This document shows, piece by piece, positions 1 to 64,000 of a stretch of 64,000 nucleotides of DNA. Origin of the DNA: Methanocella paludicola SANAE (GTDB lineage Archaea; Halobacteriota; Methanocellia; Methanocellales; Methanocellaceae); contig NC_013665.1 of NCBI RefSeq assembly GCF_000011005.1, forward strand, positions 744,001-808,000. Reading direction: 5' to 3'. The position numbers and the translations under genes were made by a program. Each line of letters starts with the position of its first letter. Position 1 is the first letter of the stretch. The notes below the pieces were generated by a model, which saw only the letters and a list, made by a program, of their open reading frames with translations, made no database searches and was not told the DNA's origin.

Positions 1-53
1 GGCGATAACAGTAATCGTCGCCACTAAAAATATGGAGAATGGTGAAGCGTTTC

Positions 54-1196
54 ATGAAAATAATGGTTAACATTGGTCACCCAGCACAGGTCCATCTTTT
101 TAAAAATTTCATATGGGAGATGAGTAAGAGGGGGCACGAATTATTGATCTCCGCGAGCGATAAAGAGATGGCATACACACTCCTCGATAGCTACGGCTTA
201 GGCTATATAAAGTTGGGTTCTCCCGGGAAATCCATGGCTAAAAAGATAATAAATATGCTTGCCATGGATGTCAAGATCTATGCAGCAGCCCGAAAGTTTA
301 AACCGGATATATTTTTAGCTCACGCGTCAATTTGCTCCCCACAAATATCCCGAGCCATGAAAAAACCGATGATTAATTTCGACGACGATGAGCATACTTA
401 TGCATTTTATAAACATCTCGCCAGCTGCGTATGTGGCTTTTCCGGATTTAGGATAGCTGGCGAGAATATCATTAAAATCGACAGCTACAAAGAACTGGCT
501 TATCTCCATCCTAACTGGTACCACCCCGATAAAAGCATACTGGGAGAGAAAAACGTCCCATTCGATGGTGACTATGTGGTGCTCAGGTTTGCGGCATGGA
601 ACGCGTTCCATGACGTAGGGAAGAGCGGGCTTGGTTTGGAGGAAAAGAAAAAATTGATCAGGGAACTGGAAAAATATGCCCGCGTACTGATTACTTCTGA
701 GGACCCGCTACCCGAGGAATTAAAAAAATATGGGATACAGAGCGATCCCAATAAGATTCATGATATCATATACAACGCGAGGCTCTTGGTATGCGACTCC
801 GGGACAATGGCCACCGAAGCGGCGATCCTGGGGACTCCCACTGTCCGTTGTAACTCTTACGTCGGTAAGAACGACTTGCATAACTTTATCCAGCTTGAGC
901 AAAAATACGGCCTTATCTTTAATTACCGTAACAGCGATGAGGCCATTGGCAAGGCCGTCGAGATACTGAAAGACCAGGGGACGAAGCGCGAGTGGAAGAG
1001 GAAAAGCGATGTGCTGTTAGCCGATAAGATCGATGTGACCTCTTTTATGATATGGCTGGTAGAGAATTATCCGCAAAGCCTGCAAGAGATGAAAGACCAT
1101 CCCGAAGTCCAATACCAGTTCAAGCAGGGAGCCATGCGGAGGCCATTAGCAGCATCGCCGCCGGGTGAGATCAGAGTAAACACTCATAAATATTAA
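54..1196 (+). CDS. DUF354 family protein, predicted GT-B-type glycosyltransferase
   Basis: A 380-residue protein of the DUF354 family, which shares the two-Rossmann-domain fold of UDP-GlcNAc 2-epimerases and GT-B glycosyltransferases. The N-terminal motif NIGHPAQVHLFKNF and the late Gly/Ala-rich segment CDSGTMATEAAILGTP, a typical sugar-nucleotide-binding region, are visible. A longer reading from 39 is possible, but ATG 54 gives the same N-terminus (MKIMVNIGHPAQ) as the paralogue at 21888 (MRIVVDINHPAH) and has GGTGA eight bases upstream. It is the first of four closely packed genes that look like one operon. It probably acts on a sugar nucleotide at the cytoplasmic face; donor and acceptor are unknown. 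Confidence 0.85.
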   Translation: MKIMVNIGHPAQVHLFKNFIWEMSKRGHELLISASDKEMAYTLLDSYGLGYIKLGSPGKSMAKKIINMLAMDVKIYAAARKFKPDIFLAHASICSPQISRAMKKPMINFDDDEHTYAFYKHLASCVCGFSGFRIAGENIIKIDSYKELAYLHPNWYHPDKSILGEKNVPFDGDYVVLRFAAWNAFHDVGKSGLGLEEKKKLIRELEKYARVLITSEDPLPEELKKYGIQSDPNKIHDIIYNARLLVCDSGTMATEAAILGTPTVRCNSYVGKNDLHNFIQLEQKYGLIFNYRNSDEAIGKAVEILKDQGTKREWKRKSDVLLADKIDVTSFMIWLVENYPQSLQEMKDHPEVQYQFKQGAMRRPLAASPPGEIRVNTHKY

Positions 1197-1208
1197 TTGG
1201 GGCATGTT

Positions 1209-2255
1209 ATGTCGAGCTTAGCATACGATAAGCTAAAGCAAAACAGCCTACTCTGGGACTTATTTACGCTAAGGCATGAGTATGTTGACCGGCCCGTTCT
1301 AGGCCGTGCGGACTATCCAAATAATAACATGAATAGCCTGGTCGCTCCCGTGTCTAAATATCTGGTCGATAATAGCTTTACTATGGAATACCCGGAGAAT
1401 AGAAAATTCGCCGTTTGCCTAACCCATGACATCGATGACATCTACCCCCCGCAATCCCATATGCTCCTTTCTTCGCTATATTGTGCACGGAACCTCGATA
1501 TCCGGGGAATAAAAAAGCATGTGTCGTGGAAGTTTAAGGGTAAGGATCTTAGCCCCTACCGGAATTTTGCCGATATCGTAAAGCTCGAAGAGGCTTATGA
1601 GGCTAACTCTTCATTCTATTTCATTGCTACGGGGCTTGATATCCGCCGGTTCAGGTATGATATCGGGGAGCTAGAAAGCGAACTAGGGTTCTTAACCGAT
1701 AAAGGGGACGAGGTCGGATTACACGGCGGGTATTATTCGTTTAACAGGCTAGAAGATATAAAAATAGAGAAAAAGCGGATAGAGGAGGTACTCGGGCGAA
1801 GTGTCCTCGGATACCGGAACCATTACCTGAACTTTTCGATACCCGATACTTGGGAACTTTTGGCAAAGGCCGGATTCAAGTATGACACGACCCTGGGGTT
1901 TAAGAAAAACATCGGGTTCGTGAACGGGATGTGCCATCCGTTCAGGCCGTATAACTTGAATACCGGGCAAAAGATCGATATCATGGAGATCCCCCTGGCT
2001 GTCATGGACCAGGCGATATTTGAATTAACCCGCTCTTTCACCGAAGCCTGGGAGGCCGTAAAAGCGCTAATCGATGCGGCGGAAACACACAATGGCATCG
2101 TGACACTGCTCTGGCATAACTATGCCTTTAGCTCGGCTTTCAGGGAATCATGGAAAAAGTTATATATAAAAATATTAAAATATTGTTATGAAAAAAGGGC
2201 CTGGATGACAAGCGGAAAGGAAATTTACGGATGGTATGTTAAAAATGGATATTGA
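1209..2255 (+). CDS. polysaccharide deacetylase-like protein (NodB/CE4 fold)
   Basis: About 348 residues, soluble, with no signal peptide seen. The segment CLTHDIDDIY near residue 80 matches the Asp-Asp start motif of NodB-type carbohydrate deacetylases. The second motif reads GLHGGYYSF, so the first metal-binding His is present but the usual second His (HxxxH) is replaced by Tyr. A late LLWHNYAFS resembles the closing His motif. TTG 1197 directly abuts the previous stop, but ATG 1209 is the more normal start. The gene sits in a polysaccharide operon and overlaps the next gene by 20 bases. Such cytoplasmic NodB-like proteins are common in archaeal glycan clusters; with an altered metal site, activity is uncertain. 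Confidence 0.8.
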   Translation: MSSLAYDKLKQNSLLWDLFTLRHEYVDRPVLGRADYPNNNMNSLVAPVSKYLVDNSFTMEYPENRKFAVCLTHDIDDIYPPQSHMLLSSLYCARNLDIRGIKKHVSWKFKGKDLSPYRNFADIVKLEEAYEANSSFYFIATGLDIRRFRYDIGELESELGFLTDKGDEVGLHGGYYSFNRLEDIKIEKKRIEEVLGRSVLGYRNHYLNFSIPDTWELLAKAGFKYDTTLGFKKNIGFVNGMCHPFRPYNLNTGQKIDIMEIPLAVMDQAIFELTRSFTEAWEAVKALIDAAETHNGIVTLLWHNYAFSSAFRESWKKLYIKILKYCYEKRAWMTSGKEIYGWYVKNGY

Positions 2256-3261
2256 ACTGGTCGATGACCATAGCCTTTGGGACAGATTCATCGATGAAAG
2301 CCCTTACGGCACTTTATTCCATAAGTGGGACTTTTTAAAGACCATTGAGAAATATTCGGGCTATCGGCTCTATCCATATGCCATATACACTGGTAACATG
2401 CTTATTAGCCTCTTCCCGATCTTTATTAAGTCGTATATGGGATTCAAATTCGTGTTTTCTCCGCCGCCCGGTTCTGGAGTACCCTTTATGGGCTTTGCCC
2501 TGGCCCCATCATACACGGACCTTAAGCAAAGTAAAAAGGAGCACACTTTAACGACTATTATGGATTGTTTTAACGATGAGATCTCGACCATATCTCCAAA
2601 TTATGTTTCAATATCTATGCCCCCGAGATACATCGATATCCGGCCTTTTAAATGGAGTGGCTATGATGCGGAGATCGAATATAACTATATAATAGGTCTG
2701 GACAGGCCTGTCGAGACGATATGGGATGGAGTAAGCAAGGTTTGCAGAAAAAATATAAAGGATTTCGAAAATAGATCGGTCTCAGTGGAAGAATCGAAAG
2801 ACGTGTATACATTTTATGACATGGTAAAAAAGCGATATGCGCAGCAGGGTTTAAAATATACTACCTATTCGGCGGAATATCTGGAAGAGCTAATAAGGGC
2901 GTTCCCGAATAACTTAAAACTCTATTACATATACCTTGATTCGGAGATATCGGGCGCCTATTTGACATATCAATATAAAGACCGGTTCATGTTGTGGGTC
3001 GGGGGAGTAAACATGCTTACTCATTTGCCGGTTAATGAGTATATGCAATGGGAGCTAATAAAAAAAGCAAAAGAAAATAACTTTAAGGAATTTATGAACC
3101 AGGGCGCTAATATTAAGCGATTATGTCAGTTTAAATCAAAATTTAACCCATCGCTGGATACGTGCTTTTTTATTCATAAGAAGGATAACATCGGCAGGCT
3201 TGCGGAATGGACATACGCAACGAAGAAGATGTTGATAAAACCACATAATATGGATTATTGA
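2236..3261 (+). CDS. FemAB/GNAT-like acyltransferase of a glycan cluster
   Basis: A 341-residue protein resembling the FemAB/CelD group of double-GNAT-fold transferases. The C-terminal half has the typical pattern: a strand ending in MLWVGGVN, then MQWELIKKAKENNFKEFMNQGA and a conserved FKSKFNP segment. Related proteins transfer amino acids or acyl groups onto cell-envelope precursors and often occur in exopolysaccharide loci. Translational coupling to the preceding deacetylase-like gene is suggested by the 20-base overlap. Transferred group and acceptor are not known. Confidence 0.75.
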   Translation: MLKMDIELVDDHSLWDRFIDESPYGTLFHKWDFLKTIEKYSGYRLYPYAIYTGNMLISLFPIFIKSYMGFKFVFSPPPGSGVPFMGFALAPSYTDLKQSKKEHTLTTIMDCFNDEISTISPNYVSISMPPRYIDIRPFKWSGYDAEIEYNYIIGLDRPVETIWDGVSKVCRKNIKDFENRSVSVEESKDVYTFYDMVKKRYAQQGLKYTTYSAEYLEELIRAFPNNLKLYYIYLDSEISGAYLTYQYKDRFMLWVGGVNMLTHLPVNEYMQWELIKKAKENNFKEFMNQGANIKRLCQFKSKFNPSLDTCFFIHKKDNIGRLAEWTYATKKMLIKPHNMDY

Positions 3262-3271
3262 GAGGATCAAA

Positions 3272-4351
3272 ATGAAAATTTGCTACCTGGCTAACATCGG
3301 AACTACACACATGCCTAAGCTGGTGCGCTGTTTTGCCGAGAAGGGGCACGAAGTGCATGTTATATCAATGGAAAAGCCTAACATCCCCATAGATGGAGTT
3401 AATTTACACCTCATCGATACTAATAGAAAATTTTTATATTTCACATTTCTGTATAAAATCTTCCAGATGAGCCGGATTATTAATTCGATCAAGCCCGATA
3501 TAATCCATGCTCACTATATCACGAAATATGGTATATTGGGAGCATTACTCGGCTATAAGCCCCTCATAATGTCGGCATGGGGCTCGGACATCCTCATAGA
3601 TACAAAGGGCATATTTTTATACCCGATCAAATATGCGCTATCTAAGGCGATGGTCGTGCACTGCGACGGTGAAAATGTCAGGGATGAGCTCGTTAAGCTG
3701 GGGGTTGATGCGGATAGGATCAGATTGATTTATTTTGGGACGGACCCGGGCAGGTTCAATCCGGATAAAAAGCGGGAACAACTAAAAGAAGAGCTGGGTA
3801 TTGCCGGCCATCCGATGATCATTTGCACTAGAAATTTTTATCCGTCATATGACGTCCAGACCTTAATACGGTCCGTTCCTCTGGTTTTAAAAAGCATACC
3901 GGATGCCGAATTCGTGTTTTTCGGCAGGGGCCCGGGAGATGAGTTGAAAGAGCTCGCCAGCTCGCTGGGCGTCGCCTCGAACGTACATTTTTTGGGGTAC
4001 GTCCCGAACGATGAGTTGCCGGTATACCTGGCCTCATCGGATATATTCGTGTCGCCATCGCTGAGCGATGGGGGCATTGCCGTCAGTATTACCGACGCGA
4101 TGGCATGCGGTCTACCCGTGATCGTGACCGATGTGGCGGATAACAGCAAATTAATCAAGGATAATGTGAACGGTTTTGTCATCCCCGTCAAAAGTCCAGA
4201 AGTGCTCGCGGAAAAGATAATCTACCTGATCCGTAACGACAATCTACGGGCTAAATTCGGAAATCTAAACAGAAGTATCATTGTAAATGAATATAATTAC
4301 TTTAAAGAAATGAAAAAAATAGAAAATATTTATAAAGAATCGCTTATATGA
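3272..4351 (+). CDS. glycosyltransferase family 4 (GT-B)
   Basis: A 359-residue GT-B glycosyltransferase. The N-terminal domain starts MKICYLANIGTTHMPKL and contains the IIHAHYITKYG segment typical of GT4 enzymes. The C-terminal donor domain has the acidic EX7E region: SPSLSDGGIAVSITDAMACG followed by LPVIVTDV and a GFVIPVKSPEVLAEKI tail. A GAGAGG Shine-Dalgarno sequence lies about six bases before the ATG. It follows the FemAB-like gene by ten bases and is probably the last gene of the first operon, since a broken gene remnant and a possible terminator follow. Donor sugar not predictable from sequence. Confidence 0.9.
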   Translation: MKICYLANIGTTHMPKLVRCFAEKGHEVHVISMEKPNIPIDGVNLHLIDTNRKFLYFTFLYKIFQMSRIINSIKPDIIHAHYITKYGILGALLGYKPLIMSAWGSDILIDTKGIFLYPIKYALSKAMVVHCDGENVRDELVKLGVDADRIRLIYFGTDPGRFNPDKKREQLKEELGIAGHPMIICTRNFYPSYDVQTLIRSVPLVLKSIPDAEFVFFGRGPGDELKELASSLGVASNVHFLGYVPNDELPVYLASSDIFVSPSLSDGGIAVSITDAMACGLPVIVTDVADNSKLIKDNVNGFVIPVKSPEVLAEKIIYLIRNDNLRAKFGNLNRSIIVNEYNYFKEMKKIENIYKESLI

Positions 4352-4360
4352 TAATACACC

Positions 4361-4477
4361 ATGAATATATTGATTATCGCGGTGCCGGATTCGTCGGAAG
4401 TCACCTGGGTGATAAATACACCTTTAACGGCGACAAAGTCATCCGCCTCGATAACTTCGTGAACGGCAGCTTGACCA
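4361..4477 (+). pseudogene. 5' remnant of the NAD-dependent epimerase/dehydratase gene
   Basis: This 117-base stretch matches the first 117 bases of the intact epimerase gene at 10236 with only scattered differences: both open ATGAATATATTGATTA, both contain GGTGCCGGATTCGTCGG, and both run to GGCAGCTTGACCA before diverging abruptly. The remnant has a one-base loss in the Gly-rich nucleotide-binding motif, which shifts the frame. It is a dead fragment in the same orientation as the intact copy. The two copies form direct repeats about 5.9 kb apart flanking the giant exported-protein gene, suggesting duplication or insertion by recombination. Confidence 0.85.
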
Positions 4478-4738
4478 TTGGATTATCGCCCTGCCGAGCG
4501 ACTTGAGTCGGCGTTGGCCGTCTTCTTATCAGGCTTTTTTATGTGGGGACTATTATAGGAAAAGTGTCCAAAAACGACCATTTCCCCATATCCCCCCACT
4601 TCTACTTCAGGGCCATGTGCATCGTTATTTATCATCAGGTGATGTCGCGATGCTTAACTAAAAATAACAAAAAAGCGATTTGAAGCTTTGCGTTTGCGCC
4701 AAGTCATCTTTATCGTTTTTTATTGATCATTTGGCTTG
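4478..4738. other. non-coding region between remnant and giant gene; possible terminator
   Basis: No credible gene. A short inverted repeat (GCCGA at 4493, TCGGC near 4507) is followed by a T-run at 4535-4540 and could end transcription from the left operon. The rest is AT-rich with no recognised motif. It separates convergent transcription units, since the gene to the right is on the minus strand. Confidence 0.35.
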
Positions 4739-7700
4739 TTATATTATCCTCCAGGCGTCTGTGTTGTAGTTGTCGGCTACTTCCTGGCTGGTCAGTCCGC
4801 GGTTATAGGCTCTCACGGTGGCTATGCTCCCATTATAAGGCCATGCTGCCGATGGGCTATACCTGCCTATTGTCAGATCAACGCTAGATGGTGAAGCCCC
4901 GTTGCATGTACTACTTGTGTATTTCACGCCATTGACGTACAGGCTTATCGTGCTTCCATCGTACACCGCGGTGGCCATGTACCATTTATCGGCCGTAAGC
5001 CCGGGGTTGCACTTAATGTAGGCCATGTTCTGGTTGCCGTCGTACATGAAGAAGTCCAGTGTCTTATCGCTGTTCAGCCGCATATTATATCCCTGCCCCG
5101 TGTTCGTCGAATAACCCTTACTCGCTAACGATTGGGTAGACATAAAGTTACGGGGACTGAATAGTACTTCTATGGTCATGCCGCTAGTCGGGTTAAGGCC
5201 CGGCGAATCATGGCACTGGATGTAGCTGGTGGCACCGTTGAAGCTCCTCGAGCCGGCACCGCTCGGAAGCATGACATAAGTTGCACCGTTCACAACGCCA
5301 ACATTCCCGTTACCGCTCAAATCCGTCAGAGTGCTGCCGGTATCGTTCATATCATACCATAACTCTAGCCCATCCTTAACAATACCCGGACCCGGAGAAG
5401 GAGTAGGCGTAGGAGTAGGCGAAGGCGTTGGCGTTGGAGTTGGCGTTGGAGTTGGCGTTGGAGTTGGCGTTGGAGTTGGCGTTGGAGTTGGCGTTGGAGT
5501 TGGCGTTGGAGTTGGCGTTGGAGTTGGCGTTGGGGAGGGCGAAATAGCAGTTCTCCAGGCGTCTGTGTTGTAGTTGTCGGCTACTTCCTGGCTGGTCAGT
5601 CCGCGGTTATAGGCTCTCACGGTGGCTATGCTCCCGTTGAAAGGCCATGCTGCCGATGGGCTATACCTGCCTATTGTCAGATCAACGCTAGATGGTGAAG
5701 CCCCGTTGCATGTACTACTTGTGTATTTCACGCCATTGACGTACAGGCTTATCGTGCTTCCATCGTACACCGCGGTGGCCATGTACCATTTATCGGCCGT
5801 AAGCCCGGGGTTGCACTTAATGTAGGCCATGTTCTGGTTGCCGTCGTACATGAAGAAGTCCAGTGTCTTATCGCTGTTCAGCCGCATATTATATCCCTGC
5901 CCCGTGTTCGTCGAATAACCCTTACTCGCTAACGATTGGGTAGACATAAAGTTACGGGGACTGAATAGTACTTCTATGGTCATGCCGCTAGTCGGGTTAA
6001 GGCCCGGCGAATCATGGCACTGGATGTAGCTGGTGGCACCGTTGAAGCTCCTCGAGCCGGCACCGCTCGGAAGCATGACATAAGTTGCACCGTTCACAAC
6101 GCCAACATTCCCGTTACCGCTCAAATCCGTCAGAGTGCTGCCGGTATCGTTCATATCATACCATAACTCTAGCCCATCCTTAACAATACCCGGACCCGGA
6201 GAAGGAGTAGGCGTAGGAGTAGGCGAAGGCGTTGGCGTTGGAGTTGGCGTTGGAGTTGGCGTAGGTGTAGGAGTAGGTGTAGGTGTAGGTGTAGGGGTCG
6301 GAGTAGGTGTAGGGGTCGGAGTAGGTGTAGGGGTCGGAGTAGGTGTAGGGGTCGGAGTAGGGGTCGGAGTAGGTGTAGGAGTCGGAGTAGGTGTAGGAGT
6401 CGGAGTCGTGTTTCCGCTTTCCAGGATCGTTATCGTTGCCTCGTCCATTAAAGGATTGATAGTTACATTTACGCCAGATTCTAGCCTTATTGTAAAGTTT
6501 TTATCACCCGTGTTCTCTCCGTCGTCTTTCAGGTGAACAACGCAATTAGCCGAAGTCCCACCGGCAGGAATAGTAATTACCTCATTAATAGGAGTATAAT
6601 CCGTAATAGCGTGTCCAGTACCATCAACCGATGTCACATTAACGCTTATTGGGTACCCGTAGGCGTGGCTCATTTTCATGTTAATCGTTACATTATCGCC
6701 CTCTTTCGCCTTGTACGTAGTATTGGTTATTCCAACGGTGAAATACGGGTCTACCAATTCGTTAACGCGATAGAATTTTAAGCCGATGTTATCCGCATAT
6801 TCCACTAATGCGGTGAGATTGCTAACGCTGGTCTTATAGGGGCCGGGTATGTCGGATATATCGTGGATTAATAGCATGAGCACGACATGGTTTTCTTTAG
6901 CCCAGTCCATTAAAGGGTATATGGTGCTATAATCGGCCAGGTTGTCCACATCGTATACGTAATGTAATCGCCGGTTATCCCAGGTGTAATAAATCGGGTA
7001 TGAGCCGCCTAGTAACGTATCGGATGTTCTTATGCTGGTGAATTGATCTTTTAATAGCAATGCATCGGTTTGAGCATTATTATAACCGCCCGGGTAAGCG
7101 AAATCCATTGGGGTAGGTATGCCAATAGCGTATATACTCGCCATTGCCGGGCTTATATCATAATTTAAATACGCCTGCTCGCCGTACGATGTAACATAAT
7201 CCACCGCATTAGTATGATGTGCGCTATGTGAGCCTATCTCATGCCCTGCTGTATATAATTCTAATAGCATTGTTTTTTGTTGCTCAGTCACTAATTGAGG
7301 CCTGCTCAAATAGAATGTTGCATTAGCATTATGGGCGGCGAATAATGGCGCAACTATTGTGTACCAGTCTTCCACGTAGGCATCATCGAAGGTAAATGCT
7401 ACCCCGCCTTCTTCAGTATGTCCGGGCGCTAGATTATACTGTGATTTCGTGGCATTATAATCGGCCAGTATTGCTTCAGGCGTGTATGCCGTATCATCTA
7501 TTAGCACAGAACCCATATAGCCCACATATTGATATGAGCCGGGCGAATATGTGCCTATAGTCAAGTTGCTGAAATATGGCGTATACCCATTAGTCGTAAT
7601 ATTTTTAAAACGCACACCATTTATGTACATAATAAATTCTTTCGTGGACGCATTATACGTTATCGCCACATCAAACCACATATTAGACGGTAGATCAGTT

Positions 7701-9844
7701 TTTAAATAAACCCCTTCCTTATCAGCGTTACCCATTACCGCGTAGACTTGGCTTGAATAGGTGAATATTCCAAATCCTTTTTCCCCGCCGTAGCTGCCAC
7801 CGTCATACCAGCTTCCGGCAACCATTTGTTTATATCCGAGTGAAAGGTTGCTATCGTTCATCCATACCCTTAACGTGAAACTATTGCTGGTAGTGACCAT
7901 ATTACTATCAATATAAGTAGAACCATTGAAATAACGCTGTGCTCCACCGGTGGGATATGGAATAGTTGATACTGTAGTGCCGTGGTTCGTGCCGTTGTGA
8001 ATATTGTAACTATCGACGATAGTATTTCCAGAATCATTTACGAACATGTAATATAATTTTTCGTGGGCTATATCAGGTGTAGGTGTAACGGTTGGCGTTG
8101 GTGTAGGAGTAGGTGTAGGTGTAGGTGTTGTTGTAGGCGTTGGCGTAGGTGTAGGTGTTGTTGTAGGTGTCGGCGTCGGCGTTGGGGAGGGCGAAATAGC
8201 AGTTCTCCAGGCGTCCGCGTTATAGTTGCTGGCTACTTCCTGGCTGGTCAGTCCGCGGTTATAGGCTCTCACGGTGGCTATGCTCCCATTATAAGGCCAT
8301 GCTGCCGATGGGCTATACCTGCCTATTGTCAGATCAACGCTAGATGGTGAAGCCCCGTTGCATGTACTACTTGTGTATTTCACGCCATTGACGTACAGGC
8401 TTATCGTGCTTCCATCGTACACCGCGGTGGCCATGTACCATTTATCGGCCGTAAGCCCGGGGTTGCACTTAATGTAGGCCATGTTCTGGTTGCCGTCGTA
8501 CATGAAGAAGTCCAGTGTCTTATCGCTGTTCAGCCGCATATTATATCCCTGCCCCGTGTTCGTCGAATAACCCTTACTCGCTAACGATTGGGTAGACATA
8601 AAGTTACGGGGACTGAATAGTACTTCTATGGTCATGCCGCTAGTCGGGTTAAGGCCCGGCGAATCATGGCACTGGATGTAGCTGGTGGCACCGTTGAAGC
8701 TCCTCGAGCCGGCACCGCTCGGAAGCATGACATAAGTTGCACCGTTCACAACGCCAACATTCCCGTTACCGCTCAAATCCGTCAGAGTGCTGCCGGTATC
8801 GTTCATATCATACCATAACTCTAGCCCATCCTTAACAATACCCGGACCCGGAGAAGGAGTAGGCGTAGGTGTGGGTGTGGGTGTGGGTGTGGGTGTGGGT
8901 GTAGGTGTAGGTGTGGGGGTCGATCCAGGCAGGTCGCTTATCCTGTAGAACGTCATGCCATTGTCCGACGCGTACTTGAGTATAGCTTCCAGTTTGGAGA
9001 CCGGGGTAACGTAGTCGTCCGTCGTGGATGTTCCGGGTATATGCGAATAGGTCACAAGCACCTGATCATTCGCCTTTGCCCTATCCAGACCTTTCTGGAA
9101 GTCATTTAAAGGATTGCCAAAGTTATTGTCCATGCCGACTCCCCAGACAACCCTCTCACCATTGAACTTGAAATATGCCTGGTCCAGGGTTGGTACGGTA
9201 ATGCCCCCACCCGTATATGTGGTTCCCCTCAGATGTGTGAAGACGTTGAGGAGGGCTGCATCGGAGACACTGTTACGATCGCCGAACGGATATGCAAAGT
9301 CGATAGGAGTAAACCCTTTAGCCTGCATAGCGGCGATAGCTGGTTGAATCTCAGTGCGGATGTAGTCGTCCATGGTGTGCCCTGCATTTAGATAGTCCGT
9401 GACGCTCACGTGACGATACCCATGGCAAGCGATCTCGTTCCCATCACTCTGTAGTGCTTTGAGCTCATTGATCTGGCTATCGCTCAGCTGGTCGAATTCT
9501 GTGACAAAGAAGGTCGCTTTGGCGTTGTACCGATTCAGCAGGTCCCGGATGCCATACCAGGCGTCCACCGACGAATCATCGAATGTGATAGCAATTCCTG
9601 CGTTATTTGAAGGAGATGGGGTCAGCGCCGAGGTTATTGTAGGCGTTGGGGTAATCGATGGACTGGAATCGGCCAGAGTGGGTAATGAAAATATCTGCCC
9701 GATAAAAATCGCTATAGCTAAAACTGTTAATATTTTTATAATTTTTTCTCGTTGATTTATATTGGAACAAAATCTCTCACCTAATTCATCAATGTTGAGG
9801 ACACCTATCACTAACCGTATATTTGTCCTGGAATCCCACCTCAT
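4739..9844 (-). CDS. giant exported multidomain protein: two NodB deacetylase domains, LamG modules, Calx-beta, Pro-Thr linkers
   Basis: A 1701-residue secreted protein. An unusually long N-terminal region (about 35 residues) precedes a hydrophobic segment near 36-58 ending in a plausible cleavage site (TLA/DSS). Domains in order: NodB-type deacetylase 1 at about 83-305 ([13 protein letters not shown]); Pro-Thr linker; LamG/concanavalin-like module at about 325-546; linker; divergent LamG-like module at about 595-805; deacetylase 2 at about 808-1020 (FTFDDAY, SHSAHH); Calx-beta domain at about 1035-1141; long Pro-Thr linker; LamG at about 1210-1430; linker; LamG at about 1478-1698. Three LamG modules are almost identical at DNA level. 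The start is supported by AAGGAGGG nine bases before the ATG. Likely binds and deacetylates an amino-sugar polymer outside the cell. No C-terminal anchor is seen. Confidence 0.88.
4751..5411 (-). repeat. 660-base LamG-module DNA repeat, copy 3
   Basis: Encodes the C-terminal LamG module of the giant protein. It is nearly base-for-base identical to the copies at 5555-6215 and 8207-8868, synonymous sites included. The few differences seen include TTATAAGG versus TTGAAAGG near the start. Confidence 0.95.
5412..5545 (-). repeat. Pro-Thr linker minisatellite
   Basis: Tandem GGCGTTGGAGTT units (plus strand) encode a Thr-Pro repeat joining two LamG modules. Units are almost perfect, so length change by slippage or recombination is likely. 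Confidence 0.9.
5555..6215 (-). repeat. 660-base LamG-module DNA repeat, copy 2
   Basis: Second nearly identical LamG-encoding repeat. The flanking GGGGAGGGCGAAATAGCAGTT segment on its left is shared with copy 1, so the duplicated unit included part of the linker. Confidence 0.95.
6216..6410 (-). repeat. long Pro-Thr linker minisatellite
   Basis: Tandem GGTGTAGG, GGGGTCGGAGTA and related six- and twelve-base units encode the longest Thr-Pro linker of the giant protein, between its Calx-beta domain and the second LamG repeat. Several unit types are mixed, implying more than one expansion. Confidence 0.9.
8207..8868 (-). repeat. 660-base LamG-module DNA repeat, copy 1
   Basis: N-terminal-most of the three nearly identical LamG-encoding repeats, lying between the first deacetylase domain and the divergent LamG-like module. 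Its left edge (GTCCGCGTTATAGTTGCTGG) is slightly diverged from copies 2 and 3. Confidence 0.95.
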
Positions 9845-10235
9845 ACTTAGAAACCCTCCTTTATTTAGACTACTCTGATTTATTCGTTAAATTTTCATGT
9901 ATTTGCTAATATACAAATAATTTTATATTGCTTTATTATGTTTATGCAAATGGTAGTTGCGCTTTTTAACAACAAATCGTATACAAGGGTTAAATTGGGC
10001 ATTAAGGATTAGACACGAACAACATAAAAAGGCTGGAAAGGCCAATTCAAGTGAGGCTATCACTATAGATAAAATGTCCAGCATATACAATAATAGTAAT
10101 ACCTTTAGATATGCACCCTCAGCTTATCGATTTTATCATATAAATTAATATAAAAAAACTTTTTTATTGATTATGTTTTTTAATTTTATTAATATGTAGA
10201 AAGTTATATAAGCGTTTGGTTATGTATATATTATT
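9845..10235. other. AT-rich divergent intergenic region with promoters
   Basis: About 390 bases between two divergent genes. The left edge carries the Shine-Dalgarno sequence of the giant protein gene (minus strand). The right edge carries the TATA box of the epimerase gene. A 63-codon open frame from 9957 has no Shine-Dalgarno sequence and an unremarkable composition, so it is not called as a gene. Confidence 0.6.
10203..10212 (+). promoter_or_regulatory. TATA box, leaderless promoter of the epimerase gene
   Basis: GTTATATAAG is centred about 27 bases before ATG 10236, the usual archaeal distance to the transcription start, so the mRNA probably begins at or very near the start codon. No Shine-Dalgarno sequence is present. 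Confidence 0.6.
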
Positions 10236-11201
10236 ATGAATATATTGATTACCGGTGGTGCCGGATTCGTCGGGAGTCACCTTTGTGATAAATACACTTT
10301 AAACGGCGACAAAGTCATCTGCCTCGATAATTTCATGAACGGCAGCTTGACCAATATTAGGCACCTGATCGGCCACAGGAACTTTAAGCTTATCAACGGA
10401 GATATCAGGAACTTTGACCTGCTCGAGAAAATCATGCGGGACGTGGACGTGGTGTTTCACCTTGCCGCCCAGATTCACGTCGACCGGTCCGTGGTCGAAC
10501 CTAAATTGACCTATGATATCAACGTCATCGGCACTCAGAACGTCCTCGAGGCGGCCCGGATGTACGACGTCCAGAAGGTCATCCACGCGTCCACCAGCGA
10601 AGTATACGGCTCGACGCAGTACGCGCCGATGGACGAAGACCATCCCCTCAATGCCCCACACCCCTACGGGGCAAGCAAAATCGCGGCGGATCGACTCTGC
10701 TTCTCATACATTAACACCTATGGCATGAACATTTGCATCATGCGACCCTTCAACCTCTATGGACCGAGGCAGAAAGATACGGGATACGGGGGCGCTATCT
10801 CGATATTTACGAAGCGGGTGCTGAACAATATGCCCCCGATTATCTTTGGAGACGGGGAGCAGACGAGGGATTATACGTATGTCGAGGACATCGTCGAAGC
10901 CTATGACCTCATCCTGCACCACGAGGGTAGAATGGGCCAGCCGATGAACTTCGGGACGGGCAACGAAATCAAGATCCTCGACTTGGCCAGGTTAATCATA
11001 AAGATGTGCGGTAAGGAGGGCCAGATCAAGCCCGTTTGCGTCGAGCCCCGGCCCGGCGAGGTCGTGCGGCTCATCGCGGACATTTCAAGGGCAAAATCTG
11101 TGCTGGGCTGGAAGCCCCACTACTCGATCGAAATGGGCCTGGGAAAATACCTGGACTGGTATGCCAACTATAAGTGCGAGGAATGGAGCAAGCCGACGTG
11201 A
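10236..11201 (+). CDS. NAD-dependent nucleotide-sugar epimerase/dehydratase (extended SDR)
   Basis: A 321-residue extended short-chain dehydrogenase. It has the Rossmann motif ITGGAGFVGSH at residues 5-15, the catalytic YGASK (Tyr-xxx-Lys) near residue 147, the upstream STSEVYG serine region, and the substrate-binding IMRPFNLYGPRQ segment. The family acts on UDP-, dTDP- or GDP-sugars as 4-epimerase or 4,6-dehydratase. The overlapping aminotransferase gene downstream favours a 4,6-dehydratase that makes a keto-sugar for amination, as in LegB/LegC-type pairs, but no acetyltransferase or NeuB-like partner is present here. A truncated copy of its 5' end lies at 4361. Confidence 0.88.
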   Translation: MNILITGGAGFVGSHLCDKYTLNGDKVICLDNFMNGSLTNIRHLIGHRNFKLINGDIRNFDLLEKIMRDVDVVFHLAAQIHVDRSVVEPKLTYDINVIGTQNVLEAARMYDVQKVIHASTSEVYGSTQYAPMDEDHPLNAPHPYGASKIAADRLCFSYINTYGMNICIMRPFNLYGPRQKDTGYGGAISIFTKRVLNNMPPIIFGDGEQTRDYTYVEDIVEAYDLILHHEGRMGQPMNFGTGNEIKILDLARLIIKMCGKEGQIKPVCVEPRPGEVVRLIADISRAKSVLGWKPHYSIEMGLGKYLDWYANYKCEEWSKPT

Positions 11202-11206
11202 TCCAT

Positions 11207-12367
11207 ATGCTCCGAAGCGAATTTTTACCATACTCTTCCCCTTTAATAGCCGAAGATGAGATAAACGAGGTTACTGATACTCTCAGATCAAGCTGGCTAT
11301 CCCGCGGCCCGAAGACAGCTGAGTTCGAGAGGCAGTTCGCCGACTACGTCGGCGCAAGCCATGCCATCGCCATGAACTCGTGTACGGCCGCCCTGCACGT
11401 TGCCCTGATTGCCAGGGGTATCGGGCCCGGGGATGAGGTGATCACTTCGCCCCTGACCTTTGCGGCGACGGCTAATACCATCATACATTGCGGCGCTAAA
11501 CCAGTATTCGTAGACGTCGACGCTGAAACCGGTAATATCGACCCGTCCGGTATCGAGGAGAAGATAACGAATAAAACAAAGGCCATCGTGCCAGTCCATT
11601 ATGCCGGGCAGGCTTGCGATATGGACCGGATCATAGGCATCGCCAGGAAGTACGGACTCTTCGTATCCGAGGATGCCGCTCATGCCATTTATACGACATA
11701 TAAAGGCCGGATGATCGGTGGCATTGGCGATGCCACGTCCTTCAGCTTTTACGCCACAAAGAATCTCTGCACGGGAGAGGGCGGAATGCTCACGACCAAC
11801 GATGACTCCATCGCTGAGAAGGCCCGGGTCATCAGCCTGCACGGGATGAGCAAGAACGCCTGGAACCGGTATGATAAGAACGGCTCATGGTACTATGAGA
11901 TACTCTACCCCGGATTCAAGTATAATATGACGGATATCCAGGCGTCGCTGGGTATCCAGCAGCTGAAAAAGCTTGAGCATATGCAAAAAGCCCGGGAGGC
12001 TTATGCGAAGCGATATAACGAAGCATTCGCCGGCGTGCCCGGGATCATAACGCCAAAGGAGATCCCCGGGAACCGCCATTCCTGGCACCTCTACGTCATT
12101 CAGCTGGACGGAAACCAGATCCGGATTGGGCGGGACCGGCTTATCGAGGAACTCACGAAGAGGAATATTGGAACGAGCGTCCATTTCATTCCCGTTCATT
12201 TGCACCCGTATTATCAGGAACGATATGGCTACAAAAAGGGCGCCTATCCGGTCGCCGAACATATGTACGAGCGCATGGTATCCCTGCCGCTTTACCCCAA
12301 GATGCGGCCGGAGGATATTGACCGCGTGGTCGACGCCGTGACGGGCATCGTCCGAGAAAATCGCTAA
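11207..12367 (+). CDS. DegT/DnrJ/EryC1/StrS family sugar aminotransferase
   Basis: About 386 residues. A PLP-dependent fold-type I aminotransferase that aminates a keto-sugar nucleotide using glutamate or glutamine. Seen are the N-terminal PLIAEDEINEV segment, substrate-site NSCTAALHVAL, cofactor Asp in SEDAAHAIY, and the Schiff-base lysine in SFYATKNLCTGEGG. The frame is open from GTG 11174 with ATGs at 11183 and 11207; the last gives the usual short family N-terminus and starts five bases after the epimerase stop. The overlap or near-abutment implies co-transcription with the epimerase and consecutive steps of an amino-sugar pathway. Confidence 0.88.
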   Translation: MLRSEFLPYSSPLIAEDEINEVTDTLRSSWLSRGPKTAEFERQFADYVGASHAIAMNSCTAALHVALIARGIGPGDEVITSPLTFAATANTIIHCGAKPVFVDVDAETGNIDPSGIEEKITNKTKAIVPVHYAGQACDMDRIIGIARKYGLFVSEDAAHAIYTTYKGRMIGGIGDATSFSFYATKNLCTGEGGMLTTNDDSIAEKARVISLHGMSKNAWNRYDKNGSWYYEILYPGFKYNMTDIQASLGIQQLKKLEHMQKAREAYAKRYNEAFAGVPGIITPKEIPGNRHSWHLYVIQLDGNQIRIGRDRLIEELTKRNIGTSVHFIPVHLHPYYQERYGYKKGAYPVAEHMYERMVSLPLYPKMRPEDIDRVVDAVTGIVRENR

Positions 12368-12470
12368 CTTTTTTTAATTGATAAAAGAAGGTAAGGCCTA
12401 TCGGGCTCATAATCCCCGGATTGTTCGACTGGTCCGGAGCAAGCCTGACAGGCCTTTAATTGCTTAAGCT

Positions 12471-15400
12471 TTACCCGTTGAGCAGGCCGTTTATGAAATC
12501 GATCCAGCTCCCGGGGTCGAACAGTTTTGACCGGCCATATGGCTTGTACACGACGACATTCTTACTCACGGTATCGCCGAACGTTCCGTATGTTCCCTGG
12601 GCAGTGCGGTACTTGAGCGTATATGAGCCCGCGGCATTGGGGGCCTTAATGTGGACACGCCATGTATAGGTTCCTCCGGGGGCTACAGTGACCCCGGGGG
12701 CCATGTTGACGTGCGTACTTCCGAACTGGGCGGCATCGCTGGTATTATCCGCGCTCAGCCATATGCCGCCATTGGTGCTCCACGACACGTTGCCGGTGTT
12801 TTTCATTATTATCGATACCGTGTATTGCCTCCCGCCGACCATCGTCGACGGTATCGAGTCGCCAATGTACGTCGCGGCGAGCCCGGGCAGCTGCCTTGGT
12901 ATCGGCGTTGGCGTTACGGAAGGTTTCGGGGTGGGTGTCGGCGTTATGGATGGTTTCGGGGTGGGTGTCGCCGTTGGTGTGGCAGTTGACGTTGGCGTTA
13001 TCGATGGTTTCGGGGTGGGTGTCGGCGTTATGGATGGTTTCGGGGTGGGTGTCGCCGTTGGTGTGGCAGTTGACGTTGGCGTTATCGATGGTTTCGGGGT
13101 GGGTGTCGGCGTTATCGATGGTTTCGGGGTGGGTGTCGGCGTTGGTGTGGCAGTCGGAGTTATTGTCGGCGCCACTGTTGGTGTTGGCGTTGGCGTGGGG
13201 GTGGGTGAGGTGGTTGTCCTCCAGGTGTCTGTGTTGTAGTTGTCGGTTATTTCTTGGCTGGTTAGTCCGCGGTCGTATATTCTTACGGTGGCTATGCTTC
13301 CGTTGAATGGCCATGCGGCGTAGGGGCTGTACCTGCCTATTGTTAAGTCGATGGCGGATGGGGATGTTCCGGTGCATGGGGTGCTTGTGTATTTCACGCC
13401 GTTGACGTACAGGCTTATCGTGCTTCCATCGTATGTGGCCGTGGCCATATACCATTTACCGGCCATGAGGCCGGGATCGCACTTGACGTAGGCCATGTTC
13501 TGGTTTCCGTTGTACATGAAGAAGTCCAGTGTTTTATCGCTGTTCAGCCGCATGTTGTAGCCCTGCCCCGTGTTCGTTGAATAGCCTTTACTCGCCAGTG
13601 ATTGGGTGGATGTGAAGTTGCGCGGGTTGAACAGTACCTCTATGGTCATGCCGTTGGCCGCCGGGTTAAGGCCCGGCGAATCGTGGCACTGGATGTAGCT
13701 GCTGGCGCCGTTGAAGTTCCTTGAGCCGGCGCCGCTCGGAAGCTTGGCGTAGGTGGAAGCGTTCGCAACGCCATTATTCCCGTTACCGCTCAAATCCGTC
13801 AACGTACCACCGGTATCATTCATATCATACCATAGCGTCAGACCATTCTTAACAATGCCCGAGCCAGGCGTCGGCGTCGGTGTTGCGGATGGTTTCGGCG
13901 TAGGCGTTATAGTAGGCATTGCCGTAGGAGTAGGCGTTGGCGTGGCAGTCGGAGTAATCGTCGGCGTAGCCGTGGGCGTGGGAGTAATGGATGGCGTAGG
14001 TGTAGACGTAGGAGTAGGGGTTGATGTCCCGGAAGGTACTATATCAAACCTATGCTCGCTGGATCCGGTGGTAATTGTCATCGTGTTACCGGATATTGCC
14101 CAATTCGTATATGGCGTCCCATCCCTTGTGACCGTATAGCCACTTACCGGGTTTATCTGGCTCAAAGTAATGGTTATATTACCGGTACCTTTTACGCTAA
14201 ACGTAAGGCCATTACCCTGTTTCTTCAGCGTCAGGTAGTCCACCATGGAAGACACGGTCACCAGCGGGACATTCGAATAGTTGAGGTACCTGCCGCCCAT
14301 CAGGGTATATTCTACAGGCTGGCCGCTGCTTCTGACGAAAACCGTATTGGCATCCGTCGAGTAAGACGCGAAGGAAGAAACGCCCTTGCCGGTGTAAATA
14401 TAATCTACATAGGTCGGGGATGTCACCGTCAGCGCGTTGCCCGTTCCGCTTACGCTCAATACTTGTGGTGATCTCTGGGATTCACTCGAGTATTTCGGGA
14501 GGAGCACGGTAGCCCTGTACATGTTGTTGGTCGGCGGTGACCTGAAGTAGACCACCGGCGAGAAGACCTCGGATTGCACGTCGTAGCCGGCGATCCGACC
14601 TACGTGTTTCGTCACCAGCACTTCGCTGGAGGGTACGGTGAACACCTGCAGGTTGACTTTATTACCATATGGGTTCGTCGTATTCCATTTGATGGAATTC
14701 GTGGTTACTCCAGTCGTTTTCTCTACTTTATAGGGCTGGGATAGCCAGTTATAGGAGGTATTACCTACTGTAAGGTCGCCGATTACGTGGCCTACCTGGC
14801 TCTCGGAAATCCCCGTGGACGGCACGATGTTCAGGCTCGTAGGCCGGAAGATATTCCGGTAGCACCAAGCCTGGCTGCCTTCCATCCGGTCTACCACGAT
14901 GAAGTAATCCTTTTCCGGGTATAGGATAGAACGGTCATACTGGATCGGTGATGATATGGTCTTACTATCGCTCGAGCCGTCGCTCTCGTGCGTATTAACG
15001 TCGTTTATTGTAGCTTTTGCATCGGCGATCTCCATCCACGACGTATTTGCCAGGCTATTAATGACGGCGGGCGTGCGCAGGTAGTAGTATCCCTTGAATA
15101 TGCCCCTGGCCGTGCTATCCGCCCATGAAGATGGGGCGAAGGGGGTTCTCGGGTCCTCTATGGCGATCGTATTATGGTGTACTTCGTATTGGCCATAGTA
15201 CGCGTCCAATACGTTCTTGTCTTCGCCGCCATCAGCGAGCAACAGGTCCCCGTGACCATAGTACTCTAAGCTTAGCTGGTCATTATGGGCCATATCCCTG
15301 TTCGCTCCGGCGAAAACGTCCCATGTAGTAAAAGACAGCCAGTCACTATCCGTATTCCAGCTGCCTCTGAACACCTGTAACTGCGAATTAGCGTCTAAAC

Positions 15401-16661
15401 GGCTCGTCCATGGCGGGAATTTCATCGGCGTGGAGGAATAGTCCCCGTAAACGGTATACAGGAGAGCGGAGGGCAGCATGGACGTATAGTAGATGTGTGA
15501 CATACTCCCCGAATATGGTAGCAAGTTCGAGCTATCTATGATATTATCGTGGTTCAGGGCATAAGACCTGTTATCACTATCTAGCAGGTTAGCGATCCCC
15601 CGCTGGTAAGAGTACTTAATATTCCCGTCGGTAACAAAATTACTACTGTATTGGTTCGGTAAGGAGTTCCATATCTCGGAGGTCAATGCTTGCTTGGCTA
15701 TGGGATACACGTCGAACATATTCTTGCCATAATAGAAGCTGTATACCTGTGCCCATAAAACAAGGTCGTCGGTATAATAGGTCTTATAATCTCCGAAGAG
15801 GTCCTGTCCAGAGTTATCGCACCCGAAGCTTATCATAGACCTGTTAAAGTTGTGAAGCTTGTCGTTTACGAAGAAGTAGTCAGTGCCCACCTTTATCCAG
15901 TCTGCGGGCGTCGATGAGAAGGACAGGTGGTTAGGGTTTGTATAATCGTTGAGTGTCACGCCCGCAATACCCAGGTCAGGATAAGCTTGCCCCATGAAGT
16001 CAAAATAATATATATAATTCTTGTAATCATAATTGGGGTTCACCGTAGCCGAGTTTAAATTCGTATAGACGGTGTCCGCCAGCCGGGCTAATTTATCCCT
16101 GATCAGCGTATCGCTCGAGGAATCTAGAGTCGGTTGTATCCAATCGTAAGCAAGGCAGTAACTATAGAGGCCAATTGCCTGGAATCCTTCGGGACTCATA
16201 TATACTGTGTTGGAAGGCTTTCGCGCAATATCCAGGTTTAAAAGCGCTTCTTTTGCCTTTGTCGAATATTTTGAGTCCTTTGTTATCTGGTAGGCAAAGG
16301 CCAGATTCATGGCGTATTGTCCTCTCGCCGATATCCAGCCGTCATCGTATGTGCCTGAAGTACCCCAGCTCGGATCGGTGAAATCCTTTGATAGCGCCGT
16401 GTTAGCCGAGCTCATGATGTTACTTTTCCATCCGCTCCATGGGGACGAGGAGCTATGCTGATAGCCCGGCGTCTGGCTTATATCGTGGAACAATAAAAAA
16501 GGATGGGTAGACTGTGCTATCGAAATATTTCCAGAAGAATTAGCGGAATTATCCGCGATACCGGGCGAATAGCTGGCCGCGAGCGAAGGAGAGATTAATG
16601 CAAGTCCGATCATTAATGCGGCAACTGGAAGGATTAAGATTAGGGTCGTTTTTCTATTCAT
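12471..16661 (-). CDS. exported heparinase II/III-like polysaccharide lyase with LamG and NBR1-like Ig domain
   Basis: A 1396-residue secreted protein with a clear signal peptide (hydrophobic residues 5-28, cleavage near PSLA/AS). Residues about 50-870 hold an alpha-barrel plus beta-sandwich of the alginate lyase/heparinase II/III type. Landmarks are DDGWISARGQYAMNLA, the LADGGED segment and the HHNTIAIEDP segment typical of the beta half. A Pro-Thr linker (about 877-931), a LamG module (about 934-1149) related to but clearly diverged from those in the giant protein, a second long Pro-Thr linker, and an NBR1-type Ig-like domain (about 1257-1370, MKNTGNVSW, YTWRVHIKAP) follow. Likely cleaves a uronic-acid polysaccharide outside the cell. 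The paralogue at 24500 lacks the C-terminal modules. Confidence 0.85.
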   Translation of the reverse strand: MNRKTTLILILPVAALMIGLALISPSLAASYSPGIADNSANSSGNISIAQSTHPFLLFHDISQTPGYQHSSSSPWSGWKSNIMSSANTALSKDFTDPSWGTSGTYDDGWISARGQYAMNLAFAYQITKDSKYSTKAKEALLNLDIARKPSNTVYMSPEGFQAIGLYSYCLAYDWIQPTLDSSSDTLIRDKLARLADTVYTNLNSATVNPNYDYKNYIYYFDFMGQAYPDLGIAGVTLNDYTNPNHLSFSSTPADWIKVGTDYFFVNDKLHNFNRSMISFGCDNSGQDLFGDYKTYYTDDLVLWAQVYSFYYGKNMFDVYPIAKQALTSEIWNSLPNQYSSNFVTDGNIKYSYQRGIANLLDSDNRSYALNHDNIIDSSNLLPYSGSMSHIYYTSMLPSALLYTVYGDYSSTPMKFPPWTSRLDANSQLQVFRGSWNTDSDWLSFTTWDVFAGANRDMAHNDQLSLEYYGHGDLLLADGGEDKNVLDAYYGQYEVHHNTIAIEDPRTPFAPSSWADSTARGIFKGYYYLRTPAVINSLANTSWMEIADAKATINDVNTHESDGSSDSKTISSPIQYDRSILYPEKDYFIVVDRMEGSQAWCYRNIFRPTSLNIVPSTGISESQVGHVIGDLTVGNTSYNWLSQPYKVEKTTGVTTNSIKWNTTNPYGNKVNLQVFTVPSSEVLVTKHVGRIAGYDVQSEVFSPVVYFRSPPTNNMYRATVLLPKYSSESQRSPQVLSVSGTGNALTVTSPTYVDYIYTGKGVSSFASYSTDANTVFVRSSGQPVEYTLMGGRYLNYSNVPLVTVSSMVDYLTLKKQGNGLTFSVKGTGNITITLSQINPVSGYTVTRDGTPYTNWAISGNTMTITTGSSEHRFDIVPSGTSTPTPTSTPTPSITPTPTATPTITPTATPTPTPTAMPTITPTPKPSATPTPTPGSGIVKNGLTLWYDMNDTGGTLTDLSGNGNNGVANASTYAKLPSGAGSRNFNGASSYIQCHDSPGLNPAANGMTIEVLFNPRNFTSTQSLASKGYSTNTGQGYNMRLNSDKTLDFFMYNGNQNMAYVKCDPGLMAGKWYMATATYDGSTISLYVNGVKYTSTPCTGTSPSAIDLTIGRYSPYAAWPFNGSIATVRIYDRGLTSQEITDNYNTDTWRTTTSPTPTPTPTPTVAPTITPTATPTPTPTPKPSITPTPTPKPSITPTSTATPTATPTPKPSITPTPTPKPSITPTSTATPTATPTPKPSITPTPTPKPSVTPTPIPRQLPGLAATYIGDSIPSTMVGGRQYTVSIIMKNTGNVSWSTNGGIWLSADNTSDAAQFGSTHVNMAPGVTVAPGGTYTWRVHIKAPNAAGSYTLKYRTAQGTYGTFGDTVSKNVVVYKPYGRSKLFDPGSWIDFINGLLNG
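12895..13210 (-). repeat. Pro-Thr linker tandem repeats
   Basis: Repeating units built on GATGGTTTCGGGGTGGGTGT encode Lys-Pro-Ser-Ile-Thr-Pro-Thr type repeats in the second linker of the lyase. Larger blocks combining a GTCGCCGTTGGTGTGGCAGT unit occur twice, indicating stepwise duplication. Confidence 0.9.
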
Positions 16662-16999
16662 AATATACCGTCCGTTTGTGTTTAAATCGATATATTCTAA
16701 TTAATTTGTGCTTACTAGCTAATTATAAGCGATAATTATGGAATACCTTAATTAATTAAATATTTTTTGTTGACCAGTTAGTAAATATCATTAGATATGG
16801 GAGCTATACTGATAAAAAAATACAATTTTTATTTATATTTTTATTAAATATTGTTAGCTAGCGAGGCTTCCATAAAAGTATGCGTTTGTTAGGCTTCAAC
16901 ATGGATACCAATAGAAAATTATTTAATGAATTGTATACAATACATATTGTTAGTAATAATATTATATAATTTAGCGTACACAACAATAGGTAGCATATC
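16662..16999. other. AT-rich divergent intergenic region
   Basis: About 340 bases between divergent genes, with no open frame of note. The right end holds the TATA box of the dehydrogenase gene. The segment is strongly A+T rich, like the one before the epimerase. Confidence 0.55.
16961..16970 (+). promoter_or_regulatory. TATA box upstream of nucleotide-sugar dehydrogenase
   Basis: ATTATATAAT lies 30-39 bases before ATG 17000, giving a predicted transcript with a very short leader containing TAGGTAG. Confidence 0.5.
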
Positions 17000-18478
17000 A
17001 TGAGCGAGCGACTAAAGGCAATTCTTAGTAAAAAAGGAGCAATAAAAAAGATTGGGGTTGTCGGTATGGGCTACGTAGGAATACCTGCGGCCGCCTTATT
17101 TGCCGATTCGTGTGCTTACGATTTCGTTTGGGGATTTCAGCGTAACTCGCCATCATCCGGGTATAAGATCGATCTTTTGAACCGGGGTATAAGCCCTCTT
17201 AAGGGTAAAGAGCCGATGCTCGATAGCCTGCTGGCCAGGGTCGCTAACGCAGGTAAATTTGCATGCACGTCCGATTTCTCGAATATCTCGAAAACTGATG
17301 CAGTGACCATCTCGATACAGACACCGTTCTTGAACAAGGATGACCTGGAACCGGATTTTCGTCCGCTCCTGGAGGGGCTGCGATCCGTCGGGAAACATAT
17401 CACAGAAGGCTCGCTGGTCGTACTTGAATCGACGGTCACTCCCGGCACGACGGACGGTATAGCAAAACAAATTCTGGAAGAAGAATCCGGCTTGACCGCG
17501 GGCGAGGACTTTGCCCTGGCCCACGCGCCCGAGCGTGTTATGGTCGGCCGGCTGATCCAGAATATCCAGGAGCATGACCGTATAGTGGGGGGCATCGATG
17601 ACGTCAGTACCCAAAGGGCAAAAGAGCTGTATTCACCCATCTTAACAAAAGGGAAGGCGATCCCCATGTCCACCCGCGCTGCGGAAGTAACGAAGACCGC
17701 AGAAAATGCTCTACGGGACTTACAGATCGCGGCCATCAACGAATTAGCGCTATACTGCGAAGCCATGGGCATCAACGTCTATGACGTGAAGGCGGGCGTC
17801 GACAGCCTTAAGGGCGAAGGCATCACTCGTGCCTTACTTTACCCCGGCGCCGGCGTCGGGGGACATTGCCTGACCAAGGACACCTACCACCTCGAAAGGG
17901 GCGTCAAGATGTCCCCCTTGAAGCCCGACCTTCCGGATAATAATAGCTCGATCTTCGTGGTCGCGCGGAATATTAACGACTTCATGCCCCGGCATATGTT
18001 CAACCTCACGGTCCAGGGGCTGAAGAGGGCCGGTAAAAAGCCGGAAGGGGCCAACGTGGCCATACTGGGGTGGGCGTTCCTTAACAATTCGGACGATGCG
18101 AGGAATACGCCGTCCGAGGCTTATCATGACCTATTATTAAAGGCAGGGGCCAACGTAAAAGTCCATGATCCGCATGTTGAAAATTACCCAGGCGTTGCCA
18201 TATTGCAAGACCCGTTATCCGTCCTGCGAAATTCCGATGCTATCGCCATCATGACCGGGCATGACGAGTACTTTAAGCTAAATGCACTTACGGTCAAGGA
18301 ACTGGCGGGAAGTGAACAGCCGGTTATCATTGATGGGCGGAACGTGGTGAGCCCCGACGAGTTCATCGACAGCGGGTTTATTTACAAGGGTATCGGCCGG
18401 GGAGACAAGAACATGCACCCGATCAGGCCATTGAACCCGCTAGAATGTATAGCTGTGGGACACCATGCTGGGCCATAA
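17000..18478 (+). CDS. nucleotide-sugar 6-dehydrogenase (UDP-ManNAc/UDP-GlcNAc dehydrogenase type)
   Basis: A 492-residue member of the UDP-glucose/GDP-mannose dehydrogenase family, which oxidises a sugar nucleotide twice at C6 with NAD to give a uronic acid. Visible are the Rossmann motif GVVGMGYVGIPAA, the ESTVTPGTT segment, and the catalytic cysteine in GAGVGGHCLTKD. The C-terminal domain starts with NVAILGWAF and carries NNSDDARNTPSEAY. It is longer than the usual 420-440 residues because of an N-terminal extension and loops. It is divergently placed from the lyase gene and 71 bases before the flippase gene. A second dehydrogenase lies at 22948. Confidence 0.88.
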   Translation: MSERLKAILSKKGAIKKIGVVGMGYVGIPAAALFADSCAYDFVWGFQRNSPSSGYKIDLLNRGISPLKGKEPMLDSLLARVANAGKFACTSDFSNISKTDAVTISIQTPFLNKDDLEPDFRPLLEGLRSVGKHITEGSLVVLESTVTPGTTDGIAKQILEEESGLTAGEDFALAHAPERVMVGRLIQNIQEHDRIVGGIDDVSTQRAKELYSPILTKGKAIPMSTRAAEVTKTAENALRDLQIAAINELALYCEAMGINVYDVKAGVDSLKGEGITRALLYPGAGVGGHCLTKDTYHLERGVKMSPLKPDLPDNNSSIFVVARNINDFMPRHMFNLTVQGLKRAGKKPEGANVAILGWAFLNNSDDARNTPSEAYHDLLLKAGANVKVHDPHVENYPGVAILQDPLSVLRNSDAIAIMTGHDEYFKLNALTVKELAGSEQPVIIDGRNVVSPDEFIDSGFIYKGIGRGDKNMHPIRPLNPLECIAVGHHAGP

Positions 18479-18549
18479 GGCCTTATTATCACCATGCCGA
18501 ACACTCGAGGAGGTAATCCGGTATATACGAAACTGGCCATCTTTTCCGG

Positions 18550-19851
18550 TTGATCAAACTGAATAAGACGATGATCGACCTTTACTGGGCATTTATCAGT
18601 ATAGCGGTGTCTTCTCTCGTCCAGCTATTATTAAGGGTCGTACTCGGCCGGGACCTGGGGGTATCCGGGCTTGGCATATATACGCTGATATTCACGATAT
18701 ATTTATTCGGTATGCAATTCGCGAACTTCGGTATTGGATCGGCCTTAACGAAATATGTGGCCGAGTACAGGGATGACCTTAAAAAGATAACGGAGTATAC
18801 GACTTCAGGTATCCTGGGCTCTTTTATCTATGGCTCGGCCATCTCTGTAATACTATTTTTATCCTCTGACCTAGTTGCCGTCAATATTTTCCACTACCCG
18901 GACATGGGATATCTATTAAAGGTCCTGGCTTTCTGTTTCCCCTTCATAGCGGTACAAAAATCGGTACTAGGCGTACTCAACGGATGGCAAAAAATCACTC
19001 ATTACGCTATAATAAATATCGCTCAAAATACGCTTGTTTTCCTGTCCTCCATATTGCTGGTCATCGTTTTACATCTTGGGATCAATGGCGCAGTGCTGGG
19101 ATTAGTCTTACCGACGATCGTAGTCGGTTCACTATCGTTAGCCTACGTTAAACGATCACTGTTCATGCCTCGAAAGCTCCTGGATGGCATCCTAATAAAG
19201 CTTTCAGGGTTCGGGTTTTACGTGACCTTGGCGAACTCGGTATCGTTGATCAACTCGCAGGTGAACGTTTTGCTGATCGGGGTTTTTCTGAACGATACGC
19301 AGGTCGGATATTTCGCGGTCGCTGGTATATTAATCCAGGGGATGTCCCTGTTGCCGAGCGCCGTCCAGACGATTATTAGCCCGAAAATATCCAGATTACA
19401 TGGAAATGAAGACTATAGCGGCATCCGAAAGATCATCAAGAGCACGTTCATGTACACGTTTATTATTACGGTATTACTATCGATATCGTTGATACTCTTC
19501 GGCCGATACCTTATCGACATCTTTTTTTCCGATGTATTTGCGCCCGCATACCTTCCGCTAGTATTACTGGTCATAGGCCAGATTGCGTATGCGCCTTTGG
19601 TATCGATAGGTTCTGCCCTTGCCTATATTGGTAAAGTCAATGTCGTATTCAAGATAGAGATCGCCTCTATGGCCTTCAGCGTATTATTAAACATCCTTCT
19701 CATCCCGACATTCGGCATCAATGGGGCGGCGGCTGCCACATCGATCTCATTGATCTTAACTACGGTTCTCAATTTGTATGTACTAAATACATTTATTAAT
19801 GACCTGGATGGCCGTATAACGGCCTCACGGAGGCAGACCGGTGACTTTTAA
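18550..19851 (+). CDS. Wzx-type oligosaccharide flippase (MOP superfamily)
   Basis: A 433-residue integral membrane protein with about twelve to fourteen hydrophobic segments, of the polysaccharide-export family that moves lipid-linked oligosaccharides across the membrane. The N-terminal segment LLLRVVLGRDLGVSGLGIYTL is characteristic. The start is uncertain: TTG 18550 opens the frame, ATG 18571 is the next candidate, and an AGGAGGT at 18508 is too far upstream for either. It overlaps the next membrane-protein gene by 11 bases. Expected to export the repeat unit made by the surrounding enzymes. Confidence 0.85.
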   Translation: MIKLNKTMIDLYWAFISIAVSSLVQLLLRVVLGRDLGVSGLGIYTLIFTIYLFGMQFANFGIGSALTKYVAEYRDDLKKITEYTTSGILGSFIYGSAISVILFLSSDLVAVNIFHYPDMGYLLKVLAFCFPFIAVQKSVLGVLNGWQKITHYAIINIAQNTLVFLSSILLVIVLHLGINGAVLGLVLPTIVVGSLSLAYVKRSLFMPRKLLDGILIKLSGFGFYVTLANSVSLINSQVNVLLIGVFLNDTQVGYFAVAGILIQGMSLLPSAVQTIISPKISRLHGNEDYSGIRKIIKSTFMYTFIITVLLSISLILFGRYLIDIFFSDVFAPAYLPLVLLVIGQIAYAPLVSIGSALAYIGKVNVVFKIEIASMAFSVLLNILLIPTFGINGAAAATSISLILTTVLNLYVLNTFINDLDGRITASRRQTGDF

Positions 19852-21805
19852 GGAGTTAGCGCCTTTCGTTATTGCCATAACAGCATTGGTCTGTATTGCG
19901 TTACTTATCCGGACTGATAGGAAAAAAATTTTCACCATCGATGGGATTTTTGCGATCCTGGGCATAATCGCAGGGTTTGCTATAACCTGCATGAATTTGT
20001 TATACAGCAATAATTATACGATCACGATAGGCCCGATAGTGGCGATCACGTCCTCGGCCTATCTAAGTCTTAAGGATACAATAAACCAGTATGCGGGCAA
20101 TTTACCCTTTAGGTTCGGCCAAAAAACCATTAGTTTCATAAATATTATCTTCTGGGGGGCAACGCTTACGGCGCTGGTCAGCTATTTCACGGCGCCCCTG
20201 TACTCGAGGCCTATAGTGTTTTTCTTATCCATAGCCTTGGCACTCACGATGCTAGGCCTTGAGCTTTTTTCATTAAAACCGGATAAGGTGAGCGTGCTTA
20301 TCGCCATTTCTAAAATATTATTTGTATCGGTGATGTTGCGGGCCAGCGCTAACCTGATCTCACCATACCCGATCGGCTCGGACCAATGGTTTCATATGAA
20401 GATCATATCCGAAATGATGAGCAGCGGCTCTATCCAAGCTCTGATAGGCCACATATCATCAGAATACCCCTTTTTCCCAATCATGCATTTGTATGTTATC
20501 GCATGCCAATTGATCGGTAATATCGACGTAAAATTAGCGATGTTTATCGTGGGGGCCGCCCTCGCACTAAGTACCGTCTTCGTTTATTTGCTTGTTAAAA
20601 CAATAACGTCGAACGAGAACATCGCGTTAATATCTATGCTGCTCCTGAACTTTGCCGATTTCCACCTGGAATGGAGCATAGAGATCATTGCCATGAGCTT
20701 TGGGCTCTCTTTGTATGCCTTACTGCTGTTCCTTATGTTCAGAAAGAAAGAATTTGATAAAATGAACTATTCACTCATCATCTTCACGTTTATACTGATC
20801 ACTCTGACGCACACCATTTCCTCGTTTATCGCTTTCATCACACTGATCAGCCTTTACGTCGGCTCGATAATATACGGTAAGCTCTATCCCAATGGCAAAA
20901 AAGAGTTCTACATCGATATTAGGCTCTGCATAATAGTGATGTTCATACTTTTTGGATATTGGACCTTTTCGAACTGCAATTTCTTTTATTTCGTAATAAG
21001 TCAGCTAAAGTTATCATTAATGAATGCAGGATTTTTATCCAGGCCCACGATGTCGTTCATCCCTGACCCGTCTAGCCACCAGTATGGCGACCTCATCAAT
21101 ATTTTAGGCTTTTTAATATTCGTGGTTTTCGGGATCATCGGCGTTCTCTGGTCTACGTCGAAAGCAAATGCCGGACAAGCGAGAATTGCGCTTGTCGTTA
21201 CGATGCTTGTCCTGTTCTTCGTATTCTTCATATTCCCGGTCATGGGGATGCGCAGCATCGTACCTTACCGGTGGCCCGCGTTTATTTACATGGGCTTCAT
21301 CTTATTCGTTTCCCAGGGATTGAGCCTGTCATTTAACGTCGTCAGAAAAAATTTCCGGGTTATCGCCTTTGTCCCATTATTTTTCGTTCTGATATTTTGC
21401 ATGATCGCTAATTCCTTTTCGAATTCGGACACCCCTTACTTTGGAAGTACGTCTTCACTAAACTACTATACGGTGTCGGAGATGATATCTTTTGAAACGC
21501 TGAATACGACATACGATGGGGATATTTTCGTAGACTATGACTCTTATGAAATGCCGTTAACCAAATACCTTAACAGGAGCGAGACCAGTAGCTACAGTCT
21601 AACGCCACTCGGAGGTTTCGACTGGAGTAATATGACGGATGGCATGGTCGTCTTAAGGGCTAAGACCGTGACACATCCGGTCCGGGGACTGTATAACGGT
21701 AGCTATTATGATATCGTCTTAGGTAACGACATCCCGTCGCACCTCAATAATAGCGCTGCCGTTTTGTTCGATTCCGGAAGCTTAAAAGGATACGTGTTGC
21801 CATGA
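19841..21805 (+). CDS. polytopic membrane protein, GT-C glycosyltransferase-like
   Basis: A 654-residue protein with about twelve or more membrane segments and a C-terminal soluble part from about 540. An early extracytoplasmic loop contains IGSDQWFHMK, resembling the acidic loop of GT-C enzymes (ArnT, STT3, PMT type), followed by SSEYPFFPIMH. GTG 19841 is supported by GGAGG seven bases upstream and overlaps the flippase gene. GT-C enzymes use lipid-phosphate-linked sugars and act outside the membrane; here it may polymerise or attach the exported unit. The family assignment is tentative; a polymerase (Wzy-like) role is the main alternative. Confidence 0.7.
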   Translation: MTFKELAPFVIAITALVCIALLIRTDRKKIFTIDGIFAILGIIAGFAITCMNLLYSNNYTITIGPIVAITSSAYLSLKDTINQYAGNLPFRFGQKTISFINIIFWGATLTALVSYFTAPLYSRPIVFFLSIALALTMLGLELFSLKPDKVSVLIAISKILFVSVMLRASANLISPYPIGSDQWFHMKIISEMMSSGSIQALIGHISSEYPFFPIMHLYVIACQLIGNIDVKLAMFIVGAALALSTVFVYLLVKTITSNENIALISMLLLNFADFHLEWSIEIIAMSFGLSLYALLLFLMFRKKEFDKMNYSLIIFTFILITLTHTISSFIAFITLISLYVGSIIYGKLYPNGKKEFYIDIRLCIIVMFILFGYWTFSNCNFFYFVISQLKLSLMNAGFLSRPTMSFIPDPSSHQYGDLINILGFLIFVVFGIIGVLWSTSKANAGQARIALVVTMLVLFFVFFIFPVMGMRSIVPYRWPAFIYMGFILFVSQGLSLSFNVVRKNFRVIAFVPLFFVLIFCMIANSFSNSDTPYFGSTSSLNYYTVSEMISFETLNTTYDGDIFVDYDSYEMPLTKYLNRSETSSYSLTPLGGFDWSNMTDGMVVLRAKTVTHPVRGLYNGSYYDIVLGNDIPSHLNNSAAVLFDSGSLKGYVLP

Positions 21806-21887
21806 GTAATGTAAAAGCCATACAGGAGCATGTTTCATACATAGGCAGGGGCGGGTTTGAAAAAATATTAACTTTCCGGGTGATAGC

Positions 21888-22946
21888 ATGAGAATAGTCG
21901 TCGATATTAATCACCCGGCTCATGTACATTACTTTAAAAATTTTATATGGCAGATGCAAAAAAAAGGTCACGAAACGTTGATCACTGCCAGTGAGAAGGA
22001 CATATCATATAAATTGTTAAATAATTATGAGTTTGATTATATAAAGCTAGGGGCATATGGAAAATCACTATCCTATAAAATTTTAAACATCCCTGCACTT
22101 GATGTGAAGATGTATGGGGCTGTAAAAAAATTTAATCCGGATGTATTTCTTGGGCAAGGATCTATTCGAGGGGCGCATGTATCTAAACTAATGAATAGGC
22201 CATCTATCGCCTTAGATGATACGGAACATGCAAAACTTGAGCATATGCTATATGTTCCCTTTACCGATGCCGTATTGACTTCCACGTGTTTTAGGAAAGA
22301 TTTCGGTAAAAAACAAGTCAGGTATAATGGGTATACTGAACTGTTGTATTTACATCCCAACTGTTTCAAGCCCGACCCCGCAGTGCTCGATGAAGTGGGA
22401 TTAAGTAAAAATGATAACATCATCATCTTACGGTTCGTATCCTGGGACGCAAACCATGACGTCGGACAGAACGGGCTATCGCGTGAGATGAAACATAAGT
22501 TCGTTAAGGACCTCGAAAAATACGGAAGAGTTCTCATAACTTCAGAGGTCTCGCTTGATAAGGAGCTTGAAAAATATAAGATGAATATCAAGCCCGAAAG
22601 ATTACACGACCTTCTTTATTATTCTACTTTGTACATCGGTGAAGGTGCAACTACTGCTTCAGAATCTGCCGTTTTAGGGACTCATGCGATCTACGTGAAT
22701 ACGTTGAGACTCGGATATACGGACGAAGAGGAAACAAAATACGGCCTGGTTTACAATTTCTCCGATAAGAAGACGATGGACAGGCAAGCGTTCAGCAAAG
22801 CGATGGAACTACTTCAAAATAACAATCTGAGGAGCGAAGGAAAGGCAAAAAGGGAAAAATTGCTAAGGGACAAGATCGACGTGACTGCTTTCTTGATGAA
22901 TTTCATTGAAAATTATCAAAAAGACACAATATCCGGAAGGTTATAG
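21888..22946 (+). CDS. DUF354 family protein, second copy
   Basis: A 352-residue paralogue of the protein at 54, collinear over nearly the whole length (INHPAHVHYFKNFIWQM; KFNPDVFLGQGSI; DVGQNGLS; GEGATTASESAVLGT). It lacks the roughly 30-residue C-terminal tail of the first copy. It is followed one base later by a nucleotide-sugar dehydrogenase and looks translationally coupled to it. The local sequence is AT-richer than the right half of the window, which may point to transfer of this block. Predicted GT-B-like transferase or epimerase; substrate unknown. Confidence 0.85.
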   Translation: MRIVVDINHPAHVHYFKNFIWQMQKKGHETLITASEKDISYKLLNNYEFDYIKLGAYGKSLSYKILNIPALDVKMYGAVKKFNPDVFLGQGSIRGAHVSKLMNRPSIALDDTEHAKLEHMLYVPFTDAVLTSTCFRKDFGKKQVRYNGYTELLYLHPNCFKPDPAVLDEVGLSKNDNIIILRFVSWDANHDVGQNGLSREMKHKFVKDLEKYGRVLITSEVSLDKELEKYKMNIKPERLHDLLYYSTLYIGEGATTASESAVLGTHAIYVNTLRLGYTDEEETKYGLVYNFSDKKTMDRQAFSKAMELLQNNNLRSEGKAKREKLLRDKIDVTAFLMNFIENYQKDTISGRL

Positions 22947-22947
22947 A

Positions 22948-24273
22948 ATGGAAGAATTATTAACAAAGATCAATGATCGTACTGCTACGGTAGGGCTCAT
23001 TGGGCTTGGTTATGTCGGGTTACCGCTCGCAATGGCCTTTTCCAGAAAATTTAACGTCATCGGATACGACACCAACTTAAATATTATTAATACCCTGAAA
23101 GATGGCAGGTCCAATATACCTGACATTTCCGACGACGAAATAAAAACTTACGTGAATAATTCGTTCTATCCGACGGCCGATTATGGCGAGTTGAAAAAGT
23201 GCGATTTTATTATAATATGCGTTCCAACGCCATTGACCGAAGGAAAAGAGCCCGATCTAAGCTATATAAAAAGCGCCTGTGAAACAATAACTAAGATACT
23301 GCGAAAAGGCCAGTGCATCATCTTAGAAAGTACTACGTATCCCGGCACAACGGACGATGTCGTCGTCCCGATGCTTGAAAAAACAGGCCTGAAGGCCATG
23401 GTCGATTTTGGGGTAGCGTTCTCGCCTGAGAGAATAGACCCCGGTAATAAGCTATTTACCGTTGAAAAAATACCGAAAATCGTTGGCGGCGTAAATGAAG
23501 TATGTACGGAAATAGCCGCACAATTGTATGGGAGTGTTATCGATAAAATAATCAAGGTCAAGGATGCCAAAACCGCAGAAGCTGTAAAAATGGTAGAAAA
23601 TATCTTCAGGAACGTAAATATCGCCCTAGTCAACGAACTGTCCTTAATATTCGAAAGAATGGGCATCGATGCGTGGGAAGTCATAAGTGCGGCCTCGACT
23701 AAACCTTATGGCTACATGGCTTTTTATCCCGGTCCGGGCATTGGGGGCCATTGTATTCCACTGGACCCGTATTATTTGTCTTACCAGGCAAAAAGATACG
23801 GGTTCATACCGAGATTCATTGAAACTTCGGGCGAGATCAATGATTTCATGATGATCCATACGATAAATCTCGCAGGCAAAGGGCTTAAGAAAATCAATAA
23901 AAAAATATACGGCTCAACCATATCGATAATGGGATTATCCTACAAGAAAAATATCCCGGACACAAGGGAATCCCCTTCGATAAAGATTATAGAGGAACTA
24001 ATCCGCCTTGGGGCAAATGTAAAAATATATGATCCCTACGCGAATTCAATTAGAATTAATGATCATAATTTAGATTCGGAAAAGGATATCATGAGCGCTG
24101 TTAAAGGTTCGGACTGCGCTATTTTCATGGTAGACCACGATAGTTTTAAACGCCAAAGGATAGGGGACCTTGTAAAATCCATGAGGTCGCCGGTGATCGT
24201 TGATTGTAAAAATATTTTCGTTAACGATAACGAAAATGTTGTTTATTATGGCCTAGGAAAGGATAATAAATAG
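22948..24273 (+). CDS. nucleotide-sugar 6-dehydrogenase, second copy (WbpA/WecC type)
   Basis: A 441-residue UDP-sugar dehydrogenase. Motifs: GLIGLGYVGLPLAMAFS Rossmann loop, LESTTYPGTTDD, FSPERIDPGN, and the catalytic cysteine in GPGIGGHCIPLDP. The C-terminal domain contains ISIMGLSYKKNIPDTRESPS. The segment FSPERIDPGN and its length are typical of UDP-N-acetylglucosamine 6-dehydrogenases. ATG 22948 follows the DUF354 stop by one base and has GGAAGGT six bases upstream; a reading from 22906 would overlap the previous gene. With the enzyme at 17000, the locus encodes two distinct uronate-forming enzymes. Confidence 0.9.
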   Translation: MEELLTKINDRTATVGLIGLGYVGLPLAMAFSRKFNVIGYDTNLNIINTLKDGRSNIPDISDDEIKTYVNNSFYPTADYGELKKCDFIIICVPTPLTEGKEPDLSYIKSACETITKILRKGQCIILESTTYPGTTDDVVVPMLEKTGLKAMVDFGVAFSPERIDPGNKLFTVEKIPKIVGGVNEVCTEIAAQLYGSVIDKIIKVKDAKTAEAVKMVENIFRNVNIALVNELSLIFERMGIDAWEVISAASTKPYGYMAFYPGPGIGGHCIPLDPYYLSYQAKRYGFIPRFIETSGEINDFMMIHTINLAGKGLKKINKKIYGSTISIMGLSYKKNIPDTRESPSIKIIEELIRLGANVKIYDPYANSIRINDHNLDSEKDIMSAVKGSDCAIFMVDHDSFKRQRIGDLVKSMRSPVIVDCKNIFVNDNENVVYYGLGKDNK

Positions 24274-24499
24274 AATTTAAAAGATTAAAATAATAATTAA
24301 ATTCCGATCGGGGGCATAAAAGGATTAGTAACCCGATGATATTTTTATTTGAAAAATAGATCATTATCCAATCCTCCGCTTTTAGTAATACATGCGTTGG
24401 TTAAAGGGGGCTTACCTAAAAAATATATACTTTGATAATTATACTATACTTATATGGAAAAATCTGTTAACAACAAATTGTTTGTAAAATAATGAACTG

Positions 24500-27157
24500 G
24501 TGATACGAACGGTATTTAAAAACAATGTGCTGGCAATTTATTTCATAGTGTCTCTTGCGCTATCATTATTGTTTTATTGCATTTTTTACGTTCCATGGGC
24601 ACAGGTAGACCTTGCTAGCCTCTTGCTGTTTAACCAAACGCCCATAGCGACTGTAAATGATGTCTCATCGCATCCTTTCTTATTGTTCCATGATATCCGC
24701 GAGGTGCCGGGTTACCAGAATCGCATGTCCTCTCCCTGGAGCGGATGGGAAAATGACATCATGAGCTCGGCCAATACAGCGCTTTCAAAGGACTTCACCC
24801 GCCCTGACTGGGGCACATACGATTCCTATGATGATGGATGGATCTCAGCGCGAGGCCAGTATGCGATGAACCTGGCCCTCGCCTACCAGATCACGAAAAA
24901 AACATCCTATGCCGATAAGGCAAAGGAAGCCTTGCTTAACATCGATATCGCGAGAATGCCTGATAGTACTGTCTTGATGACTCCCGAGGGCTTTAAGGCA
25001 ATAGGCTTATACTCGTATTGTCTCGCCTATGACTGGGTACAGCCGACCCTTGACCCGGATAGCGATAGAAAAATAAGGGATGAACTGGCGAAGCTTGCCG
25101 ACTCGGTCTATATTGACCTGAACTCCTCCGCGGCCGATGACGGGCTTAACTATAAGGACAATATCTATTTTTATGATTTCCATGGGCAGGCTTATCCGAT
25201 CATGGGTATTGCAGGCCTGACCCTGAATGATTTTACGAATCCTGACAACCTGTTGCTCTCGTCTACACCTGCAGACTGGATAAAGGTGGGCACTGACGAC
25301 TTCTTCGTAAACGACAAGCTTCATGATTTCGGCCGGTCTATGATAAGCTTCGGGTTCGACAACTCGGGGCAGGACCTCTTCGGAGCGTATAAGTCATATT
25401 ATACCGACGACCTTGTTTTATGGGCACAGGTATACAGCCATTATTATAGCAGGAACATGTTCGACGTGTACCCCATAGCGAAGCTTGCGTTAACCAGTGA
25501 ATTATGGGATTCCCTGCCCAACTATTATGGTAATGATTTCGTTACGAACGGCAACATAAAATACGATTACCACCGGGGGATCATCAACCTCCTCGATGCC
25601 AATAATCGCTCGTTTGCACTGAACTTTGACGACTATGTCGATAGCTCGAATACATTGCCATATTCATTCGTCGATAATCACATTTATTATGGTACCAAGC
25701 CTTTACCATCCGCTCTCCTGTATACCGTCTACGGGGACTATTCCTCGGTCCAGAGAAAGACTCCCCCCTGGACGAGCCATCTGAGCCCCGATTCCGTGTA
25801 CCAGGTCTTCAGGGGTAGCTGGGATACGGATAGCGATTGGTTAGCCCTCATTACGTGGAATGTGTTCACAGGGGCGAACAGGGACATGTCGCATCAGGAC
25901 CAGTTGAGCTTCGAGTACTATGGAAAAGGCGATCTATTATTAGCCGATGGCGGCGAGGATATAAACGTGCTCGACCATTACCAGGGACGCTATGAAGTAT
26001 ACCATAATACGATTGCCATCGAAGACCCTAGAAATCCATACCCTCCGTCCCCATGGGCCGATAGTACTGCTAGGGGAATATTCAAAGGCTATTATTATTT
26101 AAATACTACCGCTACGATCAATGACCTTTTCAGCACGCCCTGGATGGAAGCCGTGAATGCGGGAGCGACGATAAAGGATGTGGCTAACATGGTGGGCAGT
26201 GATGCCGATAATATGGAACTCTCTTCTCCCATCGAATATGAAAGGATGGTATTATACCCCCATAGAGACTATTTCATCGTGGTAGACCGGATGGAAGGCA
26301 GCCAGGCCTGGGGCTACCGGAATATATTCCGGCCGACGAGCCTGAGCATCGTGCCATCCACCGGCACCTCCGAGAGCCAGGTAGGCCATGTGAAGGGCAG
26401 CCTCGCCATCGATAATACGCCCTTTAACTGGCTAGCGTTACCGTATAAGGCGGAGACGCCAACGGAAATTACTACGAATTCGTTTAACTGGAGTACCGTT
26501 AACCCGTATGGTAATGCCGTCGATCTACAGGTTTTCACAGTTCCTGCCAGCGAAGTGTTGGTGACGAAGCATGTAGGCCGGATCGCCGGCTATACCGAAC
26601 AATCAGAGGTCTTCTCGCCCGTGGTCTACTTCAGGTCGCCGCCTGCCGATAACACGTATAGGGTGACGGCCCTGATCTCCAGCTACCCATCGGATGTTCA
26701 TCCGGCTCCGATCGCCATACCTGTAAAGGGCACCGGTAATGCCATGCAGGTCACGTCGAAAGGCTATAGCGATTACGTCTACACCGGAAAGGGCGACGCG
26801 TCCTTCGGGAACTATTCCACGGATGCGGACACGGCCTTCGTCCGGGAGGCTCCTCAGCCCTCCGAATTTACAATGATCAACGGCTCATACCTAAACCTTG
26901 GCAACACGTTGATGGCGGGCACATCGGAAAAAGCCGATTACCTGTCTTTGAAAAGGGACGGCAGCGACATCAAATTTACCATAAAGTGTGACGGGGATGG
27001 CCAGCTTACCCTGGGGCAAATAGCCCCGGCGTTTTGGTATAAGGTCTTTAAGGATGGCGCGGAGTACCCGAACTGGAAGCTCGCCGAAAATGGTGCAGGG
27101 ATGGTCATAAACCTCGGGCCTGGCGAGCATACCTATGAAATACGGGGCTTCCCATAG
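24500..27157 (+). CDS. heparinase II/III-like polysaccharide lyase, membrane-anchored or exported
   Basis: An 885-residue paralogue of the N-terminal lyase part of the protein at 12471, closely similar throughout (HPFLLFHDI, SPWSGWENDIMSSANTALSKDF, LADGGEDINVLDHYQG, YHNTIAIEDPRNP). The N-terminus has a hydrophobic stretch at about residues 10-32 without an obvious cleavage site, so it may stay membrane-anchored with the enzyme outside. It has no Pro-Thr linker or LamG module. The frame starts with GTG 24500; no Shine-Dalgarno sequence is visible and the start is tentative. Probably acts on the same polymer as its paralogue. Confidence 0.8.
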   Translation: MIRTVFKNNVLAIYFIVSLALSLLFYCIFYVPWAQVDLASLLLFNQTPIATVNDVSSHPFLLFHDIREVPGYQNRMSSPWSGWENDIMSSANTALSKDFTRPDWGTYDSYDDGWISARGQYAMNLALAYQITKKTSYADKAKEALLNIDIARMPDSTVLMTPEGFKAIGLYSYCLAYDWVQPTLDPDSDRKIRDELAKLADSVYIDLNSSAADDGLNYKDNIYFYDFHGQAYPIMGIAGLTLNDFTNPDNLLLSSTPADWIKVGTDDFFVNDKLHDFGRSMISFGFDNSGQDLFGAYKSYYTDDLVLWAQVYSHYYSRNMFDVYPIAKLALTSELWDSLPNYYGNDFVTNGNIKYDYHRGIINLLDANNRSFALNFDDYVDSSNTLPYSFVDNHIYYGTKPLPSALLYTVYGDYSSVQRKTPPWTSHLSPDSVYQVFRGSWDTDSDWLALITWNVFTGANRDMSHQDQLSFEYYGKGDLLLADGGEDINVLDHYQGRYEVYHNTIAIEDPRNPYPPSPWADSTARGIFKGYYYLNTTATINDLFSTPWMEAVNAGATIKDVANMVGSDADNMELSSPIEYERMVLYPHRDYFIVVDRMEGSQAWGYRNIFRPTSLSIVPSTGTSESQVGHVKGSLAIDNTPFNWLALPYKAETPTEITTNSFNWSTVNPYGNAVDLQVFTVPASEVLVTKHVGRIAGYTEQSEVFSPVVYFRSPPADNTYRVTALISSYPSDVHPAPIAIPVKGTGNAMQVTSKGYSDYVYTGKGDASFGNYSTDADTAFVREAPQPSEFTMINGSYLNLGNTLMAGTSEKADYLSLKRDGSDIKFTIKCDGDGQLTLGQIAPAFWYKVFKDGAEYPNWKLAENGAGMVINLGPGEHTYEIRGFP

Positions 27158-27200
27158 AAAGGTTAAAATATTATATAATACAAGTTATATTACTGAGCAT

Positions 27201-27464
27201 ATGACTATGAGGAGCTTAAACGTCGGATATATTCATTCCATATGGATACTCACCACGCTGGCAATCCTGATCTATTTTCAGAGCCTGAGTATCGAACGGT
27301 TCTTCGTGCTCTACTTTATCGGCTTCATGGTCCTCGAAAAATTATTGAGATCTCCCGAGGACAGTCCCCGGTTTACTATGGTGATGAACGTGATCATGGT
27401 CATAGGCGTATTTGTTTTTATAATGCTCATGCTAAACGTGGTGCTTACTATTTTCATCACGTAA
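27201..27464 (+). CDS. small two- to three-span membrane protein
   Basis: An 87-residue hydrophobic protein with segments near residues 12-27, 32-45 and 62-85. ATG 27201 (MTMRSLNVGY) is preferred over the longer frame from 27135 that would overlap the lyase gene. It lies in the gap between the lyase and the DUF1616 gene and all run in the same direction, so co-transcription is likely. Family not recognised; an accessory subunit for the following membrane protein is only a guess. Confidence 0.65.
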   Translation: MTMRSLNVGYIHSIWILTTLAILIYFQSLSIERFFVLYFIGFMVLEKLLRSPEDSPRFTMVMNVIMVIGVFVFIMLMLNVVLTIFIT

Positions 27465-27506
27465 CTTTTGGGACCCTGGCAAGATAAAAATTTAGCAGGT
27501 CATCGT

Positions 27507-28481
27507 ATGTATGAACAAGATATCTCGTATGAAAAGAAGCAGGCGTACAATGGCCCAGGTAAAGAAGCCCTGGGCTTAGACCTGGCATTTATCCTCGGAT
27601 TTAACATTTTGATGCTAGCCTGCATCTACCTCCCTATCCTTAATGAGACGATGATAAGGCCAATAGCGGGCACTATCATGGTCTTGTTCATCCCCGGCTA
27701 TTCGCTCGCGGCCGCCCTCTATCCGGGAAAGGCTGATATCGATACCGTGGAAAGGATCGCCCTCTCGTTCGGGCTAAACCTTGGAATCATGCCCATAGCG
27801 GTGCTCCTCGCGAATTTTACGCCCTGGGGCATACACCTCGGGCCCATCGTCGCCATTCTCACAATCCTCACGATCTTATTCATTCTGGTTGCAGTTATGC
27901 GAAGGCGGAGGATTCCTGCCGACGAGAGGTTCTCGATCGACATCGGCGGGGCTTATCAGGATTTAAAAAGATCATTAATTTTTACGGACAGGAAGCCCCA
28001 GTATCTAACGTTCCTGGTAACATCGGTCATAATAATAGCCATATGTTTCACGCTGGCCTATTTCCTTCTTACGCCGGGGCGGACCGATAATTTCACGGAA
28101 TTTTATATCCTCGGCCCCGGAGGGAGGATGAAAGATTATCCTACGGATTTTTACCTGGGCAGCGGGCAGCCCATCATCGTATGTATCGCGAACCATGAGC
28201 ATAAAACCGTCGACTATAGCCTGGTCATTTCCGTCAACGGTAGTGCAAATGTCATTTACTCTGAACAGATCCCGCTAGGGGATAATCAGACCTGGGAGAA
28301 GACCATCATGTTGAGGCCCAGAACCACCGGGTCGAACATGAAAATGGCGTTCTCGCTCTACGATGACGGACCATCGTCCACTCCTTATCGGGAGTGCGAC
28401 CTATACGTGAATGTTCTGCCCGCGGCGTCTGTGTCACCGCCCATGTGGCAGCAATTATTGGGCGAGTCCGGGGAAGCATGA
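27507..28481 (+). CDS. DUF1616 membrane protein
   Basis: About 324 residues. Four to five membrane segments in the first half (FILGFNILMLACIYLPIL; IAGTIMVLFIPGYSLAAALYP; GIMPIAVLLANF) match the archaeal DUF1616 family, with the characteristic FIPGYSLAAALYP followed by ERIALSFGLNL. The C-terminal part is an extracytoplasmic beta domain (FTEFYILGPGGR). ATG 27507 is chosen over TTG 27468. Members are frequent near archaeal surface-glycan genes; the function is not established. Confidence 0.8.
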   Translation: MYEQDISYEKKQAYNGPGKEALGLDLAFILGFNILMLACIYLPILNETMIRPIAGTIMVLFIPGYSLAAALYPGKADIDTVERIALSFGLNLGIMPIAVLLANFTPWGIHLGPIVAILTILTILFILVAVMRRRRIPADERFSIDIGGAYQDLKRSLIFTDRKPQYLTFLVTSVIIIAICFTLAYFLLTPGRTDNFTEFYILGPGGRMKDYPTDFYLGSGQPIIVCIANHEHKTVDYSLVISVNGSANVIYSEQIPLGDNQTWEKTIMLRPRTTGSNMKMAFSLYDDGPSSTPYRECDLYVNVLPAASVSPPMWQQLLGESGEA

Positions 28482-28551
28482 TATTTAATGGCCGGTTACA
28501 CGTTCCCAAAGTCCCGACCGTTATGCATTACATTTGTGTAGGAAGGATTCG

Positions 28552-30045
28552 ATGAAAATCGCAATCATAAAGGACGATAAGCTGGATTATTGCCATAGTG
28601 CGCCGTTTCACCCGTCCGTGAGCTATCCCGAGTATCCCTTTCAGGACACCGGTACGAAAAACGAATGCTATGACCGTGTCCGGGAGCTGTTCTACCGGCT
28701 TGGCATGGATATCGATAACTATGGCAGGCCAGACTGGAACCCCCTCGGCACGATCATCCGGCCGGGAGACAACGTTTTTATTAAACCCAATCTTGTCAGC
28801 CACTTCAAGCCCAAAGGCGGCGAGGAAGCGCTGGTCACGCAGGGCTCCGTGATCCGGGCGGTCCTGGACTATGCAAATATCGCATTGAGGGGGACGGGAA
28901 CCCTGACCATCGGGGATGCGCCTTATATAAACACGGATTTCTCTAAAGTGGTACAAGATACCAGCCTGAACGAGATCGCAGAATATTACGCGCAAAACGC
29001 CGGTATCAAGTTGAAGATCCTGGACCTGAGGCTGGAAAAAGGCGAGCTCCGGAGCGGGAGAATTAAAAAGCGGCATCTCGAAGGCGACCCCCGGGGATAT
29101 GCCTTCGTCGACCTTAAGCACGACTCGGAACATTCAAGGGCCGGAGACTATGAAAAACTCCGGATCGCTTACTACGACCGGCACCAAATGGCGGAGCACC
29201 ATAATAGCGGGAAAAACGAATATTTAATCGCCAACAGCATTCTTGAAGCCGACGTCATCCTCAACGTCCCTAAGCTCAAGACCCATTCGAAGACCGCCTT
29301 TAGCTGCGCCTTAAAGAACATGGTGGGCATTAATGGCTGTAAGGACATGGTCCCCCATCACAAGGCTGGATCGATAGCGGACGGCGGCGACGAATACCTA
29401 CATAAAGACCCCCTGATTGACCTCTCTAGTAGGATCAAGGACGAGATACCGACGACCGCCAATCTATATAAGATATACCTGCTCCGGGGCATCTATTCTT
29501 TGCTATTTATCTCCCGGCTCTTGCAACCGGCTAAAAACATGTATCACGTGGGGAGCTGGTATGGGAATGAGACGCTCCCCCGGACAATTACTGACCTGAA
29601 CAAGATCATCTTCTATGCCGACCGGAGCGGGGTAATGTGCGATACACCGCAGAGAAGGATCTTCACGGTTGTGGACGGTATTGTCGCGGGTGAAAGGGAG
29701 GGGCCGATGGAGAACCAGGCAAAAAAATGCGGTGTTCTAGTCGCAGGGTATAATCCAGTTGACGTGGACATCGTTTGCAGCATGATCATGGGCTTCGATC
29801 ATAATAAGATACCCATGATTAAATACGCCCTGCACCCCATTAAATATCCTTTAACCCAGGGCGACGCGAGCGATATTGAGGTCTTGTCCGAAAAATGTAA
29901 TCTATTTCCTTTGGTCTATACTGCCTATAACTGCCATATAGAGCCCCCTAGCGGCTGGAAAGGGCATATCGAATATGAGGATCAAATGGGCGCTAAATAC
30001 GGCCGGAGCGAGGCTGGGGCAGATACCAGGCCGATCAACATATAA
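28552..30045 (+). CDS. DUF362 domain protein
   Basis: A 497-residue cytoplasmic protein of the DUF362 family. Visible are FIKPNLVSHF, TIGDAPYINTDF, LNVPKLKTHSKTAFSCALKNMVG and a C-terminal VDGIVAGEREGPM segment. It has no 4Fe-4S ferredoxin domain, unlike some family members. ATG 28552 has AGGAAGG about five bases upstream. DUF362 proteins occur in many archaeal and bacterial polysaccharide loci but have no firmly known activity. It closes the surface-glycan region before the insertion elements. Confidence 0.85.
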   Translation: MKIAIIKDDKLDYCHSAPFHPSVSYPEYPFQDTGTKNECYDRVRELFYRLGMDIDNYGRPDWNPLGTIIRPGDNVFIKPNLVSHFKPKGGEEALVTQGSVIRAVLDYANIALRGTGTLTIGDAPYINTDFSKVVQDTSLNEIAEYYAQNAGIKLKILDLRLEKGELRSGRIKKRHLEGDPRGYAFVDLKHDSEHSRAGDYEKLRIAYYDRHQMAEHHNSGKNEYLIANSILEADVILNVPKLKTHSKTAFSCALKNMVGINGCKDMVPHHKAGSIADGGDEYLHKDPLIDLSSRIKDEIPTTANLYKIYLLRGIYSLLFISRLLQPAKNMYHVGSWYGNETLPRTITDLNKIIFYADRSGVMCDTPQRRIFTVVDGIVAGEREGPMENQAKKCGVLVAGYNPVDVDIVCSMIMGFDHNKIPMIKYALHPIKYPLTQGDASDIEVLSEKCNLFPLVYTAYNCHIEPPSGWKGHIEYEDQMGAKYGRSEAGADTRPINI

Positions 30046-31418
30046 AATCTGCTGCTTTGTGATCGCCATGCAGGGCTATTACCTTCTAATAGGCCAGTTC
30101 GCATATTATATAATAATATTTTGTATGATGACCATTTAGTCTATTATCGCATTATCTCCAAACGGACAAGCAGCATGAGGCCTGGCATACGCTAAAATAA
30201 ATGTAACTGTTCAGGTGTCTTTTTTAGTGGTTAATGATTTGTTTTTGTTGGTTTTATCTTTTGTTTGTCATGGTGTTGGAGAGGGACGTGCTTCTCGGGT
30301 TATGTCGGAATGATCCGGAGGCGGTCGTTAGGATTGCTGAGGGGCAGGATGCAAGGATTAGGGAGCTTGAGGCCCGGCTTTCGGAGTTGGAGGCCCGGCT
30401 GGGCATGAACAGTGGGAATAGTAATATGCCCCCGTCCATGGACGTGTTCGCCAAGCCGAGGAGCCTCCGGCCCAGGGGGGAGAGGCGTGTGGAGGGCCAA
30501 GTGGGCCATTCTGGCCATACCCTCTTGCAGGTTGATGATCCCGACGTGGTCATTATTCATACCGTTGATGTTTGCGATGGGCGCGGAGCGTCTTTGGTGA
30601 ACGTGCCCGCCACGATCGAGCGGAGGCAGGTCTTTTGATATTCCGCCCCTGCAGTTTGTGGTCACGGAGTACCAGGCAGAGCGGAAGCAGTGCTCCTGCT
30701 GCCGCCACTTGTCTCGGGCCGGGTTCCCTCAAGGCGTGTCACATCCGGTGCAGTACGGCCTCCGCCTGGCATCGTTGGTCGTGTACCTCAGCACGTACCA
30801 GTTGGTCCCGTACGACCGGATTAGTGAGTTGTTCAATGACCTGTTCGATCGCCCCGTGGGTAAAGGGACGCTCGTGGGGATGGTGGAATCCTGCCACACG
30901 GGGCTTGAAGGCTTCGAAGGCGTGTTGAAAGGACTCTTGAAGGGCGTGGGGGTGCTTTACACGGACGAGACGGGGTTTCGGGTATGCGGCAAGAGGCAGT
31001 GGATCCACGTGCTATGCACCAGGTACCTCACCTGGTACGGACACCATAAGCATCGGGGTTCGGGGGCAACTATAGAGCAGGGGATACTGCCAGTGTTTAA
31101 AGGCGTCTTGGTCCATGATTTCTGGAAGCCCTACTTCAAGTACGGGTGCGGGCACGTCTTATGCAACGCCCACCTGCTTCGGGAACTCCGGGGAGTCTCG
31201 GAGGCCTTCGGCCAGGAATGGGGCTGGGGGATGAGCGGGTTATTGCATGAGGTAAAAGCTAGGGTGGACGCGGCCCGGGCCTCATCTCAACCGTTGGATG
31301 GTAAGGCCATCGCGGATTATGAGTCAAGGTACACGGAGCTTATCGGGTTGGGCTTATGGGAAAACACGGGGGAGCCCGAACGTGTGGGCAAACGGGGCCC
31401 CGGAACGCAGTCAAAACG

Positions 31419-32778
31419 AGAGTGTAAATTTTTTTGTTGAGACTTCCTTTTTTCTCTTTTATTACTTTTCTCTTTTATGCGAACCGTTCTATATACATGC
31501 TTCTACTCGGTCTTTGAAGTAGACCATGAGTTGATTCATGATCGTGCCCCATTCCCTGACGGCCATTTTCCATTTCTCCGACTCGTCCATAACAATCAGG
31601 TAGAGTATTTTAAAAAGGCTGTCGTCGGTGGGGAAACTAGATTTGTTCTTGGTGATCTTTCTTATCTTCCTGTTGAAACTCTCGATGGGATTCGTCGTGT
31701 AGATAAGCCTTCTTATCTCCGGAGGATACTTGTAGAATGTTGAGAGGCAAGGCCAGTTACTTCGCCAGCTCTTTATGGCGTACGCGTACTTAGCACCCCG
31801 TTTCTCCTCTAACCGGTCCAGGGCATCAAGGCCCGCCTCCTCGCTGGGCGCCGTGTAAATTTCCTTCATGTCCTTGCAGAACGGCCTTCTGTCCTTGTAA
31901 TTCACGTACCTGGTGCTGTTACTTATCTGGTGGACGATGCACCGTTGTATTTCAGTCCTGGGGTACGCGGCATGTATGGCCTCCTCGAACCCATTGAGCC
32001 CATCAACGCTGGCGATCAAGATGTCCTTCACCCTATGGTTCCTGAGGTCGGTTAGTATGCTCATCCAGAACTTACTGCTCTCAGCCTACCCAATCCAAAT
32101 GCCCAGGACCTCCTTACACCCCTCAACCGTGATGGCATACACCAGGTAAGCCGTCTTCTTGATCACGTGGCCGTCCTGCCTCACGTTGAACATCACCCCA
32201 TCAAGGAAGATGAAAGGGTACAATGGTTGCAACGCGCGGCACTGCCACTCCCTGGCCAACGGTAGGATCTTGTCAGTAACCTTGCTAACCATCTCCGCCG
32301 ACACTTCCACACCGTACACCCTCCTCATCTGCGCCTCGATGTCCCGGTTACCCAATCCACTGGCAAACAAAGAGACGATGGTATCCTCCAACTCACTACT
32401 GATCGAGCGCTCATACTTTTTAACGATTACAGGCTCGAACTCCCCTTTCGAATCCCTGGGAACCTCCAGATTTATCTCGCCAAACTGGCTCCTAACAGTC
32501 TTCGAAGAATGACCATTCCGAGAGTTATCCGAGACCTTGCTCTTCCAATCATACTTGGAATACCCCAATGTCTGGGTCCTCTCCTCTTCCAAGGCCTCCT
32601 GCAAAACCTCCTTTATCTCCCCGATAAAAGCCTTCTCAACATCCCCGCCACGCTTCAAATCATTATCCTTAAGCCAAGCCAGGCCCTGATCTGCTCCTTC
32701 GTAAACAACTTAGACATGCTAAACCTCCTTAACACACTATTAAGTAAAAGAAGTTTCAGCAAAATCCATTACACACCC
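31419..32778 (-). mobile_element. IS256-family element
   Basis: About 1.36 kb inside the IS66 element. Imperfect terminal inverted repeats: GTGTAA then TTTTGTTGAGACTTC from 31422 on the left; GTGTAA then TTTTGCTGAAACTTC on the complement ending at 32774. Flanks GTCAAAACG (31410) and GTCCAACG (32779) could be a decayed target duplication. Exact ends are uncertain by a few bases. Confidence 0.8.
31489..32717 (-). pseudogene. IS256-type (mutator) transposase with frameshift and in-frame TAG
   Basis: Reads from ATG 32717 (MSKLFTKEQIRAWLG) with AAGGAGGT upstream. One base is missing near 32670 (TTAAGGATAATGAT), shifting into the frame with NDLKRGGDVEKAF. After FIFLDGVMF (first Asp) and VLGIWIG there is an in-frame TAG at 32086-32088 where GAG (Glu) would be expected. 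The same frame continues AESSKFWMSIL with the second Asp in IASVDGLNGF and the Glu in TTNPIESFNRKIR. Two defects make it inactive unless TAG is read through and the frameshift is a sequence error. Confidence 0.88.
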
Positions 32779-33095
32779 GTCCAACGCTAAGAACCTCCTT
32801 GACCGCTGTAAAAAGTATCGGAATGAAATTTTAGCATTCATGCACGATCCAATGGTGCCATTCGAGAACAACCAGGCCGAACGGGACATCCGCATGGTAA
32901 AAGTCCAACAAAAGATTAGCGGCACGTTCAGAAGCGAAAAAGGAGCCAAATGGTTCTGCAGAATCAGGGCGTATATATCCACCCTAAAAAAGAACAAACA
33001 ACCCATCCTAGCCTCTATCACCAACGCACTCCAAGGACACCCCTACATCCCACAAACCTCCCAATAAAACCAAAACCACAAGCTGAACAGTTACA

Positions 33096-33392
33096 AAAAA
33101 ATTAGTTAATGCAGACAGGCTCGACAACAGAAATCAATATGGGCCGTCCCGATGGCGCGAGCCCCCCTTAGGGGCGCTTAGGTCTTTTCGCATTGACCTT
33201 TCTATGGCTTACTGCACGACCGCCCCTGCCTCCGAATACCCAAAGTGGCGTCGGGCTTTGCACGAGATATTAGATTCACACCAAAATCGTACCTCACCGG
33301 CGCTGCCACGCTCGGAGTGCTTGATTTTTCGCTCATGGCATAAAATAGGGTTTTTACAATACTCTACGTGGGTTCCGTGAGGAGGAACAACA
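33096..33392. other. intergenic region with hairpin and promoter of the Gly/Trp peptide gene
   Basis: No gene recognised. A stem AGCCCCCC-TTA-GGGGCGCT with one mismatch lies at 33160-33178 and is followed by a short T-run. An AT-rich CATAAAATA near 33338 is a candidate TATA box for the gene at 33393. Confidence 0.4.
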
Positions 33393-33626
33393 ATGGACAT
33401 GAAAAAGCTAGCCATTTTCGTTCTTCTCGCATTAGCTGTACTGGTACTGGCTATCCCGGCGACCGCCTGGTGGGGCGGTCTCGGCTGGGGTGGCTGGGGT
33501 CTCGGCAGTCTCGGCTGGGGCGGTCTCGGCTGGGGCGGTCTCGGCTGGGGTGGCTGGGGCTGGCCCCTGTGGGGTGGCTGGGGCGGTCTCGGCTGCGGCA
33601 CCTGCGGCTGGGGCGGCTGGTGGTAA
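33393..33626 (+). CDS. small exported Gly/Trp-rich repeat protein
   Basis: 77 residues: a Lys-led signal peptide (residues 1-25, cleavage near PATA/WW) followed by a mature part of about 52 residues made almost only of Gly, Trp and Leu in GWGGLGWGGL-type units. It has 14 tryptophans and one CGTC cysteine pair near the end. GAGGAGG lies eight bases before the ATG, a strong sign of a real gene. The DNA shows a 15-base tandem repeat (CTCGGCTGGGGCGGT). No family is recognised. It could be an envelope-associated or self-assembling peptide; this is speculation. Confidence 0.8.
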   Translation: MDMKKLAIFVLLALAVLVLAIPATAWWGGLGWGGWGLGSLGWGGLGWGGLGWGGWGWPLWGGWGGLGCGTCGWGGWW

Positions 33627-33830
33627 GACCACTGCAAAGCCTCTCAACTGATCAGCTACGCGAGAACGACGATAAGAAGTTCAGTAGGCGTCCAGGACGC
33701 CTACGATTTTATTTTACCTGTCCCCTTACTAACCGGATGCCTACGAAACTTCTGTTCATTACAAAGCATATCTTTTTATACTATGGTCCCGCTTAATCAT
33801 GTGCAGAACCAATCTGCATGAGTAATATCA

Positions 33831-34001
33831 ATGAGAGACAGTGGATTTAGGGGTCGCCGGAACTTCGGAGGCCCAAGAGAAATGCACAAGGCAACTTGTT
33901 CTGATTGCGGTAAAGAATGCGAAGTACCCTTCCAGCCCACCGAGGGCCGCCCGGTATATTGCCAGGACTGCCTTCCCAAGCACAGGAAGCCCAGGTTCTA
34001 A
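33831..34001 (+). CDS. CxxC-x17-CxxC zinc-ribbon protein
   Basis: A 56-residue protein with a basic Gly/Arg-rich N-terminus (MRDSGFRGRRNFGGPREM) then CSDC, exactly 17 residues, and CQDC. This matches the archaeal CxxC-x17-CxxC small-protein family, including the conserved PTEGRPVYC lead-in to the second pair. The cysteines probably bind one zinc; a nucleic-acid-binding role fits the basic tail but is unproven. A TATA-like TTTTTATAC near 33775 lies upstream. Confidence 0.85.
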   Translation: MRDSGFRGRRNFGGPREMHKATCSDCGKECEVPFQPTEGRPVYCQDCLPKHRKPRF

Positions 34002-34145
34002 GGTTTTTAACCAATCTTCAGTAACATCCTTAAGTTTAAAATAATACGAAGATCGCATCTTCGTATGAACTATTTATTTTGCGTTATTTTCCTATCGTTC
34101 ATTCTTTATTCGTTTCTGTTTCTCCGCACATAAATCGTGTATGTG

Positions 34146-34153
34146 TTATATAC
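34146..34153 (+). promoter_or_regulatory. TATA box, leaderless promoter
   Basis: TTATATAC is centred 27 bases before ATG 34177, so transcription probably starts at the start codon of the following gene. Confidence 0.55.
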
Positions 34154-34176
34154 CCGGTACTAAGAATTAAACGTGT

Positions 34177-34587
34177 ATGCAGGACGTTAGCGCGGCGATA
34201 CAGGGAGGGCACGACGGCATCGAGCTAATAGACGTAGTTTTTGTGTTCTCGAACGTGAAGCTCGTCCGGGAGCTTGTGCAGGACCACATCCGCCAGCTCG
34301 AGGAGCTGGGCGACGTCAGTAAAGGCCAGACCGAGGGGATGCGGGAGATGATCATAGCAAAGCAGAAATCGCTTTACTTAAGCCTCTCTGAAGTGGAGAG
34401 GCTTCTGGAGAACATCATCGACGCCAGCATCACGCCGCAGGCCCGTTCCGAGGGCATGCATAATATTCAGCTTAATTCCGAGCAGTCGAGGGCCATGGTC
34501 GGCGCCATCGTGTTCGCGATCAACCACATGTCGAAGTTCGTGCCGGGGTCGGGCATCGGCACAGGGCTTCCCGAGTCCATCTTTTGA
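34177..34587 (+). CDS. hypothetical helical protein
   Basis: 136 residues, mostly helical, no membrane segment or signal. Charged helices (LVQDHIRQLEELGDVSKGQTEGMREMI) are followed by a serine- and leucine-rich helix and a Gly-rich end (VPGSGIGTGLPESIF). Family not recognised. Its stop overlaps the open frame of the YkgJ-type gene and the two are probably co-transcribed from the TATA box at 34146. Confidence 0.7.
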   Translation: MQDVSAAIQGGHDGIELIDVVFVFSNVKLVRELVQDHIRQLEELGDVSKGQTEGMREMIIAKQKSLYLSLSEVERLLENIIDASITPQARSEGMHNIQLNSEQSRAMVGAIVFAINHMSKFVPGSGIGTGLPESIF

Positions 34588-34625
34588 CCGAAACCGTTAT
34601 TCTTTTTGCATTGTTATGCGTGTGC

Positions 34626-34922
34626 ATGAGCGGATGCGTCCAGTGCGGCTTGTGCTGTAAGAAGTACGGTATGAGGCTCGAGGCCTCGGCGCTGGATATT
34701 GCCCGGTGGCGGCTCGACCGCAGGGACGATATTTTGGCTCACGTAGGCATCGACTTCGTCGACGGGGAAGTCTCGGGCGGGCGTCTCTGGGTGGATGAGG
34801 CCGGTAACCGTGTTAAGCAGTGCCCGTTCCTCGAATTGAGGGCCGATAACAAGTACTATTGCGGCATCCATGAGTCGAAGCCTGAGGTTTGTACCTGGCA
34901 CTATTGTGAAAAATATTTTTAA
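34626..34922 (+). CDS. YkgJ-family cysteine-cluster protein
   Basis: 98 residues. The motif CVQCGLCCKKYG at the start, then CPFLELR, YYCGIHESKPEVC and CEKYF, gives the eight-cysteine pattern of the YkgJ (zinc/iron-chelating) family. An upstream TTG at 34584 would add a hydrophobic stretch, but ATG 34626 gives the usual family start just before the first cysteines. The proteins probably bind a metal or Fe-S cluster; the substrate is unknown. Confidence 0.8.
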   Translation: MSGCVQCGLCCKKYGMRLEASALDIARWRLDRRDDILAHVGIDFVDGEVSGGRLWVDEAGNRVKQCPFLELRADNKYYCGIHESKPEVCTWHYCEKYF

Positions 34923-34979
34923 GCTAGTAGTTCCATGTTTGTGGGTAATACTTTTACATGGTATGCTTTTTGTACAATA

Positions 34980-35484
34980 GTTCGGTCGGTATCTCGAACC
35001 TCTCCAAAGGAATTAAACCACAAATTTTCTTTTTAGATTTTACTCACAAAATCTCTAAGTCTCTAGCACACCGTCAACGCACGAACTCTCGAATACACAG
35101 GGCAGTGCTCGAACGGCACTAACGCGCTAACCCGAAAAGAAAGCTCGAAAACTCGAATGCACGTTCGAAACGCTAAAAGAGATAGCACTAACATTCTAAA
35201 GCCCGGCTAAAACGCCAACGACACCAATCTATTGCATATTAACTTAATGGGGAACGACCGGGTTTTTAGAGTGTTCGTGCTATCTCGTTTAGCGCTTCAA
35301 ACGTGATTTAGAGACTTAGAGACTTCTTTTCGGGTTAGCGCGTTAGAGGCTTAGAGCACTGCCCAGAGTATTAGAGAGTTCGGGCATTGACGGTGTGCTA
35401 GAGCATTCGAGGCTTCGTGAGTAAAATCTAAAAGAAAAATTCGTGGCTTATTTCCTTTGGAGAGGTTCGAGATACCGACCGAAC
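34980..35484. repeat. 505-base imperfect palindrome between convergent genes
   Basis: Left arm 34980-35206 and right arm 35257-35484 are reverse complements with perhaps one mismatch in five, around a loop of about 50 bases. Perfect stretches include GTTCGGTCGGTATCTCGAAC at the outer ends, TCTAGCACACCGTCAA, and CGCGCTAACCCGAAAAGAA. Within the arms a TTAGAG/CTCTAA-type hexamer recurs many times. No transposase or good open frame lies inside. It sits between the stop of the YkgJ-type gene and the stop of glutamate dehydrogenase and could be a two-way terminator, a MITE-like element or a structured RNA. Confidence 0.9.
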
Positions 35485-35546
35485 AAACCAGCGCCTGCAG
35501 GAAATACGGCATGAGCTCGGGTAATAAAAAAAATTTAAATCACTCT

Positions 35547-36782
35547 TTATACGGAACGAGCCTTCATCGCCTGCACGATATTCTTGATCCCTACAAGGTA
35601 GGCAGCACGATACATATCGACCTTATAGTCCTTCGAGGCATCATTTACACTACGGAACGCCTTTTTCATGACATCCTTAAGGTTCGCCGACACTTTGGCG
35701 CCGCTCCAGCCGTACCCCTCCCGGTCCTGGGCCCACTCGAAGTAGCTCACGACGACGCCACCACCGTTAGCCAGCACATCGGGTATCACGATGATATCAC
35801 GGTCATGCAGTATCTCGCTCGCCCGCATGTCCACGGGGCCATTGGCAAGAGACAAAACCGACCGCGCATGGATCTTATCGGCGTTCGCAGCAGTGATGAC
35901 ACCCTCACGCGCCGCAGGCGCCAGCACATCCACGTCCATCTCCAGAAGCTCCTCGTTAGTGATGTCCCTGGCCTTATCAAAGCCCTTTACAGAGCCCGTC
36001 TCTTCCTTATGGTACATCAGCGCCGGTATGTTCAGGCCGCTCTCGTTATATACCCCGCCGGTGGAGTCGCTCACCGCTACCACCCTCCGGCCCTTCTCGT
36101 GCAGGATCTGGGCGATGCTCCCCCCTACGTTACCGAAGCCCTGGATGGCGAACGTGGAGCAGTCGCAGTTATGGATGCGCTTTACCTCCTCCATGACGAA
36201 GATCCCGCCCCAGGCGACCGCGGTGGTCCTGCCCTTGATGCCACCGAGCTCGACGGGCTTGCCGGTGATGATGTCAAGCTGGTGGTGGCCCACCATGCGC
36301 TCGTACTCGTCCAGCATCCAGCCGATAGCTTCGGGGGAGACGTTCATATCGGGCGCGGGGACGTCCAGCGTGGGGCCTATAACCGGGTAGATGGCCCGGA
36401 TATATCCCCGGCATACGCGCTCCAGCTCTTTCTTAGACAGGGCCTTATGGTTGGCGATTATCCCGCCTTTTGAGCCGCCGTATGGCAGCCCCAGCAGGGC
36501 GCACTTGATGGACATGAGCATGGAGAGCGCAGTGACCTCCTCCTCGGTCACGCTGCAGCCGAGGCGTATGCCGCCCTTGTAGGGGCCGAGCGCGTCATTG
36601 TGCTGGGCCCTGAGGGCCGTGATCATCCTGATGCCACCATCATCCATATGGACGGGATAGTTCACGATGAGCTTGCGCCGCGGGTAGGAGAGTATGGTCC
36701 TGTATCTTTCCTCGATGCCCGCCAGCTCACAGGAGCTCCCGATGATGTCGAGCGTACTTTTATAAAAGTCCTCATCTTTCAT
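35547..36782 (-). CDS. gdhA: glutamate dehydrogenase (Glu/Leu/Phe/Val family)
   Basis: 411 residues. Interconverts glutamate with 2-oxoglutarate and ammonia using NAD(P). Seen are the substrate site PYKGGIRLG with the nearby KCALLGLPYGGSKGG (catalytic lysine region), the APDMNVSPEAIGWMLDEY segment, and the dinucleotide-binding FAIQGFGNVGG. The length is normal for archaeal enzymes. A TATA-like TTTATATTTATAG on the minus strand about 30 bases before the ATG suggests a near-leaderless transcript. It is divergent from the threonine synthase gene. Confidence 0.92.
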   Translation of the reverse strand: MKDEDFYKSTLDIIGSSCELAGIEERYRTILSYPRRKLIVNYPVHMDDGGIRMITALRAQHNDALGPYKGGIRLGCSVTEEEVTALSMLMSIKCALLGLPYGGSKGGIIANHKALSKKELERVCRGYIRAIYPVIGPTLDVPAPDMNVSPEAIGWMLDEYERMVGHHQLDIITGKPVELGGIKGRTTAVAWGGIFVMEEVKRIHNCDCSTFAIQGFGNVGGSIAQILHEKGRRVVAVSDSTGGVYNESGLNIPALMYHKEETGSVKGFDKARDITNEELLEMDVDVLAPAAREGVITAANADKIHARSVLSLANGPVDMRASEILHDRDIIVIPDVLANGGGVVVSYFEWAQDREGYGWSGAKVSANLKDVMKKAFRSVNDASKDYKVDMYRAAYLVGIKNIVQAMKARSV

Positions 36783-36876
36783 GTGCTATGCCTTAGATAT
36801 CAGGTACGAGCTATAAATATAAAAATAATCACATTTAAAGGGAAACATTTGTTATTTATCACGACAATAGTACCGT

Positions 36877-38034
36877 ATGCACGTCAGGTACCTCCAGTGC
36901 GTCCGGTGCGGCCGCACGTACCCGAAAGGGGAGATACGCTACCGTTGCGACTGCGGGGACAGCATCGAGATCGTCTACGATTACGCTGAATTGATGGGCC
37001 ACATTAGCTGGGCAGACCTGAGGAAGCGTACGTTCTGCCACTGGCGGTACCGGGAGTTCTATCCTGAGCTGAAGAAAAAGAACATCATCTCCATGGGCGA
37101 GGGCGGCACCGGCCTCGTGCGGTCGAGGAACGTCGTGAAAAAGGCCGGGTGCAGAGAGCTTCTTTTTAAGATGGAGAGCCTGAACCCGACGGGGTCATTC
37201 AAGGACCGGGGCTCGACGGTCGAGATATCCCAGGCGAAGGCGTATGGCGCCCCGGAGCTCGTGCTCGCGTCGACCGGGAACATGGGCGCCAGCGTGGCCG
37301 CCTATACCGCCCGTGGCGGCATCGGCTGTGGCATATACGTCCCGAAGAACACGCCCCGCATCAAGCTGCTCCAGATGGAGGCACACGGGGCCGCCATAAA
37401 AAGGGTAAATGGCGACTATACGGCCGCAATGGTGGAGGCCCGTCGGCAGTTCGATGAAAACCATGTGTATCTCGCCGGCGACTACCCGTACAGGAGCGAG
37501 GGCGAAAAATCCGTAAGCTTCGAGATCGCCGACGTGCTGGGCTCCGACTACGACTATATCGCCGTGCCCGTCGGCAACGGCACGCTCCTCCACGGCATGT
37601 GGAAGGGCCTGAAGGAATTGACGCTTCTGGGCTTGATCGACCGCCTGCCGAAGATCATCGGCGTGCAGGCCGAAGGGTGTAATACCGTGGCGAAGGCTTT
37701 CATGTGCAATACGGACCGTATAGAGCCCGTTCTGCCACATACGCTCATGGATGCCGTGGCCTGTGGAGACCCGCTGGACGGGAGCTGGGCGCTGCGTGCT
37801 TTAAAGGAGTCAAAGGGCATTGCCGTCACGTGCTCGGACAATGAGGCGAGCTGTGCCCGGAATATGCTGGCCCTTGAGGAGGGCATCTTTGCCGAGCTGT
37901 CCGGTGCTTTGAGCACTGCCGGATTGATCAAGGCCTACGAGCAGGGCCAGATAGAAAATGACGCGCGAGTCGTGTCCGTCATCACCGGCCATGGGCTGAA
38001 GGAGCCTGAGGCTTTTAAGTGCCGGGTCGACTAA
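36877..38034 (+). CDS. thrC: threonine synthase
   Basis: 385 residues, PLP-dependent, converts O-phosphohomoserine to threonine. An N-terminal zinc-ribbon-like segment (CVRCGRTYPKG, YRCDCGD) is followed by the PLP lysine in NPTGSFKDRG, the phosphate loop STGNMGAS and VPVGNGTLLHG. The related cysteate synthase of methanogens has a different N-terminus, so threonine synthase is preferred. It converges with the YdeI-like gene, overlapping it by four bases at the 3' ends. Confidence 0.85.
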   Translation: MHVRYLQCVRCGRTYPKGEIRYRCDCGDSIEIVYDYAELMGHISWADLRKRTFCHWRYREFYPELKKKNIISMGEGGTGLVRSRNVVKKAGCRELLFKMESLNPTGSFKDRGSTVEISQAKAYGAPELVLASTGNMGASVAAYTARGGIGCGIYVPKNTPRIKLLQMEAHGAAIKRVNGDYTAAMVEARRQFDENHVYLAGDYPYRSEGEKSVSFEIADVLGSDYDYIAVPVGNGTLLHGMWKGLKELTLLGLIDRLPKIIGVQAEGCNTVAKAFMCNTDRIEPVLPHTLMDAVACGDPLDGSWALRALKESKGIAVTCSDNEASCARNMLALEEGIFAELSGALSTAGLIKAYEQGQIENDARVVSVITGHGLKEPEAFKCRVD

Positions 38035-38600
38035 TAGTACTTCTCGATCCCGCCATACCCGATGAGCTTATTCTTCCGTGTCATGCGAATAAAATTGTCC
38101 AGCCTCTTCGTGAACTCTTCGGGGCGCTTCCGGGCCGAATCGATGTAGGCGATACGTATCCTCTTGTATGGGTCGGAAAATCCACGATAGTTCTTCCAGG
38201 CGGTCTCGTCCTTTTGTATCGCTTCAAGAATATCCTTCGGAAAAACATAGCCTTCGTTGATGACATCCATGACGGCCTCTTCTATCGTCGGATGTAGCAG
38301 CCCATGCCGGTACAGCCAGCGCAGTCTCTCCTTATTCGCCTGGGAGTAGCTGCTTTTAGGGTTTCTGGGCGTGAATCGCTGTGCCGCACGATGCGCATCG
38401 ATCGAGCGGACCGTGCTGTCGATCCACCCAAAGCAGAGCGCCTCTTCGACCGCGTCGTTGTAGGCCAGGCGCGGCTCGCCGGAAGCTTTATCAGGGAAAA
38501 TGAGCCAGACCTCTTTCTCTTTTTTAAAATTCTCCCTCAGCCACTGGCGCCATTCCTTCCTGTCCGCCAGGTACAGGAGCCTGCTATCCTCCGCACGCAT
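38031..38600 (-). CDS. YdeI/OmpD-associated family protein
   Basis: 189 residues. The pattern EWRQWLRENFKKEKEVWLIF, then EEALCFGWIDSTVRSID and RFTPRNPKSSYSQANKER, is the YdeI/OmdA family signature, with a C-terminal OmdA-type segment (VFPKDILEAI, FSDPYKRIRIAYIDSARKRPEE). Distant bacterial members were linked to antimicrobial-peptide resistance; the archaeal role is unknown. It starts three bases after the cbiM stop and may be carried on the same transcript. Confidence 0.85.
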   Translation of the reverse strand: MRAEDSRLLYLADRKEWRQWLRENFKKEKEVWLIFPDKASGEPRLAYNDAVEEALCFGWIDSTVRSIDAHRAAQRFTPRNPKSSYSQANKERLRWLYRHGLLHPTIEEAVMDVINEGYVFPKDILEAIQKDETAWKNYRGFSDPYKRIRIAYIDSARKRPEEFTKRLDNFIRMTRKNKLIGYGGIEKYY

Positions 38601-38603
38601 AGC

Positions 38604-39377
38604 TCAGCCTGCCATAAAGACGTTCGGAAAAACAAAGACAGCAATGCTCAATGCCAGGACGAGTACGATAAGCGCTCCCAGCAGTAACGTACCATTAACA
38701 TGCGGCTTCGTTTTAAGTGACAGCGGCTCGCCCAGCATATCGGGCCTGACCCTCTCCAGGTACGAAACGATATAGCCGGTCACGAACGCCTCGATGACCG
38801 CCACCAGCATGTTCACAGCCGCGATGATGACCAGGCTATTCAATAGATCTACAAAGCCTATCTCGATGCCCTGCACTCCGGAGATCAAGATGACCGACAT
38901 CATGGTCAGGTTACCGATGAAGAGCCCCATGATGGTACTGATCCCGGCACGGGAGAACGCGTCCAGGTTCAGCCGGCCCAGCGTGCGGTAAACCGTGTAT
39001 GTCACCAGCACTTCGGACATGTTCACGATACAGTTCGCCCCGACCAGGCCCCAGCCACCGTGGCCCACGGCAGCGCTGAAAATGTTCGCGATGAGCACGA
39101 TGATGCCGCCCATGGCGGGGCCGGCAAGAATGCCGATGAGCGGAGTAAAGTTCAGGTGAAGGCCGCCAAAAAGGGGCAGCGGTATAGGGATCTCCACCTG
39201 GAAGATGGCGAAGGCCGCGGCCGTGCACAGGCTGGCCATGATGACCGTGCGGTTATCGATCTTCCGGACCTTACGGAGCCAGAGAAGGCACAGGCTGATC
39301 AATAATACTGCTGCGGCCCACCAGACGAGCACCCATACGATGCTGAAGGTGCCGTCCTCAAGGTGAATATGCGCCAA
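38604..39377 (-). CDS. cbiM: CbiM-type substrate-binding membrane component of Ni/Co ECF transporter
   Basis: 257 residues with six to seven membrane segments. The N-terminus MAHIHLEDG and internal LHLNFTPLIGILAGPAMG, AAVGHGGWGLVGANCIVN match the CbiM/NikM family, where an N-terminal His and inner His residues bind Ni or Co. It begins with TTG, backed by GAGGAGG seven bases upstream. If Met is removed, His is at position 2, as in known NikM proteins. The extra C-terminal membrane segment may stand in for the small CbiN/NikN subunit, which has no gene here. A 19-base operator candidate lies just upstream. Confidence 0.88.
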   Translation of the reverse strand: MAHIHLEDGTFSIVWVLVWWAAAVLLISLCLLWLRKVRKIDNRTVIMASLCTAAAFAIFQVEIPIPLPLFGGLHLNFTPLIGILAGPAMGGIIVLIANIFSAAVGHGGWGLVGANCIVNMSEVLVTYTVYRTLGRLNLDAFSRAGISTIMGLFIGNLTMMSVILISGVQGIEIGFVDLLNSLVIIAAVNMLVAVIEAFVTGYIVSYLERVRPDMLGEPLSLKTKPHVNGTLLLGALIVLVLALSIAVFVFPNVFMAG

Positions 39378-39395
39378 TCCTTTGCCTCCTCAATA

Positions 39396-39414
39396 TTTTG
39401 GGTACATGCCAAAC
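39396..39414 (-). promoter_or_regulatory. candidate DtxR-type operator before cbiM
   Basis: The minus strand reads GTTTGGCATGTACCCAAAA, a 7-5-7 inverted repeat. It matches the perfect GTTTGGG-5-CCCAAAC palindrome in the regulator's own promoter at all but two arm positions. It lies between the cbiO stop and the cbiM start. Confidence 0.65.
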
Positions 39415-39415
39415 A

Positions 39416-40294
39416 TTATTTTATCATCATTGCCACTATGCTGGCCAGCTCCTCTTCCTTTACAGGCCTTCCGGCAGGCGTTATGCCCGCTTTCGCCATG
39501 ATCGAGCGGTAAACGCCCACAATCCGGGGCTGCTTCAGGCCCGCCGACTCCAGCAGGCTGTCATTATAAAATATCTCTGCCGGGGTGCCTTCGGCAACAA
39601 TGGAGCCGTCCCTGACTACGCAGACACGGTCGGCGACCATCGAGGCCAGGTCCAGGTCATGGGTGGCGATGACGACGCTGATGCCGTACCTGTCTTTCAG
39701 CTCCATGATGACCTTCGCGATGACGTCGGTATGCCTCGGATCCAGGTCGGACGTCGGCTCGTCCATAGCGATGAGCCGTGGCCTCATGGCCAGCACTCCG
39801 GCGATGCTTACGAGCCTCTTCTGGCCGCCCGAGAGGTACGACGGCATTTTATCTACAAGATGATCCGCCCCCAGCGCCTTCAGCGCCTCCATCGCGGCAT
39901 TCCGGGCATCATCCGGGCTCATGCCCATGTTCAGGGGGCCGAACATGGCGTCATCTAAAACAGTCGGCGCGAAGATCTGGTCGTCCGACTGCTGGAAGAC
40001 GACGCCTACCTCCCGCCAGACGCCCGAGCGGAGGTCGAGCTTCTTCCCGCCGATGGAAACGCTGCCGCTCGACGGCTGCAGGAGCCCGTTGAGATGCTCG
40101 ATGAGCGTGGACTTCCCGGAGCCGTTGGGGCCGCAGAGCGCGACGATCTCCTTCTCCCGGACGCTGAAGCACATATTGTGGATGCCCACCGTGCCGTCCT
40201 GGTAGACGTGGCTCGCGCAGTCCACGTGGATAAGCTCGCCCGGGACGTGCCCGTGGCAGACGTGCTCGCTTTGCTGTATGACCTTCAATGACAT
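39416..40294 (-). CDS. cbiO: CbiO-type ATP-binding protein of Ni/Co ECF transporter
   Basis: 292 residues. Walker A GPNGSGKSTL near residue 55, Q-loop VVFQQSDDQIF, signature LSGGQKRLV, Walker B LIAMDEPTSDLD and H-loop VIATHDLD are all present. The LLQPSSGSVSIGGKKL region is typical of cobalt/nickel ECF ATPases. It powers metal uptake with CbiQ and CbiM. The gene follows cbiQ by 14 bases in the same operon. Confidence 0.92.
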   Translation of the reverse strand: MSLKVIQQSEHVCHGHVPGELIHVDCASHVYQDGTVGIHNMCFSVREKEIVALCGPNGSGKSTLIEHLNGLLQPSSGSVSIGGKKLDLRSGVWREVGVVFQQSDDQIFAPTVLDDAMFGPLNMGMSPDDARNAAMEALKALGADHLVDKMPSYLSGGQKRLVSIAGVLAMRPRLIAMDEPTSDLDPRHTDVIAKVIMELKDRYGISVVIATHDLDLASMVADRVCVVRDGSIVAEGTPAEIFYNDSLLESAGLKQPRIVGVYRSIMAKAGITPAGRPVKEEELASIVAMMIK

Positions 40295-40308
40295 GATATC
40301 AACTCGAA

Positions 40309-41106
40309 CTATGTAACGAACAATAACAGGTAAGCGGCCAGCGCCGTAGACGCCAGCATGAATATGTATTCGGGTAAGCGGATGGCCGGCACCCGCGTAG
40401 AGGCCACGTACTTCCCGCTAAATCCTCTCGCCTCCATCGCCTTGCTGACGCGGTCCGCCCGGTCATAGGAGCGTATGAGCGTGAGGGCGAATATCTCGGC
40501 GAACATCCCGCTCTGCCTTATCGTGCTCTTGATGAGCCCTCCGCCCCTGGAGCGCAGCGCCTTCAGCATCGATTCGACCATCTTCAGCGTGATAAAAATA
40601 AAACGGTACGACATGAGGAAGATCTGGTCGATGGGATACGGGCAGGCCTTGAATATCATGGCCGAGAAGTGGGCGTACTTCGTGGTCATCAGGAATAATA
40701 GCGTGTAGGTGACCGAAATGAGCGCCTTCAGCAGGAGAACGGCGACGAGCTCCAGGCCCTCGTCGGTGAGCGTGAAGGACAGGCCCAAAATGCCTATGGT
40801 GAAAAGCGGCGTGCCCTCTGCCTCCCAGATCAGTAGCAGGACCAGCGATAGCACGAAGACGACGGGCAATAAATACCACTGGAAGAGCTTGTTCACGGGC
40901 AGGCCGGCGAGCCAGAAAGCGGCGAGGCAACATAAATACAATAAAGCCAGCAGCGGCAGGTTTTTGGAGATCGTGATGAACACGATGATGAGCAGCAGCA
41001 TGAATGCCTTCGTCCAGGGGCTGACCCGGGAGAACAACGTCTGCCCCTTCTCGCCGTAATACGTGATGAGGTCGAGGTCCGGTATGTGAGGCGACAGCTC
41101 GCTCAT
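40309..41106 (-). CDS. cbiQ: CbiQ-type transmembrane coupling protein of Ni/Co ECF transporter
   Basis: 265 residues with five or so membrane segments. The two conserved coupling helices with Ala-Arg-Gly-type motifs are visible as ALRSRGGG and SKAMEARGFSGK. The N-terminal RVSPWTKAFMLLLIIVF segment is typical of EcfT/CbiQ. It lies nine bases after the regulator stop and before cbiO. Confidence 0.9.
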   Translation of the reverse strand: MSELSPHIPDLDLITYYGEKGQTLFSRVSPWTKAFMLLLIIVFITISKNLPLLALLYLCCLAAFWLAGLPVNKLFQWYLLPVVFVLSLVLLLIWEAEGTPLFTIGILGLSFTLTDEGLELVAVLLLKALISVTYTLLFLMTTKYAHFSAMIFKACPYPIDQIFLMSYRFIFITLKMVESMLKALRSRGGGLIKSTIRQSGMFAEIFALTLIRSYDRADRVSKAMEARGFSGKYVASTRVPAIRLPEYIFMLASTALAAYLLLFVT

Positions 41107-41115
41107 GGTCTCGCC

Positions 41116-41547
41116 TCAATCCTCGGGACAGCAGCAGCACGTGTCGTGCTTGATGCGGCCGCAGACGCCGGCGCTCGGATGGCCAAGCGACGTGCATATC
41201 TTGTCAACGACGTCCTTCGAGACGTACCCTTCCAGCTTCGAGGCTTCGGCGCACGCCTCCTGGGCCGTCAGGCCGTAGTGGGACAGCATGAGCTCGATGA
41301 TCCCGTGGCGTCTCATCAAGAATTCCGCGTACTCTTTTCCCTTTTTCGTAAGCCGGGCCCCTCGGTAGGGCACATACTCGATGAGCCCCGTCGAGGACAT
41401 CCCGGCGACAGACTTCGACACGGTCGACGGGTCCAGCCCGAAGTGCTCCGAAATGTCCGTCGTATGCACTGTGCCGCCATGCTCCAGGATGAACTTGATA
41501 TATTCGCATTTTTTGGGGCTGAGCTCCAGGCCGTCGATGTTCTTCAC
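41116..41547 (-). CDS. DtxR-family metal-dependent transcriptional regulator
   Basis: 143 residues. A winged helix (TVHTTDISEHFGLDPSTVSKSVAGM, then LTKKGKEYAEFLMRRH) and a metal-binding and dimerisation helix (AEASKLEGYVSKDVVDKI) fit the DtxR/MntR family. It ends in an unusual Cys-rich tail (CGRIKHDTCCCCPED). GTG 41547 is preferred over ATG 41595: a TATA box lies 27 bases upstream of it and the operator would otherwise fall inside the gene. As first gene before cbiQ it probably represses nickel or cobalt uptake when metal is plentiful. Confidence 0.82.
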   Translation of the reverse strand: MKNIDGLELSPKKCEYIKFILEHGGTVHTTDISEHFGLDPSTVSKSVAGMSSTGLIEYVPYRGARLTKKGKEYAEFLMRRHGIIELMLSHYGLTAQEACAEASKLEGYVSKDVVDKICTSLGHPSAGVCGRIKHDTCCCCPED

Positions 41548-41570
41548 GGGTAACAATAGGCAGGCCGAAG

Positions 41571-41578
41571 ATATAAAA
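41571..41578 (-). promoter_or_regulatory. TATA box of the metal regulator operon
   Basis: TTTTATAT on the minus strand is centred about 27 bases before GTG 41547, giving a leaderless transcript. The operator at 41579 directly abuts it. Confidence 0.6.
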
Positions 41579-41597
41579 GTTTGGGCTATACCCAAAC
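41579..41597. promoter_or_regulatory. candidate operator, perfect 7-5-7 palindrome
   Basis: GTTTGGGCTATACCCAAAC has perfect seven-base arms around a five-base spacer. It touches the TATA box of the regulator gene and lies about 18 bases before the TATA box of the divergent ribbon-helix-helix gene, so one bound dimer could affect both. Confidence 0.75.
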
Positions 41598-41614
41598 ATT
41601 CGATGACGTGATAG

Positions 41615-41623
41615 CTTATATAT
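41615..41623 (+). promoter_or_regulatory. TATA box of the RHH gene
   Basis: CTTATATAT is centred about 28 bases before ATG 41648, which supports that start over TTG 41639 and suggests a leaderless mRNA. Confidence 0.55.
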
Positions 41624-41647
41624 CAGATATGACATATCTTGAGCAAT

Positions 41648-41842
41648 ATGCCAAAAGCGGATATCCCCGAGAAGCTTCATAAAGAGGTCAAAAAATTCGC
41701 CATCGAGCACGACCTCTCCTTAAAGGACGCCTACGCCCGGCTCATCGAGTACGCGCTCGAGCAGAAGTACGATAAGGCCTCTTTGAAGAAAATATTAAAG
41801 GAGCAAGGGGCGAGCCAGGACGATATCATCGTCGGCTCGTAG
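41648..41842 (+). CDS. small ribbon-helix-helix-like protein
   Basis: 64 residues. The N-terminal strand KADIPEKLHKEVKKFAIEH followed by LSLKDAYARLIEYALEQ matches the ribbon-helix-helix (CopG/Arc) DNA-binding pattern. A charged tail follows (KILKEQGASQDDIIVG). It is divergent from the metal regulator across a shared operator region. It may be a dimeric repressor; no toxin partner lies next to it, as the next gene is a large membrane protein. Confidence 0.7.
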   Translation: MPKADIPEKLHKEVKKFAIEHDLSLKDAYARLIEYALEQKYDKASLKKILKEQGASQDDIIVGS

Positions 41843-41939
41843 ATCTTTCCTCGTTTTTGTCCCTAAAGTCGATATAACTTTAATACGATGCGTTCCCATT
41901 TGAATTCTGGGGCTCAATATAAAACGCATTTTCTGGCCG

Positions 41940-43808
41940 GTGATCGCGGTCGCCGCTTGCCTTATGGCATTACCTGCGGGCCTGCCGGGCCTTGCTTTGC
42001 TGCTCTTCCTCCCCGGCTTCTCTTTATTAACGTTATTTAAAAAAGAGGCCACTCTGGTAGAGCTAATCTCTATCTCTCTCACGCTGTCCGTATTACTTTT
42101 CCCCATGGCGGTGCTTATCACTTCACCCCTTTCTACGAACTACGCCCCCGCCCTTCTGGGGCTGATGACCTCCGCCATCGCCCTGTGCCAGTGGGCCCGC
42201 GGGACGGGCTTTAAGGTCGGACCATCGAAAGCGATGCCGCTCCTGGTCGGGGCGGCCATCTTCGGCATCGTGCTCTTCGTATCGCTCAAGACGTTCAGGC
42301 TCACCGATGCGGGGATGGTCCACGGGTTTACCCACGGGATGGACCTGAACTTCCACCTGTCCATCGCCCGGCGCTTTACTGTAATGCCGCACGTCCCTCC
42401 TGAAGACCCTTACCTCCCCGGGCACTTCATCCCGTATAACTGGTTCATGCACGTGCTTTTCGGGGGCCTGTCCGTGGCAACAGGGGTGGAGATGCTGGCA
42501 GTCTTTAAGCTTCTCGTGCCCATCGCCTCGGCGTTGATCTTTTTGGACGCATACCTCCTGGCGAAGCTCGCCTTTAATGAGGCTGCGGCGTTGGCCGGCT
42601 CGCTGCTCTACGTCCTGGGCTCGGGGCTCTCCTGGCTCTTGGTCCTCTTCAGCTGGAATGGCGCCCGTCTCGACCTGTTCAAGTGTCTGGTCTATGAGCG
42701 CCCCGGCATCATGAACATGAAGTATGACGCTACTGCGCTGTATTTTTTCCTGCCCCAGACGCAGCTCTTCGGCCTGTTGTGCATGGTGTTCGGCCTGTAC
42801 CTGTTCGCGCTTGCCGTGAAGGACCGCTCTATTATCGCGTCGGCCGTCTCCGGCCTCGTGCTGGCATCGCTCGTATTTTTTCACCTTATCAACGCTTTTC
42901 CCGTGTTCATAGCCCTGGGCCTCTTCTCCCTCTATTTCATTTTTAAAGAGCGAAAATTCAGGGCCGCCGTCCTCCTGTTCCTGCCCCTGCTCATGGGCGG
43001 TGTAGCCGTGCTCTACCAGTACACGCTATTCCCGGCCAACTCCGGCTCCCAGATCGCCATCGGCCAGCACAAGGACCTGCCCGTGACCGTGCTGCTGGCC
43101 CTGGGCCCGCTTCTTCCTTTCGGGGCGTACGGGCTCTATCGTTCTCTCACGAACGATACGGCGAAGCTGCTGGCGTCGTTCGCGCTGGTGAACGTCGTCA
43201 GCGTAACAGTGCTGATCATGGATCTGACCGGCAACACGTACCGGTTCCTGACCTACCTGTATCTGCCGTTATCCCTGTTTTCGGGCCTGGTCCTGTCTGG
43301 CTGGCTGGCCTCGCAGAAAGCCCATAAGATGGCAACGGCGCTGGCGGTAATCGCGCTCATGGTACCGTCGACGTTCCTGATCGCCGATTTTTATAACAAC
43401 AATACGCCCGTTACCCTCGCCACGGCGCCCGAGGTGAAAGCCATCCGCTGGATCGAGCATGCTACGCCGCCGGACGCAGTGATATATGAAAAGCCGACCT
43501 ACTTCGTGAAGTCTCCCGTTCTGGCGGGCAGGGACGTGGCCTACTCGGGCCAGGCGTACACGAAACAATACCACGGCGTCGTATACCAGGACCATATGGA
43601 CCGCATCATGAACGCCACGCACCCGGAGTCCGTATGGAACGCAATGAGGGGCGATAGGGTGGATTACGTGTTCGTCGGGCGCCGGGAGGCCGACTTTCCG
43701 TTCGTTAAAGCGCTGGCGGACCCGGAGTTCTATGAAAAAGTGTACGACGAGGACGGCGTCAGGATATATAAAGTGATAAAAAAGTGCCCGATACAGGCTA
43801 TCTCATGA
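41940..43808 (+). CDS. polytopic membrane protein, GT-C-like
   Basis: 622 residues with about thirteen membrane segments and a C-terminal extracytoplasmic domain from about 490. A loop with THGMDLNFHLSIARRF and HFIPYNWFMHVL resembles acidic/His loops of GT-C glycosyltransferases and archaeal YYY-type membrane proteins. GTG 41940 is the only usual start codon in the open frame. The 3' end overlaps the GlmU-like gene on the other strand by 11 bases. Function not established; a lipid-linked sugar transferase is the leading guess. Confidence 0.65.
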   Translation: MIAVAACLMALPAGLPGLALLLFLPGFSLLTLFKKEATLVELISISLTLSVLLFPMAVLITSPLSTNYAPALLGLMTSAIALCQWARGTGFKVGPSKAMPLLVGAAIFGIVLFVSLKTFRLTDAGMVHGFTHGMDLNFHLSIARRFTVMPHVPPEDPYLPGHFIPYNWFMHVLFGGLSVATGVEMLAVFKLLVPIASALIFLDAYLLAKLAFNEAAALAGSLLYVLGSGLSWLLVLFSWNGARLDLFKCLVYERPGIMNMKYDATALYFFLPQTQLFGLLCMVFGLYLFALAVKDRSIIASAVSGLVLASLVFFHLINAFPVFIALGLFSLYFIFKERKFRAAVLLFLPLLMGGVAVLYQYTLFPANSGSQIAIGQHKDLPVTVLLALGPLLPFGAYGLYRSLTNDTAKLLASFALVNVVSVTVLIMDLTGNTYRFLTYLYLPLSLFSGLVLSGWLASQKAHKMATALAVIALMVPSTFLIADFYNNNTPVTLATAPEVKAIRWIEHATPPDAVIYEKPTYFVKSPVLAGRDVAYSGQAYTKQYHGVVYQDHMDRIMNATHPESVWNAMRGDRVDYVFVGRREADFPFVKALADPEFYEKVYDEDGVRIYKVIKKCPIQAIS

Positions 43809-45021
43809 TATTCTGGCCCGCGGCCACTTCGCCCTTCACCAGCGCGCCGGGCCCTATCTGCGCCCCGGCGTAGATCACCGTGCCCACGTTGATGAGGCTG
43901 CCGATGCCCGTGTGCACGTCGTCGCCCATGATGACCCCGAGCTTCCGGCGCCCGCTGTCGACCCTTTCTCCCTTTACAATAACGGGTATGGTCTTCTCGT
44001 CCAGGCGCAGGTTCGCGATCTTCGTGCCGGCCCCGAAGTTGCACCGGCACCCGATGACGCTGTCTCCCACATAGCTCAGGTGGCCGATCTTCGTGCCATC
44101 CATAATAATGGAGTTCTTGACCTCGACGGCGTTGCCGATGTGGACGTTGTCGCCTATGCTGGTCGATGCACGGATAAAACAGTTCGGGCCAATATCGCAG
44201 TCCTCTCCGATGGTGACGGGCCCCACGATATATGCGCCGTTTCGGACAATCGTCCCTTTGCCGACGCTCACTTCGCCCTTGAGCGTGGCCAGCGGCTCTA
44301 CCTCGCCCTCGATCTTGCTCTTCATGAGCTTCAGCGCCATCTCGTTCGCCGTCAGCAGGTCCCAGGGCTTCCCGATGTCGAGCCAGTCCTCCTTCATCAG
44401 CACGAAGCCCACCTGGCTGCCGTTATCGATCAAATACTGGATGGCGTCCGTGACCTCGATCTCGCCCCGGGGCGAAAGCCCCGTATTCTCGATGGCGTGG
44501 AAGATCGGGCGGCTGAACAGGTAAATGCCGGCGTTCGCCATGTCGGTAGGCGGGTTCTGGGACTTCTCCACGATGCGCTTCACCCGGCCTCCGTCCGCCT
44601 CGATGACCCCGTACGCCCTGGGGTCGGCTACCTTCTTCACGGCTATTACGGCCGCTTCCCGCCTCTTCATGAGCCTGCGGACCTGGGCCGCGCTCACGAT
44701 GACATCCCCATTCAGCGCGATAAAGCGGACGTCCTTGATCGAGGAGGCCATGCCGAAGGCATGGCCGGTGCCCATCTGCTTTTCCTGGACAATATAGTCG
44801 ATGCGGACGCCGAACTTCGAGCCGTCGCCGAAATATTCCATGACGGCCTCTTTTTTGTACCCCACGATGAGCGTGATATCGTGTATCCCTGCGGCGTGTA
44901 CCTCGCCGATGATGTACTCGAGCATGGGCTTGTTCGCGATGGGCAGCATGACCTTGGGCCTGTTCTCTGTCAGGGGGCGCATCCTTGTGCCCTCTCCCGC
45001 GGCCAGTATTACGGCTCGCAT
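43798..45021 (-). CDS. glmU: bifunctional sugar-1-phosphate nucleotidylyltransferase/acetyltransferase (GlmU-like B)
   Basis: 407 residues. The nucleotidyltransferase domain starts LAAGEGTRMRPLTENRPKVMLPI and includes the substrate loop EKQMGTGHAFG. From about residue 240 a left-handed beta-helix of hexapeptide repeats follows (VGPVTIGEDCDIGPNCFI). In archaea such enzymes acetylate glucosamine-1-phosphate and make UDP-GlcNAc. ATG 45021 is chosen (MRAVILAAG) and overlaps glmM by 13 bases. It is the last gene of a four-gene UDP-GlcNAc operon that holds two such enzymes. Confidence 0.85.
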   Translation of the reverse strand: MRAVILAAGEGTRMRPLTENRPKVMLPIANKPMLEYIIGEVHAAGIHDITLIVGYKKEAVMEYFGDGSKFGVRIDYIVQEKQMGTGHAFGMASSIKDVRFIALNGDVIVSAAQVRRLMKRREAAVIAVKKVADPRAYGVIEADGGRVKRIVEKSQNPPTDMANAGIYLFSRPIFHAIENTGLSPRGEIEVTDAIQYLIDNGSQVGFVLMKEDWLDIGKPWDLLTANEMALKLMKSKIEGEVEPLATLKGEVSVGKGTIVRNGAYIVGPVTIGEDCDIGPNCFIRASTSIGDNVHIGNAVEVKNSIIMDGTKIGHLSYVGDSVIGCRCNFGAGTKIANLRLDEKTIPVIVKGERVDSGRRKLGVIMGDDVHTGIGSLINVGTVIYAGAQIGPGALVKGEVAAGQNIMR

Positions 45022-46331
45022 GCCTTGACACACCTCTTGACGATGGACTCCGTCCGGTTAAATAATTCCGTGAGCGTATCGACGTCTTCCGCCTCGGCGG
45101 TGATCCGTATCTTGGGCTCGGTGCCCGACGGCCGGACCAGTATCCATCCGCTGCCGTATTCCACGCGCATGCCGTCCAGCGTGTTGACGTCCTTAGCGTC
45201 CTTTACGTCGATGGCTCCCTTGACGACCTCCATCAGTTTCGCCTTGTCCACGGAGTGGGAGAACTTGATGCCGCTCCTCTTGATCGGGTACCTGGGCAGA
45301 GCATCCACGGCGTCCGAGAGCCTGCCGTTCTTGCTCACGAGCTCCACGAGCTTTGCCGCCGCGTAGATGCCATCCGGGCAGTAGGACATCTTCGGGAATA
45401 TCCAGGTGCCGCTGGTCTCTCCCCCGAAATCGGCGCCCACGCTCTTCGCCTCCTCCGAGACGAAGGCGTCGCCGATGCGGGTACGGTATATTTTAACGCC
45501 ATTGACCGACTTGCCTACGACCATCGAAACGTCGACGGGGCAAACGAGCGAATACTTCACCTCGTACTGGCAAAAATAGGCCATCAGCTCATCGCCGCTG
45601 ACGAAGCGGCCCTCGTCGTCCACGGCCATCATGCGGTCCGCGTCGCCGTCGTGGGCAATGCCAAGGTCGGCTCCGGTGGCGATGACCGTCTTCTTCAGCC
45701 CGTCCAGGTTCTCCTCCACGGGCTCCGGCTCACGGGCCGGGAAAAAGCCGTCGGGCTGGCCGTTCAGCGTGATGACGCTGCAGCCCATCTCTCTCAAAAC
45801 GTAAGGCGTAATGGTCGTCGCCGCGCCGCAGCCGCAGTCCACGACCACCTTAAGAGGGTAATGCTCCACGTTTTTCAGGATAGCGTCCATGTGCTCCCGC
45901 ACGGCATCCTGCCTGAAGCTCTCCGTGCCCATGCCCTGCCAGCTTGCGCCCTTGATGTCGCTGTTGATGGCCTTTTCCAGCTCGTCCTGCTGGTGAAGAG
46001 AAAAGGCCATGCCGTCCGGGTTCCAGAACTTAAGGCCGTTGTACTCGGGAGGGTTGTGGGAGGCGGTGATCATCACCCCGCAGTCATAGTTCCTGGCGGC
46101 GTACGCCAGCGTAGGCGTCGATACCAGCCCGACCCGGGTGACTCTCGCTCCCATGGCCAGCAGCCCGGAAACGAGGGCGTTCTCGATCATCGGGCCGGAC
46201 GTGCGGGGGTCCCTGCCGACGACGACGTTCTTGTTCGCCAGGCCGACCGCCCTGCCTGCCTTAAGCGCGAGCTCGGGCGTGATCAGCTCGTTGACGATGC
46301 CCCTGATGCCTGAAGAGCCGAAAAGTGACAT
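45009..46331 (-). CDS. glmM: phosphoglucosamine mutase
   Basis: 440 residues, alpha-D-phosphohexomutase family, converting glucosamine-6-phosphate to glucosamine-1-phosphate. Start MSLFGSSGIRG, the phosphoserine loop ITASHNPPEYNG, the metal loop DGDADRM and the late sugar-phosphate site RPSGTEPKIRITAEA are visible. ATG 46331 leaves one base after the glmS stop, showing tight coupling. A longer frame to 46400 would run into glmS and has no support. Confidence 0.9.
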   Translation of the reverse strand: MSLFGSSGIRGIVNELITPELALKAGRAVGLANKNVVVGRDPRTSGPMIENALVSGLLAMGARVTRVGLVSTPTLAYAARNYDCGVMITASHNPPEYNGLKFWNPDGMAFSLHQQDELEKAINSDIKGASWQGMGTESFRQDAVREHMDAILKNVEHYPLKVVVDCGCGAATTITPYVLREMGCSVITLNGQPDGFFPAREPEPVEENLDGLKKTVIATGADLGIAHDGDADRMMAVDDEGRFVSGDELMAYFCQYEVKYSLVCPVDVSMVVGKSVNGVKIYRTRIGDAFVSEEAKSVGADFGGETSGTWIFPKMSYCPDGIYAAAKLVELVSKNGRLSDAVDALPRYPIKRSGIKFSHSVDKAKLMEVVKGAIDVKDAKDVNTLDGMRVEYGSGWILVRPSGTEPKIRITAEAEDVDTLTELFNRTESIVKRCVKACEP

Positions 46332-46332
46332 G

Positions 46333-48159
<1,827 letters not shown>

Positions 48160-48167
48160 AATCTACC

Positions 48168-49370
48168 TCACAGTACTTTCATATCATCCGGAAGGTTCTC
48201 GCGCACGATGGTACCGGAGCCGATACGGCACCGCACCCCGACGACCTTGCCCGGCTTTACGAGCACCCGGCCCGAGATCTCCGTGTTGTCGCCGATGGCC
48301 GCGCCCATGTGGGCCTTCATCAGCATGTCGTCCATCTCTACCCTGGTATCGGCCGACTCCGCGATGAAGTGCGAGCCCGTCGAGACGCCCTCGCCGATGA
48401 TGGAGCTGGAAATGTTGTTGAAGGAAGCCACCTTGACGTTCTTCATGAGTATGCTGTTGGCGATGCGGGCGAACGGCTCGATGGTGCTGTTGCTCCCGAT
48501 GCTGGTGCCCGGAAGTATGACCGCGTTCGGTCCGATATCGCAGTTGTCGCCGATGCAGACCGGCCCCACGATATACGAGCCCGACATGACCACGGAATTT
48601 TCGCCTATGGTGACGGGGCCGACGATGTGGGCGCCGTCCTCGACCCTTCCCGCGATATTCGGCTTTTGCCTCGCAATGGCCGCGGTGTTCATGTCGAGCA
48701 GATTCCATAAGAATAAAGCGTCCATCCAGGTGGCGTTCGTGTGGACCGACCGGACGGCGTAGCCCTCGGAGAGCATTTTCCTTATCGCGTCGGTGATCTC
48801 GTACTCGCCCCTCTCCGAGATCTCCATGGACTCTAAAAAGCTGAAGATGATGGGCGAAAAGCTGTATACCCCGGCGTTGACGACGTTGCTGACGTCCTCT
48901 CCCTTGGGCTTCTCCAGAATGGCCTTGACGAGCTGGTTCTGCGTCCTGACGACGCCGTACTGGTGGGCCTTCTGGACCGTGACGGTGAGCATGGCGGCGT
49001 CACCGCTGCTGACCTGGATGATCTCTTTTATTGCGGAGGCGTCGATGACTGTGTCCCCGTTAATGACTAAAAAGCGGTCGTTGATCATGTGGGCGACCTG
49101 GCGGAGCGCGTGGGCGGTGCCGAGCTGCTGGAACTGCTCCACGTATACGATGTTGACGCCCCACTTGCGGCCGTCTCCGAAGTAGTCCATGATCTTTTCG
49201 CGCTTGTAGCCGACGACCATGATGATGTCGATGATGCCGCTGGCCTGGAGCGCGTCGATGACGTATTCGAGAATGGGCTTGTCGCCGACCGGGATCATGA
49301 CCTTGGGCCTGGTCACCGTGAACGGCTTGAGCCGGCTGCCTTCTCCCGCCGCTAGAATAACTGCTTTCAT
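48168..49370 (-). CDS. bifunctional sugar-1-phosphate nucleotidylyltransferase/acetyltransferase (GlmU-like A)
   Basis: 400 residues, paralogue of GlmU-like B: LAAGEGSRLKPFTVTRPKVMIPV at the start, LGTAHALRQ substrate loop, then hexapeptide repeats from about residue 235 (VGPVTIGENSVVMSGSYIVGPVCIG). The two enzymes may split the acetylation and uridylylation, or one may act on glucose-1-phosphate. First gene of the operon; a TATA-like CATTAAAAAGT on the minus strand near 49410 fits a short leader containing AGGAAACC. Confidence 0.85.
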   Translation of the reverse strand: MKAVILAAGEGSRLKPFTVTRPKVMIPVGDKPILEYVIDALQASGIIDIIMVVGYKREKIMDYFGDGRKWGVNIVYVEQFQQLGTAHALRQVAHMINDRFLVINGDTVIDASAIKEIIQVSSGDAAMLTVTVQKAHQYGVVRTQNQLVKAILEKPKGEDVSNVVNAGVYSFSPIIFSFLESMEISERGEYEITDAIRKMLSEGYAVRSVHTNATWMDALFLWNLLDMNTAAIARQKPNIAGRVEDGAHIVGPVTIGENSVVMSGSYIVGPVCIGDNCDIGPNAVILPGTSIGSNSTIEPFARIANSILMKNVKVASFNNISSSIIGEGVSTGSHFIAESADTRVEMDDMLMKAHMGAAIGDNTEISGRVLVKPGKVVGVRCRIGSGTIVRENLPDDMKVL

Positions 49371-49554
49371 AATGGTTTCCTGTATTGTCGATAGCTTAAT
49401 TACCCTTACTTTTTAATGCATAAGAAAGTCAGGGTATTTGTATTTATTCGTCTTCCGGGAAACTGTATTTTTACCGGGCTCTGACCAAAAGCGTTATATG
49501 ATACGAAAGACGTTAGAAGGTGCGTCATAAATTAAGTATTACGAGGTAACATTC

Positions 49555-49701
49555 ATGGCAAGATTTCCAGAAGCCGAGGCACGGAAGCTTAACGTACAAA
49601 TTTGCAGGAAGTGTAATGCGCGGAACGCATTGCGCGCTACCCGCTGCAGGAAGTGCGGGTATACCGGCCTCCGGCCCAAGAAGAAAGAGCTGAAGGCGTA
49701 A
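49555..49701 (+). CDS. rpl40e: 50S ribosomal protein L40e
   Basis: A 48-residue basic zinc-ribbon protein of the large ribosomal subunit. CRKCNARN and [15 protein letters not shown] give the two CxxC pairs and the archaeal L40e signature. GAGGT lies seven bases before the ATG and a TATA-like GTTATATGA lies at about 49492. It is divergent from the UDP-GlcNAc operon. Confidence 0.95.
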
Positions 49702-50019
49702 GTCTTTTTTTGCTCTTATATTTTTTACTTTTTCTTTGTTTTTCCTTTTGCTTTAATGTAGCCAGGATATTTTTTACTGGATGTAGTGGCGGAAGGCGTT
49801 TGCCGTTCGCATGGAAAGCTCGATAAGAAAAGGACTAAAAGTTAGTGGGGAATGAGTTTTTTAGGTCCCACCTCACTCCCACTAACAGGGGGCATTAGTC
49901 TAAAATCAACCGCTTGCTATTTAATCGTTATGGTCGGTGGATAACAACGCCGGATAACGACGCTGGCGAACATCCGACATAAGCTATATGATAGATTAGC
50001 ATAAATCCACTTTGTTGAC
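49702..50019. other. intergenic region with T-rich terminator and a hairpin
   Basis: Directly after L40e, AGTCTTTTTTTGCTC and ATTTTTTACTTTTTC form T-runs of the archaeal terminator type. A separate stem lies at 49841-49886. The right end has AGCTATATGAT at about 49982, the likely TATA box of the HTH-PAS gene. Confidence 0.55.
49841..49886. terminator. hairpin GTTAGTGGG...CCCACTAAC
   Basis: Nine perfectly paired bases plus an inner TGAG/CTCA stem around a TTTTTTAGGTCCCAC loop, in a gene-free stretch. No T-run follows directly on the plus strand. It may be a terminator relic or a regulatory RNA structure. Confidence 0.4.
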
Positions 50020-51462
50020 ATGGACCTAAAAAAAGAGCTCTCCGACATCAAAGAGATCCTCAAGCTAAACCCGCGCGGCATGACCGTCACCGAGATAGCG
50101 CAGGCGGTAAAGATGAACCGGCACTCGGCGGCCAAGTACCTCGATATGCTCGTGATCGCCGGCCACATCGACATGAAGACGTTCGGCTCCTCAAAAGTCT
50201 TCTATCCCTCCCGCAGGATACCCATGTCTGCGATCCTCAACTTTTCCTCTGATTTTATCATCGTCCTGGACGATGACATGAGCGTCATCAACGTCAACGA
50301 CCGCTTTTTGGAGTTCGAGCACATCCAGAAGCAGGACATCCTCAACAGGAGCATCATAAACTCGTCTTTTCCCATGGCCTTCAATCCCTCGATCATCCCG
50401 CACATCAAGATGGCGCTGAAGGGGACGGAGTCGTATATCGAGGCGGCCATCCAGAAGAACGGCGACCTGCATTATTTTAACGTCCGATTCATACCCACGG
50501 TGTTCGACGATACGGCGCACGGCGTCACCATGATCTTCGAGGATATCACGGCGAGGAAGGAGGCGGAGGCCGCCCTGAAGGATAGCGAGGAGCGGTTCCG
50601 CATCATTTTCGAGAACGTCGGTGTAGGCATCGCATACCTGTCGAACCGATCCATGTTCATCAGGCAGAACCGGCGGTTCAGCGAGATACTGGGATATTCC
50701 CAGGAAGACCTCCAGAATAAGTCGTACCTGGACATCACCCATCCTGAAGACCGGAATGCCAGCAATGACAACGTTGAACAGCTGAGGGCAGGTACGATGA
50801 ACCATTTCTCCATGGAGAAGCGCTACATTAAAGCCGACGGCGGCCTTGTCTGGGGGCGCGTGACCTGCTCGCCCATCCGCGGCCCGGACGGCTCCGTGAA
50901 GTTCTTCGTGGCCGTTGTCGAGGATATCACATCCCGGAAGGTCGCGGAGGATGCGCTTCGCAGGGCACGTGACGAGCTCGAGTCCCGGGTGCAGGAGCGT
51001 ACCATGGAGCTGAAGAAGGCCAATGACGCCCTTATGACCGAGATCGAGCGTAGCAAGCGCATGGAGGCACAGTCCATGCAGGCCTTTAACCTGATGCACG
51101 ACGTGCTGGAAAAGGCCCCGTTCGGCGTTTATATCGTCAACGACCATGGCACCGTCGATTACGTGAACCCGGCAATGTTGAAGATATCTGGCGTCGACGA
51201 GCGGGCGTTCAAAGAGCTTAATTTCTTTACGCTCCCGACCTACATAGCGATAGGCCTGGATAAGATGATCAAGTCCGCCCTGGACGGCAGGCATTTCTAC
51301 CTCGGGCCGGTGGAGTATACGTCTCACGTTGGCAAGAAGAACAGCGTCCGGAACTTCATCGGGATACCCATGGAGGAGGCCGGCAATAAGAAGGCGCTCG
51401 TATTCGTCGAGGACTTCTCGAAGTACCGGCTGCTCGAAGAGGCGCTGCTGAATAAGCGCTGA
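50020..51462 (+). CDS. HTH-PAS signalling regulator without kinase domain
   Basis: 480 residues, soluble. Residues 1-65 form a winged-helix DNA-binding domain (GMTVTEIAQAVKMNRHSAAKYLDML). Three PAS domains follow (about 68-185, 190-310, 360-470), the first two with PAC ends (VTMIFEDITARKEAE, FFVAVVEDITSRKVAE), and a coiled coil (LESRVQERTMELKKANDALMTEIE) lies before the third. No histidine kinase or GGDEF domain is present, so it is probably a one-component sensor-regulator. A TATA box near 49985 suggests a very short leader. Confidence 0.82.
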   Translation: MDLKKELSDIKEILKLNPRGMTVTEIAQAVKMNRHSAAKYLDMLVIAGHIDMKTFGSSKVFYPSRRIPMSAILNFSSDFIIVLDDDMSVINVNDRFLEFEHIQKQDILNRSIINSSFPMAFNPSIIPHIKMALKGTESYIEAAIQKNGDLHYFNVRFIPTVFDDTAHGVTMIFEDITARKEAEAALKDSEERFRIIFENVGVGIAYLSNRSMFIRQNRRFSEILGYSQEDLQNKSYLDITHPEDRNASNDNVEQLRAGTMNHFSMEKRYIKADGGLVWGRVTCSPIRGPDGSVKFFVAVVEDITSRKVAEDALRRARDELESRVQERTMELKKANDALMTEIERSKRMEAQSMQAFNLMHDVLEKAPFGVYIVNDHGTVDYVNPAMLKISGVDERAFKELNFFTLPTYIAIGLDKMIKSALDGRHFYLGPVEYTSHVGKKNSVRNFIGIPMEEAGNKKALVFVEDFSKYRLLEEALLNKR

Positions 51463-51506
51463 CATCGGGAAAAAGTAGTTATATTTTCATATGTTAGGTA
51501 TTGCTC

Positions 51507-52064
51507 ATGCTTGTCTTCGGCCACCTGGGCATCACGCTTCTCCTGGCCTTCGTCATCTTCTCCGTCTTAAAGGAGGACGTCGATTACCGTTTCGTCCTCG
51601 TCGGCGGGCTTCTCCCCGACATCATCGATAAGCCCATCGGAGACTATATCTTTTATTCCATATTCCAGAACGGCCGTATCTTCTCGCATACGCTTCTCTT
51701 CGTCGCCGTCGTTACGCTGATCGGCGCCACGGTGACCAGGAAATATAAAGTGAACTTCGTGGAGCTGCTCGCACTGGGCTCGCTTTTCCACATCGCCGAG
51801 GACCAGGTGTGGCGCGTGCAGGGGACGCTTTTCTGGCCGCTGTTCGGGTGGGAGTTCCCCAAATTCAATCTTGAGAACTATGCCGGTTACATCCTGTACG
51901 TGCTGTTCCACAACCCGGACGCCTACGTGCCCGAGCTCATTGGCATCTCTATTCTTGCGGTGTTCGTCGGCTATTTCCGGCTGTATCAGCGTGATAATCT
52001 TAAGGCGTTCCTGCATAGTGGAAAATTAGTCACTGAACGCCCTCCTGTTCCCGCAACGGCGTGA
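51507..52064 (+). CDS. YdjM-like membrane-bound metal-dependent hydrolase
   Basis: 185 residues with four to five membrane segments. Conserved metal-ligand segments FGHLGIT, LLPDIIDKP, FSHTLLF and HIAEDQVW match the YdjM/LexA-regulated hydrolase family (PF04307-type). TATA-like GTTATATTTT centred about 25 bases before ATG 51507 supports this start over TTG 51501. Substrate unknown; some relatives act in membrane lipid turnover. Confidence 0.8.
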   Translation: MLVFGHLGITLLLAFVIFSVLKEDVDYRFVLVGGLLPDIIDKPIGDYIFYSIFQNGRIFSHTLLFVAVVTLIGATVTRKYKVNFVELLALGSLFHIAEDQVWRVQGTLFWPLFGWEFPKFNLENYAGYILYVLFHNPDAYVPELIGISILAVFVGYFRLYQRDNLKAFLHSGKLVTERPPVPATA

Positions 52065-52100
52065 GGCAAACATTTATTTACATTTAAGGAAGCAATAACA

Positions 52101-52688
52101 ATGGTAGCCATGAGGACATCCAGCGTCAGCCGGCAAACAAAAGAAACGAGCATCTCCGTCGAGTTGAACTTAGACGGGAATGGTACGTCAAAAATATCGA
52201 CCGGTATAGGGTTTTTCGATCATATGCTGGCATCCTTCGCCAAGCATGGCCTGTTCGACCTTACTATTAAGGCCACCGGCGACCTGCACGTGGACGACCA
52301 CCACCTGGTCGAGGACATGGGAATCGTTTTAGGAGAGGCCTTTGCGAAAGCGCTGGGCGATAAATCGAAGATCGAGCGGTTCGGCCACGCGCTGATACCG
52401 ATGGACGAGGCGCTGTCAACGGTAGCGGTCGATATCAGCGGCAGAGGATATGCCGTTTTCATGGCCGAGTTCCATTATGAGTCGATCGGCAGCTACTCGA
52501 CGAGAATGACCAGGCACTTCGTGGACTCCTTCGCCCGGGCGTCGGGCATGAACCTGAACGTCAGGATCGAGGGCGAAGACGACCACCACATGGTCGAGTC
52601 TATGTTCAAGGCTTTAGGGGTCGCCATCTGGATGGCCACCCGAAAGAATGAAAAACGGGGTATCCCGAGCACGAAGGGAACGCTCTAG
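52101..52688 (+). CDS. hisB: imidazoleglycerol-phosphate dehydratase
   Basis: 195 residues, histidine biosynthesis step that dehydrates imidazoleglycerol phosphate. Manganese-binding repeats FFDHMLASFAKHG, DDHHLVEDMGI, MTRHFVDSFA and DDHHMVESMFKALG are intact. Its stop is followed at once by the ATG of the EamA gene, suggesting one transcript. A TATA-like TTTATTTA centred about 25 bases upstream suggests a leaderless start. No other his genes are in view. Confidence 0.95.
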   Translation: MVAMRTSSVSRQTKETSISVELNLDGNGTSKISTGIGFFDHMLASFAKHGLFDLTIKATGDLHVDDHHLVEDMGIVLGEAFAKALGDKSKIERFGHALIPMDEALSTVAVDISGRGYAVFMAEFHYESIGSYSTRMTRHFVDSFARASGMNLNVRIEGEDDHHMVESMFKALGVAIWMATRKNEKRGIPSTKGTL

Positions 52689-53627
52689 ATGAAAATAACG
52701 GCCGACGGAAAGACAAAGCTTACGCTCGTCTTCGTAATGGCCCTCTGGGGCGGCTCTTTTATAGCCTCGAAGATCGGGCTCGAAGGGCTGTACCCGGTCG
52801 AGCTAGCCACGCTGCGTTTTGCGATAGCAGTACCACTACTAATAGCCATCACGCTCCTAATCGAAGGCCGAAAGGCTTTCCGCATCGCCCCGAAGGACCT
52901 GCCGGTGCTCATTATCATGGCTCTCACCGGCGTGACTCTCCAGTACATCGTCCAGTTCGCCGCGATGACCTTCACGTCCGTGACGAACACGGCGCTGCTC
53001 ATCAACATGGGCACGTTCTTCGTCATCATCCCCTCGGCGCTGTTCCTCAAGGAGCGGCTGTCCATCGATAACATCATGGGCATCGTCATCGCCTTCCTGG
53101 GAGCGGCGCTCGTAGCCACGAACGGCGTATTCGCCTTCACGCCAAACCTCATCGGCGACGGGCTGGTCATCCTTTGCGCCGTCATGTGGGCCATCTACAT
53201 CCTGGTAGGCAACAAGCTTGCGGGTAAATATTCCGTGCTCTCGCAGCTCAACTACATCTTCATCATCGGCTTCATCGGGCTCCTGCCCGTCTATTTCCTG
53301 ACGCCCCACCACGCGTTCGGCAGCCTCTCGATCACGACCTGGGAATGTATACTGTACCTGGCCGTGGTATGCTCGGTCATCGCCTATTTCTTCTTTAACG
53401 ACGCCATCATCCGGCTCGGCCCCTCGAAGACGGCCATATACCAGTACCTGGAGCCGTTCTTCGCCATTGTGCTGGCCATCGCCCTTTTAAGCGAGCCCCT
53501 GACGGCCGCCATCGCCATGGGCGCGGCCTTCATTATAGCGGGCATCGCGATGGCCGATAACAACCTTAAGATCCTGGGCTACTTCATCAAGAGCCCTGAG
53601 CCGGCTAAAAAGGAACATGGCCCGTAG
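52689..53627 (+). CDS. EamA-family (DMT) transporter
   Basis: 312 residues with ten membrane segments in two EamA repeats; start of repeat one WGGSFIASKIGL, repeat two WAIYILVGNKLAG, and the conserved LEPFFAIVLAIALLSEP near the end. The family exports or imports small metabolites such as amino acids. It abuts hisB without a gap. A second family member lies at 54141. Confidence 0.9.
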   Translation: MKITADGKTKLTLVFVMALWGGSFIASKIGLEGLYPVELATLRFAIAVPLLIAITLLIEGRKAFRIAPKDLPVLIIMALTGVTLQYIVQFAAMTFTSVTNTALLINMGTFFVIIPSALFLKERLSIDNIMGIVIAFLGAALVATNGVFAFTPNLIGDGLVILCAVMWAIYILVGNKLAGKYSVLSQLNYIFIIGFIGLLPVYFLTPHHAFGSLSITTWECILYLAVVCSVIAYFFFNDAIIRLGPSKTAIYQYLEPFFAIVLAIALLSEPLTAAIAMGAAFIIAGIAMADNNLKILGYFIKSPEPAKKEHGP

Positions 53628-53662
53628 TCACTTTTTTATCATCACGCCACGTTCCATTCATT

Positions 53663-54121
53663 ATGCCCCGATTGTTGATCGTCTATAACAGCACGACCGG
53701 CAACACGAAAGCCATGGCCGACGCTATCGCCGAAGGCGCCCGGTCGCTGAAGCTGGATACGGAAGTAGTCGATGCCTTCAATGTAACGCCCGAAGACGTG
53801 ATGGCGGCCGATGCCATCGGGTTCGGCGTGCCCACTTTTAATTATCACGCAGCCAAGCCGATATTGAAATTGCTGGACGACCTTGCCGGAAAGAACGTAA
53901 CGGATAAGCTCGCCATCGTATTCGGCTCTTACGGCTGGAGCGGCCAGGGAGCGCCTGTGGTCGCTGAGCGCCTGAGGCAGATGGGTTTCCGGGTGCTGGA
54001 CCCGGTCATCCGTGTAAAATACAGGCCCACGGAGAACGAGCTCGACGGTTGCCAGCTCCTTGGAAAGGACGTGGCCATGCACTTGAAAAACATCAGGATG
54101 ACCGAAAATTTAAATGCATAG
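53663..54121 (+). CDS. flavodoxin-like FMN protein
   Basis: 152 residues, single flavodoxin domain. FMN phosphate loop YNSTTGNTKAMADAI at residues 7-21, then GFGVPTFNYH and VFGSYGWSGQGAP, are typical of the flavodoxin half of A-type flavoproteins (FprA). No beta-lactamase-like domain is attached. A TATA-like TTTTTTATC about 27 bases before the ATG suggests a leaderless mRNA. Electron-transfer partner unknown. Confidence 0.88.
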   Translation: MPRLLIVYNSTTGNTKAMADAIAEGARSLKLDTEVVDAFNVTPEDVMAADAIGFGVPTFNYHAAKPILKLLDDLAGKNVTDKLAIVFGSYGWSGQGAPVVAERLRQMGFRVLDPVIRVKYRPTENELDGCQLLGKDVAMHLKNIRMTENLNA

Positions 54122-54140
54122 GGGAGCTTCTTGCTTCTCT

Positions 54141-55055
54141 ATGCCCGGAGAGGTCAAGCGAGACAGCCAATGGCCCCTGATGATCGCCTTATTCGCGATC
54201 AACATCTTCTGGGGCGGCTCCTTCGTGGCAAATGCCATCGCGCTCAAAAGCATCGGGCCCATCGAGATCGCCTCTCTCCGTTTCTTCATCGCCGCCCCGC
54301 TTCTGGCGGCCGCCACATACCTCTGGAAGGGCAAGGACATTTTTAAGTTCGACATCAAAGACCTGGGCACGATCATCATCATGGCCCTTACCGGCGTCAC
54401 ACTACAATACGTCATCCAGGTGACGGCCCAGGAGTACACGACGGCGAATAACGCCTCCCTCCTCATCAACACGTCCGTGTTCTTCATTATCTTCCTGAGC
54501 GCCCTCTTCCTGAACGAAAAGCTTAGCCGCTGGAGGATCGTGGGCTCGGTGGTCGGCTTTCTGGGCGTCGCCGTCCTCGTCACGAAGGGCTCGCTGTCCT
54601 TCGACCTGAGCCATTCGACGGGCGACATCATGATCCTCGTCTGCGCCGTACTGTGGTCGGTCTATTCAATTTACGGTAAAAAGATCGCATCGAAATATCA
54701 CCCCCTGACTGTCCTGAACTACATGTTCATCATCGGCACCATATGCCTGATACCGTTCTATTTACTTACACCGCATTTACCGATCACGTCCATTCCGCTT
54801 GACGCGATCGGTGCCATCGTGTTCCTGGCCATATTCTGCTCCATCATCGCCTATTTAGTGTATAACGTGGCCCTGGAGCGTATGGACGCCTCCAAGGTGG
54901 GGCTGTACATCTATTTCGTGCCCCTGTCGACCATCGTCCTGTCCTGGCTCATACTGGGCGAGACGATGAGCATGGCCACGATAGGCGGTGGCCTGATGGT
55001 CCTGCTGGGCATGTATCTGGCCGAGATAAAGGACCATAACAATTCAAGCAACTAA
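54141..55055 (+). CDS. EamA-family (DMT) transporter, second copy
   Basis: 304 residues, ten membrane segments, similar in plan to the protein at 52689 (FWGGSFVANAIAL; IIMALTGVTLQYVIQ; LSWLILGETMS). ATG 54141 is preferred over ATG 54114, since ATTTAAATG centred near 54110 is a TATA box at the right distance. The two transporters share the ALTGVTLQY segment and probably arose by duplication, with the flavodoxin gene between them. Confidence 0.88.
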   Translation: MPGEVKRDSQWPLMIALFAINIFWGGSFVANAIALKSIGPIEIASLRFFIAAPLLAAATYLWKGKDIFKFDIKDLGTIIIMALTGVTLQYVIQVTAQEYTTANNASLLINTSVFFIIFLSALFLNEKLSRWRIVGSVVGFLGVAVLVTKGSLSFDLSHSTGDIMILVCAVLWSVYSIYGKKIASKYHPLTVLNYMFIIGTICLIPFYLLTPHLPITSIPLDAIGAIVFLAIFCSIIAYLVYNVALERMDASKVGLYIYFVPLSTIVLSWLILGETMSMATIGGGLMVLLGMYLAEIKDHNNSSN

Positions 55056-55248
55056 GCAACAACTAATTGCGATAGGATTATGGACACAGTTAAGCCTGGT
55101 CATTACGGTTCTTCCCATCGACCCGGAGGTTAAGATCAATACCCTGACTATCGTCATATTACTGGTGACCGCCGCTCTGGTCTTCGCTGCATGGCGGATA
55201 TACCAGTATGCCGATAAACTTGTTTCCGGCGACGTGGCATACCGTTAG
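55030..55248 (+). CDS. possible tiny membrane protein lacking a usual start codon
   Basis: An open frame whose translation from about 55072 is hydrophobic and protein-like (TLTIVILLVTAALVFAAW, then a polar YQYADKLVSGDVAYR end) and stops two bases inside the intergenic edge of the MutS-like gene. No ATG, GTG or TTG occurs before the hydrophobic part; only CTG or ATT/ATA could start it. It may be a real small gene with a rare start, or a decayed one. Confidence 0.3.
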   Translation, partial: RTITIQATKQQLIAIGLWTQLSLVITVLPIDPEVKINTLTIVILLVTAALVFAAWRIYQYADKLVSGDVAYR

Positions 55249-57380
55249 TTCTTTGACTTGAACTTGGCCAGAAGCTTCTGGTAAAATTCCTTTTTGTCGC
55301 CGTCCGAAGACCGCGTGAGCCTCTCCACGATAAGCTCCGGCGTGCTCTTCGCCAGGTAATTGTACCTGGGAGTCCTGTCGACTATTAAGTTGAGATTAGC
55401 GTCCAGGCCTTTGGCCTCAATACCGTCGACTCGAATGCTGTACTTCGTGTTCTCCCGTATTTGCTCGGCCAGGTGGCTCACAAAGACGGCGACGCTGCAG
55501 TCGTTATCGTATAGCGTCTCCAGGATGCCGGCGATGATCTTGGCGGAGGCGCCGGGCTCCGTTATGGATTCCAGCTCATCGACCAGCACGACCTTGCTGT
55601 TCTTGCTAACCACGCGCGAAAAGCCCTTGATCGTAGTCTCGAAGGCGCCGGCAGTCAGCGTGCCCTTGGACTTGCTGAAGTACAAGAGCTCGTCCACGAG
55701 GCCTATCTCGGCCGATCCGGCGGGCACCGGGAAGCCCATCTGCCCGAGGATGACCACCTGCGCCAGCAGGTCCAGCATCGTGGTCTTACCGCCCGAGTTC
55801 ACGCCGCTCAGGATGACGACGCGCTCGCCCTTTGTATCCTTGACCTTGATGCCCACGGCATAGCTCACGGGCTCCACCTTCTGGGCGTGGTCTCGTAAAA
55901 AGATGTTATATCCATCGGTGACACGGATGCCGGCATGGCCGTTGACTGCGGGTAATCTCAGGTCATAGTCCAGGGCAAACAGGCCGATGGCGAAGTACGT
56001 GTCGAACTCCAGCGTGTCCCGGACCATGTCCTTACAGACGGCCTCGAACTTCGATAGCCGCTTTGCGCTGTTCCTCTTGATATCCAGGCTCCTTTTCACT
56101 AGCTGGCGATTGACGGCGTTCTTGAAGCCGTCCACGGCCCGGTAGTTCAGCTCTATCGGGTAGACGATATCGTCGTTGAACATCAGGTCGACGTGCTGCA
56201 TCTCGAACGGCTTCAGCGCAAGCTGCTCCTTGATGAACGACTTGGCCTCTCCCACGACCTCGACATAGGCTTTGGCGACCTCCTTTTCGAGCATGCCCTT
56301 CAGGCCCGCCTCGCCCTTCTCGCCGAACATGCCCAGCAACTGAGAGCCCTTAAGCGTGACCGTATTGTTCTCCATCCGGTCGTGCAGGTCAGCGTTCGCC
56401 TTTTTGAGTGCCGCCTTCAATACCTCGTTATATCGCATGAGCACGCTCTTGAGGCGGTCGATCTCGGGGTCCACGCCCAATTCTAATTCCCCTTCGGGCG
56501 TTATGCGGCCCATCTCCTGGGACAGCTCGAGCATCTTTGCATCGTCTAAATAATTACAGATATTAAGGTCGGACTTCGAGCGGATGATCCTGATCGCCTC
56601 GAGAGAGGCTTCGATGGGCTCCTTATTGGCCGCAAAGAACGAGATGACTACCTCGGGCACCAGCCACCACGCCTCCCCGGCGCCTTCCGAGAAATCGACG
56701 TTCATGTCCTCGGGAAAGTCGGCCCCGGCGAACTTGCTGCCCAGAATGAGCGACTGCGAGTAGCCCTTCGCGACGTCGACGAGCTCGCCCATATTCTCTA
56801 TGCAATAAACATCCAGATAACGGTCAATGTGCTCGCCGAGCAGCCGGTCATAGTCCTTCTTATTATCCGTGAATATGGCCCTGTCCCTCGACTTCGCCAC
56901 TTTCGACGGCTCCTTCAGGTACCTGGCTTTCTTTAAAGCTGCGCTTAATTCCACGTCGTTGCCCAGCTTTTTGGCAAGCTCAATATAACCCTTCAATTCC
57001 GCCTGAATGGCCCTGATCCGGTCGGCCTTATTCGAAGGATAGGGGATATAAGTGCTAAGCTTAGCACGAGAATAAGAGGTATGGGCGTAGGAGCGCATAA
57101 GGCCCACGATCTTATCGTAAACGTTAAAGGCCTCGGGCGTCTGCAGGAAGTCCTCGATGGAAGCGCCCTCTTCCTGCGCGATCACCTCATGAATAAGAGA
57201 GACGGCGTATTTCTCGCTGATGCCCGGCACGGCCGACAGGCTGGCGACGTCGTGCCTTCGAAGCACTTCCAGCGCGGCGCGCTCGGAGCCGAAATGATCG
57301 ATAAGCTTGTTAGATATCTTTTCGCCTATGCCAGGCAGCTCAATCAGGCCGTTCACGTGCAACAAATGCGCCATTCTCAT
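55245..57380 (-). CDS. MutS-like ATPase with N-terminal helix-hairpin-helix region
   Basis: 711 residues. Residues about 8-75 hold two helix-hairpin-helix units (ELPGIGEKISNKLID; SAVPGISEKYAVSLI). A long helical lever and clamp region follows. The MutS-family ATPase at about 520-690 has Walker A SGVNSGGKTTMLD, Walker B KVVLVDELESITEPG and a conserved VSHLAEQI. No mismatch-recognition domain I (FxE) and no Smr domain are seen, so it belongs to an archaeal MutS-like group rather than MutS1 or MutS2. ATG 57380 is chosen since the frame to 57425 overlaps the divergent promoter. Confidence 0.8.
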   Translation of the reverse strand: MRMAHLLHVNGLIELPGIGEKISNKLIDHFGSERAALEVLRRHDVASLSAVPGISEKYAVSLIHEVIAQEEGASIEDFLQTPEAFNVYDKIVGLMRSYAHTSYSRAKLSTYIPYPSNKADRIRAIQAELKGYIELAKKLGNDVELSAALKKARYLKEPSKVAKSRDRAIFTDNKKDYDRLLGEHIDRYLDVYCIENMGELVDVAKGYSQSLILGSKFAGADFPEDMNVDFSEGAGEAWWLVPEVVISFFAANKEPIEASLEAIRIIRSKSDLNICNYLDDAKMLELSQEMGRITPEGELELGVDPEIDRLKSVLMRYNEVLKAALKKANADLHDRMENNTVTLKGSQLLGMFGEKGEAGLKGMLEKEVAKAYVEVVGEAKSFIKEQLALKPFEMQHVDLMFNDDIVYPIELNYRAVDGFKNAVNRQLVKRSLDIKRNSAKRLSKFEAVCKDMVRDTLEFDTYFAIGLFALDYDLRLPAVNGHAGIRVTDGYNIFLRDHAQKVEPVSYAVGIKVKDTKGERVVILSGVNSGGKTTMLDLLAQVVILGQMGFPVPAGSAEIGLVDELLYFSKSKGTLTAGAFETTIKGFSRVVSKNSKVVLVDELESITEPGASAKIIAGILETLYDNDCSVAVFVSHLAEQIRENTKYSIRVDGIEAKGLDANLNLIVDRTPRYNYLAKSTPELIVERLTRSSDGDKKEFYQKLLAKFKSKN

Positions 57381-57438
57381 ATTAATACTTGAGTAAGCAT
57401 GGCGAAAGTAATAGTGCAAGCGCATATATACAGAAAAG

Positions 57439-57446
57439 ATTTAAAA
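57439..57446 (+). promoter_or_regulatory. TATA box of the ABC exporter gene
   Basis: ATTTAAAA is centred about 30 bases before ATG 57474 and lies inside the longer frame from 57399, which argues for the later start. Confidence 0.5.
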
Positions 57447-57473
57447 ATGGTATGCTTTCAACGTCATACGAAA

Positions 57474-59366
57474 ATGAGCATACTTATCGATAAGATCAAC
57501 GGCCTCGCTGGCACAGTGAAGGCGATCCTGAGCGTGCCTAAGCCCGCGGCGTCTAAATTCAAGTTCAAGGACCTCACCTTCTTTTTACAGTTCGTGAAGC
57601 CGGTCTGGAAGATCGGGGCGCTGAGCGTGCTCATGGTCATGATGTCCACCGCCATCAGCGCGCTCCTTCCCATGTCCAGCAAGATATTCATCGACTTCGT
57701 GATACAAAAAACGGGCTATGCAGGCGTCGAGAACTTTCTCGGCTCGCTTGGGCTGGGCGCGTATGCCCCGGCAGTGAACGGGCACCTGAGCTCCATCAAC
57801 TTCCTGGTATTGCTGGTCATCGTCGTCGGCGTCGCGAGCTTAGTCCTGAACATCCTGGAGAGCTATTTCTCCTCCATTTACCAGCAGCAGATGACGTTCA
57901 ACGTGCAGACCAGCCTGTTCGACCACGTCCTCCGGTTCCCCATGTCGTTTATCAAGAGCAAGCAGACCGGGTACCTGATGTCCCGCGTCTCGGACGACGT
58001 GAGCATGATGCAGTACCTCTTCTCGGACGCGGTCACCACCATCATATCTAACCTGTTCTACCTGATCTTCGGCGTGGCGATCTTAGTTTCCATGAACGCC
58101 CGCCTCGCGGCCATCATCGCCTGCGTGATACCCGTTTACATCGCCGTCCGGTACCTGTTCTCCGACAGGATCAGGGCTTTAAGCCGCAGGGAAAGGGAGT
58201 ACAACTCCGAAGTATCGAGGGACATGCAGGAGGCCATATCGGGCGTCGAAGTGGTCAAGTCCTACGCCATGGAGAAAAGAGAGGTCGGCAAGATTGCCTC
58301 CAAGCTCCAGAACGTGATAAGAACGAGGATCGCCCGGTCCCTTCTCATGGCCTTCGCCAGCTCGTTCATGAGCGGCACCATGTTCGCGCTGACCATCGTG
58401 GTCATGTTCTTCGGCGCCTTCGACATACAGGCCGGCCGCATGACGATAGGCGACTACGTCGCCTTTATCACCTACATCATGTTTCTCTCTAACGCCGTAA
58501 ATATGCTATACAGGACTTACCTGACCTTCCAGCCCGCGTTCGCCTCCATGGACCGGCTTAAGGAGATGTTCGACATCGCCCCGGAGTTCGAATGGGGCCA
58601 GCAGTCGATGAAGAAGCCGGGCCATATAAAAGGTAACGTGCGGTTTGATAACGTGTCTTTTTCTTACGGCAGCGAGCCGACCCTGAAAAATATCGGCTTC
58701 GAGGTCAGGCCCGGCGAGACCGTGGCCCTGGTCGGCCATAGCGGCGCGGGCAAGACCACGCTGGTCAGCCTTCTGCTGAAACTATACGTCCCCCAGTCCG
58801 GCAAAATAACGCTGGACGGCGTCGACCTGAATGAGCTGGACCACTCGTGGCTCCGCCAGCAGATCAGCATCGTCTCCCAGGACATCTTCCTGTTTAACGA
58901 TACCATCGAGAATAATATCAAGTATGGCCGGCCTGAGGCCTCGAGGGAGGAGGTCGTCCATGTGGCGAAGAAGGCAAGGATACACGATTTCATCGAGAGC
59001 CTCCCGGATGGCTATGATACACTTATTGGCGAGAGGGGCACCAAGCTCTCCGTCGGGCAGAGGCAGCGCATATCCATCGCCAGGGCCTTCCTCAAGGATA
59101 CGCCGCTGATAATTCTGGACGAGCCCACCTCGGCCATCGACCCCGAGACCGAGCTACACCTGAAGGCGTCGCTGGACGAGCTCATGAAAGGCAGGACGAC
59201 TTTCATCATCTCCCACCGCATGTCGCTCACGGACATCGCCAACTTCATCGTGGTCATCGAGGACGGCGAGATCGTCGAGAGGGGCACGCAGAAGGAGCTA
59301 GAGCAAAAAGTAGGCTTATATAACCGGCTCAGGTCGCTCGACCAGACACACCCGGCAGGCACATGA
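57474..59366 (+). CDS. ABC exporter, fused membrane and ATP-binding domains
   Basis: About 630 residues, half-transporter of the MsbA/multidrug type that works as a dimer. Six membrane segments in residues about 45-340 with VSDDVSMMQYLFSD in the first intracellular loop. ATPase domain: Walker A VGHSGAGKTTL, Q-loop VSQDIFLFNDTI, signature LSVGQRQRIS, Walker B LIILDEPTSAID, H-loop ISHRMS. All catalytic residues are present. ATG 57474 is chosen by TATA spacing. Substrate unknown; divergent from the MutS-like gene. Confidence 0.88.
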   Translation: MSILIDKINGLAGTVKAILSVPKPAASKFKFKDLTFFLQFVKPVWKIGALSVLMVMMSTAISALLPMSSKIFIDFVIQKTGYAGVENFLGSLGLGAYAPAVNGHLSSINFLVLLVIVVGVASLVLNILESYFSSIYQQQMTFNVQTSLFDHVLRFPMSFIKSKQTGYLMSRVSDDVSMMQYLFSDAVTTIISNLFYLIFGVAILVSMNARLAAIIACVIPVYIAVRYLFSDRIRALSRREREYNSEVSRDMQEAISGVEVVKSYAMEKREVGKIASKLQNVIRTRIARSLLMAFASSFMSGTMFALTIVVMFFGAFDIQAGRMTIGDYVAFITYIMFLSNAVNMLYRTYLTFQPAFASMDRLKEMFDIAPEFEWGQQSMKKPGHIKGNVRFDNVSFSYGSEPTLKNIGFEVRPGETVALVGHSGAGKTTLVSLLLKLYVPQSGKITLDGVDLNELDHSWLRQQISIVSQDIFLFNDTIENNIKYGRPEASREEVVHVAKKARIHDFIESLPDGYDTLIGERGTKLSVGQRQRISIARAFLKDTPLIILDEPTSAIDPETELHLKASLDELMKGRTTFIISHRMSLTDIANFIVVIEDGEIVERGTQKELEQKVGLYNRLRSLDQTHPAGT

Positions 59367-59407
59367 TCGGCCCATTTTTTTCTTTCGTAAAAAGGGGCCC
59401 CGTTTTT

Positions 59408-61657
59408 TCAAACGGGTCGTGAAGCCATTATATTCAGTATCTCGTCCGCCACGGCCTTGTCGAGCGGCTTGTTCTTGTTGCCGCACTTGGGCGAGTATAT
59501 GCACGCCGGGCACCCCTCGGTACACTCGCAGTCCCGGACCAGCTCCAGAGTAGCTTTTGTGAGCCCGGGGAACATCTCGTAGCACTTTTCGGCAATGCCG
59601 ATGCCGCCCTCATACCCGTCGTAAACGAAGATCGTCGGCAGGTTCGTGTCGGGGTGGTCGGGCGTCGACAGGCCGCCCATGTCCCACCGGTCGCATAAAG
59701 CGAATAGCGGCGCCATGGCGATCATGGCGTGCTCCACGGCATGGATGCCGCCGTTAAAGTCCTTATTCTCCATGAGCATCTTCTGGTGGAGCTCTTCGGG
59801 CAGCGTGAACCACACGGCCACGGACTCGAAGGTCTGGGACGGCAGGTCCAGCGGGAAATACCCGAGTAATTTTTCGTACCGCTTCATGGCGTACTCGTAG
59901 TACTGCTCGGTGACCGTTACGTCCCCCACGTGCACGTCGATGCCGTTTACCGTCTTCTTCAGCCGCTCCTTCCTGATGGCCACGTCCGACAGCTTCAGTG
60001 CCTCGGTATAATAGTCGACGTCTTTCTTGACCGCCCGGGCGATGCCCAGCTTCAGGTCCAGGTCTTCGATGAGGTAGGTCTCGCCCTGGTGGAGCAGCAC
60101 GGCGCCCTTATGGGCCTCGGAACAGGCTCTCGCCGTCTCCATGGTCTCCAGCAGCTCGGAGCCGCACATCACCCGCACGTTATGGCTGGAAATGTTCTTC
60201 AGGCTCACGATCTCCGACGGGCTCTTCGTGCCCCCGTAGACCATGCCGCGGGGCGAGCGCCGGATGATGCCGGCGGAGGACATGGCCTCCATGGCCTCGG
60301 AAATATCGCCAAAATACGCGGAGTCGGCCGCAGTGAGGGGCATCTCGGCCGATGCGCACATGAGGTGGCCCATTAAGATGTAAGGATTCCTCAGGTCGAC
60401 GATGGCTTCCTCGTTCCCTGAATTGAAGAACCGCTCCGGGTGCTTCATGTAGAACTGGTCGAGCGGGTTGTCGAAGGCCACGAGCGTTGCCAGCGACTCG
60501 CTTGTGCCCCGCCCTGCCCGGCCCGCCTCCTGCCACGTAGATATCCGGGTCCCCGGATAGCCCGAAATAATAACCGAGTCGAGGGAGCCGATATCTATGC
60601 CGACCTCCAGCGCGTTCGTGGAGGTGACGCCCTTGAGGCGCATGCTCTTGAAGTCGTTCTCGATGCGCCTCCTGTCCTCGGGCAGGTATCCTGCCCTGTA
60701 CGAGGCGATCTCGCCGTGGAACTTATGATTATCGTACTCACGGGCCCACTTAGCGATCAGCTCGGCCATCCTCCGGGACTGCGCGAAGCACAGGGTCTGC
60801 AGCCCGTGATCGAGCTGGTCCACCATGAGGCGCATGGTCTCCTGGTGCGTCGAGCCTCTTGACTGGCCTTCGATGGGCGGGTTCCAGAACATGAAGTACT
60901 TCTTTCCCCTGCCGGAGCCATCGCGTGACACGACGCTGAACTCCTTGCCGGTCAGCTTGAACGAGAGCTCTTCCGGGTTTGCGACCGTGGCCGAGGACAG
61001 GATGAACCGGGGGTCCGACCCGTATCTTTTAAGGATGCGCCGCAGCCGCCTGATGAGCAGGGCCACGCCGGAGCCGTATACGCCCCTATACGTATGGGCC
61101 TCGTCGATGACGATGTACCTGAGGCCGGAGAAGAAGCGCCTCCACTTGTCGTGCCACGACAAATATCGATGGATAGCGTAAGGGTTGCTGACGATGAGGC
61201 GTGAGGTATCGCGGATGCCTATCCGGGCCGACTGCGGCGTGTCGCCGTCATAGGCGGCAGGCGAAGCCTTCGTGCCCATTTCCTCATCCATGGCCTTGAG
61301 CGTCTTTAGCTGGTCGTTCGAGAGGGCCTTCATCGGGTACAGGTACAGCGCGGTCGCTTTCTTATCCTCCAGAAGCGCCTCGAAAACCGGCACGTTAAAG
61401 GCGAGAGACTTACCCGACGCCGTAGGCGTCGTGATGATGACGTTCTTACCATCCAGGGCCAGATCGATGGCACGGGCCTGATGCGAGTATAGCCGGATCC
61501 TGTGAGCATCCAGGTACCCGCGCAATTTTAAATTAAGAATATGATTAACGTCGTCGAAGGAGGGCGGGCGCTCATCGAGCTCCTCGATATGGGCGATCTG
61601 CCCCTCGTAATTATCCGAAGACTTAAGGTCCCGGATATATTCCTCAATGGCCCCCAT
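59408..61657 (-). CDS. YprA/MrfA-like DEAH helicase with C-terminal zinc domain (DUF1998)
   Basis: 749 residues, superfamily 2 helicase. Walker A TTPTASGKSLAF, DEAH box VIDEAHTYRG, motif III LSSATVANPEE, motif V ATNALEVGIDIGSLD (as STNALEVGIDIG) and motif VI QEAGRAGRG. The C-terminal DUF1998 part ends with four cysteines in CECTEGCPACIYSPKCG. The true start is ATG 61657 (MGAIEEYIRD); the longer frame reads through the nuclease gene. The start overlaps the stop of the nuclease gene by 14 bases. In Bacillus the MrfA-MrfB pair excises mitomycin damage; a like role is probable here. Confidence 0.85.
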   Translation of the reverse strand: MGAIEEYIRDLKSSDNYEGQIAHIEELDERPPSFDDVNHILNLKLRGYLDAHRIRLYSHQARAIDLALDGKNVIITTPTASGKSLAFNVPVFEALLEDKKATALYLYPMKALSNDQLKTLKAMDEEMGTKASPAAYDGDTPQSARIGIRDTSRLIVSNPYAIHRYLSWHDKWRRFFSGLRYIVIDEAHTYRGVYGSGVALLIRRLRRILKRYGSDPRFILSSATVANPEELSFKLTGKEFSVVSRDGSGRGKKYFMFWNPPIEGQSRGSTHQETMRLMVDQLDHGLQTLCFAQSRRMAELIAKWAREYDNHKFHGEIASYRAGYLPEDRRRIENDFKSMRLKGVTSTNALEVGIDIGSLDSVIISGYPGTRISTWQEAGRAGRGTSESLATLVAFDNPLDQFYMKHPERFFNSGNEEAIVDLRNPYILMGHLMCASAEMPLTAADSAYFGDISEAMEAMSSAGIIRRSPRGMVYGGTKSPSEIVSLKNISSHNVRVMCGSELLETMETARACSEAHKGAVLLHQGETYLIEDLDLKLGIARAVKKDVDYYTEALKLSDVAIRKERLKKTVNGIDVHVGDVTVTEQYYEYAMKRYEKLLGYFPLDLPSQTFESVAVWFTLPEELHQKMLMENKDFNGGIHAVEHAMIAMAPLFALCDRWDMGGLSTPDHPDTNLPTIFVYDGYEGGIGIAEKCYEMFPGLTKATLELVRDCECTEGCPACIYSPKCGNKNKPLDKAVADEILNIMASRPV

Positions 61658-62612
61658 TACAATCCTCACAGAACTTCGAGAAAAGCCGGACCAGCGACAC
61701 CAGGTCGTTCCGGTTATGCTCGACGATGGGCACCAGCGGCCCCGGATTATGCGTGCGCAGGTACTCCTCGTAGAACTCGGGCACCAGGGCGCCGGGCACA
61801 TCATCCAGTCTCTCCTGGCCGAATAAATATTTTTCAATGGTCGTAAGGCGGGCGTCCGGCGTTTTCGACTTCATGAAGCGCCTGGCGAAGGGCAGCATGT
61901 CGAAGTGGACGTTCTCGATGTCGCCGCCCAGGTCGTAGTACCAGCGGCGCTGGTTTATGTATGGTACATCGAAGGCGCGGCCGTTATATGATACTAGCGG
62001 ATTATTTTCGACGAGGGCGGTGAATAAGCTTATTGCGGCCGCCTCCTCGTCAATGTCCCTCGCCAGGTACTGCCGGGTGACGATCTTATCTCCACTGGTG
62101 AAGGCTGCGCCGAACAATATGATGGGCCGGGAGAACAGCCCCATGGTCTCGATATCCAGTGCCACCAGGCGCTCGACTTCCGTGAACGCCGTGATGTTCA
62201 GGTTAAGGGGGTGGGACTTCGGGAGCCAGTGCCATAGTTCCTGCTGTATGCGGCACGCATCGCCCGAGTCTACAATGGATAAAAACCGTTTTGCCTCGTC
62301 GTGCCAGCGCCTGTGGCCCAGCAGGCTCTCGATGTCCGAATATCCGGCCTTGCGTAATTTTTGCTCCGTACCCGCGCCGATGCCGCGAAGCAGGCGAAGG
62401 TTTGACATAAGGGCATTTCTTGCGTTATCGCGGTCAATTTTACTCAAGGAAAAATCAGTGGAGCTTTCGATCAGGTAGCACTCGCCGATATCGCTCCGGA
62501 CGGGCGTGCCCCTGATCGCGTCTTCCAGGCAGGCGCCATCGTACGCCTCCAGGTACTTCTTCTTGACTCGCTGGCCTTCGAAGTACGCGTCGTCATAGAG
62601 CCAGGAGGGCAT
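61644..62612 (-). CDS. YprB/MrfB-like RNase H-fold exonuclease
   Basis: 322 residues from ATG 62612. An HhH unit (LLRGIGAGTEQKLRKAGY) precedes a DnaQ/RNase H-like nuclease: VALDIETMG, SYNGRAFDVPYI and a final EHNRNDLVSL give the Asp-Glu...Asp...His-xxx-Asp set. It overlaps the helicase gene, so the two are one operon. In-frame sequence upstream to 62738 looks coding (VAGRLKAREADREGYAVV) but has no ATG, GTG or TTG, so the real N-terminus may be longer or the 5' end may be damaged. Confidence 0.82.
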   Translation of the reverse strand: MPSWLYDDAYFEGQRVKKKYLEAYDGACLEDAIRGTPVRSDIGECYLIESSTDFSLSKIDRDNARNALMSNLRLLRGIGAGTEQKLRKAGYSDIESLLGHRRWHDEAKRFLSIVDSGDACRIQQELWHWLPKSHPLNLNITAFTEVERLVALDIETMGLFSRPIILFGAAFTSGDKIVTRQYLARDIDEEAAAISLFTALVENNPLVSYNGRAFDVPYINQRRWYYDLGGDIENVHFDMLPFARRFMKSKTPDARLTTIEKYLFGQERLDDVPGALVPEFYEEYLRTHNPGPLVPIVEHNRNDLVSLVRLFSKFCEDCNGGH

Positions 62613-62805
62613 GAAGCCGTATTCACGGGCATCGTCCGGCGGAGCCTCGCCGCCAGGGACGACTGCGTATCCCTCGCGGTCGGCCTCCCTGGCCTTTAGC
62701 CTGCCGGCGACGGCATCGAGCTTGCCCGTGCTATGACCTCAGAGAAGATTAGCGATAGCAGGGCTTATAGCCTTTTTGTGTGCGCAGCGAAATTATTAAC
62801 TTTCG

Positions 62806-63498
62806 TTAGCTCGCCTTTGCCTTACGTTGCCGCGTATTTATGTCCTTGATCTTAATGGAAGAATGCTTTTTGGCATCGGTGTGCGTAGCGTGGTAGATGA
62901 GGTCTATTGCGGTATTTAATAAAGCCTCGCGGTCCACGCCGTTCTCTTGCATGATCAGCTCATGGGACCGGAAGGGGTTCATGGCGACCCAGTAAGCCAT
63001 ACGCAGGAAGATCGCCGTTGGAAGGGGGTCCAGGTCGGGCCTGACGGAGCCTTCGGCGATAGCCATCCGGTAGCCATCGCTCATGATCTGGAGCTGCTCG
63101 CTCATCTGGCTCACGTATTCCCGCACGTTCGGGTCCGATACGTCCTTGAACTTCAGCATTATGGCGTTCTCGAGCACAGAGCCCTTATCGGGGTGTGACA
63201 TATTCCACTCGGTAACGGCGGTGGCGGTCGCGACAATCCGGGCGGTGCCTCCTTCGACACCCTCCAGGTTTTCCTTGATCGCCAGGTTCATGTCGGCGAT
63301 GATCCGGGCCACGACGGCGGCGCAGAGCGACTCCTTGCTGTTGAAATAGAGGTAGATGGTGCCCTTTGCCACGTCGGCATCCGCGGCGACGTCGTCCATG
63401 GTCATGTCCCAGTAGCCCTTTTTGGCCATGATCCGCTCTGCCTTATCGATTATCGTGTTCCGTTTTTGGCGCTTCTTGCGCTCCATTCGTTCACTCAT
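62806..63498 (-). CDS. TetR-family transcriptional regulator
   Basis: 230 residues. N-terminal HTH of the TetR/AcrR type: IIDKAERIMAKKGYWDMTMDDVAADADVAKGTIYLYFNSKESL. The C-terminal ligand domain is helical and variable; it ends in a Lys/Arg-rich tail. ATG 63498 (MSERMERKK) is preferred over 63558. An inverted repeat upstream may be its operator. Regulated genes are unknown; the divergent peptidase gene is a candidate. Confidence 0.85.
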   Translation of the reverse strand: MSERMERKKRQKRNTIIDKAERIMAKKGYWDMTMDDVAADADVAKGTIYLYFNSKESLCAAVVARIIADMNLAIKENLEGVEGGTARIVATATAVTEWNMSHPDKGSVLENAIMLKFKDVSDPNVREYVSQMSEQLQIMSDGYRMAIAEGSVRPDLDPLPTAIFLRMAYWVAMNPFRSHELIMQENGVDREALLNTAIDLIYHATHTDAKKHSSIKIKDINTRQRKAKAS

Positions 63499-63521
63499 TA
63501 TAACACCAGATGATTTGCGGC

Positions 63522-63541
63522 CATTAATGACCACGTTAATG
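63522..63541. promoter_or_regulatory. candidate TetR operator
   Basis: CATTAATGACCACGTTAATG has perfect six-base arms (CATTAA/TTAATG) around eight bases and lies 24 bases upstream of the regulator start, a usual place for autoregulation. Confidence 0.45.
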
Positions 63542-63724
63542 TGCCGTTGTATTGTCAATATACGCTAAAACGCTATATAACTATTGATAAGTGAACGTGG
63601 CTTAAATTTTATGACTCCACGGCTGCAAATTTGAGCATTTTGTGCCGAAGCGCCCGCAGCAAAATGTGAAAAGCATATATTGGAAGACTGCTACCTGTTA
63701 CTGTAACTGTATAAAGGTGTTAAC

Positions 63725-64000
63725 GTGGAAAAAGTACCGGGACCCGTTCTGGAGAGCCTGGCGAAGGGCCAGGACAAGTACGTTGAGCGTCTGAACGAAT
63801 TTTTAAAGATGCCGAGCATCAGCACGCTGCCCGCCCACTCGGGCGACATTCGTAAGGCCGCAAAGTGGCTGCTCCATGAGGCGGAACTCCTGGGTTTCAA
63901 AGGCGCGCTATACGAGACAAAGGGGCACCCCGTCATGTACGCAGAGCTATGCCCCCATAAGGACGCCCCGACGATCCTGATCTACGGCCACTACGACGTC
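63725..64000 (+). CDS. M20-family metallopeptidase (dipeptidase), 5' part
   Basis: 92 codons before the window ends. The N-terminus (YVERLNEFLKMPSIST, KAAKWLLHEAELLGF) and the zinc-site start IYGHYDV match M20/M25/M40 dipeptidases. GTG 63725 is preceded by AAAGGTG about six bases away. The gene continues past the window. Divergent from the TetR gene. Confidence 0.8.
   Translation, partial: MEKVPGPVLESLAKGQDKYVERLNEFLKMPSISTLPAHSGDIRKAAKWLLHEAELLGFKGALYETKGHPVMYAELCPHKDAPTILIYGHYDV

Follow-up and report, generated by a model that had tools for sequence, protein, structure and literature searches.

The 505-base palindrome at positions 34980-35484 of the analysed window (64,000 nucleotides of Methanocella paludicola SANAE, positions 744001-808000 of the single 2,957,635-bp contig NC_013665.1) is probably a gene-less, MITE-like member of a class of palindromic elements linked to GxxExxY genes. 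These elements would work in the manner of REPIN/RAYT systems with an unrelated enzyme, by which the gene-less copies would be mobilised. The palindromes form dispersed families, GxxExxY genes are coupled to the repeats, and the arms carry short words with a near-invariant skeleton and a predominantly inward polarity. In a related genome of another genus (G001) and in a second M. paludicola family, the arms of solitary palindromes are homologous to arms that enclose a GxxExxY gene.

A dispersed family of long palindromes

An inverted-repeat search resolved the palindrome into an outer pair of arms (34980-35113 and 35351-35484; 134 nt, 87% complementary) and an inner pair (35119-35200 and 35265-35346; 82 nt, 84% complementary). 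The initial annotation had described a long imperfect palindrome with long arms around a 50-base loop; the arms do pair over nearly their full length, but the loop (35201-35264) is nearer 64 bases. The fold prediction that it had proposed as a check gave −306 kcal/mol for the RNA compared with −136 ± 6.5 kcal/mol for dinucleotide shuffles (z = −26), and its statement that the palindrome has no coding capacity agrees with a longest stop-free frame of 47 aa. The left arm (34980-35200, plus strand) holds inward-pointing CNCNRA words of the CTCTAAG, CTCGAA and CACTAA types, six inward and none outward (shuffle mean 2.4). The right arm (35265-35484, minus strand) is the reverse complement of the left, with eight words inward and one outward (shuffle mean 2.2), and a comparison of arm consensus sequences showed that its arm-specific differences are fixed and common to all copies. 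The recurrence of the hexamer TTAGAG/CTCTAA noted previously is real and is part of the wider word CNCNRA, which points inward in both arms.

The information content of the flanks revealed a weakly conserved outer extension (35485-35512, minus strand; AAACCAGCGCCTGCAGGAAATACGGCAT, with the family consensus TTTCCTGTNGGCGCTGATTT on the other strand), and across the family the element runs about 20-30 weakly conserved bases past 35484. The palindrome lies between convergent stops, as had been stated. According to the list of open reading frames, a plus-strand gene encoding a cysteine-rich protein of 112 aa (34584-34922) ends at 34922, and a minus-strand gene of 411 aa (35547-36782), glutamate-dehydrogenase-like from a reading of its sequence, has its 3' end at 35547; both are outside the element. 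No match up to E = 0.1 was obtained when four loci were searched with Rfam covariance models, and no known IS family matched the palindrome. Elsewhere in the window, repetitive open frames on both strands (33209-33796; PQPRPPQP / GRSRLGWLG) are probably a low-complexity repeat tract.

A genome search for further copies, also proposed in the initial annotation, identified 40 places of the approximately 500-bp family scattered over the M. paludicola chromosome (counted by the terminal motif, with 40 forward and 39 reverse matches and none for the reversed control). The tree of the copies was star-like. G001, which belongs to the same taxonomic family as M. paludicola, contains dozens of palindromes of about 540 bp that are homologous over approximately 110-130 bases of the arm. 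A pattern derived from the inner arm matched 62 times in M. paludicola and 113 times in G001, with no match in any of the 392 further genomes searched from this phylum. The palindromes are absent from two further genomes of this taxonomic family (G002 and G003), and no homologues were found in collections of plasmid, phage, viral and GTDB r220 contigs.

The MITE-like origin suggested initially is supported as regards dispersal, given the 40 copies and the homologous family in another genus, but not as regards two other features, since target-site duplications were not found and the enzyme linked to the repeats is none of the known transposases. Among 39 M. paludicola and 43 G001 copies, no direct repeat stood out at fixed offsets, a comparison limited by fuzzy outer ends, and no sharp outer end was seen in the 505-bp family. 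The idea that the outer extension represents a repeated target site was rejected, as it was found genome-wide only at palindromes and there were no empty sites. A shared terminal TATGCC motif was too weak to be retained. The outer junctions of the 505-bp family come in two kinds, with TGATTT or its reverse complement AAATCA beside GTTCGG. Just beyond some palindromes (flanks L018, L026 and L057) the terminal sequence GTTCGGTCGGTATCAC was present in additional, incomplete copies, which suggests that the ends grew step by step or received nested insertions. About 25 of the G001 copies (L082-L112) share extra conserved flanks 100-250 bases outside the palindromes, and beyond these flanks are CACAAAGGCGAATAAGG arrays in tandem whose sequence matches the arms around a further GxxExxY gene (L124); these flanks and arrays are nested element families.

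GxxExxY genes between inverted repeats

The linked protein matches PF13366 (PDDEXK_3, E = 2×10−42) and NCBIfam TIGR04256. Among 14 proteins D62 and K74 were invariant and E72 nearly invariant, a catalytic-type D...E-x-K arrangement, and the protein is a predicted PD-(D/E)XK nuclease. No solved structure matched the GxxExxY profile and no relatives were confirmed in viral contigs or phages. The literature searched contained no described role or repeat association for GxxExxY, which is not in itself proof of novelty.

Searches for the family gave six genes in M. paludicola, all six located between long inverted repeats, and seven matches in G001. Over the Methanocellaceae loci, 14 of 16 GxxExxY genes had bracketing inverted repeats that scored 40 bits or more, whereas none of 216 controls with swapped flanks reached this level (maximum 34.6 bits); the 16 loci are not all independent, as L123, L127 and L130 are near copies of each other and L133 and L135 likewise. 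The two loci with no bracketing repeat were L134 in G001 and L126 in G002. The words around GxxExxY genes were directed inward in 21 loci and outward in 5 (226 and 70 matches, respectively).

In G001 a decayed GxxExxY gene (L066) is located inside a palindrome, and two further GxxExxY genes (L128 and L131) are flanked by arms homologous to solitary palindromes. At all three loci the arms are 87-91% identical to those of the solitary copies (for L128 the median identity was 87% and the best 91%). A second family in M. paludicola gave the same picture. The arms of the L127 gene, shared with the near copies L123 and L130, recur as about 35 solitary palindromes of approximately 320 bp (nine checked; L161-L169 and further places), so that the M. 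paludicola genome itself holds copies of a single family both with and without the gene. For the 505-bp family no gene-bearing copy was found in M. paludicola, where none of the six sets of GxxExxY arms matches it. Its homology to the G001 gene-bearing element is distant (about 125 bp of the arm at approximately 72% identity). Given that the 505-bp family is without a coding partner in its own genome, its assignment depends on the homologues in G001 and on the parallel of the second family.

Eight bacterial GxxExxY loci were also examined. The inverted repeats at the Gemmatirosa (91 bp, 86%) and Bacteroides (30 bp, 90%) loci exceeded 40 bits, the Sphingomonas locus reached 37.4 bits, just over the control maximum, and the Bernardetia locus (33.7 bits) was within the control range, with repeats that directly adjoin the gene; no bracketing repeat was present at four of the eight. 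At least 79 occurrences of the sequence next to the Gemmatirosa gene were counted in two replicons. In Sphingomonas parapaucimobilis the GxxExxY gene (L153:1471-1899), with its short inverted repeats, interrupts the fabD-fabG run of fatty-acid genes. The enclosure of a GxxExxY gene by the same kind of hairpin in G001 suggests that this uncharacterised and little-studied nuclease family serves to spread or maintain such repeats in archaea as well as in bacteria.

Arm variation, chromosomal setting and competing explanations

With copies oriented by the loop, arm-to-arm identity in the M. paludicola family was 0.797 within copies and 0.798 between copies (permutation 0.7979 ± 0.0025), and the corresponding values for G001 were 0.834 and 0.835. 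There was consequently no compensatory change in the arms of either family. This indicated that pairing was inherited from the ancestor and not kept by compensation, and that selection does not preserve the pairing as such. The two arms of a copy showed no conversion between them, and conversion of long tracts from copy to copy is doubtful, since linkage between variable columns was at background beyond about 10 bases.

The skeleton of the words was near invariant in M. paludicola and, independently, in G001. The consensus arms contained 35 inward and 2 outward matches to CNCNRA, with fixed C, C and A and variable N positions. In the inward words of M. paludicola the skeleton columns had 0.17 changes on average compared with 4.46 for the N columns (p = 1×10−25, an inflated value given that CNCNRA was chosen after viewing this alignment), and in the more independent replicate provided by G001 the entropy was 0.09 for skeleton and 0.83 for N columns (p = 2×10−8). 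Private mutations were also fewer in the skeleton (10 in 105 columns compared with 102 in 319, p = 1×10−5), which hints at a constraint on resident copies that would be unexpected for dead transposon copies. The simplest reading of a fixed skeleton with free N positions is that the words are recognised by a protein and that some constraint continues at resident copies. The initial annotation had proposed that the structure grew by local duplication of the hexamer. This was not demonstrated: the word array is common to all copies, and similar arrays also form unrelated arm families around GxxExxY genes.

The copies were unevenly placed with respect to genes. Convergent gene ends flanked 22 of 39 copies compared with 7 of 61 gaps in the pooled local baseline (p = 2.6×10−6), and divergent gaps were avoided (2/39 compared with 26/61, p = 2.5×10−5); these contexts were taken from simple codon-usage gene calls (22 convergent, 15 other and 2 divergent), and an earlier, cruder count had given 24, 15 and 0. 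The copies also avoided one part of the chromosome, with none in the 708 kb (0.71 Mb) around position 0 (P = 0.00085), the probable replication origin judging from the presence of orc1 (698-1780); a second orc1-like gene is located at 631851. Similarly, none of the 40 best places of the second, approximately 320-bp solitary family fell within 0.57 Mb across the origin. Control of transcription ends, which had been suggested from the convergent position of the window palindrome, is not demonstrated by this bias, which fits a function at such sites and a tolerance of insertion there alike.

One could take these maps, together with the invariant skeleton of the dispersed copies and its depletion of private mutations, to mean that the palindromes are host sites, for example arrays of protein-binding words with a role in insulating or ending convergent transcription or in organising the chromosome away from the origin, with the GxxExxY genes as secondary residents. 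We consider this unlikely. The palindromes are absent from G002 and G003 in the same family, the arms show no compensatory change, and the same distribution would be expected of a mobile element that had been cleared from promoters and from the vicinity of the origin; furthermore, the presence of GxxExxY genes between such arms would be left unexplained.

A second explanation, which we regard as less likely still, reverses the order of events, such that the GxxExxY genes are mobile cassettes resembling homing genes that entered in or near the centres of pre-existing palindromes. The centres do receive insertions. An IS256-family element was located at the centre of five M. paludicola copies (loops L050-L053 and L070), in the region that corresponds to the loop of the window palindrome, and in four of the five it was flanked by 8-bp target duplications of palindrome sequence (CACTAACA, CGCATTTT, GAGCCCGG and CGATTGCA). 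The IS256 elements are thus later insertions and not the palindrome's own gene. Given that five of the eight IS256-family transposase matches in the genome were in palindromes, the centres are strong insertion targets. (The window also holds an IS256-family transposase gene, at 31489-32658, that is interrupted by an in-frame stop.) Bacterial GxxExxY genes that interrupt gene runs such as fabD-fabG are likewise in line with a cassette. However, different GxxExxY lineages are found in different arm families, most Methanocellaceae GxxExxY genes are so placed whereas insertion sequences occupy only 5 of 40 copies, and the GxxExxY genes directly adjoin the arms with no ends of their own seen.

That the palindromes are ordinary MITEs mobilised by a transposase of a known type (DDE or HUH, a RAYT being one candidate), the full-length parent having been lost or gone unrecognised, would account for short, dispersed, gene-less elements with terminal inverted repeats, but is improbable given that no target-site duplication was found and that the gene between matching arms, both in G001 and in the second M. 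paludicola family, is GxxExxY and not a transposase. A structured RNA under selection for pairing would fit the very stable predicted fold, but the equal arm identities within and between copies of the M. paludicola and G001 families contradict it, no Rfam match was obtained, and its probability is accordingly very small. Finally, the suggestion that the palindromes are MITEs of the IS256-family elements found between the arms of five copies can practically be dismissed, as it is contradicted by the junctions: the insertion sequences have separate ends with the 8-bp duplications described above, and two clearly different types occur in the same kind of arms.

Relation to known systems and a proposed mechanism

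The reading of the window palindrome as a gene-less GxxExxY-linked element is best set beside the REPIN/RAYT systems, in which dispersed extragenic inverted repeats that form hairpins are tied to a RAYT gene (Bertels and Rainey 2011, PMC3116915). In both cases a genome may contain several hairpin families, each associated with a gene that lies beside the same repeats and belongs to a single protein family, and movement in trans is presumed. However, the protein linked to the present palindromes is a PD-(D/E)XK family member (PF13366/TIGR04256) and not a Y1/HUH tyrosine transposase, the repeats are palindromes of about 320-540 bp composed of arrays of 8-base words instead of pairs of approximately 20-bp REPs, and the gene is located between the arms. 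Because the enzyme is unrelated, the palindromes are not members of the REPIN/RAYT group. With MITEs they share small size, lack of genes, dispersal, terminal inverted repeats and gene-bearing relatives with the same arms; they differ from MITEs in that the inverted repeat spans nearly the whole element, that no target-site duplication was found and that the gene-bearing relatives are without a transposase. Insertion sequences are known to target extragenic palindromes (REPs; Tobes and Pareja 2006, PMC1525189), and the IS256 insertions described here are a similar case, although here the insertions lie at the centres of 500-bp palindromes, the host is an archaeon and the insertion sequence is of the IS256 family.

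The Rpn (YhgA-like) proteins are small, patchily distributed PD-(D/E)XK nucleases that are thought to act in recombination. They and the GxxExxY proteins belong to different families, and we know of no cognate palindrome family for Rpn.

We infer that the GxxExxY protein moves or renews the palindromes, by a route of cutting followed by repair. In this model the nuclease or a partner would recognise the word arrays, or the cruciforms that they can form, and cut at these sites; repair and copying would then carry the palindrome to new intergenic sites, and gene-less copies would be moved in trans, as is supposed for REPINs and their RAYTs. A broader generalisation is that GxxExxY proteins serve as the enzymes for a class of palindromic repeats, selfish or domesticated, that is widespread among archaea and bacteria and so far undescribed, with the nuclease recognising inverted arrays of short words and spreading or renewing them; we put this forward tentatively, as its chances seem to us somewhat short of even.

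If true, this would explain why repeats of the CACAGAGG and CGCGAAG types are found beside GxxExxY genes in several bacterial phyla, and it would account for a class of long hairpins that are otherwise noted as curiosities. The word skeleton provides a precise footprint for a binding or cutting assay, and GxxExxY, a protein family known mainly by its motif, would acquire a testable role. The palindromes and their linked nuclease would then represent a second, chemically unrelated solution to the arrangement proposed for REPINs and RAYTs.
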